The notes below the pieces were generated by a model. It made no database searches, was not told the origin of the DNA, and worked only from the letters and a program-made list of their open reading frames with translations. From positions 1 through 38,433 of the forward strand of contig CAJXAT010000009.1 in the NCBI GenBank assembly GCA_913050055.1: a stretch of 38,433 nucleotides of DNA, given 5' to 3'. Positions 1-38,433 of the stretch are shown piece after piece (position 1 is the stretch's first letter; each line of letters begins with the position of its first letter). Both the position numbers and the translations under genes were made by a program. The DNA is from an uncultured Flammeovirgaceae bacterium (GTDB lineage Bacteria > Bacteroidota > Bacteroidia > Cytophagales > Cyclobacteriaceae).

Positions 1-1
1 T

Positions 2-1192
2 ATGATGACAAAGGAAAATTACAAAATAAATAGTAACGGGTATTATGGGAAGTTTGGTGGGGCCTATGTACCCGAAATGTTATTGCCAAATATATTAGAA
101 CTTCAAGAAAATTATCTTGAGATAACGAGTAGATCAAGTTTTAAAAATGAATTTGATTATTTATTAAAGGATTATGTTGGCCGGCCCACACCCCTGTATT
201 TGGCTCAGCGCATGTCAGAAAAATATCAAGCACAAATATTCTTAAAAAGAGAAGATTTGTGTCATACTGGTGCGCACAAAGTTAACAATACCATTGGTCA
301 AATTTTATTGGCCAAGGCGTTGCATAAAAAAAAGATCATAGCTGAAACCGGAGCAGGACAGCATGGTGTTGCGACCGCGACCGTTTGTGCTCTGATGGGT
401 ATGGAATGTATTATTTATATGGGTGCTGTGGACATGGTGAGACAACGACCTAATGTAGAACGAATGAAAATTTTAGGGGCTGAGATTCGTGCTGCTGAAT
501 CGGGTAGTAAAACCTTAAAAGATGCCACCAATGAAGCCATGAGGCATTGGATCAATCACCCCACCGATACCCATTACATCATTGGATCGGTTGTTGGTCC
601 CCATCCTTATCCAGATTTAGTAGCCAGATTTCAATCTGTGATCAGTGCGGAAATCAAATATCAGCTCACTGAGCAAATAGGCAGGGATCATCCAGATATG
701 GTTATTGCTTGCGTTGGGGGAGGCAGCAATGCAGCCGGTGCTTTTTATCATTATTTGGATCGGCCTGAGGTACAATTGATTGCTGCTGAGGCAGCCGGCT
801 TAGGCGTAGATAATAAAAAATCGGCAGCGACAACTTTTTTAGGTACCGAGGGAATCCTTCATGGCAGTAAAACCCTATTGATGCAAACCGCTGATGGGCA
901 GGTGACAGAACCCTATTCTATATCGGCAGGATTAGATTACCCAGGAATTGGACCAATCCATGCCCACCTTTTTGATTCAGGAAGAGCCCATTTTTGTGCA
1001 GTGACCGACGAGGAAGCCATGCATGCGGGTATTGACTTGAGCCGATTGGAAGGGATTATTCCTGCTATTGAAACCGCGCATGCCATATCTGCCCTTGATA
1101 AAATTGAGGTAAAAGATAAGGTCGTGGTCATCAATGTATCAGGTAGAGGAGATAAAGATTTAGATACCTACATTACTTGGGGTAAATATTAA
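2..1192 (+). CDS. trpB: Tryptophan synthase beta subunit
   Basis: Catalyses the PLP-dependent condensation of indole with L-serine to tryptophan, as the beta half of the alpha2-beta2 complex in the cytoplasm. The 396-residue length is normal for TrpB. The PLP lysine is K93 in the motif GAHKVNNT (90-97), the catalytic glutamate is E115 in AETGAGQHG, and the phosphate-binding loop GGGSNA lies at 239-244. Two ATG codons stand in tandem at positions 2 and 5; the protein looks complete although it starts at the window edge, so upstream sequence could not be checked. trpA follows after 12 bases. Upstream trp genes, if present, lie outside the window. Identification is firm. Confidence 0.97.
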
Positions 1193-1204
1193 TAGGGTTG
1201 GATT

Positions 1205-1978
1205 ATGAACAGAATTGATGAAGTTTTTTCGAAGAAAAATAAGGGGGTTTTAAACATTTACTTCACTGCAGGCTATCCAAAGATCAATGATACTTTGAGA
1301 ATTGCACGTACTCTGGAGGCTGCAGGGGTGGATATCATCGAAATAGGTATTCCTTATTCTGATCCTATTGCAGATGGACCTACCATTCAAGATTCATCTC
1401 AAAAAGCTTTAGATGCAGGGATGTCACTCAAGTTGCTGATGAGGCAACTGCAAGATTTGAGAAAACACATTAAAATCCCGGTCATATTAATGGGTTATAT
1501 TAATCCTGTTCTTCAGTATGGGTTTACTAAATTTTGCCAGGACTGCAAAGAAGTAGGTATTGATGGCGTTATTTTACCCGATTTGCCAATGCAAGAATAT
1601 GCAGAAATGTACCAACAAATTTTTGAGAAATATGGGATATACAATATATTTCTCATGACTCCTCAAACCTCTGAGAAAAGAGTTTTGCAAATTAATGAGG
1701 CTTCTAAAGGCTTTATCTACATGGTATCTTCGGCAAGTATTACCGGGGCAAAACAGGAGGTTTCTCAAGCCCAAATCGATTATTTTGAACGTATTCAAAA
1801 GATGAATCTGTCCGTTCAAAGATTGATAGGATTTGGTATTTCAAATAAAGAAACCTTTGACAATGCTTGTCAATATGCATCAGGAGCGATCATCGGTAGT
1901 GCTTTTATCAACCAATTGAATAAAGACGATTCTGATGAAGCCATTACTTCTTTTGTCCGATTCATTATCAACCCGTAA
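1205..1978 (+). CDS. trpA: Tryptophan synthase alpha subunit
   Basis: Cleaves indole-3-glycerol phosphate to indole and glyceraldehyde 3-phosphate; the indole is channelled to TrpB. It is a TIM barrel of 257 residues, typical length. The catalytic acid E46 lies in DIIEIGIP and D57 in SDPIADGPTIQ, matching the two catalytic residues of the family. A GxG-type phosphate site near the C-terminus is visible in FGISN and GAIIGSAF. It starts 12 bases after trpB, so the two are surely co-transcribed. The next gene's ATG lies 10 bases past the stop. Confidence 0.97.
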   Translation: MNRIDEVFSKKNKGVLNIYFTAGYPKINDTLRIARTLEAAGVDIIEIGIPYSDPIADGPTIQDSSQKALDAGMSLKLLMRQLQDLRKHIKIPVILMGYINPVLQYGFTKFCQDCKEVGIDGVILPDLPMQEYAEMYQQIFEKYGIYNIFLMTPQTSEKRVLQINEASKGFIYMVSSASITGAKQEVSQAQIDYFERIQKMNLSVQRLIGFGISNKETFDNACQYASGAIIGSAFINQLNKDDSDEAITSFVRFIINP

Positions 1979-1988
1979 AGAACCGTTC

Positions 1989-2714
1989 ATGCAGCAAGAA
2001 TATGAACGTTATGAATCAGAGGATTTCGAAGTTTGGCAGTCGTTGTGCATTCCACAAGAAGAGCAACTACAGAAGTCCGCAAGCGTGACCTATTTGGAAG
2101 GACTAAAAACGATTGATTTTGATGCTGACGAAATTCCACGATTCAAAAAAGTCAATGAAAAATTGCAGTCATTTACTCAATGGGAGCTGGTCGTCGTTCT
2201 AGGGTTGATTCCGGACCGTACGTTTTTTGAATTATTGTATCATCAAAAATTTCCTGCGACCACTTGGTTGCGTAAAAAATCATCACCAGATTATTTAGAG
2301 GAACCCGATATGTTTCATGATGTGTTTGTGCATGTGCCCTTGCTTACCGATGCCTTTTTTGTTAAATTTTTGTTGGGATTGAGTCAATTAGGCTTTACTT
2401 ATTTCAATAATGCTGCTGCTATAGAAGTACTCACAAGGATTTATTGGGTTACAGTAGAATTTGGACTTATTAGAGAGCAGGGTCAATTGAAGATTTATGG
2501 AGTAGGTATTCTATCTTCCTTAGGGGAAACTGCCCATTGTTTATCCAAGGAGGCTACTCGGCTCGAATTTGATTTGGAAAGAATTATGCATCTTGATTTT
2601 CGAAAAGATGTATTTCAAGAAGCTTACGTTATCATTTCATCCTATGAGCAGTTGTATGATGTGATTCCAGCATTGACAAGAAAGATGAATCTCCTATTTG
2701 ATAAAGTTAATTAA
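1989..2714 (+). CDS. phhA: Phenylalanine 4-hydroxylase (pterin-dependent aromatic amino acid hydroxylase)
   Basis: Expected to convert phenylalanine to tyrosine with O2, non-haem Fe(II) and tetrahydropterin. With the start at 1989 the protein has 241 residues, close to bacterial PhhA. The family core is clear: EPDMFHDVFVHVPLL (105-119) carries iron ligands H110 and H115, and IYWVTVEFGLI (151-161) carries the third ligand E157, followed by GILSSLGE. One residue is odd: the glycine normally just before the second histidine (FGHVP) is valine (V114, codon GTG). A longer frame begins at ATG 1935 inside trpA, but the residues it adds do not look like the family, and 1989 gives ordinary spacing. It sits between trpA and hisH, an unusual place. 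Function by family; substrate not proven. Confidence 0.9.
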   Translation: MQQEYERYESEDFEVWQSLCIPQEEQLQKSASVTYLEGLKTIDFDADEIPRFKKVNEKLQSFTQWELVVVLGLIPDRTFFELLYHQKFPATTWLRKKSSPDYLEEPDMFHDVFVHVPLLTDAFFVKFLLGLSQLGFTYFNNAAAIEVLTRIYWVTVEFGLIREQGQLKIYGVGILSSLGETAHCLSKEATRLEFDLERIMHLDFRKDVFQEAYVIISSYEQLYDVIPALTRKMNLLFDKVN

Positions 2715-2780
2715 AATGAAGTGGTACAGATTATCTTGGCTTTTGAAAATTAAAGAACTCACATTATTCACAAATAATAA

Positions 2781-3362
2781 ATGAAAGTTGTCATCATCAA
2801 ATACAATGCGGGCAATGTTCAATCTCTTGAATTTGCCTTGAACAGGTTGGGTATAGATCCTTTGGTTACGGATGATCATGAAGAAATTCAACACGCGGAC
2901 AAAATAATATTTCCAGGACAAGGTGAGGCCCGTTCAGCCATGAATTATTTGAAGGATAAAAAACTGGATCGCGTGTTGACTCAACTAAGGCAACCCGTCC
3001 TAGGCATCTGTTTGGGCATGCAACTTATGTGTAGCCATACTGAAGAAAATGATACCACTTGTCTTGGAATAATGGATGTGAAGGTAAAGCGCTTTGAGGG
3101 AAGTTTTAAAATTCCTCATATGGGTTGGAATAACATCACGCAATTGTCTGGTGTATTATTTGCCGAGATCAAGGAACAGGATTACCTCTATTTTGTACAT
3201 AGTTATTATGTCAATATTTGCGAGCAAACGATGGCCCAAGCGAAATATGGTAATAATTTTAGTGTAGCGCTGCAAAAAAACAATTTTTATGCGATTCAAC
3301 CACATCCTGAGAAAAGTGCGGACTGTGGGATTCAAATACTTGACAATTTTTTAAAAATATAA
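2781..3362 (+). CDS. hisH: Imidazole glycerol phosphate synthase, glutaminase subunit
   Basis: Class I glutamine amidotransferase that releases ammonia from glutamine and feeds it to HisF in histidine biosynthesis. At 193 residues it is normal in length. The catalytic triad is visible as C77 in GICLGMQL, with H175 and E177 in QPHPEKS. The oxyanion-strand motif reads PGQGEA (45-50) rather than the more usual PGVG. A 66-base gap separates it from the hydroxylase gene, with no clear promoter or terminator seen, so it may still be read from the trp side. hisA starts one base after its stop. Confidence 0.95.
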   Translation: MKVVIIKYNAGNVQSLEFALNRLGIDPLVTDDHEEIQHADKIIFPGQGEARSAMNYLKDKKLDRVLTQLRQPVLGICLGMQLMCSHTEENDTTCLGIMDVKVKRFEGSFKIPHMGWNNITQLSGVLFAEIKEQDYLYFVHSYYVNICEQTMAQAKYGNNFSVALQKNNFYAIQPHPEKSADCGIQILDNFLKI

Positions 3363-3363
3363 T

Positions 3364-4083
3364 ATGGAAATTATCCCTGCAATTGACATTATTAATGGGC
3401 AGTGCGTTCGATTGGAAAAAGGAGACTACGTTCGGAAGAAATTATATCATGAAGATCCCATAGCGGTCGCTAAATCGTTTGAAGAAGCTGGGATCAAACG
3501 GCTACATCTGGTGGATTTAGATGGAGCAAAGGCGAAAAATGTTGTGAATTTATCGATACTCAAAGAGATCACCGAGCAGACCTCGCTTCAAGTAGACTTT
3601 GGTGGTGGGGTAAAAACTCGAGCGGATTTGATAAAGGTATTTAATTATGGCGCAGCACAGGTCACAGGAGGTTCTATCGCCGCGAATGATCAGTCACAAT
3701 TTCTTTCTTGGTTGTCGGAATTTGGTCCTGATCAAATCATCCTGGGCGCGGATACTTTGAATGATCAAATCATGGTTTCTGGATGGCAAAAGGCTAGTGC
3801 CATCGGTTTGGAGGAATTCCTTGACTTTTATGTTGGAAAAGGGATTAAATATGTGATTTGCACTGATATTTCTAAGGATGGTATGATGCTGGGTCCATCT
3901 TTTGATTTGTATAAAAAAATACTTAAGCGCCATCCAAGTATTCATTTGATTGCTAGTGGGGGAGTGACCGGAATTTCGGATTTAGAAAAATTAAGAGATA
4001 TGGGAATGTATGGTGCCATTACCGGCAAAGCCATTTATGAAGGTAAGGTTACTTTGGATCAATTGGCCCTTTTTTCATGTTGA
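3364..4083 (+). CDS. hisA: ProFAR isomerase (phosphoribosyl-formimino-AICAR-phosphate isomerase)
   Basis: Performs the Amadori rearrangement of ProFAR to PRFAR in histidine biosynthesis. It is a half-barrel-repeat TIM barrel of 239 residues. The two catalytic aspartates are D8 (IPAIDIING) and D130 (ILGADTL). Phosphate-binding segments DFGGGVKT (78-85) and ASGGVTG near the C-terminus are intact. It is separated from hisH by a single base and overlaps hisF by seven bases, pointing to translational coupling. Confidence 0.96.
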
Positions 4084-4832
4084 CCAAAAGAATCATACCC
4101 TGTTTAGATGTTAAAGATGGGCGTACGGTCAAGGGCATCAACTTTGGTAATTTACGTGATGCAGGAGATCCGGTTGAATTGGCGGCTCGCTATGCTGATG
4201 AAGGCGCAGATGAATTGGTTTTTCTTGATATCAGTGCTACCCTTGAGGGGCGCAAGACGCTTTTAGAAGTGGTTCGACAGGTGGCTCAAAAAGTAAATAT
4301 ACCCTTCACCGTGGGGGGAGGAATATCCTCGCTCTCTGACGTTTCTGCCTTATTAGGGGCTGGGGCCGATAAAGTATCGATTAATTCAGCAGCGGTCATC
4401 CGACCCGATTTAATCAACGAATTGGCGGCTAACTTTGGTTCACAATGTATCATGGTGGCCATCGATGCTCGAAACGATGGGGGAGTTTCCTGTGTACATA
4501 CCCATGGAGGAACGCAATCAACAATCATAAAGACCTTACAATGGGCTCAAGAAGTGACCCAAAGGGGTGCAGGTGAAATATTACTTACCTCAATGGATAA
4601 AGACGGGACCAAAATGGGATTTGATGTTGCCTTGACGCAACAAGTTTCCCAAAATGTAACGGTACCGGTGATTGCTTCTGGAGGAGGTGGACAAAATGAA
4701 CATTTTCTTGATATTTTTGCCAACGGGTATGCCGATGCGGCCCTAGCCGCGAGTATATTTCATTTTAAAGAAATTGAGATAAATGATTTAAAAAAATATT
4801 TAAGAATGAATAATATTTCAATAAGATTATGA
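4077..4832 (+). CDS. hisF: Imidazole glycerol phosphate synthase, cyclase subunit
   Basis: Uses ammonia delivered by HisH to turn PRFAR into imidazole glycerol phosphate and AICAR. The 251-residue TIM barrel has catalytic D11 ([10 protein letters not shown]) and D130 ([10 protein letters not shown]), plus phosphate sites TVGGGISS and ASGGGG. AICAR made here links histidine synthesis to purines. It overlaps hisA by 7 bases upstream and hisIE by 4 bases (ATGA) downstream, so it is part of a tightly packed his operon. Confidence 0.97.
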
Positions 4833-5431
4833 CAGCATTAGACTTTACCAAATTCGACGGTTTGCTACCTGCAGTCATTCAAGATGCCCAAACAGATAAA
4901 GTACTCATGGTGGGATTTATGAATGCCGAGGCTTTGGCGGCCACGCGTGCTTCTGGACAGGTAACGTTTTATAGTAGAAGTAAATCTAGGCTATGGACCA
5001 AAGGGGAGACTTCTGGAAATTTTTTAGAGGTTGTAGCAATCATTCCTGACTGTGATGACGATACGCTACTGATCAAAGCAAATCCTACAGGACCTGCTTG
5101 TCATACCGGTGCAGATACTTGTTTTGGCGAAACCAATGAGGACCCTACAAAATTTATTAAGTATCTTGAAAGTGTAATCTCATTACGTAAAAAGTCAGCA
5201 CCCGATGAAAGTTATACAGCTGATTTATTTCATAAGGGCATCAATAAAATTGCGCAAAAAGTGGGAGAAGAAGCCGTAGAGTTGGTGATTGAGGCCAAAG
5301 ATAATTATCAAGCTCTTTTTATCGGAGAAGCGGCTGATTTGTTTTATCATTATTTGGTCCTGCTTGAAGCTAAAGAAATACCCTTTAAAATGGTCATTGA
5401 TGAGCTGAAAGAAAGACATTCAAAGAAGTAA
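4829..5431 (+). CDS. hisIE: Bifunctional phosphoribosyl-AMP cyclohydrolase / phosphoribosyl-ATP pyrophosphatase
   Basis: A fused enzyme for two early steps of histidine biosynthesis. The HisI half (about 1-110) shows [16 protein letters not shown] (49-64), the aspartate cluster D74-C75-D76-D77-D78, and C91-H92 with C98, which are the Zn and Mg ligands of the family. The HisE half (about 125-200) shows [20 protein letters not shown] (137-156), the MazG-like metal-binding helix. The start overlaps the hisF stop in an ATGA. At 200 residues the fusion is normal in length. It ends the his run; the flavoprotein gene begins 28 bases later. Confidence 0.96.
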
Positions 5432-5459
5432 ACCATATTTATACATTCATTTTGAAACC

Positions 5460-6938
5460 ATGAAAAAGTTTGATGTAATTGTCATAGGTGCCGGACCGGC
5501 AGGATATGCGGCAGCCATGCGTGCAGTTGATTTTAAAAAGAAAGTAGCCTTAATAGAAAAAGATAAATTGGGTGGAGCGGGCATTCACAATGGTGCGCTC
5601 TGGAGTAAAACTTTGTGGGAAATTTCTACCACGGCATCCATGCTCAGAACGCAGGGTTCAGGTTTAAATGTACATGATTTAGACTTTCAAATGGATCAGA
5701 TCTATGATGAGGTCAATACAGCCCTTGATGGGCGTGTAAATCAATTACAACATCATATGGATCAAATTAATATAGCCCTAGAGGGTGATTTTTTTGAATA
5801 TATTGAGGGATCCGCGAAGGTAGTTTCAAAAAATGGTGTCGCTGTCGAGAGTGAGGGAACTACTCAAGAGTTAGCGGCAGATTATATCATATTAGCGACG
5901 GGCAGTCGTCCCAGGAAATTGTCCCATTTATCCATAGATGAAGAAATTGTGATGACCAGTGATGGGTTGCCCAAAATGAATAAATTCCCTAAAAGTATCG
6001 TCATCTTGGGTGCTGGTGTGATTGGATGTGAATTTGCTACCATTTTTTCGGGCTTTGGTCAAACAAAAGTGCATTTGATAGACAAGGGAGATCGTATTTT
6101 ACCTTTTGAGGACGAGGATGTGGTTCGGGTGGTAGAAAAAAGTTTAGAAGAACGAGGCGTATTGATTCATAGAAACTCACGCCTAACAGACATGAAGGTT
6201 GTCGAGGGTGCTGTTCAATACAATCTTGAATATACCGATGGTTCTACCGAAGTGTTTGACGTTGAGAAGGCCTTGATTTCAGTGGGTCGCGTACCCAACT
6301 ACGAAAACCTCATAGATAAATCATTGGGCTTGGAAGTCAATAATAGGGGTATTGTGGATGAATTGACCCAGACCAGTGTTTCAAATATTTATGCAGTAGG
6401 TGACATAACCGCGGATATCTCTTTGGTTAACGTAGGTGAATTGGAAGGAAGATATGCAGTTGAACGCATTTTTGGTGAGCCGAGTCGACCGCTCACCTAT
6501 GAGAATATTTCGACTATTATGTTTTTGGCTCCTGAAGTTTCTGGTGTGGGAATGAACGAACTGCAAGCACAACAAGCAAATCTTAATTATCGGGTGGCAA
6601 GCTTAGATTATAGTTGTATACCTAGAGCCGTTGCCATGAGGAATACCGAAGGATTCATCAAAATAATTATTGGTGAAAATGATTACAAAATCTTAGGTAT
6701 GCGAGTCGTTGGCCGACATTCCTCAAGTGCGATACAAGCCATCGCTTTGTTGATCTCTGATGGCCGAGGTATAGAAGAATTGGCTGAGCTGATTCATCCC
6801 CACCCTTCCATTATTGAAGGTATTCAAGAATGTTGTAGGATGCTTTTGAATAAATCTATCATGAAGCCGAAGGTACTCACTGAAGCTATGTACTGCCGCG
6901 CTTACCGAGAAGGAGTTTACACTGAAATAGCCAATTAA
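5460..6938 (+). CDS. Dihydrolipoamide dehydrogenase-fold flavoprotein lacking the redox disulfide
   Basis: A class I pyridine nucleotide-disulfide oxidoreductase fold, 492 residues. The FAD motif IGAGPAGYAA (9-18) ends in acidic E33; the NAD(P) motif is LGAGVIGCEF (183-192) with D208 at the end of the next strand; a second FAD segment is YAVGDIT (311-317). The C-terminal dimer-interface base is kept: HPHPS (446-450) with E453. The family's CxxxxC disulfide is missing: the aligned stretch is GGAGIHNGALWSK (38-50), with G41 and A46 in place of the cysteines. It therefore cannot work as a normal lipoamide dehydrogenase. Soluble transhydrogenase SthA also lacks the full disulfide but does not keep the His-Glu pair, to my knowledge. 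The substrate is unknown. It lies 28 bases after hisIE and may be in its transcript. Confidence 0.75.
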   Translation: MKKFDVIVIGAGPAGYAAAMRAVDFKKKVALIEKDKLGGAGIHNGALWSKTLWEISTTASMLRTQGSGLNVHDLDFQMDQIYDEVNTALDGRVNQLQHHMDQINIALEGDFFEYIEGSAKVVSKNGVAVESEGTTQELAADYIILATGSRPRKLSHLSIDEEIVMTSDGLPKMNKFPKSIVILGAGVIGCEFATIFSGFGQTKVHLIDKGDRILPFEDEDVVRVVEKSLEERGVLIHRNSRLTDMKVVEGAVQYNLEYTDGSTEVFDVEKALISVGRVPNYENLIDKSLGLEVNNRGIVDELTQTSVSNIYAVGDITADISLVNVGELEGRYAVERIFGEPSRPLTYENISTIMFLAPEVSGVGMNELQAQQANLNYRVASLDYSCIPRAVAMRNTEGFIKIIIGENDYKILGMRVVGRHSSSAIQAIALLISDGRGIEELAELIHPHPSIIEGIQECCRMLLNKSIMKPKVLTEAMYCRAYREGVYTEIAN

Positions 6939-6955
6939 TCTAGGTTTACTTATAG

Positions 6956-6980
6956 AAGGCTTGATATTTTCGCAGGCCTT
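6956..6980. terminator. Weak hairpin between convergent genes
   Basis: In the 48-base gap between two convergent stop codons, AAGGC (6956-6960) and GCCTT (6976-6980) can pair around a 15-base loop. There is no strong T-tract on either side. It could act as a weak two-way terminator, but the stem is only 5 bp. Confidence 0.25.
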
Positions 6981-6986
6981 AGTAGT

Positions 6987-7667
6987 TTAATAATAGACGG
7001 CCACTTCTTTAAGGGGTTTTCTCTTTAAATCAGGAACGTAAGCGTGTTCATCAGCATAACCGACAGGTAGTAAAAGAAAGGGGCGCTCATTTTTTGGGCG
7101 GTTTAGAATTTTTGTTAAAAAAGTCATAGGGTTAGGTGTATGTGTCAAGGTAGCCAATCCAGCCTGATGTATGGCGGTAATCAGTAGACCACAAGCGATT
7201 CCTACACTTTCATTTACATAATAGTTGTTTTGCTTTTCCTTTTGATCCAGCTGGTAGGCCTGCTTAAATACAACGATCAGCCATGGGGCGTTTTCTAGAA
7301 AAGGCTTGTGCCAATCGGTAGCCATGGGCTTCAAGTCCTTCAACCATCGATCCGACATCCGATGAGTGTAGCTTTCTTTTTCTTCTGCTTCGGCAGCTTT
7401 TCTTATTTCTTTTTTTAAGGAGGCGGAAGAAATGGCACAAAACGTCCAGGGTTGTTTGTTGGCACCCGAAGGAGCGGTTGATGCCGTTTCTATCAAGCGA
7501 TTAATAATAGATTTATCAATGGGTTCAGAGGACAGATCTCGAACGGTTCTTCTTTGATTCATTGACTCATAAAACTCGAGGGATTTTTGCTCCATCACCT
7601 CTTTGGAATATTTTGGAGCTGTATATCTTAGATGCTTAAATCCATTGATTTTTTTTGTTTCTTCCAT
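6987..7667 (-). CDS. Nitroreductase-family FMN protein, iodotyrosine deiodinase-like
   Basis: An FMN-binding nitroreductase-fold protein of 226 residues whose closest recognisable match is iodotyrosine deiodinase (IYD), which reductively dehalogenates halotyrosines. FMN-contact motifs are NQRRTVRDLS (37-46) and TAPSGANKQPWTF (64-76); the C-terminal motif is PVGY followed by VPDLKRKPL. The IYD active-site lid lies at about 96-121: E96, Y100 and K121 line up, with the same spacing, with human E157, Y161 and K182, which grip the zwitterion of tyrosine. No N-terminal membrane anchor is present, as expected for bacterial forms. It lies 12 bases downstream of the M49-like gene on the same strand, so they are probably co-transcribed. 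General nitroreductase activity is the alternative. Confidence 0.8.
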   Translation of the reverse strand: MEETKKINGFKHLRYTAPKYSKEVMEQKSLEFYESMNQRRTVRDLSSEPIDKSIINRLIETASTAPSGANKQPWTFCAISSASLKKEIRKAAEAEEKESYTHRMSDRWLKDLKPMATDWHKPFLENAPWLIVVFKQAYQLDQKEKQNNYYVNESVGIACGLLITAIHQAGLATLTHTPNPMTFLTKILNRPKNERPFLLLPVGYADEHAYVPDLKRKPLKEVAVYY

Positions 7668-7679
7668 TGCATTTGTTTT

Positions 7680-9308
7680 TTATAAACCAAGCACGGCCAC
7701 GCCTTGCTCGAAGACAATATCTACAGGAATTCCTTTTGTAGTTAGCCGGTCAAGATCAAGCTGGAGGTCCGCATCAATATGGGCTTTTTTGGAAACCCAG
7801 TTGGTCACACCTTGATAATCTCCATTACCTTGGAGCGTAAGAATTTTTTCGGAAAGTCCATTCATAGCTAATTTCATTTTATCAAAATTGACCTTATAAT
7901 AACCGGTCTCATTGTTTTTGGTGAAGGCACCTCGTTCTTTGAAAAAATTGAATCGAATCATATTGGCTCGGCCATGAGCTGAAGAAGCTCCGAACCGAAC
8001 CGATCTAAATATACTTGTCATGAAAGTGACATAGTAGTTATTCAGATCATCGGATATTTCTCCTTTTTGATGAAGTTGTGTAATCATGTAAAGGCCTAAT
8101 ACATCTGCCTTACCTTCCTCTAGGGCAGAATAATGTTCTTTCAAAGCAGCCCGTACCGTTCCGCTACCGTTGAGGGTATTTTTAATACCTAGTCCGTGGG
8201 CCACTTCATGAAACATGGTATTGGCAAAAAACGCATCAAAAGTAATCATTGGTCGTTGCTCTGGGTCGATCAAATTTTCAGCAATCGGCAGCAGAATTTT
8301 TTTATATTTGGCTCGCATGGCATTTTTTAGTTGTAATCTTCGGGATCCATTTTTTAATTGCACTTCTTCATCATTGGGCAGGTTGATAGCTATGGTTTTG
8401 GATCCCGCATTGCAATCACCCGCATAATAAACGACGTCATAGGCATTGAGATCGGCGTTGGATCCGGGTTGTTCTTTTTTGTATGCTTCAGGAACGGGTA
8501 TTCCTTTTTGGAGTTCGGGCAAGTAGCTGACATATTTATCAAGTTTAGCACTCCAATCTAAGTCTTTAATCAAGACATATGCTTCGTGGGCAGCTCTATA
8601 GTTGTACAAGGCATCTTCATAATTTTCGATGGGACCAATCACGACATCTAGCGGGTTGGACTTCATATCTATCCAGGCAAAATCAGAAGGTTGATATTCA
8701 TCAGTAAGAAAAGCATCGGCCCTTAGGGTCAAATAGTGGCTGAAAGCTTTGTTCGCGGTTATTTGCGCACATTCTTTCAAAATTAGCGCCACTTTTTGTA
8801 CTTGCTTTGAGAACATTTGATGGTAAGGAATTGAGATGAGCGCACCCATGCTGTCTCTTCTGATGAAGGTATACATAGATGTTTTATCTACTAAATTAGA
8901 AACTTCGAATTCTTCTTTTGTGAGGTCCTTTGGATAAAAATTGGCCCCCAAGGGCTTTGGATTTACTTGATCGATAAACGGCTGGTTACCCGCCAGGCGA
9001 TCCCAAGGACCATAGTTTATATGAATGAGTTTTCTGAGTTCATCGGTCGTAGCCAAACCCAAGGCTTCTTCTTTGTCGCCATAGGCTTCATACCAAAACA
9101 GGTCATCCATTATTTTTGCCGCTTCTATCAGCTTAACAATAATACGCTTTTGTTTTTCACTGAGGTTACTCAGATCTGCGGTGAGTTGAACCGGCGTGTA
9201 TTTGGCAATTAAAGGATGGTTTTGAGAAGTTTGTGACATGGATCTTTTTTCATCAGGCCTACAGGCCATCAGAATCACAAGTAAAAGATAATGAAAACGG
9301 ATATTCAT
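7680..9308 (-). CDS. M49-like (dipeptidyl-peptidase III family) zinc metallopeptidase lipoprotein
   Basis: A 542-residue predicted zinc peptidase. It begins with a lipoprotein signal peptide: hydrophobic residues 7-15, then lipobox LMAC with C16, so it should sit on a membrane outside the cytoplasm. The zinc site is HEVAHGLG (367-374), an HExxH with H367, E368 and H371, followed by EEGKAD (397-402) supplying the third ligand. Classical DPP III has HExxGH; the shorter HExxH plus EExxAD arrangement is what I recall from M49-like proteins often mis-annotated as dihydrofolate reductase or Zn-dependent hydrolase in Bacteroidota. The IYD-like gene follows after 12 bases. The M28 peptidase diverges on the other side. 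Confidence 0.75.
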   Translation of the reverse strand: MNIRFHYLLLVILMACRPDEKRSMSQTSQNHPLIAKYTPVQLTADLSNLSEKQKRIIVKLIEAAKIMDDLFWYEAYGDKEEALGLATTDELRKLIHINYGPWDRLAGNQPFIDQVNPKPLGANFYPKDLTKEEFEVSNLVDKTSMYTFIRRDSMGALISIPYHQMFSKQVQKVALILKECAQITANKAFSHYLTLRADAFLTDEYQPSDFAWIDMKSNPLDVVIGPIENYEDALYNYRAAHEAYVLIKDLDWSAKLDKYVSYLPELQKGIPVPEAYKKEQPGSNADLNAYDVVYYAGDCNAGSKTIAINLPNDEEVQLKNGSRRLQLKNAMRAKYKKILLPIAENLIDPEQRPMITFDAFFANTMFHEVAHGLGIKNTLNGSGTVRAALKEHYSALEEGKADVLGLYMITQLHQKGEISDDLNNYYVTFMTSIFRSVRFGASSAHGRANMIRFNFFKERGAFTKNNETGYYKVNFDKMKLAMNGLSEKILTLQGNGDYQGVTNWVSKKAHIDADLQLDLDRLTTKGIPVDIVFEQGVAVLGL

Positions 9309-9392
9309 ATTTTTTAAATTGTTGTTTAAAAATTTGATTCTTCAGTCAAATTAAAGGAATTTAAGTTAGTTTCCCTTTTGATTAAATTTATT

Positions 9393-11012
9393 ATGAAGCA
9401 ATTATCTATTTTATGCCTGATTATCATGGTTTCATGCCAAACCAATCAGGATCACACACAAGCTAAAATCCAAATTGATACCGTGTCCATCGCCAGACAT
9501 ATGGAGGCGCTTGCCTCAGATGACTTTCAAGGGCGCAAACCCTTCACGGTTGGAGAAGTTAAAACGGTAGATTATCTAGAAACACAGTTTAAATTATTGG
9601 GATTATCTCCAGGCAATGGAGAAAGCTATCGACAAGAAGTTTCAATGATTGAGATTACCAGTCGGGCAGAATCACAAATGAAAGTGATCAGTAAAAATGA
9701 AACTATTTTCCTTGATTTATCAACTGATTTTGTAGCTAAAACAGAGCAAGATTTAGTGGAGGTAGCATTGAAAAACTCAGAAGTAGTTTTTGCTGGGTTT
9801 GGCATTGTAGCACCAGAATATGGTTGGGATGATTATAAAGGCATTGATGTAACTGGAAAAACTGTTTTGGTACTCGTCAATGATCCTGGTTTCAATAGTG
9901 GAGATCCGAGTTTTTTTAAAGGTCAAGAAATGACTTACTATGGTCGCTGGACTTATAAATACGAAGAAGCCGCAAGGCAAGGTGCTGCTGCCGTTTTTAT
10001 TGTTCATGAAACAGCTGCTGCAGGTTATCCTTGGTCCGTACTTCAACATTCAGGTGCAAATTTGACCTTAGATGATCCATCTGCAATGAATACTTGTCCC
10101 ATTCAAGGCTGGATTTCTAGTGAGGCGACACTGAAGTTATTTAGAAATGCCGGTAAGGATTTTAATCAATGGTTCAAAAACTCAAAAACTCGAACTTTTC
10201 AAGCTACCAATTTAGATCTTAAGCTTTCTTTTGGTCTAGAAAATTCAGTTAAAAGAGCCGTTTCTAGTAATGTGATCGCTAAAATAGTGGGTTCTGAATT
10301 TCCCGAGGAGGTCATCATTTATTCCGCACACTGGGATCATTTAGGGATTGGAATCGCCATAGATGATGATTCTATTTATAATGGGGCGCAAGACAATGCC
10401 AGTGGTACGGCCATGATTCTGGCATTGGCAGCGGCTTTTAAAAAAGAAAAAGAGGTTAAAAGAACTTTGGTGTTTATCGCCCTCACCGCTGAGGAAGAAG
10501 GCTTACTCGGTTCTGCCTTTTATGCCCGTCATCCCATCTATGAGCCGTCCAAATCGGTTGCTAATATCAATATTGATGCCTTGGCATCGTATGGGAAAAT
10601 GAAGGATTTAACGATTATGGGATTTGGTCAATCCGAACTCGATGATTTGGCTGAAAAGATTGCTAGGCGACAAGGACGATACGTCTATCCGGATCCCTAC
10701 CCCAATAAAGGCTTATTTTTCCGATCAGATCATTTTAATTTTGCGAAAATAGGCATCCCTGCCTTTTTTGCTTACGCATCATTTGATGCATTCAATGGCG
10801 GTAAGGAAATCATAAAAAAGGAATATGATCAATTTTACGCGCAACGATACCATGCGCCATCTGATGAATTCAATAGGGATACTTGGCAATTTGGAGCCAT
10901 GCAACAAGACGGGGATCTCTTTTATCAAATGGGCCTTGAATTGGCCAATAACCGCATTTGGCCAAATTGGAATCAAGGTTCTGAATTCAAAATAATTAGA
11001 GAGATGAAATGA
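9393..11012 (+). CDS. M28-family aminopeptidase lipoprotein with PA domain
   Basis: A predicted exported di-zinc aminopeptidase of 539 residues. The start chosen is ATG 9393, giving a compact lipoprotein signal with lipobox IMVSC (C15); an upstream in-frame TTG at 9378 is less likely. A PA (protease-associated) domain spans roughly 115-255. The M28 catalytic domain follows, with metal ligands H313 and D315 (SAHWDHLG), D334 (QDNASGTA), E367/E368 (LTAEEEGLLGS), D395 (NIDALASY) and H447 (RSDHFNF). All expected ligands are present. It diverges from the M49-like gene across an 84-base region; both encode surface peptidases, which suggests peptide scavenging. An AT hairpin with a T-tract follows it. 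Confidence 0.9.
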   Translation: MKQLSILCLIIMVSCQTNQDHTQAKIQIDTVSIARHMEALASDDFQGRKPFTVGEVKTVDYLETQFKLLGLSPGNGESYRQEVSMIEITSRAESQMKVISKNETIFLDLSTDFVAKTEQDLVEVALKNSEVVFAGFGIVAPEYGWDDYKGIDVTGKTVLVLVNDPGFNSGDPSFFKGQEMTYYGRWTYKYEEAARQGAAAVFIVHETAAAGYPWSVLQHSGANLTLDDPSAMNTCPIQGWISSEATLKLFRNAGKDFNQWFKNSKTRTFQATNLDLKLSFGLENSVKRAVSSNVIAKIVGSEFPEEVIIYSAHWDHLGIGIAIDDDSIYNGAQDNASGTAMILALAAAFKKEKEVKRTLVFIALTAEEEGLLGSAFYARHPIYEPSKSVANINIDALASYGKMKDLTIMGFGQSELDDLAEKIARRQGRYVYPDPYPNKGLFFRSDHFNFAKIGIPAFFAYASFDAFNGGKEIIKKEYDQFYAQRYHAPSDEFNRDTWQFGAMQQDGDLFYQMGLELANNRIWPNWNQGSEFKIIREMK

Positions 11013-11039
11013 TTTAGTACACAGTTACTGAGCTTGATT

Positions 11040-11067
11040 AAAATAATGGCAATTATTTTGTTTTTTT
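11040..11067 (+). terminator. AT-rich intrinsic terminator after the M28 peptidase gene
   Basis: AAAATAAT (11040-11047) pairs perfectly with ATTATTTT (11052-11059) around a GGCA loop, followed by G and seven T. The stem is all A-T, so strength is uncertain, but position and T-tract fit a terminator for the peptidase gene. Confidence 0.5.
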
Positions 11068-11125
11068 AAATGAATTTAAAAATTAAATCAATATCACTTA
11101 GGTTTAATTTTCAAATTATCATTAA

Positions 11126-11155
11126 TTTGAAGAAATTTTTAGAAAAATATATTTG
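11126..11155 (+). promoter_or_regulatory. Bacteroidota-type promoter for the ECF sigma gene
   Basis: TTTG at 11126-11129 and TATATTTG at 11148-11155 are 18 bases apart. This matches the -33 TTTG and -7 TAnnTTTG consensus of Bacteroidota housekeeping promoters. The -7 box ends only five bases before the GTG start codon at 11161, so the expected transcription start falls on or next to the start codon. Confidence 0.55.
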
Positions 11156-11160
11156 CCACT

Positions 11161-11832
11161 GTGCGCCGAAAATTAAATAGACCAATTGAAAATCGCGACA
11201 ATAATTCAGATTTCGGATTAGGTCAAAAAAATGCTTATGCGTCCTTAAATAATAAGGATTCACTTAATTCTTTAGATGATGTCCGACTTTGGGAATTGTT
11301 TAGGGAAGGTAAAGAGATTGCCTTCAGTCATATTTACCAAACTCATTTTGAAGGTCTTTTTCAGTACGGTTGTCAATTCACAAAGAATGAGTCTTTGGTG
11401 GAAGATGCGCTTCAAGATATGTTTATTGAATTAAGAGAGAAAAGGAAAAAGACCATAATACAGACGTCAATTCGAAACTATCTTTTTACTTGTTTGAGAA
11501 GAAGAATTCTGCTCTACAATAAGAAATTCAATGATCACACTACCAACTTTGAACATTCTGAATTTCGATTATTTGATATCGAAATTTCAATCGAACAGAA
11601 AATGATCGATGAGCAGATAAAAATTGACAATAAAAAAAAGCTTAAAGAGGTAATTAAGTTACTAACCAATCGACAAAGAGAAGCCATTTACTGTCTCTAT
11701 TATGAAGAACTCAATTATGAGGAGATAAAGGAATTGATGGGATTCACCAACATAAGGTCTGCTAGAAATCTTATTTACAAGGCCTTGAATCATATGAAGT
11801 CCGCCCTTGCATTCTTTATTTTATGGAATTGA
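11161..11832 (+). CDS. ECF RNA polymerase sigma factor, SusC/D-associated type
   Basis: A 223-residue ECF sigma factor. Region 2 is about residues 45-115 (DDVRLWELFREG, then VEDALQDMFIELRE); region 4 is about 160-215 (LTNRQREAIYCLYYEELNYE, then a helix-turn-helix). No in-frame ATG exists before region 2, so the GTG at 11161 is the only sensible start; it adds an asparagine-rich N-terminal tail of about 40 residues ahead of region 2. The fecR gene follows after 145 bases and SusC/SusD after that, the standard Bacteroidota arrangement in which the sigma factor activates its own susCD locus on substrate sensing. A strong promoter lies almost on top of the start codon. Confidence 0.9.
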   Translation: MRRKLNRPIENRDNNSDFGLGQKNAYASLNNKDSLNSLDDVRLWELFREGKEIAFSHIYQTHFEGLFQYGCQFTKNESLVEDALQDMFIELREKRKKTIIQTSIRNYLFTCLRRRILLYNKKFNDHTTNFEHSEFRLFDIEISIEQKMIDEQIKIDNKKKLKEVIKLLTNRQREAIYCLYYEELNYEEIKELMGFTNIRSARNLIYKALNHMKSALAFFILWN

Positions 11833-11977
11833 TATTAATTCTCTGTCCCCTCGTTTTTAAATAGATTTTATTTTCTCCCTCTTTTTTCCGAATTCAAAAA
11901 AACTCAAAAAAAACTGATGCCCTTTTGATTGAAATGTCCTCTAGTTATTGAATACTTACCAGAACTAGATTCAAATC

Positions 11978-13030
11978 ATGGCACTAAACAGTGGAAATTC
12001 GCTGGAATTATTATTAATGGATCTCAATTTCAGAGATTGGGTTGTCCAACCCAAACCTGAATCAGAGCGATATTGGAAAACTTGGCTCAAGAATAACCCA
12101 GATAAAAAAAAAGACTTTTTACTGGCCAAAGAATTGATTCAAAAATTAGAATTCAAGCGAGTGAAGGTAAGTAATGAGCGTTACGATAAAATATTTGAAA
12201 AAACGCTTTTAGGTAAAAGGTCTAAATATGTGAGTAGCAATCAACACTTCTTGAAAAAGTTGGATTTGCGTTCTTACTGGCGTGTGGCGGCCATGCTAGT
12301 GGCCGCAGCTTTTATCTCCTTGCTTTATTTCTCTGATCAGTTTTATGATGTTGAAGAGATGGCAGGCCAAATGGAGATGATCACCAAAAAAAATGATGCG
12401 GGCCGAAAGTCACAGATTTATCTTCCAGACGGAACCATTGTTTGGTTGAACTCTCAAAGTAGCATCCAGTATAAACCTGATTTTTCAGGAAGTACAAGAT
12501 CGGTCAAACTTTCAGGAGAAGCTTATTTTGAAGTCGCCAAAGACCCTTCAAAAAAATTCATTGTAAAAACTTCAGCGATGTCGGTCACCGCCATTGGTAC
12601 TCAATTCAATGTAAATGCTTTCAGTTCAGTAGATCGCCATCAAGTCGCTTTAGCTGAGGGAAAGGTAATGGTTCAAAAGACAGAAAAGTTAAATGAAGAT
12701 GATCAAAAAGTTTATTTAGATCCAGGACAAGTATTGGATGTTTTCAAGTCCAATGGGCAAATGATTCAATCCAGCTTTGACCCCAAGAAGATTTTGAGCT
12801 GGAGGGAAGGGATCATCTATTTTGAGGATGCTGTATTTGAGGAAGTAGTAGAAGTACTTGAAAGATGGTATGGCAAGACAATCATTGTCCAGAATATTGA
12901 AAAGGCAGGAGTATGGCAGTTTAATTCTGAATTCAATAATGAGACGCTGGAAAATGTCATGCGAAACATTAGCTATTCCAAAAATTTTGAATATACAATT
13001 GAAGGAGAAATAGTAAAAATAATTTTTTAA
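11978..13030 (+). CDS. FecR-family anti-sigma factor
   Basis: A single-pass inner-membrane anti-sigma regulator of 350 residues. The cytoplasmic N-terminus (1-98) would bind the ECF sigma factor; one membrane segment lies at about 100-118; the periplasmic FecR domain follows, with SQIYLPDGTIVWLNSQSSI (145-163) and LSGEAYFEVAKD (178-189). A DUF4974-like C-terminal domain covers about 280-350. It should receive the signal from the STN domain of the SusC encoded next. The gene is preceded by 145 AT-rich bases with no clear TAnnTTTG element, so it may be read from the sigma promoter. Confidence 0.93.
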   Translation: MALNSGNSLELLLMDLNFRDWVVQPKPESERYWKTWLKNNPDKKKDFLLAKELIQKLEFKRVKVSNERYDKIFEKTLLGKRSKYVSSNQHFLKKLDLRSYWRVAAMLVAAAFISLLYFSDQFYDVEEMAGQMEMITKKNDAGRKSQIYLPDGTIVWLNSQSSIQYKPDFSGSTRSVKLSGEAYFEVAKDPSKKFIVKTSAMSVTAIGTQFNVNAFSSVDRHQVALAEGKVMVQKTEKLNEDDQKVYLDPGQVLDVFKSNGQMIQSSFDPKKILSWREGIIYFEDAVFEEVVEVLERWYGKTIIVQNIEKAGVWQFNSEFNNETLENVMRNISYSKNFEYTIEGEIVKIIF

Positions 13031-13072
13031 AAAATATGTGAGAAAGATAACCTTAACCCCCAAACAAAAAAA

Positions 13073-13097
13073 GAGCCGAAAACAAGGTTTTCGGCTC
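13073..13097 (-). terminator. Perfect 11-bp hairpin between fecR and susC
   Basis: GAGCCGAAAAC (13073-13083) and GTTTTCGGCTC (13087-13097) form an 11-bp perfect stem with a 3-base loop. The plus-strand 3' side is A-rich and has no T-tract. On the minus strand the stem is followed by seven T, so by form it is an intrinsic terminator for minus-strand transcription, or a regulatory hairpin in the susC leader. Confidence 0.55.
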
Positions 13098-13156
13098 AAA
13101 AATTAATCTGAGCTCAAATTTTGGAAATTCACTGGCTCAGGTTTAGTCAACATAAT

Positions 13157-13197
13157 AATTAACCAAATACAAAAATATGAAATTAAAATTAACCAAA
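13157..13197 (+). repeat. 11-base direct repeat flanking the susC start codon
   Basis: AATTAACCAAA occurs at 13157-13167 and again at 13187-13197, a 30-base period, with the susC ATG (13177) between them. The second copy is inside codons 4-7. It may be chance in AT-rich DNA, or a paired site for an RNA or protein. Confidence 0.3.
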
Positions 13198-16100
13198 GTC
13201 ATAACTATGATAGCTAAATACTCAATATATGGGTTAGTTTTCCAATCGTTGTTTCTTAGTATGCTCCTTGCCAATCCGGGACGGGCACAAAAGAACGTCA
13301 GCGTGAGGGAAGTTAAGGTAGTGCTCAACTCTGATGACTTGACTGTAAAAAAGGTTTTCAGTCAGATTGAAGAAAAATCAGATTTTAGATTTGCAATTGA
13401 TAAATCTGACTTAAAATACGAATTAAACCAAATAGTAAATATAGAAGCAGGTGAAAATGCTGTTTCTGATATTTTGCTACAAGTTTCTAAAGATTCGAAA
13501 ACCAAGTTTAGACAGATTAATAATAACATTACTGTAAGTAGACTCGGATTAGAAGACAAAGAGGTAATCACAACTATCAAACAAGAGCGAACAGTTACAG
13601 GAACGGTGACAGATGAAGATAATCAAGGAATACCGGGAGTCAACGTAATACTCAAAGGAACGACATCTGGATCGGTTACCGATAATGATGGCAATTATAT
13701 TATTAGTCTTCCCGAAGAGGGAGGCACCTTAATGTTTTCATACATTGGTATGTTGACTCAAGAGGTAGTGGTCGGATCTCGTTCGATCATAGATATTATG
13801 CTCATGCAAGATGCGACGCAAATGAGCGAGATCATTGTATCTTCTTTGGGTATTGAGAGGGACAAAAAATCTTTGGGATACTTTGCTCAGGAAATTAAAG
13901 GAGATAAAATAGTCGCTGCGCGCGAGACAAACTTTTTGAATAATATTAGTGGACGAGTAGCAGGTGTAGATATTCAAAAAACAGGAAATGGACCCGGTGG
14001 TACGACAGGTATTTTGATACGCGGGGGTGGTGGTTTTCTAACGGGTGCTCCAGGAAAAAATCAACCACTTTTTGTAGTTGATGGTATTCCAATCGATAAC
14101 TATCAAACAGCAACCTCAACTAATGAATATGGCGCTACAGATAACGGAAATGGTGCTCAACATATCAATCCGGATGATATAGAAACGATGACAATCCTCA
14201 AGGGACCGGAAGCAGCGGCATTATATGGTAGCCGAGGAATGACTGGAGTTGTTTTGATCACAACAAAAAAAGGAACTCAAGGAAAGGGTTTAGGAGTTAG
14301 TTATAGTGGTTCTTTCACATTTGAAAGTCCGTTAGTTATGCCTGACATGCAGAATGAATATGCCCAAGGAGCCAACGGCGTTTATGATGCTGTAAGCACA
14401 GATAGTTGGGGGCCAAAAATCTCTGGGCAAACAGTAACTGACTGGACCGGATCAGATAATCCTCTTACTGCTGATGCTGATGACCTTAAGAATTATCTAC
14501 AAACGGGTTCGAACTTTACAAACTCAATAAATGTTACCGGAGGAAACGATAAAGCGACATTCAGATTGGGTTACACTAATTTAGATTCCAAAGGGCTTAT
14601 TCCTAACAGCACTTTGAAGAGAAACATGATAACGGTAAGGTCGACTGCACAACTGACCGAAAAGTTTAAAGCAGATGCTAAAATTAGCTATAATAATGAA
14701 AAGGTGGCAAATCGACCAGAAACATCTGGAAGTATCAATAACATATTTGCCGGATACATTACCCGACCAAGAAATGTGCAGTTTCAGCATTTGAATCCCT
14801 GGATGGATGGTAACGGTTCGATGGTTAATTGGAGCCCTACTAGTTTTAACACCCGTAGAAATCCTCATTGGGTAACAAACGAGGATTCAAATGAAGATAA
14901 TACTGACCGAATCTTTACTATGATTAAGTTGGATTATATATTTGCCCCTTGGTTAAAAGCCTTTGCCCGATATGGTTCTGATTTTCGAAGTGCACAACGC
15001 GAGGATACTAAGGCATATGGCGTTTATGATGAATTGGGAAGTCTAACTCGGAATAATGGCTCAAACTATTTTGCATCAAATACTAGATCTACAGAAACAA
15101 ATATTGATTTCTTGGTGACCGCCTCTAAAACTTATGGTGATTTGAATATTGCGTTAAATTTTGGTGGAAACAGTCGACATAATACATTTTTTGAAACTGC
15201 AGGTAGTACGGGATTATTAGATTTGCCTGGCGTTTATAACTTGAGCTTTGGAAGTTTTAACAGACCACAAAGCAATAAAGCCGAGAGTCGAATTCGATCA
15301 TTGTATGGATTTGCAAATCTTGGATTTAAAGATTACCTATTTTTAGATTTGACCTATAGAAATGACTGGTCGAGTAATCTAGATGAAGAGGTGTGGTCTT
15401 TTTCCTATCCATCAGCAAGTCTATCCTTCGTGCTCTCAGATGCTGTAGCCCTTCCAAGTATCATCTCTTTTGCAAAGCTACGAGGAGCTGTTAGCCAAGG
15501 AGCATCAGATTTAGATGCTTATCAATTATCTCCGACCTATTCAATTGGTCGAGGGTTTTTGAATGTAATCTCAACATCTACTCCTAGCATTCTGTTTGAT
15601 CCCCAGATTAAACCTGAATTTGTGACATCAAATGAATTCGGTTTGGATTTGAACTTATTAAACAATCGTATAGGAATTGAATTGGCGGCATACTCTAAGG
15701 TTATTACTGATCAAATCATACAATTGCCAGTTCCTGGAGCAACAGGATATCAATTTAAAATGATAAATGCAGGAGAAGTAGAGAGTAAGGGTTTCGAGTT
15801 GATGGTTTCTGGTTCACCAGTGCAGACTTCAGACTTTCAATGGAACATAATGATTAATTATGCAACAAATGAAATGGTAGTTAACAAACTAGATGATGGA
15901 ATTGAACGTCTTCTTTTGCAGGGTGATGAAAGTTCTCGAGCTATAAGGATTGTGGCAGATCAAGGGGAGCCATTTGGTAATATTTATGGTCGAGACTTCC
16001 AGCGCGATGATAATGGTAATATTGTGGTAGATGATGCAGGAATACCCTTAAAATCTGCGGAAAAAAATTCTTTTATGGGTAATATTCAGCAAGATTTCAC

Positions 16101-16611
16101 TATGGGTTTCATCAATGATTTTACTTATCGAGGTTTCAACTTTGGATTTTTAATTGATTGGAAACAGGGTGGTCAATTCTATTCTCAGTCAAGTGCTTTT
16201 ATGCATTCGGCAGGTACACATCAGGGAACGGTTGCATATCGAGAGGGTGGACTTTTGGTTGATGGAGTAACTGCTGACGGCTCTACAAATACTAACACAA
16301 TTACATCTGCACAATATTGGGATGCAGTGGCAGGTGCAGAACCTGTAGTTTCTGAATTCATGATGGATGCTACAAGTATCAGATTAAGAGAAGCTTATAT
16401 CAGTTATACACTGCCGCAAAGTCTCGTTTCTGGAACACCGTTTAACAAAATATCGGTGGGAATTACGGGTAGAAACTTATGGCTTATAAAAAGTGAAGTA
16501 CCAGGGATTGATCCTGAGACGAGTTTTTCTGTTTCTAACGCTCGTGGTTGGGAAAATGGTGCTTTTCCTTCAACCAAAGTGTATGGCTTCAATGTTAATT
16601 TAGGATTTTAA
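13177..16611 (+). CDS. SusC/RagA-family TonB-dependent outer membrane transporter with STN signalling domain
   Basis: A 1144-residue outer-membrane importer that works with SusD. Domains in order: signal peptide (about 1-38), STN domain (about 44-121), a CarboxypepD-regulatory-like beta sandwich (about 138-210, with TDNDGNY), plug (from about 217, with LFVVDGIPID at 298-307), then the TonB-dependent beta barrel ending in phenylalanine. The STN domain is the part that talks to FecR in cell-surface signalling, fitting the sigma and FecR genes just upstream. SusD starts 11 bases after its stop. No degrading enzyme is next to it, so the substrate (glycan, peptide or other) cannot be told from this window. 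Confidence 0.95.
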   Translation: MKLKLTKVITMIAKYSIYGLVFQSLFLSMLLANPGRAQKNVSVREVKVVLNSDDLTVKKVFSQIEEKSDFRFAIDKSDLKYELNQIVNIEAGENAVSDILLQVSKDSKTKFRQINNNITVSRLGLEDKEVITTIKQERTVTGTVTDEDNQGIPGVNVILKGTTSGSVTDNDGNYIISLPEEGGTLMFSYIGMLTQEVVVGSRSIIDIMLMQDATQMSEIIVSSLGIERDKKSLGYFAQEIKGDKIVAARETNFLNNISGRVAGVDIQKTGNGPGGTTGILIRGGGGFLTGAPGKNQPLFVVDGIPIDNYQTATSTNEYGATDNGNGAQHINPDDIETMTILKGPEAAALYGSRGMTGVVLITTKKGTQGKGLGVSYSGSFTFESPLVMPDMQNEYAQGANGVYDAVSTDSWGPKISGQTVTDWTGSDNPLTADADDLKNYLQTGSNFTNSINVTGGNDKATFRLGYTNLDSKGLIPNSTLKRNMITVRSTAQLTEKFKADAKISYNNEKVANRPETSGSINNIFAGYITRPRNVQFQHLNPWMDGNGSMVNWSPTSFNTRRNPHWVTNEDSNEDNTDRIFTMIKLDYIFAPWLKAFARYGSDFRSAQREDTKAYGVYDELGSLTRNNGSNYFASNTRSTETNIDFLVTASKTYGDLNIALNFGGNSRHNTFFETAGSTGLLDLPGVYNLSFGSFNRPQSNKAESRIRSLYGFANLGFKDYLFLDLTYRNDWSSNLDEEVWSFSYPSASLSFVLSDAVALPSIISFAKLRGAVSQGASDLDAYQLSPTYSIGRGFLNVISTSTPSILFDPQIKPEFVTSNEFGLDLNLLNNRIGIELAAYSKVITDQIIQLPVPGATGYQFKMINAGEVESKGFELMVSGSPVQTSDFQWNIMINYATNEMVVNKLDDGIERLLLQGDESSRAIRIVADQGEPFGNIYGRDFQRDDNGNIVVDDAGIPLKSAEKNSFMGNIQQDFTMGFINDFTYRGFNFGFLIDWKQGGQFYSQSSAFMHSAGTHQGTVAYREGGLLVDGVTADGSTNTNTITSAQYWDAVAGAEPVVSEFMMDATSIRLREAYISYTLPQSLVSGTPFNKISVGITGRNLWLIKSEVPGIDPETSFSVSNARGWENGAFPSTKVYGFNVNLGF

Positions 16612-16622
16612 AATTTTATAGA

Positions 16623-18350
16623 ATGAAAATACAGATAAAAAATACAATAATTGGACTGGTTTGTTTAATGACATTTACGTTTTCGTGTACTGATGACTTT
16701 ATAGATCTTCAGAAGAATCCAAATGCATTTACACCTGAAAATGTTACTCCAAGTTTTCTATTGGCAGATGTCGTTAGTGCATCTGTGCTAGATCCTGGCA
16801 TGCATCAACGGATGACTCAATTGACAAATGATGTTTTTGCTCAATATTGGGCCAATGAATCATTTAGCACTCAACAAGGAGTTACTAATGATGAATGGAT
16901 TAGTAGTTATTATTCAGCTTATCACAGTAAATTTATCGCAAATTTAAGTGAAGGAATCCGTCTGGGTCGTGCAAGCGCGGCCGCGGGGATTCCACTCAAT
17001 GAAACTCAAATTTCAAGAATATGGAAAGTTTGGGTATTCAGTCGGGCGACAGATATCTGGGGTGATATTCCTTACTTCGGTGCCGCCGATGGCACTGGTG
17101 AGAATCCAGTTTATGATGATCAGCAGCTTATCTATACTGACATGCTTAATGAATTAAGCGAGGCAGTTGACTCTTTAAGTACTGATAATCCTGCGCAGAT
17201 TAATGGTCAAGACTATGTCTATGGCGATGATATCGCGAAATGGAAAAAGTTCGGTAACTCTTTGAGATTACGTTTAGCGATGAGAATATCTGAAGCTGAT
17301 CCAGCGCTTGCTCAGCAGCATGCAGAGGCTGCAATTACTAGTGGCATAATGACTTCAGCTGATGATAATTGTTTGGTGACACGAACTGCAAATTTTGGAT
17401 GGGGCTTTGCATATCCTTACACATTTTATTATGGATGGGGAGGTTTGCACATGAGTAGATCGATGGAAAATTTATTGACCGGTTTGGGTGGCCAACCTAT
17501 AGCTATTGACACTACAGGTATGATTGTAGATGATGCAGGTTTTTTACTTCCTGATAATGAAAATGCGCTTGACCCTAAGGCAAACTTATTTAGATTAGGG
17601 GTTCCATCTGTTGTGGATCCAAGAGGCCCAATATACTTCTCACCAGCTGTTGGAGCCGAGGAGGTCAAAGTTGCCAATGCTGCTGGTGATACTGTTACAG
17701 TTGATACCCGCAACCGATGGATTGGTGTACCAGCGGGATTAAGTACGGGTAATTCCGCCTTGGCTGAGCATGTATTTACTAACATATCTATCATGGGGCC
17801 TACCATGTCAACAGATGCGGAGCGTCCTTTAGAGATTTTAACCTATCACGAGCTTTGTTTCTTGATGGCTGAAGTCGCGCAACGTGGATGGAATGCTGGA
17901 GGTACTGCTAAAGATTGGTATGAAGCTGGAATCACTGCATCTATGACTCATCACGGAGTTGATGCAGCCACAACCGCAGCTTATATAGCTTCTTCGGCTG
18001 AGAATACCTATGGTACAACTGTGGCATTTGATAATAACTCTGGTAAAGCGTTCAATGGCAGTACTGTTGATGATGCTATGAGTAAAATAATCACTCAAAA
18101 GTACCTCGCACTATTTCCTGACGGAGGTTGGGAGGCATGGGCAGATCATAGAAGATTGCATTTGCCTGTTTTGATTCCTATGGCAGCTCCTGATGGGCGT
18201 TATACGGCTAGAGATGGAGGACCTGATAACTTTACCAAAAGGATTACCTATCCTTCAACTGAGCAGATCAATAATAGTGAATATTACGATGCTGCAGTTT
18301 CAAGTCAAGGAGCTGATGTTGAGACTACCAGTGTTTGGTGGGACCAATAG
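16623..18350 (+). CDS. SusD/RagB-family surface lipoprotein
   Basis: The substrate-capturing lid of the SusCD importer, 575 residues. A lipoprotein signal ends at FSC (C22), followed by the acidic stretch TDDFIDLQKNP, which is typical of SusD-like proteins exported to the cell surface. The remainder is the helical TPR-like SusD fold (SusD-like_2 type), with the common segment WGDIPYFGAA near 140. It begins 11 bases after susC and ends just before a strong terminator, so susC and susD share a transcript. Confidence 0.92.
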   Translation: MKIQIKNTIIGLVCLMTFTFSCTDDFIDLQKNPNAFTPENVTPSFLLADVVSASVLDPGMHQRMTQLTNDVFAQYWANESFSTQQGVTNDEWISSYYSAYHSKFIANLSEGIRLGRASAAAGIPLNETQISRIWKVWVFSRATDIWGDIPYFGAADGTGENPVYDDQQLIYTDMLNELSEAVDSLSTDNPAQINGQDYVYGDDIAKWKKFGNSLRLRLAMRISEADPALAQQHAEAAITSGIMTSADDNCLVTRTANFGWGFAYPYTFYYGWGGLHMSRSMENLLTGLGGQPIAIDTTGMIVDDAGFLLPDNENALDPKANLFRLGVPSVVDPRGPIYFSPAVGAEEVKVANAAGDTVTVDTRNRWIGVPAGLSTGNSALAEHVFTNISIMGPTMSTDAERPLEILTYHELCFLMAEVAQRGWNAGGTAKDWYEAGITASMTHHGVDAATTAAYIASSAENTYGTTVAFDNNSGKAFNGSTVDDAMSKIITQKYLALFPDGGWEAWADHRRLHLPVLIPMAAPDGRYTARDGGPDNFTKRITYPSTEQINNSEYYDAAVSSQGADVETTSVWWDQ

Positions 18351-18361
18351 ATATCACCTAT

Positions 18362-18402
18362 AAAAAAAAAGGCCCTTCAGTTATTCAAGGGCCTTTTTTT
18401 TT
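18362..18402. terminator. Strong bidirectional terminator after susD
   Basis: Nine A, then GGCCCTT (18371-18377), a 9-base loop, AAGGGCC (18387-18393) and nine T. The A-tract can pair with the T-tract and lengthen the stem. It closes the susCD transcript and separates the FG-GAP gene. Confidence 0.88.
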
Positions 18403-18477
18403 CAGAATAATCCATTCTTTCTAAATGTATTGTTGTCATATTTTCAATGAAAACCTACTATTGTCAAGCGGTTTAAT

Positions 18478-21400
18478 ATGAATAAAAAAATATCGATGTG
18501 TGGAGTTATTGGGCTATTACTTGGAGTCATTTTATTTGGGTGCAACCAAACAAATAAGGAAAAGTTTTATAAGCTAGATAGTGATGATACTGGAATATTT
18601 TTCAATAATATCAACGCTGAAAATGAACAAATAAATATTTTTACTTATGAATACCTCTACAATGGTGGAGGTGTTGCCATTGGAGATATAAATAACGATG
18701 GATTGACTGATATCTATTTCAGTTCTAACAATCTTGAGAATAAATTATATTTAAATAAGGGCAATTTCAAATTTGAAGATATCACAAGACTTTCTAGTAC
18801 AGGTTGCCAGAAAGGTTGGAAAACAGGGGTTTCTATGGTTGATATCAATGCTGATGGTTGGCTTGATATCTATGTCTGCCGTTCGGCAGATGGGGATCCA
18901 AGTAATCGGAAAAATTCACTACTTATTAATAATGGAGATTTAACTTTCACGGATCGGGCCAGTGATTATGGATTGGATGATAATTCCTATTCCACGCAAG
19001 CTGCTTTTTTTGATTATGACAGGGATGGAGATTTGGATGCCTTTTTGTTAAATCACTCGTTGTTACAGATTTCAAATTCATTTAACATAAAGGTCATTAA
19101 TCGAATAGATCGGTATCCACATGTGGGTAACAGACTTTTGAGAAATGATGGGGGTATATTTGTTGATGTAAGTGATACATCTGGAATTTATGGCCCTGCT
19201 TCGAATTATGGATTGGGCGTAGGTGTATCAGATTTTAATAATGATGGCTGGCCAGACTTGTATATCTCCAACGACTATGTGGATAGTGATAAGTTGCTAA
19301 TCAATGACCAGAAAGGGAAGTTCATAATGGCTACGGACAGTATGCTCAGTCAAATTTCACAGTTTTCAATGGGTTTAGATATTGGAGATGTGAATAGAGA
19401 TGGAAATATGGATATCATGACCTTAGATATGCTACCAGAAGACAACAAGCGTCAAAAATTATTATTTGGTCCTGAGCACTATTACGTGTACTCCTCTATG
19501 CAAAAAAACGGTTATTCAAGTCAGTGCATGCGCAATATGCTTCACTTAAATAATGGAAATGCTACATTCAGCGAAATTGGACAAATTGCAGGGGTATCAA
19601 ATACTGATTGGAGTTGGTCAGCTTTATTTGCCGATTTTGATAATGATGGGTTTCAAGATCTATTTGTCAGCAACGGTTATAAAAGAGATTTTACCAATCA
19701 TGATTTCTTAAATTATAAGGCCGACCAAGAAATCAAGATTGCACAAAAAAAGGTGGGAATTTATACCGAAATGTTTGAAAAGATACCTTCAAGTAAGCCG
19801 ACCAATTACCTATTTAAAAATTTGAGAGGGCTTCATTTTGATAATGTGAGTGATCAGTGGGGATTTGATGAAGGAGGATTGACTCATGGAGCGGCATATG
19901 CAGACCTTGATAATGATGGTGATTTGGATATGATATTGAATAATATGGATGCAAATGCGGGCATCTATCGCAATAATGTTGGAGACATACTTAAAAATAA
20001 TTACTTAAAAATTAAACTTTTAGGAAAAGATCAAAATCACTTTGCAATTGGTGCACGGGTCATTGTCTTCGTCAAGGGTCAATTAATTGTTCGTGAACAA
20101 TATCCTGTGAGAGGATTCCAGTCTTCAGTGGATCCTATACTGCATTTTGGACTTGATTCTGTGACACAAGTGGATTCCATTCATGTTTTATGGCCCAAAG
20201 GAGGCTTACAGAAACTTGTGGGTACGAGCGTAAATCAAATACTATCTATCAAGGAAAGTGATACAAACCGCTCTATTATTGCCCAAAAACCGACAGTAAG
20301 TCCGCTGCTTGAAGAAGTTCAGATAATGCCTATCAGTCATATAGAAAACGAATTCATTGATTTTTTAATACAACCCTTGCTGCCTCGAATGTATTCTACT
20401 CAGGGTCCTGCGATGGTCATCGGAGATGTTAATGGAGATGCGTTAAATGATTTATTTGTTGGGGGAGGAAAAGGTCATAAAGGGGCTATCTATTTAAAAA
20501 ATCATAAAGGCGATTATAGTAAACTGCAGCAAAGTTTTGACGGAGCTACTGAAGATGTAGACGCATCTTTTTTTGATGCTGATAGAGATGGTGATTTAGA
20601 TTTATACGTAGTGAGTGGAGGTTATGAATTTTCATCAAACGAAGGAGGTTTACAGGATCGTTTGTATATCAACAAAGGAGATGGAAAATTTGATAAGGCT
20701 AAAAACAGATTACCTTCCCTTTTATCTAGTGGGTCTTGCGTTCGACCTTTTGATTTTGATTTTGATGGGGATCTAGATCTTTTTGTCGGAGGAAGAATTG
20801 TTCCAGGGAGCTATCCCAAAGTACCTTTAAGTTATCTCCTTGAAAATGATGGCAAAGGGTTCTTTAAAGTTGTGACATCAAGTGTGGCACCTGATTTACA
20901 ACGCGTAGGTATGGTATCTGATGCGAAATGGGCGGATTTCAATGGAGATGGGAAACAGGACATTATTGTGGTGGGCGAATGGATGGGCATAAAAATATTC
21001 ATCAATGAAAATGGTAAATTGATTGATAAGTCCTATGAATTCCTTGACGATGCCTATCAGGGTTGGTGGAATACCATAGAAGTAAATGATCTTGATGGTG
21101 ATGGTGATATGGACTTTATAGCAGGAAATTTAGGAATGAATAACCAAATGAAAGCCTCACGTGAATCACCGGTGAGTATGCAATATGCAGATTATGATGA
21201 TAATGGTTCTGTGGATCCAATACTTTTTTATCATATCCAGGGAAAGAGTTTTCCTTATGCAAGCAGAGATGAGTTAATTGCGCAATTACCTATGTTAAAA
21301 AAGCGTTTTGTGGATTATGAATCCTATTCATCAGCTGTATTAGAAACTATATTCACTGAAAAGGAGCAAGCATTATCTAAAGAATTGGTAGCCACTACTT

Positions 21401-21762
21401 TTGAAACTTCAGTATTTATCAATGATGCGAACCAGCAATTTTCAAAAATGTCTCTTCCCATTGAAGCTCAGTTCTCGCCTGTTTATTCCATAGCGGTTTC
21501 AGATGTCAATGGAGATGATGTTTTAGACATTATACTGGGTGGAAATCTTGAAAAAACGAGGGTTCGCACGGGCAAGTATACAGGTAATAATGGATTTGTT
21601 TTTATAGGAAGTGCATCTGGAACTTATCATTATTTAAATCAAAATAATTCTGGCCTAAATGTTTTAGGTGACGTAAGAAAGATTATTGTTGATGGGAATC
21701 GCATACTATTTGGAAGAAATAATTCTGATGTGATGATCTATGAGATAAAAGGAGATATTTAG
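18478..21762 (+). CDS. FG-GAP/VCBS repeat lipoprotein with ASPIC/UnbV domain (CRTAC1-like)
   Basis: A 1094-residue exported protein built from beta-propeller FG-GAP/VCBS repeats. The lipobox gives C22 (LFGC). I count 14 calcium-binding loops of the type DxNxDGxxD, for example at 70-78, 122-130, 179-187, 252-260, 304-312, 386-394 and 476-484, with seven more after the middle. The ASPIC/UnbV domain (about 505-575) contains NHFAIGARVIV and REQYPVRGFQSS and splits two propeller halves. Proteins of this type are often encoded beside SusC/SusD pairs in Bacteroidota; their role is not settled, though surface binding of a ligand is plausible. It has its own start 75 bases past the susD terminator, so it is transcribed apart or by read-through. 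Confidence 0.85.
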   Translation: MNKKISMCGVIGLLLGVILFGCNQTNKEKFYKLDSDDTGIFFNNINAENEQINIFTYEYLYNGGGVAIGDINNDGLTDIYFSSNNLENKLYLNKGNFKFEDITRLSSTGCQKGWKTGVSMVDINADGWLDIYVCRSADGDPSNRKNSLLINNGDLTFTDRASDYGLDDNSYSTQAAFFDYDRDGDLDAFLLNHSLLQISNSFNIKVINRIDRYPHVGNRLLRNDGGIFVDVSDTSGIYGPASNYGLGVGVSDFNNDGWPDLYISNDYVDSDKLLINDQKGKFIMATDSMLSQISQFSMGLDIGDVNRDGNMDIMTLDMLPEDNKRQKLLFGPEHYYVYSSMQKNGYSSQCMRNMLHLNNGNATFSEIGQIAGVSNTDWSWSALFADFDNDGFQDLFVSNGYKRDFTNHDFLNYKADQEIKIAQKKVGIYTEMFEKIPSSKPTNYLFKNLRGLHFDNVSDQWGFDEGGLTHGAAYADLDNDGDLDMILNNMDANAGIYRNNVGDILKNNYLKIKLLGKDQNHFAIGARVIVFVKGQLIVREQYPVRGFQSSVDPILHFGLDSVTQVDSIHVLWPKGGLQKLVGTSVNQILSIKESDTNRSIIAQKPTVSPLLEEVQIMPISHIENEFIDFLIQPLLPRMYSTQGPAMVIGDVNGDALNDLFVGGGKGHKGAIYLKNHKGDYSKLQQSFDGATEDVDASFFDADRDGDLDLYVVSGGYEFSSNEGGLQDRLYINKGDGKFDKAKNRLPSLLSSGSCVRPFDFDFDGDLDLFVGGRIVPGSYPKVPLSYLLENDGKGFFKVVTSSVAPDLQRVGMVSDAKWADFNGDGKQDIIVVGEWMGIKIFINENGKLIDKSYEFLDDAYQGWWNTIEVNDLDGDGDMDFIAGNLGMNNQMKASRESPVSMQYADYDDNGSVDPILFYHIQGKSFPYASRDELIAQLPMLKKRFVDYESYSSAVLETIFTEKEQALSKELVATTFETSVFINDANQQFSKMSLPIEAQFSPVYSIAVSDVNGDDVLDIILGGNLEKTRVRTGKYTGNNGFVFIGSASGTYHYLNQNNSGLNVLGDVRKIIVDGNRILFGRNNSDVMIYEIKGDI

Positions 21763-22190
21763 ATTCTCTAAGTTTAATAGTTTGAATAGTATGTATGTCC
21801 TAAAACTATAGTTAATAACTTTCGCAAGTATTAAGGGCTTTTCTTCTTCATAATTCAATAAAGGAAGTAGTTTATCCATTATTGTTTGCCCTTTTGCTTG
21901 TGAAATTTTTTTAAATAAGTTCATTGAGGCTTCTAATAAGGTAGATGAACGCGTATTTTTTATATAAACTTTTGACCTAATACAAGTTTACATAGGGTGG
22001 ATCAGTTTCATTATCCTATGTTAATCATTTTTAGATTAATTTCAGGTACTTAAGGAAAGATTTAGAGCTGATCATGTTTTAAAAAATGCTTATTTATTTC
22101 AAAATAGGCAATATAAAATAGGAAGTTCAAAATCGAGTAATTACTTAGATCGGTAATAACAATTTTATGAAATTATTTTAACTTAGTTAC
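21763..22190. other. 428-base gene-poor AT-rich gap
   Basis: No convincing gene. A 72-codon minus-strand frame (21706-21924) overlaps the end of the FG-GAP gene and has no recognisable family. ACATAGG (21990-21996) and CCTATGT (22015-22021) form a 7-bp inverted repeat with an 18-base loop, a possible operator or weak hairpin. The promoter of the SGNH gene should lie in the right half, but no TAnnTTTG match was found. Confidence 0.6.
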
Positions 22191-23981
22191 ATGAGAAACC
22201 TATTTATATTTTATGGTTTCATCTTTTGTCATTTGGCAATGAGTCAAAGTGATTCCAATTTTAAATGGTGGAATCCTACAACGCATGAGTTTCAAGTGAT
22301 AGAGGGGCAGGCTTGGTTCGATGAGGTCCAAGAACCTTATGATCGACTGCCCCATCGCGTAGTTGATAAGGTGGATCCAGAGATCTGGGGACTGTCCAAA
22401 CATTCGGCAGGTCTGATGATTCGTTTTCGTTCAAATGCCAAAGAGATTAAGATCAGATATCAGACCCAGGATGAAAATTTGAGGTACATGGATCACATGT
22501 CGACCACGGGCGTAAGTGGGTTGGACTTATATGCCATAAATAGTGATGGAATGGAAGTTTGGTGTGCCTCTGGTCGGAGTTTTGGAGATACCATTACGTA
22601 TGCTTACAAACTTCTGAACCCCAATGATGGTTATCATGATCGAGGGCGCGAATACCGACTTTACTTACCGCTTTATAATCAAGTTAATTGGATGGAGATT
22701 GGTGTTGACCAACAGGTGTATTTTGAACCCTTGCCTGTTCGAAAAGAGTTACCTATTGTAGTGTATGGTACATCTATCGCACAGGGGGCATGTGCTTCGC
22801 GACCGGGTATGGCTTGGACTTCCATTTTAGGAAGAAAGATGGACAGACCCTTGATCAATCTGGGTTTCTCAGGTTATGGAAAATTGGATATGCCGTTGAT
22901 TGACTTACTTGGTGAGATTGAGGCAAAAATATATGTCCTAGATTGTCTTCCAAATTTGGCTTCAGATAGTTGGGTAAGATGGGGGATTGAAAATGAGCAG
23001 GCCCTAAAAGATAGAATACTTGAAGCTGTGCAAGACCTTCGTGAAAAGCAGCCCGAAGTACCCATTCTTTTGGTGGATTATGCAGGTTATACTCAAGCCC
23101 TTGTCAGTGACAAAAAGAGCAAAGAAGTCAGCCAAGTTAATGCACTTCAGCAGCAAGTATTTCATCAACTAAAACAGGGGGGTATGCACCAGCTTTTTTA
23201 TTTAACCAAAGAAGAAATTGGTTTTCAGATGGATGATACTGTTGATGGAATTCATCCGACAGACCTGGGAATGATGAAATACGGCATGAGTTATGAGAAA
23301 AAAATACGATCCATATTGAAAGAACCAACGGGAACAGCTTCGACGACACATCCCATTACCCAATATAGGGAGCCCGGGAATTATGATTGGGAAAAAAGGC
23401 ATAAAGAAATCTTGAATATAAATCTAATGGATCCACCAAAAGCAGTTTTTTTAGCCAATTCAATTGTTCATTTTTGGGGAGGATTACCCGAGACTAAATT
23501 AAGGAGAGAACAAGCTTCTTGGGATCAATTTTTCACCCCTTTGGGTCTCAAGAATTATGCTTACGGATGGGACAGGATCGAGAACGTCATATGGCGGGTA
23601 TATCATGGTGAGCTTGATGAATTTGAGGCAGAAAAGGTTTTGGTCATGATAGGGACTAACAATTTACATCTCAATACAGATGAGGAAATCATTGAAGGAT
23701 TGCACCTTTTAATGAAGGCCATTAAAATCAGACAGCCCACAGCTAAAATAACACTTATGGGCTTGTTACCCAGAAGAGACTATGAAGCTAGAATTGTAAA
23801 GCTAAACTTTCAAATCGCTCAGTTGGCAGGAAAAGTATCGGTACCCTACAGAGATCTTGGGTACGTGTTTTTAAATAAGGGAAATAAAATTGATGAGTCG
23901 TTCTTCTCTGATGGATTACATCCAAATACTGCGGGTTATCTAAGATTGAGAGAGGTGGTAACACCTTTGTTGACAGACTGA
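22191..23981 (+). CDS. Tandem SGNH/GDSL hydrolase, two esterase-like domains
   Basis: A 596-residue exported protein (signal peptide about 1-18) joining two SGNH modules. After an N-terminal beta-sandwich (about 20-180, GxSGNH_hydro_N type) the first SGNH domain has block I VYGTSIAQG (191-199, nucleophile S195), block II NLGFSGYG (223-230) and block V DGIHP (D352, H355). The second (about 415-596) has block I as ANSIVHFWGG (422-431, S424), block III MIGTNN (486-491) and block V SDGLHP (D574, H577). In the second, the usual GDS is ANS. The first half resembles carbohydrate esterases, the second PAF-acetylhydrolase-like esterases. Likely removes acyl groups from glycans or lipids outside the cytoplasm; the substrate is unknown. 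Confidence 0.85.
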   Translation: MRNLFIFYGFIFCHLAMSQSDSNFKWWNPTTHEFQVIEGQAWFDEVQEPYDRLPHRVVDKVDPEIWGLSKHSAGLMIRFRSNAKEIKIRYQTQDENLRYMDHMSTTGVSGLDLYAINSDGMEVWCASGRSFGDTITYAYKLLNPNDGYHDRGREYRLYLPLYNQVNWMEIGVDQQVYFEPLPVRKELPIVVYGTSIAQGACASRPGMAWTSILGRKMDRPLINLGFSGYGKLDMPLIDLLGEIEAKIYVLDCLPNLASDSWVRWGIENEQALKDRILEAVQDLREKQPEVPILLVDYAGYTQALVSDKKSKEVSQVNALQQQVFHQLKQGGMHQLFYLTKEEIGFQMDDTVDGIHPTDLGMMKYGMSYEKKIRSILKEPTGTASTTHPITQYREPGNYDWEKRHKEILNINLMDPPKAVFLANSIVHFWGGLPETKLRREQASWDQFFTPLGLKNYAYGWDRIENVIWRVYHGELDEFEAEKVLVMIGTNNLHLNTDEEIIEGLHLLMKAIKIRQPTAKITLMGLLPRRDYEARIVKLNFQIAQLAGKVSVPYRDLGYVFLNKGNKIDESFFSDGLHPNTAGYLRLREVVTPLLTD

Positions 23982-24044
23982 GGTTCTTCATGACAGATAT
24001 CGAAGGTGGATGAGTGTCATTCCTTTAGAATCAATTCAGAGCTG

Positions 24045-24548
24045 TCATTTTTGAGTTGCTCTTGGCCCGATTTCTATGACTTCCATATTGAAAATCTTCC
24101 CATGTTCAATTTCAAACCTCAATAGGGTTTTCACCTTGTGAAATCCATGTTTTCCCGCGGCACCAGGGTTTAAATAAAGAACATTGTATTTTTTATCAAA
24201 AATTACTTTTAAGATATGAGAATGTCCACAAACAAGAATATTGGGTTGTTTGGCCAATAATAGGGCTCTAATATTTTTTGTGAATGACGGTGGTTTGCCG
24301 GCGATATGGGTCATCATGATGCGCATGCCGCCACAAGAAATTAATGTTGTTTCTTGCGTGCGTATTCTGATGTCGTGCCCATCTATATTACCAAAGACGG
24401 CTCGCAAGGGTTTAAAATTTTCTAAAGTCTCCAATAGGGTTACATTTCCGACATCTCCCGCGTGCCAAATTTCATCACAATCTTTAAAATAATGAAAAAC
24501 CTTAGGATCTAAATATCCATGTGTATCGGAGATTACACCCACTTTCAT
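24045..24548 (-). CDS. YfcE/MJ0936-family metallophosphoesterase
   Basis: A 167-residue calcineurin-like phosphodiesterase. All five metal motifs are present: D8 and H10 (SDTHG), D32 (GDVGN), N54 (GNIDG), H81 (THIAG) and H109/H111 (GHSH). The size and compact motif spacing match the YfcE/MJ0936 group, cytoplasmic phosphodiesterases whose true substrate is not established. It converges on the SGNH gene and diverges from gldA. Two copies of TTTTAACA ten bases apart (24567-24574, 24577-24584) lie just upstream of its start and could be an operator. Confidence 0.9.
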   Translation of the reverse strand: MKVGVISDTHGYLDPKVFHYFKDCDEIWHAGDVGNVTLLETLENFKPLRAVFGNIDGHDIRIRTQETTLISCGGMRIMMTHIAGKPPSFTKNIRALLLAKQPNILVCGHSHILKVIFDKKYNVLYLNPGAAGKHGFHKVKTLLRFEIEHGKIFNMEVIEIGPRATQK

Positions 24549-24651
24549 AGACGCAAACTAGGTAAATTTTAACACATTTTAACAGGTTTTTTTTTTGAAT
24601 ATTTGAAGACTTATTTTTGTTTTGTATTTCGATTCAAAATAGGCAAAAAAT

Positions 24652-24659
24652 TACTTTTG
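24652..24659 (+). promoter_or_regulatory. -7 promoter element upstream of gldA
   Basis: TACTTTTG fits the Bacteroidota -7 consensus TAnnTTTG exactly. It lies 40 bases before the gldA ATG, giving a plausible leader of about 30 bases. A good -33 TTTG at the right distance was not found. Confidence 0.4.
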
Positions 24660-24699
24660 ATTGTTTCAATTAAATTGAGCTCAGTATTTCAAATAGAAT

Positions 24700-25623
24700 A
24701 TGTCAATTATAGTAGAAAATCTCACTAAAAAGTACGGAGAGCAAAAAGCCGTTAATGATATTTCCTTCAAAATAGAGACAGGCGAGGTCGTCGGATTCCT
24801 AGGACCCAATGGTGCTGGAAAAAGTACAACGATGAAGATGATTACATGCTTTATGGCTCCATCTATCGGGAATATTACTGTCGATGATATTTCAGTTAAC
24901 GAAAATCAATCATTAATAAAGAAAAAGATCGGTTATCTTCCTGAGAATAATCCTTTGTATTTCGATATGTCTATTGTGGATTATCTTCGGTTCACGGCGG
25001 AAATACAAGGAGTTTCTAAAAGTGACATTCCTGGTCGAATTGGAGAAATGATTGAATTGTGCGGTTTAGTGAGAGAAAAACATAAAAATATTAACGAGTT
25101 GTCCAAAGGTTTCAGGCAAAGAGTAGGACTAGCCCAAGCGATGATCCATGATCCTGAGGTTTTGATTTTGGATGAGCCAACTACTGGGCTGGATCCTAAC
25201 CAAATTGTCGAGATCAGAAAATTAATAAAAGAATTAGGCAAGCAAAAAACTGTGATCTTAAGTTCGCATATTCTTTCAGAAGTAGAAGCTACTTGTGATC
25301 GAATTTTAATAATTAATCGAGGAAGAATAGTTGCGGATGGAACCTCTGAGACATTACGGTCCCAAGCTGATGGCCAAGAATCGTTGACGGTCCATATAGC
25401 GCCTTTAAACGAGGAGTTGGAGAAATCATTATTGGGTTTAGGATCTGTTGAAAAAGTAAGTGCGATAGAGGACAAGCCTGGATTTTATAGTATTCAGTCC
25501 AAGCCTAATATGGAATCTAGAAAAGCAATTTTTGATCTATGTGTGAAAAAGAAATGGTATTTGCTTGAAATGACTGGTATAGAAACCCGTCTTGAGGATG
25601 TTTTTAGAGATTTAACTAATTAG
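24700..25623 (+). CDS. gldA: Gliding motility ABC transporter ATP-binding subunit
   Basis: ATPase of the GldAFG ABC transporter, which is required for gliding motility in several Bacteroidota. The 307-residue protein has Walker A GPNGAGKST (35-43), signature LSKGFRQR (134-141), Walker B VLILDEP (154-160, catalytic E159) and the switch histidine H190 (SSHIL), then a regulatory C-terminal extension of about 85 residues. The permease gene gldF starts 4 bases after its stop and gldG follows, so the full transporter is encoded in one run. Naming rests on this context and the family look. Confidence 0.88.
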   Translation: MSIIVENLTKKYGEQKAVNDISFKIETGEVVGFLGPNGAGKSTTMKMITCFMAPSIGNITVDDISVNENQSLIKKKIGYLPENNPLYFDMSIVDYLRFTAEIQGVSKSDIPGRIGEMIELCGLVREKHKNINELSKGFRQRVGLAQAMIHDPEVLILDEPTTGLDPNQIVEIRKLIKELGKQKTVILSSHILSEVEATCDRILIINRGRIVADGTSETLRSQADGQESLTVHIAPLNEELEKSLLGLGSVEKVSAIEDKPGFYSIQSKPNMESRKAIFDLCVKKKWYLLEMTGIETRLEDVFRDLTN

Positions 25624-25627
25624 CAAT

Positions 25628-26353
25628 ATGAAAAAGACTTGGATCATCACGAAAAGAGAATTGGCTTCTTTTTTTGACTCCCTTACCGCATACGTAATGG
25701 TAGTATTATTTTTGGGTTTAAGTGGAATATTCACATGGCTGGTAGGCTCAAACATTTTTGTTAATAATCAGGCCAATATGGGAGTTTTTTTTGGTATCGC
25801 TTTTTGGTCACTTTTTTTCTTCATCCCTGCATTGACCATGAAAATGGTTGCGGAGGAAAATAGATTAGGAACAATAGAATTATTGACTACAAAGGATATT
25901 ACTGATGGACAGATCATAAGAGGTAAATTTTTTGCATGTTTGATTTTGATACTCATCTCATTGATTTGTACACTTCCGTATTATATAACCATTAGTCAAT
26001 TAGGAAACATTGATGATGGAGCAGTCATAGGTGGTTATGTTGGACTACTTTTTTTATCGGGATCTTATGTAGCGGTTGGTCTTTTCGCGAGTAGCATCAC
26101 TACCAATCAAATAGTGGCATTTTTGGTTGCGCTATTTATAGGTATATTTTTTCATTTATTGTTTGATGTGATGGGTACATCGACTTCGGGGATTTTAGGC
26201 TCTTTTTTTAACTATTTAAGTATGCGTGTTCATTTTGATTCTATAAGTAGAGGGGTCGTGGATTCTCGAGATTTAGTCTATTTTGGATCTATAATAACCA
26301 TGGGTCTTTATTTAGCTGAATTGATGCTGTCTAAACGCAATTGGCAATCTTAA
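25628..26353 (+). CDS. gldF: Gliding motility ABC transporter permease subunit
   Basis: An ABC-2 type permease of 241 residues with about six membrane segments. The N-terminus ITKRELASFFDSLTAYVM is the entry typical of this family, and the loop FIPALTMKMVAEENRLGTIE (residues 58-77) carries the conserved MRxxxEExxxGT-type element. It lies 4 bases after gldA and 9 before gldG, so coupling is likely. Together they form the inner-membrane GldAFG complex. Confidence 0.88.
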   Translation: MKKTWIITKRELASFFDSLTAYVMVVLFLGLSGIFTWLVGSNIFVNNQANMGVFFGIAFWSLFFFIPALTMKMVAEENRLGTIELLTTKDITDGQIIRGKFFACLILILISLICTLPYYITISQLGNIDDGAVIGGYVGLLFLSGSYVAVGLFASSITTNQIVAFLVALFIGIFFHLLFDVMGTSTSGILGSFFNYLSMRVHFDSISRGVVDSRDLVYFGSIITMGLYLAELMLSKRNWQS

Positions 26354-26362
26354 GTTTATACT

Positions 26363-27877
26363 ATGAAAAAATCAAAATTATTTATTCAGGGGAGTATGGT
26401 TTTGGCCATAATTTTGGTAGTAAACTTGTTGTCTGAAGTAGCCTACTTCAGGATTGATTTTACTGAGGATAAACGATATACTCTTGGACAAGCTACTCGA
26501 AGTATTCTTGAGGATTTAGATGATGTCATCACTGTTAAGGCATACTTTACAGAAGATTTACCAGCACAACTGGGGTATATAAAGGATGAATTAAGAGATC
26601 AGTTTATCGAGTACGAAAATCGTTCGAATGGAAACTTTGTATTCGAATTCATCAATCCAAACACATCGGACGAGTTGAAGCAAGAAGCCATGCAAAATGG
26701 TATAACACCCGTATCTATTAATGTAGTAGAGGATGATCAGAGACAGCAAATTCAAGCATTTATGGGTATTTTGATCCAAGCTGATGGGCAGAAAGAAGCA
26801 ATACCGCTTGTTCAGCCCGGATCCGGTTTAGAATACGAAATAACTACTTCAATAAAAAAAATAACTCTTAAAAATAAACCTAAAATCGGACTGATTACGA
26901 GTAATAATGGAGTGACCATGGGAGCTATTCCGCAATTGTTCCAACAGCTTGCGGTGATGTATGAAATGGTTTCGTTTAATTTATCGGATTCTTCTGAGAT
27001 CACTCCTAATTATAGCTGTATGATTTGGATCAGCCCAAATGATACTATTCCATCAGCTGACTTTGATAAGGTCAATAAATATTTAGATAAGGGAGGTAAT
27101 TTATTTCTAGCTTATTCCAATATTTCAGGTAACCTTCAAACAGCAGAAATATTTTCTAAACCAGATATAGGTTTAAAGGACTGGCTGCAGTCAAAAGGTA
27201 TATCGATGGGAAATCAAGTTGTGATTGATGCTTCTTGTGCCTCAGTCACAGTGCAACAAAAGCAAGGATTTTACACCATGAATAGCCAGATTGAATTTCC
27301 TTATTTTCCTCAAATCAGAAAGTTTGAAAAACATCCAATCACTGTAGGTCTGGAATCGATGATGTTACCTTTTTCGAGTCCTCTCGATTTTATTGGATCA
27401 GATACTACACTAGCAATTAATGCAGTCCTTCAAACCAGTGAAATGTCAGGTACTCAAAATACACCAAACTATATGAATGTTCAAAAGAAATGGATTGAAC
27501 AAGATTTTACTGCACCAAATCAAACATTAGCATTATCTATGGAACATATGGGTGCAAATAATGGGAGTATGGTAGTTGTGTCCAATGGGCAATTTATAAA
27601 TAATGGAGAAGGCCAACAAGCACAACAATTGAATATGGATAACATTAATTTTGCTTCCAATGCCATTGATTGGTTATCGGATGATACGGGACTTGTGGGC
27701 TTAAGGACTAAGGGAATTACGAGCAGACCCTTAGAATCTATTGATGATGGTACAAAATCACTGGTGAAATATGGGAATGTGTTCTCTCCTATTTTATTGA
27801 TTTGTATTTATGGATTTATCCGGAGGTCATCGGTACAGCGAAAACGTCAAAAATGGGTCCAAGGGGATTATAGTTGA
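26363..27877 (+). CDS. gldG: Gliding motility ABC transporter auxiliary/substrate-binding protein
   Basis: A 504-residue protein with one N-terminal membrane segment (about 7-27) and a second at the C-terminus (about 470-490), leaving a large extracytoplasmic part. The start of that part, RYTLGQATRSILEDL, and the central domain fit the ABC_transp_aux family to which GldG belongs. It begins 9 bases after gldF. The DUF4340 gene follows after 16 bases, suggesting a four-gene operon. Confidence 0.87.
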   Translation: MKKSKLFIQGSMVLAIILVVNLLSEVAYFRIDFTEDKRYTLGQATRSILEDLDDVITVKAYFTEDLPAQLGYIKDELRDQFIEYENRSNGNFVFEFINPNTSDELKQEAMQNGITPVSINVVEDDQRQQIQAFMGILIQADGQKEAIPLVQPGSGLEYEITTSIKKITLKNKPKIGLITSNNGVTMGAIPQLFQQLAVMYEMVSFNLSDSSEITPNYSCMIWISPNDTIPSADFDKVNKYLDKGGNLFLAYSNISGNLQTAEIFSKPDIGLKDWLQSKGISMGNQVVIDASCASVTVQQKQGFYTMNSQIEFPYFPQIRKFEKHPITVGLESMMLPFSSPLDFIGSDTTLAINAVLQTSEMSGTQNTPNYMNVQKKWIEQDFTAPNQTLALSMEHMGANNGSMVVVSNGQFINNGEGQQAQQLNMDNINFASNAIDWLSDDTGLVGLRTKGITSRPLESIDDGTKSLVKYGNVFSPILLICIYGFIRRSSVQRKRQKWVQGDYS

Positions 27878-27893
27878 TTAAATTTCTTTTTTT

Positions 27894-28787
27894 ATGAAAG
27901 TCATGAATACATCAAAACTTTTTATTTTTTTGGTCATTATTAGTCTAGTTTTTGTCATTATTAAGTTTACTAAAAATCCAGACAGAAGTAATAGCTATAA
28001 TGAGGTATTAGTAGATTTTGATTCACAACTTGTGGATAAAATAAAGATTAATAATGAAAATGAGCAAGTCATATTAGAAAAAATTTCTGGTCAATGGAAG
28101 GTAAAAGTAGGCCAAAAACAGCATGAGGCTGTAAAGAGTACAGTGGAATCTTTTTTACAAACCATTCAAACCATTAAGCCCTCTAGACTGGCTTCTCGAT
28201 CAGTTGAGCGGTGGTCAGATTATAATGTGGACGACAAGGGGACACGGGTGATTATATCTGGAGACAAAGATGTTTTTTTAGATATAATTCTGGGTAGATT
28301 CGCTTTTGAAGGACAAAGAACTTACTATAGTTTTGTCCGTCTAGTGGATGATAATGATACCTATGTAGCAGATAATTTCATGAAAATGAGTTTGGTTTCT
28401 AAAAGGGATGATTTTCGAAACAACCGCGTATCGAACTTCAGAAATGATTCATTGACTGCTATAGATTTCATCTATCCAGATAGTGCTTTTTCGTTGACTA
28501 AGAAAGAAACCTATTGGTTTAAAAATAACGTCGAGGTTGATTCAATTAAGTTCAAAAAGTACCGTGATGACGTTCAATTTATCATGAGTAAATCTTTTGC
28601 TTCATCAGATTCTACATCAGTAGCTACGCATGAGGTGATCTTTCACTTTTCTAATAGGTCTGAAATAAAAATTACAAAAAGCCTTGAGCAAGGAGATTGG
28701 TTGATAAGATCTTCTGAGAATAAAGATGAAGCATGGAAAGATCCTGTCCTTTCGGAAAAAATATTCATTTCAAAAAAATATTTTTGA
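27894..28787 (+). CDS. DUF4340-domain membrane-anchored protein
   Basis: A 297-residue protein with one N-terminal membrane anchor (about 8-24) and an extracytoplasmic remainder. The repeating pattern of short beta units, for example VDKIKINNENEQVILEK then SGQWKVKVG, fits DUF4340, a domain of unknown role often encoded with ABC-2 permease and GldG-like genes. It starts 16 bases after gldG; a second ATG three codons in (27903) is also possible. The context suggests it is an accessory part of the GldAFG transporter. No catalytic motif is seen. Confidence 0.72.
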   Translation: MKVMNTSKLFIFLVIISLVFVIIKFTKNPDRSNSYNEVLVDFDSQLVDKIKINNENEQVILEKISGQWKVKVGQKQHEAVKSTVESFLQTIQTIKPSRLASRSVERWSDYNVDDKGTRVIISGDKDVFLDIILGRFAFEGQRTYYSFVRLVDDNDTYVADNFMKMSLVSKRDDFRNNRVSNFRNDSLTAIDFIYPDSAFSLTKKETYWFKNNVEVDSIKFKKYRDDVQFIMSKSFASSDSTSVATHEVIFHFSNRSEIKITKSLEQGDWLIRSSENKDEAWKDPVLSEKIFISKKYF

Positions 28788-28863
28788 TTTTTTTATCTTT
28801 TGGTGAAACCCTTTTTTTATTTGATTTTTAAGTTAGCCTAACAATCTCTAATTTTTGTGAGCA

Positions 28864-29427
28864 ATGATGCTTATATTTGAAAATATGAGTGTACGCCTAG
28901 GAACCTTTTTTCTGTTTTTGATGGTAATATTTACTTTTTCTAAGAGTCCATCTGAGATTGATATTAGTACTGAAATCAACTGGATCAGTTTTGAAGAAGC
29001 GGTGGCGAAAACCTCACAGAACCCCAAAATGATTTTAATTGATCTTTACACAGATTGGTGTGGATGGTGCAAAAAAATGGATCGAGATACCTACAGTCGT
29101 GCTGAAATTGTGGCGTACGTTAATGATAAATTTTATGCAGTAAAATTTGATGCTGAAGGTGCTGAAGAAGTTAGTTTCAGAGGTCATACTTTCAAATTCG
29201 TGGCCTCAGGTCGAAAGGGATATCACGAATTGGCGGCAGCGCTCACACAAAATAAGCTCAGTTACCCTACGACGGTTTTTATGAATGAAAAGCTCCAAAT
29301 CATTCAACCCGTGCCGGGTTACTTGGATGCGCCTACTTTTGATACTATTTCCAAATACATGGGTGAGGGGAAATATAAAAATATAGCTTGGGAGGATTTT
29401 CAAAAATCTTATCAAAGTAAACTTTGA
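28864..29427 (+). CDS. Exported thioredoxin-fold protein
   Basis: A 187-residue thioredoxin-like protein with an N-terminal hydrophobic segment (about 9-25; a later ATG at 28885, codon 8, would give a tighter signal). The active site is DWCGWCKKMD (64-73) with C66 and C69, and the cis-proline is P135 in LSYPTTVF, so redox activity is expected in the periplasm. WCxWCKxM is typical of the DsbD-gamma/YbbN-like 'thioredoxin_7' set. It lies 76 bases after the DUF4340 gene, possibly under a separate promoter. Substrates unknown. Confidence 0.85.
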   Translation: MMLIFENMSVRLGTFFLFLMVIFTFSKSPSEIDISTEINWISFEEAVAKTSQNPKMILIDLYTDWCGWCKKMDRDTYSRAEIVAYVNDKFYAVKFDAEGAEEVSFRGHTFKFVASGRKGYHELAAALTQNKLSYPTTVFMNEKLQIIQPVPGYLDAPTFDTISKYMGEGKYKNIAWEDFQKSYQSKL

Positions 29428-29525
29428 AGTAACTTTTTTAGGGTGCTTTACGTAAATCATGAAGTAACCATTCGGATGTTATTGGCATCCTCTAGATAAT
29501 CATTACTCGTTAAAAGATATTTATT

Positions 29526-30263
29526 ATGACCAAGAGACTCATTTTTAGTTTAACTCTATCAATGGTGGGGTTCTTTTTGTTGGCAGATCCCATCCAAAGA
29601 AACTTACAGCCGTTTAAGCAATTATATGTAAAAGATGGTATCGAGGTTGTACTTATAAAAGGTACAGAAAATAACGCCAAGGTGGATGTTTCAGGATGTA
29701 ATCCCGCAGATGTGCTGACTGAGGTCAACAATGGTCGATTAACGATACGTATGAGGTCAAATGGAAGATATAGAAATATTGAGGTAAAAGTAGCGCTTAC
29801 TTATGTGAATCTCGATGGAATAGATGTATCCTCGTCAGGAGTGGTCAAAGGATCAGATCAATTGGAAAGTGAAGCCCTAGAGATTGAAGTCAGCAGTGCC
29901 GGTTCGCTGGAGTTAAATATTCTTTCCAATAGCTTAGATTTAGATGTCAGCAGCTCGGGGTTTGTAGCCTTGAGTTTAGAGGTGAATAAACTTGAGGTTG
30001 AAATCTCAAGTGCAGGGAAGGTTGAGCTGACAGGTCAAGTTCGTGACCAAGCATTGGACATCAGTAGTGTGGGACATTATGAGGGCTTTACGATGATTTC
30101 CGAAAGAACATTAGTGGATATAAGTAGTGGAGGACTCGCTCAAGTTTATGCAAAAGAAAAACTAGATGTCCATGCGAGTAGTGGCGGGTCATTAGAATTT
30201 CAAGGAAGTCCAGTGAGTTTGAGCAAACGCTTAAGCAGTGGAGATTCTGTAAGTCAATATTAA
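29526..30263 (+). CDS. DUF2807 (putative auto-transporter adhesin, head GIN) protein
   Basis: A 245-residue exported protein with a signal peptide ending near residue 20. The body is a run of short beta strands broken by repeated DVSSSG, EVSSAG, EISSAG and DISSGG turns, the mark of the DUF2807 beta-helix. It begins with QPFKQLYVKDGIEVVL, the family's usual first strand pair. Such proteins are widespread on Bacteroidota envelopes; the proposed adhesin role is unproven. The TPR lipoprotein gene follows after 22 bases. Confidence 0.85.
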   Translation: MTKRLIFSLTLSMVGFFLLADPIQRNLQPFKQLYVKDGIEVVLIKGTENNAKVDVSGCNPADVLTEVNNGRLTIRMRSNGRYRNIEVKVALTYVNLDGIDVSSSGVVKGSDQLESEALEIEVSSAGSLELNILSNSLDLDVSSSGFVALSLEVNKLEVEISSAGKVELTGQVRDQALDISSVGHYEGFTMISERTLVDISSGGLAQVYAKEKLDVHASSGGSLEFQGSPVSLSKRLSSGDSVSQY

Positions 30264-30285
30264 TCATTTAAATCCAAGAGCGTTT

Positions 30286-31329
30286 ATGTTTTCAGGAAAT
30301 GGGCGAGGTTCATCAGGGAGTTTGCCATACATATTGTGTGTCTCTCTCATTGTCCTAGGATGTGAAAGTGTTGAAACCCAGCGAGATCAATTTTTTACCC
30401 AAGGAAATGAAGCGATTGAATCGAAGTCTTATGAGACTGCGATTAGTTTATACACAAAAGCCATTAAGATAGATTCTGATGATGCTGAGTCTATCAATAA
30501 TAGGGGAGTAGCCAAACGAGAATTAGGTAGAGTTTATGAAGCGATCCAAGATTATAACGAGGCATTATTGATTGATAATGAATTTTGGGATTGCCTACAT
30601 AACCGAGCCATGGCCTATCAAGAGGTGGGTAATTGGACGAAAAGCATCAGAGATTACGATTTACTTATTGCCCATCATGATAGTTCCATTTATCACGAAG
30701 CTAAGGCGCTTATTTTCACAGATGCAAAAGATTATGAACGAGCCATAGATGAATTTAATAGGGTACTGGCAAGAAATCCAAAGGATATTGAGGCCAAGAT
30801 TAATTTAGCCACCTTAGATTTTTATATGGGCAATAAGCAAAGGGCGGCAGCTAATTTAGAGGAAATTTTGCATCAGTCTCCCAATGAAGCCTATGGATAC
30901 AATACACTCAATCAGATATATATAGAGTTATCATCATTGGACTTAGCCTATCGGGCCATCCAGCAAGCCCTCAGGCTCGAGCCTAATAATGCTTTTTTTC
31001 TGAATAATAGGGGTTTTACCTATCTAGAGATGGATTCTATAGCTTTAGCCTTGATTGATATCAACCAAAGTATTATTTTGACTCCTGACAATCCATGGTC
31101 TTATCGAAATAAGGGCTACTACTATTATAAAATGGGGGATTTCACTCAGGCCATCCGTTATTTGAAGCAATCTTTGGAGATGGATGAAAACGTAAAGGAA
31201 GCTCATTTGATGTTGGGTATGACCTATTTATCAGACGGCCAATCAGGAATGGCTTGCCAGGCATGGCAAATAGCAATGGATGTGGGGAACCATAAGGCCC
31301 AAGCTTACTTGAACGATCATTGTAATTAA
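30286..31329 (+). CDS. TPR-repeat lipoprotein
   Basis: A 347-residue protein with a lipoprotein signal (lipobox VLGC, C26) and about eight tetratricopeptide repeats covering residues 31-335. Clear units include GNEAIESKSYETAISLYTKA, then NNRGVAKRELGRVYEAIQDY, and near the C-terminus KGYYYYKMGDFTQAIRYLKQ. TPR arrays bind other proteins; the partner is unknown. It follows the DUF2807 gene closely and is likely co-transcribed. Confidence 0.88.
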   Translation: MFSGNGRGSSGSLPYILCVSLIVLGCESVETQRDQFFTQGNEAIESKSYETAISLYTKAIKIDSDDAESINNRGVAKRELGRVYEAIQDYNEALLIDNEFWDCLHNRAMAYQEVGNWTKSIRDYDLLIAHHDSSIYHEAKALIFTDAKDYERAIDEFNRVLARNPKDIEAKINLATLDFYMGNKQRAAANLEEILHQSPNEAYGYNTLNQIYIELSSLDLAYRAIQQALRLEPNNAFFLNNRGFTYLEMDSIALALIDINQSIILTPDNPWSYRNKGYYYYKMGDFTQAIRYLKQSLEMDENVKEAHLMLGMTYLSDGQSGMACQAWQIAMDVGNHKAQAYLNDHCN

Positions 31330-31581
31330 GTGTATCATTATTTTTTTGAAAATTAATTGATAGAGAGAAGTCCTATGGCTAAAAATAATCAAAGGAAATA
31401 ACTGGTGCTAGGAACATAAAGGGGAAGACCAAAACGACTTGGTTAGGTGTATTTGATCTAGATGGATTCCATAAATAGGGCATGACCTTTACAGAGTGGA
31501 AAAAAATATTAAGGACCAGCTTGAGTGCAGCTAGGGTCCATGTAATGACATTATTTTTTAGAAATAAGGAATGGATATAGG
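31330..31581 (+). other. Structured 252-base intergenic region, possible RNA or leader
   Basis: No protein gene longer than a few codons. Two hairpins stand out: ACCAA/TTGGT around 31428-31443, and a 9-bp stem with GGACC-AGCT (31513-31521) pairing to AGCT-AG-GGTCC (31529-31539) with a 2-base bulge. A T-rich stretch follows near 31551-31558. It could be an untranslated leader of the NUDIX gene, a terminator of the TPR gene or a small RNA. Confidence 0.3.
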
Positions 31582-32217
31582 ATGCTAGATACTCGGTTAG
31601 AGGAAACGCTTAGGAAACGCCTGCAAGGAGCATTACCTGGAAATTTCGCTCATGAGAAGATGAGAGCTCAGATCATCCATGAAGAAGCTGCTCGAAAACC
31701 TTTTGAGCTTTCCCCAATAGAGGGTGCAGTTCTGATATTGTTATACCCAGATGAACATTCGAGCGATTGGAAGTTCCCCTTGATTCAGCGTCCTCCTTAT
31801 GATGGGGTCCATGGTGGGCAAATCAGTTTCCCTGGAGGGAAAAAAGAGCATTCGGATAATGATTTGCTACAAACTGTCCTTCGCGAGACCCATGAAGAAA
31901 TAGGCGTTTCAGATTCAAGCATCCAGATAATTGGTAAGTTGAGCAAGTTGGATGTAGCAGCGTCTAATCATGTGATACTTCCCGTGATTGGCTTTATGGA
32001 TCAAAAACCTATATTTACACCTCACCCTTATGAGGTAGCGGAGATTATTGAAATACCTTTGATCAATTTGTTTAAAAAAAATGTAATCAAGGAAAAAAAT
32101 TTGCAGACTAGAGGAGTAACTTTAAGGACACCCTATTATGATGTTGATGATCACTTTATTTGGGGTGCAACAGCGATGATAATTAATGAATTGATAACTA
32201 TAATCAAGTCTGAATGA
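31582..32217 (+). CDS. NUDIX hydrolase, CoA pyrophosphatase-like
   Basis: A 211-residue NUDIX hydrolase. The NUDIX box core is RETHEEIGV (101-109), with Mg-binding E105 and E106. The stretch upstream, HGGQISFPGGKKE (77-89), is the signature of the CoA-diphosphatase (UPF0035/NudL) group. The glutamate normally five residues after the box glycine is replaced, as it also is in relatives I recall. It would cleave CoA to 3',5'-ADP and phosphopantetheine. The stop overlaps the DUF819 start in an ATGA. Confidence 0.85.
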   Translation: MLDTRLEETLRKRLQGALPGNFAHEKMRAQIIHEEAARKPFELSPIEGAVLILLYPDEHSSDWKFPLIQRPPYDGVHGGQISFPGGKKEHSDNDLLQTVLRETHEEIGVSDSSIQIIGKLSKLDVAASNHVILPVIGFMDQKPIFTPHPYEVAEIIEIPLINLFKKNVIKEKNLQTRGVTLRTPYYDVDDHFIWGATAMIINELITIIKSE

Positions 32218-33458
32218 ATGAAGCTTTAATTCAAAATGATGCGGTAATATTCGGTATCCTGATGTTGATGTTGGGAGCCATTTTTTATACCTCAGATTGT
32301 AATTTTTGGTTTTGGAAAAAATTCTATGGTTGGGTTCCATCCGTACTTATTTGTTATTTTTTACCTTCGTTGCTTTATAGTTTTGGTATCATTGATCCAA
32401 CAAAATCTAACTTATATTTCATGGCTTCTCGGTATTTATTACCAACCAGTTTGATTTTATTAACACTTTCTGTAGACGTTAAGGAGCTCATAAAATTAGG
32501 TCCTAAGGCCATCATTATGTTCTCTACAGGCACTGTTGGCATTATCTTAGGGGGCCCTATAGCCCTTCTTTTGATTTCTTATATTGCCCCTGAAGTTATC
32601 AATGCACCACCCACTGAGGAAATATGGCGCGGCATGACGACCATTGCGGGCTCATGGATTGGAGGTTCTGCCAATCAAACAGCAATGAAAGAAGTTTTTG
32701 AAGTAGGTGGATCCCTATTCTCGAAGATGGTGGCGGTAGATGTGATCATGGGTAATTTATGGCTGGCCATTTTAATGCTAGGGATAGGTAAAAACAAAAA
32801 GATCAATCAATTATTAATGGCCGATGATCGAGCCATTGAAAATTTAAAAAATCGCATGGAATATTTTCAACAGAAGTCTGCAAAAACAGTTTCTCTATCA
32901 GATATAATTAAGATTTTGGCCATTGGTTTTGGCTGTATGGGATTGTCTCATTTTTTGAGTGATCTCATTGCTCCTTATTTGAGTATTAATTTCCCGCAAT
33001 TGCAAGACTATAGTTTGACCTCAGGCTTCTTTTGGATTGTCGTGATTGCAGCTACTTTGGGTGTTGCACTCTCTTTTACGCGTGCCCGATCTTTGGAGCA
33101 CGTGGGAGCGTCAAAATTCGGCAGTTTAATGGTTTATGTTTTGATTGCTACCATTGGTATGAACATGGATATATTGGCTGTTTTTGAAAATCCGGGCTTG
33201 TTTTTAATTGGATTCATCTGGATTGGATTTCACGCTATGTTATTAATGGTAGTAGCTAAAATCATCAAAGCACCTTACTTCTTTGTAGCAGTAGGCAGTC
33301 AGGCCAACGTAGGAGGAGCTGCCTCAGCACCTATTATAGCGGCCTATTTCAGTCCATCTTTGGCTCCCGTAGGTGTGCTTTTAGCCGTATTAGGATATGT
33401 GGTGGGTACTTATGGAGCATATATTTGCGGATTATTGCTCCAAGGAGTATCTCCTTGA
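32214..33458 (+). CDS. DUF819-family membrane protein
   Basis: A 414-residue inner-membrane protein with about ten hydrophobic helices and few charged residues except one loop at about 200-225. Recognisable pieces are TIAGSWIGGSANQTAMKE (near 142-159) and GSQANVGGAASAPIIAAYF near 362-380. These are paired glycine-rich re-entrant-like motifs, suggesting an inverted-repeat transporter fold like sodium-dependent carriers. No substrate is known for DUF819. It is translationally coupled to the NUDIX gene through a 4-base overlap. Confidence 0.87.
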   Translation: MNEALIQNDAVIFGILMLMLGAIFYTSDCNFWFWKKFYGWVPSVLICYFLPSLLYSFGIIDPTKSNLYFMASRYLLPTSLILLTLSVDVKELIKLGPKAIIMFSTGTVGIILGGPIALLLISYIAPEVINAPPTEEIWRGMTTIAGSWIGGSANQTAMKEVFEVGGSLFSKMVAVDVIMGNLWLAILMLGIGKNKKINQLLMADDRAIENLKNRMEYFQQKSAKTVSLSDIIKILAIGFGCMGLSHFLSDLIAPYLSINFPQLQDYSLTSGFFWIVVIAATLGVALSFTRARSLEHVGASKFGSLMVYVLIATIGMNMDILAVFENPGLFLIGFIWIGFHAMLLMVVAKIIKAPYFFVAVGSQANVGGAASAPIIAAYFSPSLAPVGVLLAVLGYVVGTYGAYICGLLLQGVSP

Positions 33459-33490
33459 ATGGCATTACAGATCTCGTTTTAAATGGATGA

Positions 33491-34285
33491 TTAGCTATTT
33501 TGGGTAGCTTTCTCTGCCATCTTTTGTGCCAATTCGACTCCTAAATATTTTTCTATCCCGTAATGGCCTAAATATATGATGGGAGTGCTGAAAATGGCAA
33601 TGACAAATTTGAAGATATAATTGACAGACCCCACAGCCAATACTTGAGCAAGAGGCCATTGACTTTCTTCTGGAGCCAATAGATAAAAGGCCAAAAAGAG
33701 CACAACGAAGCTGTCAATTAATTGAGAGATCAGTGTAGAACCGGTCGCTCTTAACCAGATCAATTTTGCTCCGGTAAATTTTCTGAGCTTTTGAAAAATA
33801 TAAACGTCCAATAATTGACCTATGAGGAAGGCAACTAAACTTCCCACGATGATACCTAGACCTTGGGTGAAAATCTTATTGAAAGCCAAGTCTATATTAA
33901 AGACATTTCCGATCGCATCTAGGGCATTGATTTCTAGCCAAAACTGCGCGGGAGGCAATAGGGTGATGGTATAAATAATAAGGAAGGTATAGCTGATCAA
34001 ACCAGCGGTCAATAAGCTGATTTTTTTAATCCCTTCCCTACCAAAGTATTCATTGATAATATCAGTAATCAAAAAAACCACAGGCCATAAAACAACCCCT
34101 GCGGTAAGGTTAAAATCAAGATTAAAACCTAAGATTCCAATATGAGCAGGTGCGATACTTATTATTTTTTCAGCAGAAAAAATTTTAACACCCATGATTT
34201 CTGCAAGTAAGGCATTAGTAATAAATATACCTGAAAGGATTAAGAAGAGTTGTTGTTTTTTTCCTGTAGCTAGGGCTTTACTCAT
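33491..34285 (-). CDS. yhhQ: Queuosine precursor transporter, YhhQ/VUT family
   Basis: A 264-residue inner-membrane protein with about six helices. The family motif FLITDIINEYFGRE follows the second or third helix, and GSTLISQLIDS lies near residue 185. YhhQ imports queuosine precursors such as preQ0 or preQ1 for tRNA modification. The in-frame extension from 34294 begins with TTG, so ATG 34285 is chosen; it overlaps the RNase Z stop by 8 bases. Lying next to a tRNA-processing nuclease fits a tRNA theme. Confidence 0.88.
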   Translation of the reverse strand: MSKALATGKKQQLFLILSGIFITNALLAEIMGVKIFSAEKIISIAPAHIGILGFNLDFNLTAGVVLWPVVFLITDIINEYFGREGIKKISLLTAGLISYTFLIIYTITLLPPAQFWLEINALDAIGNVFNIDLAFNKIFTQGLGIIVGSLVAFLIGQLLDVYIFQKLRKFTGAKLIWLRATGSTLISQLIDSFVVLFLAFYLLAPEESQWPLAQVLAVGSVNYIFKFVIAIFSTPIIYLGHYGIEKYLGVELAQKMAEKATQNS

Positions 34286-35195
34286 TGATTTCAAATATAC
34301 GACCTTCTAAGGCCAAGTGGGCATTTTCAAATTCAGTTTGCACTTCTTTTAATAAAGGGCTCAAATCTTTGTACCGTGTAGAAAAATGTCCTATCGTAAG
34401 CTTACCAACTCTTGCTGCGTTTGCGATACGTCCTGCTTGCGTGGTGGTAGTATGAAAGGTCAGATGCGCACGCTCTTTCATTTCATCCATAAAGGTAGCC
34501 TCATGATAAAGTAAATCAACTCCTTTAATCCATTTGATAAGTTCTTCATCGTATTTTGTATCTGAACAGAAAGCATATGAATGATGCTTTCTTGGGGGAA
34601 GCGTGAATTCTTCATTCGAATACTTTGTCCTGCCATCTTCATGAAGCACATCAATGCCTGATTTGAGTTGTTTGATTTCTAAAGGGTTTAGCTTCTCTGT
34701 TAGATAATCATCCTTAATTCTTCTTAAATTAGGTTTTTCTTCAAACAAAAATCCGGCACAAGGAATGGAATGCTTCAGTGGAATACTCTTGATGGTAAGT
34801 TTCGGTAGATCTACTAGGAGTTCTTGAATCCCTTGTTTCCATTCAGTGAGTTCAATCGGGAAGTTGAATACCGTTCTTGAATGTTTGAGTTGAATTGTGA
34901 TCATTTCTGAAAGCCCGGGTGGACCAATCAAGGTCAATTCTTGTTTACGTCCATAGAGCTGCATCGTGGAGAGAAGTCCAAGTAATCCGAAACAGTGATC
35001 ACCATGAAGATGGCTGATCAAGATGTGATTGATCCTGGAGAGTTTTACATTATATTTTTTAGCTTGTAGCTGGGTACCCTCGCCACAATCAACCATGAAA
35101 TGTTTATGATCGACTTCAACGACCTGAGAGGTATGATGCCGGTTGTAAGCAAAAGAAGCTGCATTAGATCCTAATATTTTGACTGAAATACTCAA
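34278..35195 (-). CDS. rnz: Ribonuclease Z
   Basis: The metallo-beta-lactamase-fold endonuclease that trims the 3' end of tRNA precursors. It has 305 residues. The zinc motif is SHLHGDH (61-67: H62, H64, D66, H67), and further ligands are seen in the C-terminal stretch (YHEATF, then GHFSTRY). The N-terminus MSISVKILGS and VDCGEGTQLQ (35-44) match the family start. The start codon is TTG, exactly next to the TAA stop of the STAS gene; no ATG is nearby, and the match to the family N-terminus supports TTG. Confidence 0.93.
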   Translation of the reverse strand: MSISVKILGSNAASFAYNRHHTSQVVEVDHKHFMVDCGEGTQLQAKKYNVKLSRINHILISHLHGDHCFGLLGLLSTMQLYGRKQELTLIGPPGLSEMITIQLKHSRTVFNFPIELTEWKQGIQELLVDLPKLTIKSIPLKHSIPCAGFLFEEKPNLRRIKDDYLTEKLNPLEIKQLKSGIDVLHEDGRTKYSNEEFTLPPRKHHSYAFCSDTKYDEELIKWIKGVDLLYHEATFMDEMKERAHLTFHTTTTQAGRIANAARVGKLTIGHFSTRYKDLSPLLKEVQTEFENAHLALEGRIFEINE

Positions 35196-35567
35196 TTAAC
35201 CTTCTTTTTTGATCATGTTTTCAAGATCTGTCAGCATGACAGACTCTATGGCTTCTTCCAAAGTAGGGACGAAGTCTAGTGCGTGGGCGGATGGGTTGGT
35301 TTTGATTAATTTTTCTAGTTCTCGAGGGATCTCACAAATGATAAAAGAACCTAATTCTTTAAAGGTATTATGACCCAAGATGAGCATAGTTAAACCAGAG
35401 GCATCAAAGTGAGTCATGTGGTTCATATCTAGAATGACATGATTTATTTTTTTCAATTGAATTGCTTTGAATAGCTTTTTAAAATGGGAGTAATGGCTTT
35501 CACTGGTCTGGGATTCTAGTATTTCTATAAGTATATAATTTTCTTGCTCAGTAATTTGGTATTTCAT
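35196..35567 (-). CDS. STAS-domain protein (anti-sigma factor antagonist-like)
   Basis: A 123-residue single-domain STAS protein if begun at the ATG at 35567, which overlaps the purC stop in an ATGA; a start five codons further up is also in frame. The phosphorylation loop reads [11 protein letters not shown], with the serine of the DxSG motif (SpoIIAA S58 equivalent) kept. In partner-switching systems this serine is phosphorylated by an anti-sigma kinase. No kinase or phosphatase is in the window. It lies between purC and rnz, directly abutting rnz. Confidence 0.85.
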
Positions 35568-36496
35568 GACGTTTTGATCCAATTTAAAACATTTTGTTCA
35601 ATCCGTTTGAGCATCTCATTCTGTGTTGATCGAATGAATTTTACTCCCGTTATTTTTTCATATAGTTCAATATATCTTTCGGATATGGTTTGAACAAATT
35701 CAGCGCTGATAAGAGGTATTTTTTGTCCCTCTAAACCTTGGAAACCATGCTCTATAAGCCATTCTCTGACGAATTCTTTAGACAACTGTCTTTGTGCGAT
35801 GTTTTTTTCTTGGTGTCTTAGATAAGAATCTAAATAAAAATATCTCGAAGAATCAGGGGTATGAATTTCATCAATCAGCGTGATTTCATCCTTGAATAGA
35901 CCAAATTCATATTTGGTATCGACTAAGATGAGACCTTGTTTTTCCGCCAATTCGGTTCCCCGCTGAAAAAGCGCCCTTGTATAAGACTCCAATTGCTCAT
36001 ATTGGGCAAGTGAGATAAGCTGTTGCGCTATGATATCCTGTTTTGAGATATCTTCATCGTGGCCTATTGCTGCTTTGGTGGTGGGGGTAATGATGGGTTC
36101 TGGTAATCGATCATTCTCTTTAAGTCCATCTGGTAATGGCACTCCACAAAGGGTTCGTTTCCCTGCTTTATAGGTTCTCCAGGCGTGACCTGCTAAATAT
36201 CCTCGAATGACCATTTCTACGGGAAAAGGTTCACATTTTTTACCGATACTTACATTAGGATCTGGAATGGCTAAAATCCAATTGGGGACGATGTCTTCGG
36301 TTGCTTTTAGAAAATGTGCAGCAATTTGATTGAGTACTTGTCCTTTAAAAGGGATGGATTTTGGTAAGACTACATCAAAAGTGGAAAGTCGATTGCTGGC
36401 CACCATGATCAATTTATCATCAAAAAAGTAGACATCTCTTACCTTACCTTTATAGTGACCCGTTTGATTGGGAAATTTGAACTGAGTGTTTTGCAT
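35564..36496 (-). CDS. purC: SAICAR synthetase
   Basis: Joins CAIR and aspartate with ATP to SAICAR in purine synthesis. With ATG 36496 the protein has 310 residues, the longer yeast ADE1-like type rather than the 240-residue E. coli type. Motifs are [12 protein letters not shown] near the start, [10 protein letters not shown], then the signatures [11 protein letters not shown] and LVDTKYEFG. The in-frame TTG at 36517 lies inside the probable -7 promoter box and is rejected. Its stop overlaps the STAS start (ATGA), beginning a four-gene minus-strand run: purC, STAS, rnz, yhhQ. Confidence 0.95.
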
Positions 36497-36514
36497 ACCA
36501 GCATTAATGAAAAA

Positions 36515-36522
36515 CAAATATA
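36515..36522 (-). promoter_or_regulatory. -7 promoter element for the purC operon
   Basis: Read on the minus strand this is TATATTTG, an exact match to TAnnTTTG. It lies 18 bases before the purC ATG. A TTTG further up (36538-36541) is only 15 bases away, short for a -33 box, so only the -7 element is claimed. Confidence 0.45.
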
Positions 36523-36549
36523 AGGATTTAGCTACTGCAAAAGTGAATA

Positions 36550-37869
36550 TTAGGGTCGATTAATATCCTCTTTCGATACGATGATGCCTTTCCGATAGGT
36601 TTCTTTTAAAATAGGCCGACCCTTTGAGTTGTAATAGATCCAATCATTGGTCCGTCGTCCACGATAATAATAACCTTCATATTGTTTGTTGCCGTTTTCA
36701 AAAAAGTGAATGAACGGCCCCTCGAGTTCATTGAATTTATAGGTAGCGTATTCTTTTGGTTTTCCATGCGTGTAAAACGATTTCCATTGACCTGACTTTA
36801 CACCAAAAACATATTTTTTCGAACTTAGGGTATCAAGATCATTCAGGGTCAATTCGATACCGTTGATCTTCCCATGTTCATAAGGTATTAACTTGTAGAG
36901 TTTATTTTTTTTGGTATAATATTTCCATACTCCGTGGGGGGCTTGATCTTTGAATTTTTTCTCTGACGCTAGCACCCCATTATTGTGGTATTCTAAAATT
37001 TCACCATTCTTTCCGCTATTGCTAAATTTAGATACTTTAATTATTACGCCTTTTTTATTGTACTCGGTATTATTTCCAATTAAAAAACCTCTATTATATT
37101 TAAGTTTGGCCTTTAAAGAGCCGTCGGTATGGTATCCAAAATAATCTCCTTGAAGTTGACCATCTTGATAATTGCCGAGTGAGGAAAGTACTCCGTTGGT
37201 ATGGTATTTTTTAATATATCCAGATCGTTTACCCCGATCATTAAACAACTCTAATTCAAGATTTCCATTGGGATAAAAGGTTTTATAAAGGCCGTTTAAA
37301 AGGCCATTTTCATAGGTTGCCTCAAGCATAATAGTTCCGGACTCATAGTATTGCTTGACAAGACCATTGGGTTTACCTGAGGCATAAATAATATCTTCTT
37401 TTTTATTGCCGTTAGTATGATAGGTAGTGACCAGACCGTCGGGTTTTCCTTTTTTGAATTCAGAACTTCCTTTAACGCGCCCGCTGGGATGGTATAGTTT
37501 TACCGCTCCCAAAAGGCTATCTTGTCTGAAAACAGCTTCTTGGATCAAAACACCATCTGAGTTGTAAATCAGTGTTACTCCTTCTTTTGCTCCTTTTTCA
37601 TAATTACTGGTCCGTTGAATGGTCCCGTTGGGATAGTAATTGATGAAGGTACCTGCTCTTAAATTATCATCATAGCCGCCTTCAATGATTAAATGGCCAT
37701 CCGAATTATACTTTTTATAGGGTCCTTGAAGAATGACAGTATCTTTCCATACGATATGATAAGCCTCATTGATCAGTGTTCTAGTCTCATCATAATAAGT
37801 TTTTATTTCTTGTTGACCCCAACAAAGTTGACTCATAAATAAGTAGCAAAGCATCAACAAAGATCTCAT
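36550..37869 (-). CDS. Exported MORN_2-repeat protein (YwqK antitoxin-like repeats)
   Basis: A 439-residue protein with a compact signal peptide (about 1-19, ending CWGQ) if begun at ATG 37869; an upstream ATG at 37920 adds 17 residues. The rest is roughly 15 repeats of about 23 residues of the form G.YxxYxxNGxLxxExxYxxGxxxG, for example [20 protein letters not shown]. Such MORN_2 repeats are labelled 'toxin-antitoxin system YwqK family antitoxin' in databases, but here there is no toxin partner and the protein is exported, so an antitoxin role is unlikely. Probably a beta-rod periplasmic or surface protein. Confidence 0.82.
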
Positions 37870-38015
37870 GAAGATTTTGGAGAAGATGAGGGTATATGAT
37901 ATTTTTTTCTTAGATAACATTAAGAATGAGACCGCGCTGGACAGCTGTATTTCTGCTATTAGTAGATAGAATTAACATAAAGATGAGGACGCTTTTATTT
38001 CAAATTCGATAAAAA

Positions 38016-38433
38016 TCACCAATCAGGTTTTCCTTTGTCTTGCTTTTCTGTTGCTTTCCTTTTTTGCTGCTGAATATATTGAATTTCTCCATTACGCATG
38101 GCTTCAAGGATCATTTTGGCTTTTTCAGGACTGATATTCATTTCAGCTAATTTTTCTTGAGTGCTCTTATCTGCTTCTTCATCAGCGGGATCTTCTGATG
38201 GAGATTCGTTTTGATTCTCTTCTTCACTCGAATCATCTTTTTGATTTTGCTCCTGCTCATCACCTTCCTGCTCTTTTTGCTCTTCATTTTCTGAATCGCT
38301 TTCTTGATTCTGATCTTTTTGATCTTCCTGATCTTTTTGATCTTCCTGATCTTTTTGATCTTCCTGATCTTCTTTGTTTTCCTGATCTTTTTGATCTTCC
38401 TGATCTTCTTTGTTTTCCTGATCTTTTTGATCT
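38016..38433 (-). CDS. C-terminal part of a BatC-like acidic repeat protein (cut by window edge)
   Basis: Only the last 138 codons are in the window, so no start is visible. The part begins with tandem DQKDQE and DQENKEDQE repeats, continues with an acidic Glu/Gln/Asp/Ser linker, and ends in the conserved-looking tail ISPEKAKMILEAMRNGEIQY. A Gln/Asp/Glu-rich stretch followed by this tail is typical of TPR-containing BatC proteins of the Bacteroidota aerotolerance (bat) operon, in which the TPR part lies N-terminal, outside the window. The family call is an inference from the tail and composition. A 95-base gap separates it from the MORN gene. Confidence 0.6.
   Translation of the reverse strand, partial: DQKDQENKEDQEDQKDQENKEDQEDQKDQEDQKDQEDQKDQNQESDSENEEQKEQEGDEQEQNQKDDSSEEENQNESPSEDPADEEADKSTQEKLAEMNISPEKAKMILEAMRNGEIQYIQQQKRKATEKQDKGKPDW
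38312..38433 (-). repeat. In-frame tandem repeat, 18-bp and 36-bp units
   Basis: On the plus strand, units built from GATCTTTTT and GATCTTCCT alternate, encoding DQK and DQE on the minus strand. Simple 18-bp units (DQKDQE) come first at the low-coordinate side, then higher-order units with an inserted NKE codon block. The array runs past the window edge. All units are multiples of three, so copy-number change would keep frame. Confidence 0.85.

Follow-up and report, generated by a model that had tools for sequence, protein, structure and literature searches.

Genomic Context of the Flavoenzyme Gene

The window, that is, the whole stretch of 38,433 nucleotides that was analysed, carries a flavoenzyme gene between hisIE and a convergent nitroreductase-family gene (Table 1). 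Upstream of it, positions 2-5431 hold trpB-trpA, a gene for a Biopterin_H-family hydroxylase (1935-2714) and hisH-hisA-hisF, followed by hisIE; the trp, hisH, hisA and hisF names were assigned by reading the sequences. An initial annotation, made from the sequence alone, had described the spacing after the histidine operon as unusual. The gap from the hisIE stop, which ends at 5431, to the ATG at 5460 is 28 bases, which is ordinary within an operon.

Table 1. Features of the flavoenzyme gene and its immediate neighbours in the window
Feature	Position	Strand	Basis or remark
hisIE, local neighbour, not a family-wide partner	4829..5431	+	28 bases upstream of the flavoenzyme
Cysteine-less class I flavoprotein-disulfide-reductase-like protein, 492 aa, ATG start	5460..6938	+	PF07992, PF02852
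FAD-binding GxGxxG, G10-G15	5487..5504	+	Translation; alignment conservation
GGAGIHNGALWSK, residues 38-50, site of the missing CxxxxC, with G41 and A46	5571..5609	+	
W53, invariant family mark	5616..5618	+	95/95 rows, joint alignment
NAD(P)-binding GAGVIG (184-189) with D208	6009..6083	+	Joint alignment
N324, 91/95 family rows	6429..6431	+	Joint alignment
HPHPSIIE (446-453), retained His-Glu pair H448/E453	6795..6818	+	Joint alignment
R460 (helix 449-462) and K469 (helix 468-472), family-specific basic residues	6837..6866	+	
C-terminal extension, predicted hairpin 477-489 with near-invariant C479	6888..6926	+	
Nitroreductase-family protein, convergent neighbour recurring in related loci	6987..7667	-	

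Domain Composition and Predicted Structure

The window protein has the class I flavoprotein-disulfide-reductase fold, with FAD/NAD-binding and dimerisation domains; PF07992 (187.2 bits) and PF02852 (86.5 bits) both scored above their Pfam cut-offs. The best NCBIfam model for this protein was TIGR01350, dihydrolipoyl dehydrogenase, at 376.3 bits and under the cut-off of 408.8. The window protein likewise stayed under the cut-offs of the SthA model NF003585 (283.0 bits, cut-off 465), the NAD(P)H-quinone dehydrogenase model NF005883 (283.7 bits, cut-off 479) and the MerA model (272.8 bits, cut-off 454.45). By sequence, the closest solved structure was the lipoamide dehydrogenase (LPD) 1ebd, at 220.2 bits, or 297.5 bits with the family profile.

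An AlphaFold2 model based on 64 sequences reached a mean pLDDT of 90.6 and a pTM of 0.89. Structure comparison of this model showed the predicted fold to be that of LPD. The best VIA matches were LPDs (2qae_A, Z 43.4, rmsd 1.9 over 456), with MerA 1zx9 (Z 41.8) and the filamentous soluble transhydrogenase (STH) 9n4y_g (Z 41.7) not far below, and the solved structures nearest to the window protein were the LPDs 1ebd, 6uzi and 2qae. The best 50 matches each from Foldseek and VIA were of LPD, MerA and STH types, and they barely covered the residues after 477. The tail was modelled as a hairpin of strands 477-483 and 486-489, with blocks 471-490 at pLDDT 87-89.

Conservation of the Cysteine-Less Motif and the Retained Base

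The family set comprised 95 distinct rows after removal of 4 identical ones from 99; of the 95, 4 are incomplete or have no stop in the locus. The set was aligned jointly with reference rows, 21 of LPD type and 7 of STH. Loci L050-L129 are the best 80 of at least 574 related stretches from a peptide scan of named genomes with GAGVIGCE and HPHPSI[IT]E. Because C190 and HPHPSI were in the scan patterns, part of their conservation follows from the sampling; positions 41, 46, 48, 53, 324, 460, 469 and 479 lie outside these patterns. All rows were picked by likeness to cysteine-less members, so that Cys-keeping relatives could be passed over.

Residues 38-50 of the window protein read GGAGIHNGALWSK. 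The corresponding stretch is GGVCLNWGCIPTK in one canonical LPD encoded by this genome and GGTCLNVGCIPSK in the other. The initial annotation had noted that both family cysteines are replaced there (G41, A46), and this holds for the whole set: column 41 is Gly in 93 rows and Ala in 2, column 46 is Ala in 86 and Val in 9, and Cys occurs in 0 of 95, a loss far more consistent than chance would give. The redox-active CxxxxC by which dihydrolipoamide dehydrogenases are defined is thus absent at both places in 95/95 rows. Judged by these sequences, the family cannot carry out the usual dithiol exchange through a CxxxxC pair, as had been concluded for the window protein.

The cofactor motifs are kept, in line with the first description. 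G10, G12 and G15 are invariant in a 64-sequence alignment (A2), while G184, G186, G189 and D315 are each found in 95/95 family rows and D208 in 90/95. Under the nicotinamide specificity rule an aspartate of the D208 type goes with NADH, and D208 therefore suggests an NADH preference. The His-Glu base is retained as well, and of the two candidates named earlier, H446 and H448, the second is the right one: the H448 column is His in 21/21 LPD-type rows and Tyr in 7/7 STH rows, which identifies H448 as the catalytic histidine, with E453 as its partner. Both residues are present in all 92 family rows reaching that region, a count biased upward by the use of HPHPSI as a scan pattern.

The Trp in place of the CIPSK proline, which had also been singled out, is correct for the window protein, and Pro is found in 0/95 family rows. 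As a mark of the family it does not serve: W48 occurs in 14/95 rows, with Ser in 56 and Thr in 17, and is a lineage variant. Better family marks are W53, N324, L356, R460, K469 and the C-terminal extension with C479, which the initial annotation had missed. W53 (95/95) is replaced by Leu/Ile in LPD rows and by Arg/Lys in STH rows, and N324 (91/95) by His in 21/21 LPD-type rows. Among the residues that reach at least 95% in the family and are shared by no more than one reference row are W53, V323, N324, I353, M354, L356, S422, S450, I451, G454, Q456, R460 and K469. By alignment position, several of these presumably fall on segments flanking the flavin and the lipoamide channel in LPD. On these alignment-based assignments, the family pocket may be read as re-fitted for one acceptor, with two basic side chains added.

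Phylogenetic Analysis

Two trees were inferred, with 31 and 18 family rows, respectively; Rv3303c-type and eukaryotic sequences lay outside both. The cysteine-less variant formed its own clade with 100/100 support in each. In the first tree, two SthA-type rows joined the family at 97/88. In the second, with seven STH rows, the family (100/100), STH (100/100) and LPD (99/98) clades were recovered, and LPD+STH received only 27/0. Both trees carried long-branch warnings; in the second, the Gor outgroup and the family were the branches concerned.

The STH clade, at 100/100, contained no family rows, which places the family outside STH. A sister relation to STH and one to LPD fit equally well: the grouping of the first tree was gone once more STH rows had been added, and a topology test rejected neither family+STH (p-AU 0.503) nor family+LPD (p-AU 0.506). 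The family is best called a third deep branch alongside LPD and STH. Of the earlier suggestion of a distinct branch beside SthA, the distinct branch stands, while the place beside SthA is matched by one beside LPD.

These data also bear on the possibility that electrons pass to the other nicotinamide nucleotide, the reaction of the soluble transhydrogenase SthA, which is likewise without a full disulfide. The 97/88 grouping of the first tree would fit such a function, as would the resemblance of the NGALSSK segment to TGTIPSK of STH and a protein over the NF003585 cut-off whose first Cys is also lost (GGAGVQTGTLPSK). We nevertheless consider it unlikely. The window protein falls far below that cut-off (283.0 bits vs 465), D208 points to NADH, and by p-AU the sister relation to STH fits no better than one to LPD. 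Both marks of transhydrogenases, given as CxxxxT and YxxxxE in a study of SthA (PMC9460512), are absent: the family has Ala or Val at position 46, where STH rows have Thr in 7/7, and His448 in 92/92 rows, where STH rows have Tyr in 7/7.

The GGAGVQTGTLPSK protein (L144; genome G400, C38:33413-34804) comes from the same taxonomic class as the window, is of SthA type and has GxxxxT. Its genome was the only one over the NF003585 cut-off among 149 sampled, and held a second such place (C6:702-2093). L144 exceeds the STH cut-off with GxxxxT, which shows that not every STH has the Cys. STH-type proteins of Ruegeria (L150) and Streptomyces (L151) carry SxxxxT for CxxxxT, and an SxxxxT-type STH form is mentioned for Streptomyces avermitilis in PMC9460512.

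Within the family, L129 (3980-5485) and L125 are a divergent pair that formed the first split in the tree with more STH rows, with weak support. L129 reads GGAGIHHGALCSK, with Cys at the W48 position, and the C-termini of both differ.

Selection and Distribution

Pairwise dN/dS within the genus ranged from 0.067 to 0.194 (5 pairs), and two more pairs were saturated in dS. The gene is under purifying selection. Sequencing error, the refuting explanation named in the initial annotation, and a pseudogene or decaying copy were both ruled out, because 95 distinct rows are without the cysteines and dN/dS is low. The window's genome, 84.88% complete, also encodes two canonical CxxxxC LPDs with 30 and 28% identity to the window protein. 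Replacement of E3 by the window protein is unlikely, since these two are available for E3 duty.

Of 39 genomes near the window, its own included, 19 encode an orthologue with at least 49% identity, and the rest gave LPD-like matches of at most 33%. Matches at E 1e-150 or better occurred in 32/192 sampled genomes of the order, and matches at E 1e-120 in 5/247 sampled genomes of the phylum. The family is thus patchy and not universal. The scan matches kept (the best 80 of at least 574) had mostly Cytophagales/Flavobacteriales titles, with two Kapabacteria and a few other labels; some of the latter are perhaps binning errors. L128 (Cyclobacteriaceae) and L050 (Flammeovirgaceae) share 96% identity with the window protein. 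The trait is more general than could be known from the window: it belongs to a conserved, deep bacterial clade.

Gene Neighbourhood across the Family

Neighbours were counted over 94 loci (L125, of the 95, had no called core ORF) from crude ORF calls and flanks of ~1.5 or 4 kb. The proposed link to the his operon did not extend to the family, as hisIE is the adjacent upstream same-strand gene in only 9/94 loci: the window, L006, L007, L128, L050, L011 and L012, with L013 and L014 less close. Apart from the window, six of these are at 77-97% identity and two at 65-67%. Clusters of his genes anywhere in the flank were found in 15/94 loci, and a his-operon function was rejected as a general rule on both counts.

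Other neighbours recurred in parts of the family only: immediately upstream a PF19420 (DDAH-type) protein in 7/94 loci, a nitroreductase as the next downstream gene in 10/88, and a divergent CxxCxxCC-domain protein in 10/94. No conserved gene partner pointing to a substrate was found across the 94 loci. An aromatic amino acid hydroxylase (PAH) lies in the flank of 9 loci, the window included, and is adjacent upstream in 4/94, which might suggest a reductase serving that enzyme, e.g., in pterin recycling. Such a role is very improbable. PAH was present in 19/32 sampled genomes of the order with the family and in 101/160 without it, and this lack of co-occurrence disfavours PAH as a partner.

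Individual loci differ in their arrangement. L051 and L054 carry the same hydroxylase cluster after trpB and trpA clusters, plus one more cluster (DAHP synthase in L051), and have no his genes ahead of the flavoenzyme. Tryptophan 2,3-dioxygenase lies ~20 bases upstream of the flavoenzyme in L117. In L066 and L068, which have SAR324 and Deltaproteobacteria titles, the flavoenzyme follows a three-domain TPP enzyme by ~25 bases, and the gene 3' of it reads as pyruvate kinase (named from sequence).

Comparison with Characterized Flavoproteins

A cysteine-less LPD relative is already known from yeast. According to its description, Irc15p of Saccharomyces cerevisiae is a duplicate of LPD1 that has lost the redox cysteines and kept the His-Glu pair (PMC6296175). 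NAD(P)H, and preferentially NADH, converts its flavin to the hydroquinone, and the protein passed electrons to ferricyanide, DCPIP, MTT and MQ and to none of the disulfides reported as tested there (PMC6296175). As far as that description goes, Irc15p resembles the family as an LPD-like FAD protein without both redox cysteines and with His-Glu. The family, by contrast, is bacterial and forms a clade apart, distinguished by particular pocket residues and an extended C-terminus.

SthA and LpdA are without part of the motif. The family shares with SthA the class I fold and an incomplete disulfide motif, and the two are neighbouring deep clades; SthA has CxxxxT/YxxxxE and no conserved C-terminal Cys, whereas the family has GxxxxA/HxxxxE and the window protein is below the NF003585 cut-off. 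The SthA C45A variant is reported to be still reduced by NADH, with a kred of 710 per s vs 303 per s in the wild type; its FAD content is somewhat lower, its Kd for NADH is raised 3 to 4 fold, and 37% of its electrons end up in H2O2 (PMC9460512). These defects indicate that loss of the Cys is not free. LpdA of Mycobacterium tuberculosis (Rv3303c) is described as a quinone reductase without one Cys and without the His-Glu pair (PMC6296175). Like the family, it belongs by that description to the class I relatives with an incomplete disulfide, but the pair is kept in the family, and the window protein scores 283.7 vs the NF005883 cut-off of 479.

E3 is nearest by profile (TIGR01350) and by solved structures and shares the His-Glu pair. 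The family is set apart from it by the missing CxxxxC, a window score below the TIGR01350 cut-off, N324 for His and the extra C-terminal hairpin. In the open-licence PMC literature, no description of a cysteine-less bacterial clade was found among the matches listed.

Proposed Function and Possible Role of the C-Terminal Cysteine

A different electron acceptor than a dithiol is the best reading of these data. We propose that the family proteins are most likely NADH-dependent flavin reductases (diaphorases) with direct transfer from the flavin to a small acceptor, and give this roughly an even chance of being correct. It is supported by the absence of Cys at 41 and 46, the retained His-Glu pair, D208, purifying selection, the LPD fold and the presence of two E3-type LPDs. 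With Irc15p and SthA C45A as precedents, electron flow from NADH to flavin to acceptor without a thiol is the reading that fits best.

The enzyme would be a soluble FAD protein, presumably dimeric like its relatives. Hydride would pass from NADH, the probable donor, to FAD in the manner of lipoamide dehydrogenase. The reduced flavin would then deliver electrons directly to the acceptor, in the pocket that once held the disulfide and the substrate, because there is no disulfide to pass them on. His448-Glu453 would act as a proton relay for the acceptor instead of for a thiolate, and the altered pocket residues W53, N324, M354, L356, R460 and K469 may be fitted for one acceptor. The acceptor is probably small and perhaps quinone-like or anionic. 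The acceptors of Irc15p were artificial, and the reduction of quinones by a reduced flavoprotein is weak evidence of a physiological role.

It is quite unlikely that the flavoprotein reduces mainly O2, or that it is of LPD-like origin but non-catalytic and serves to sense NADH or as a structural component. The passage of 37% of electrons to H2O2 in SthA C45A (PMC9460512) would agree with the former, and the microtubule association of Irc15p and the shift of its structure with NADH and peroxide (PMC6296175) with the latter. However, few positions in the family are as well conserved as those around the lost-disulfide motif and the His-Glu pair, and such conservation favours a specific acceptor.

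A thiol role is still conceivable because C479 is conserved, and this counts against a diaphorase function. The residue is present in 84/95 family rows, where 21/21 LPD-type and 5/7 STH rows have a gap, and lies in the tail modelled as a hairpin. The Cys of one subunit could take electrons from the partner's flavin and reduce a disulfide or bind a metal, together with a second tail Cys, such as that of the CxxC in some relatives, or with C458 in the helix before the extension. C458 is found in 87/95 rows and a tail CxxC in 25/95, with CxxxC in 2 and CxC in 1, and the family has retained the His-Glu pair, which functions in dithiol exchange. Such a relocated thiol is nonetheless improbable: a second tail Cys in such a motif is absent from 60/95 rows, the window protein included, and C479 itself is missing from 8 of the 92 rows reaching the region. 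In high-Mr thioredoxin reductase and MerA, C-terminal tails depend on the N-terminal CxxxxC, a motif that the family does not have. A more specific version, in which the C479 hairpin of the partner subunit takes the place of the lost N-terminal disulfide at the flavin and His448-Glu453 still provides the base for it, is less probable again; if true, the non-flavin redox centre would be arranged in a new way.

The diaphorase function that we favour and its alternatives concern a class I family known for its disulfide, in which a whole deep clade under selection has no disulfide and keeps its base. The clade is a natural test of what the base is for and of the re-use of the fold for another acceptor. 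As the best profile match of the window protein is dihydrolipoyl dehydrogenase, genes of the family could be mislabelled as E3.
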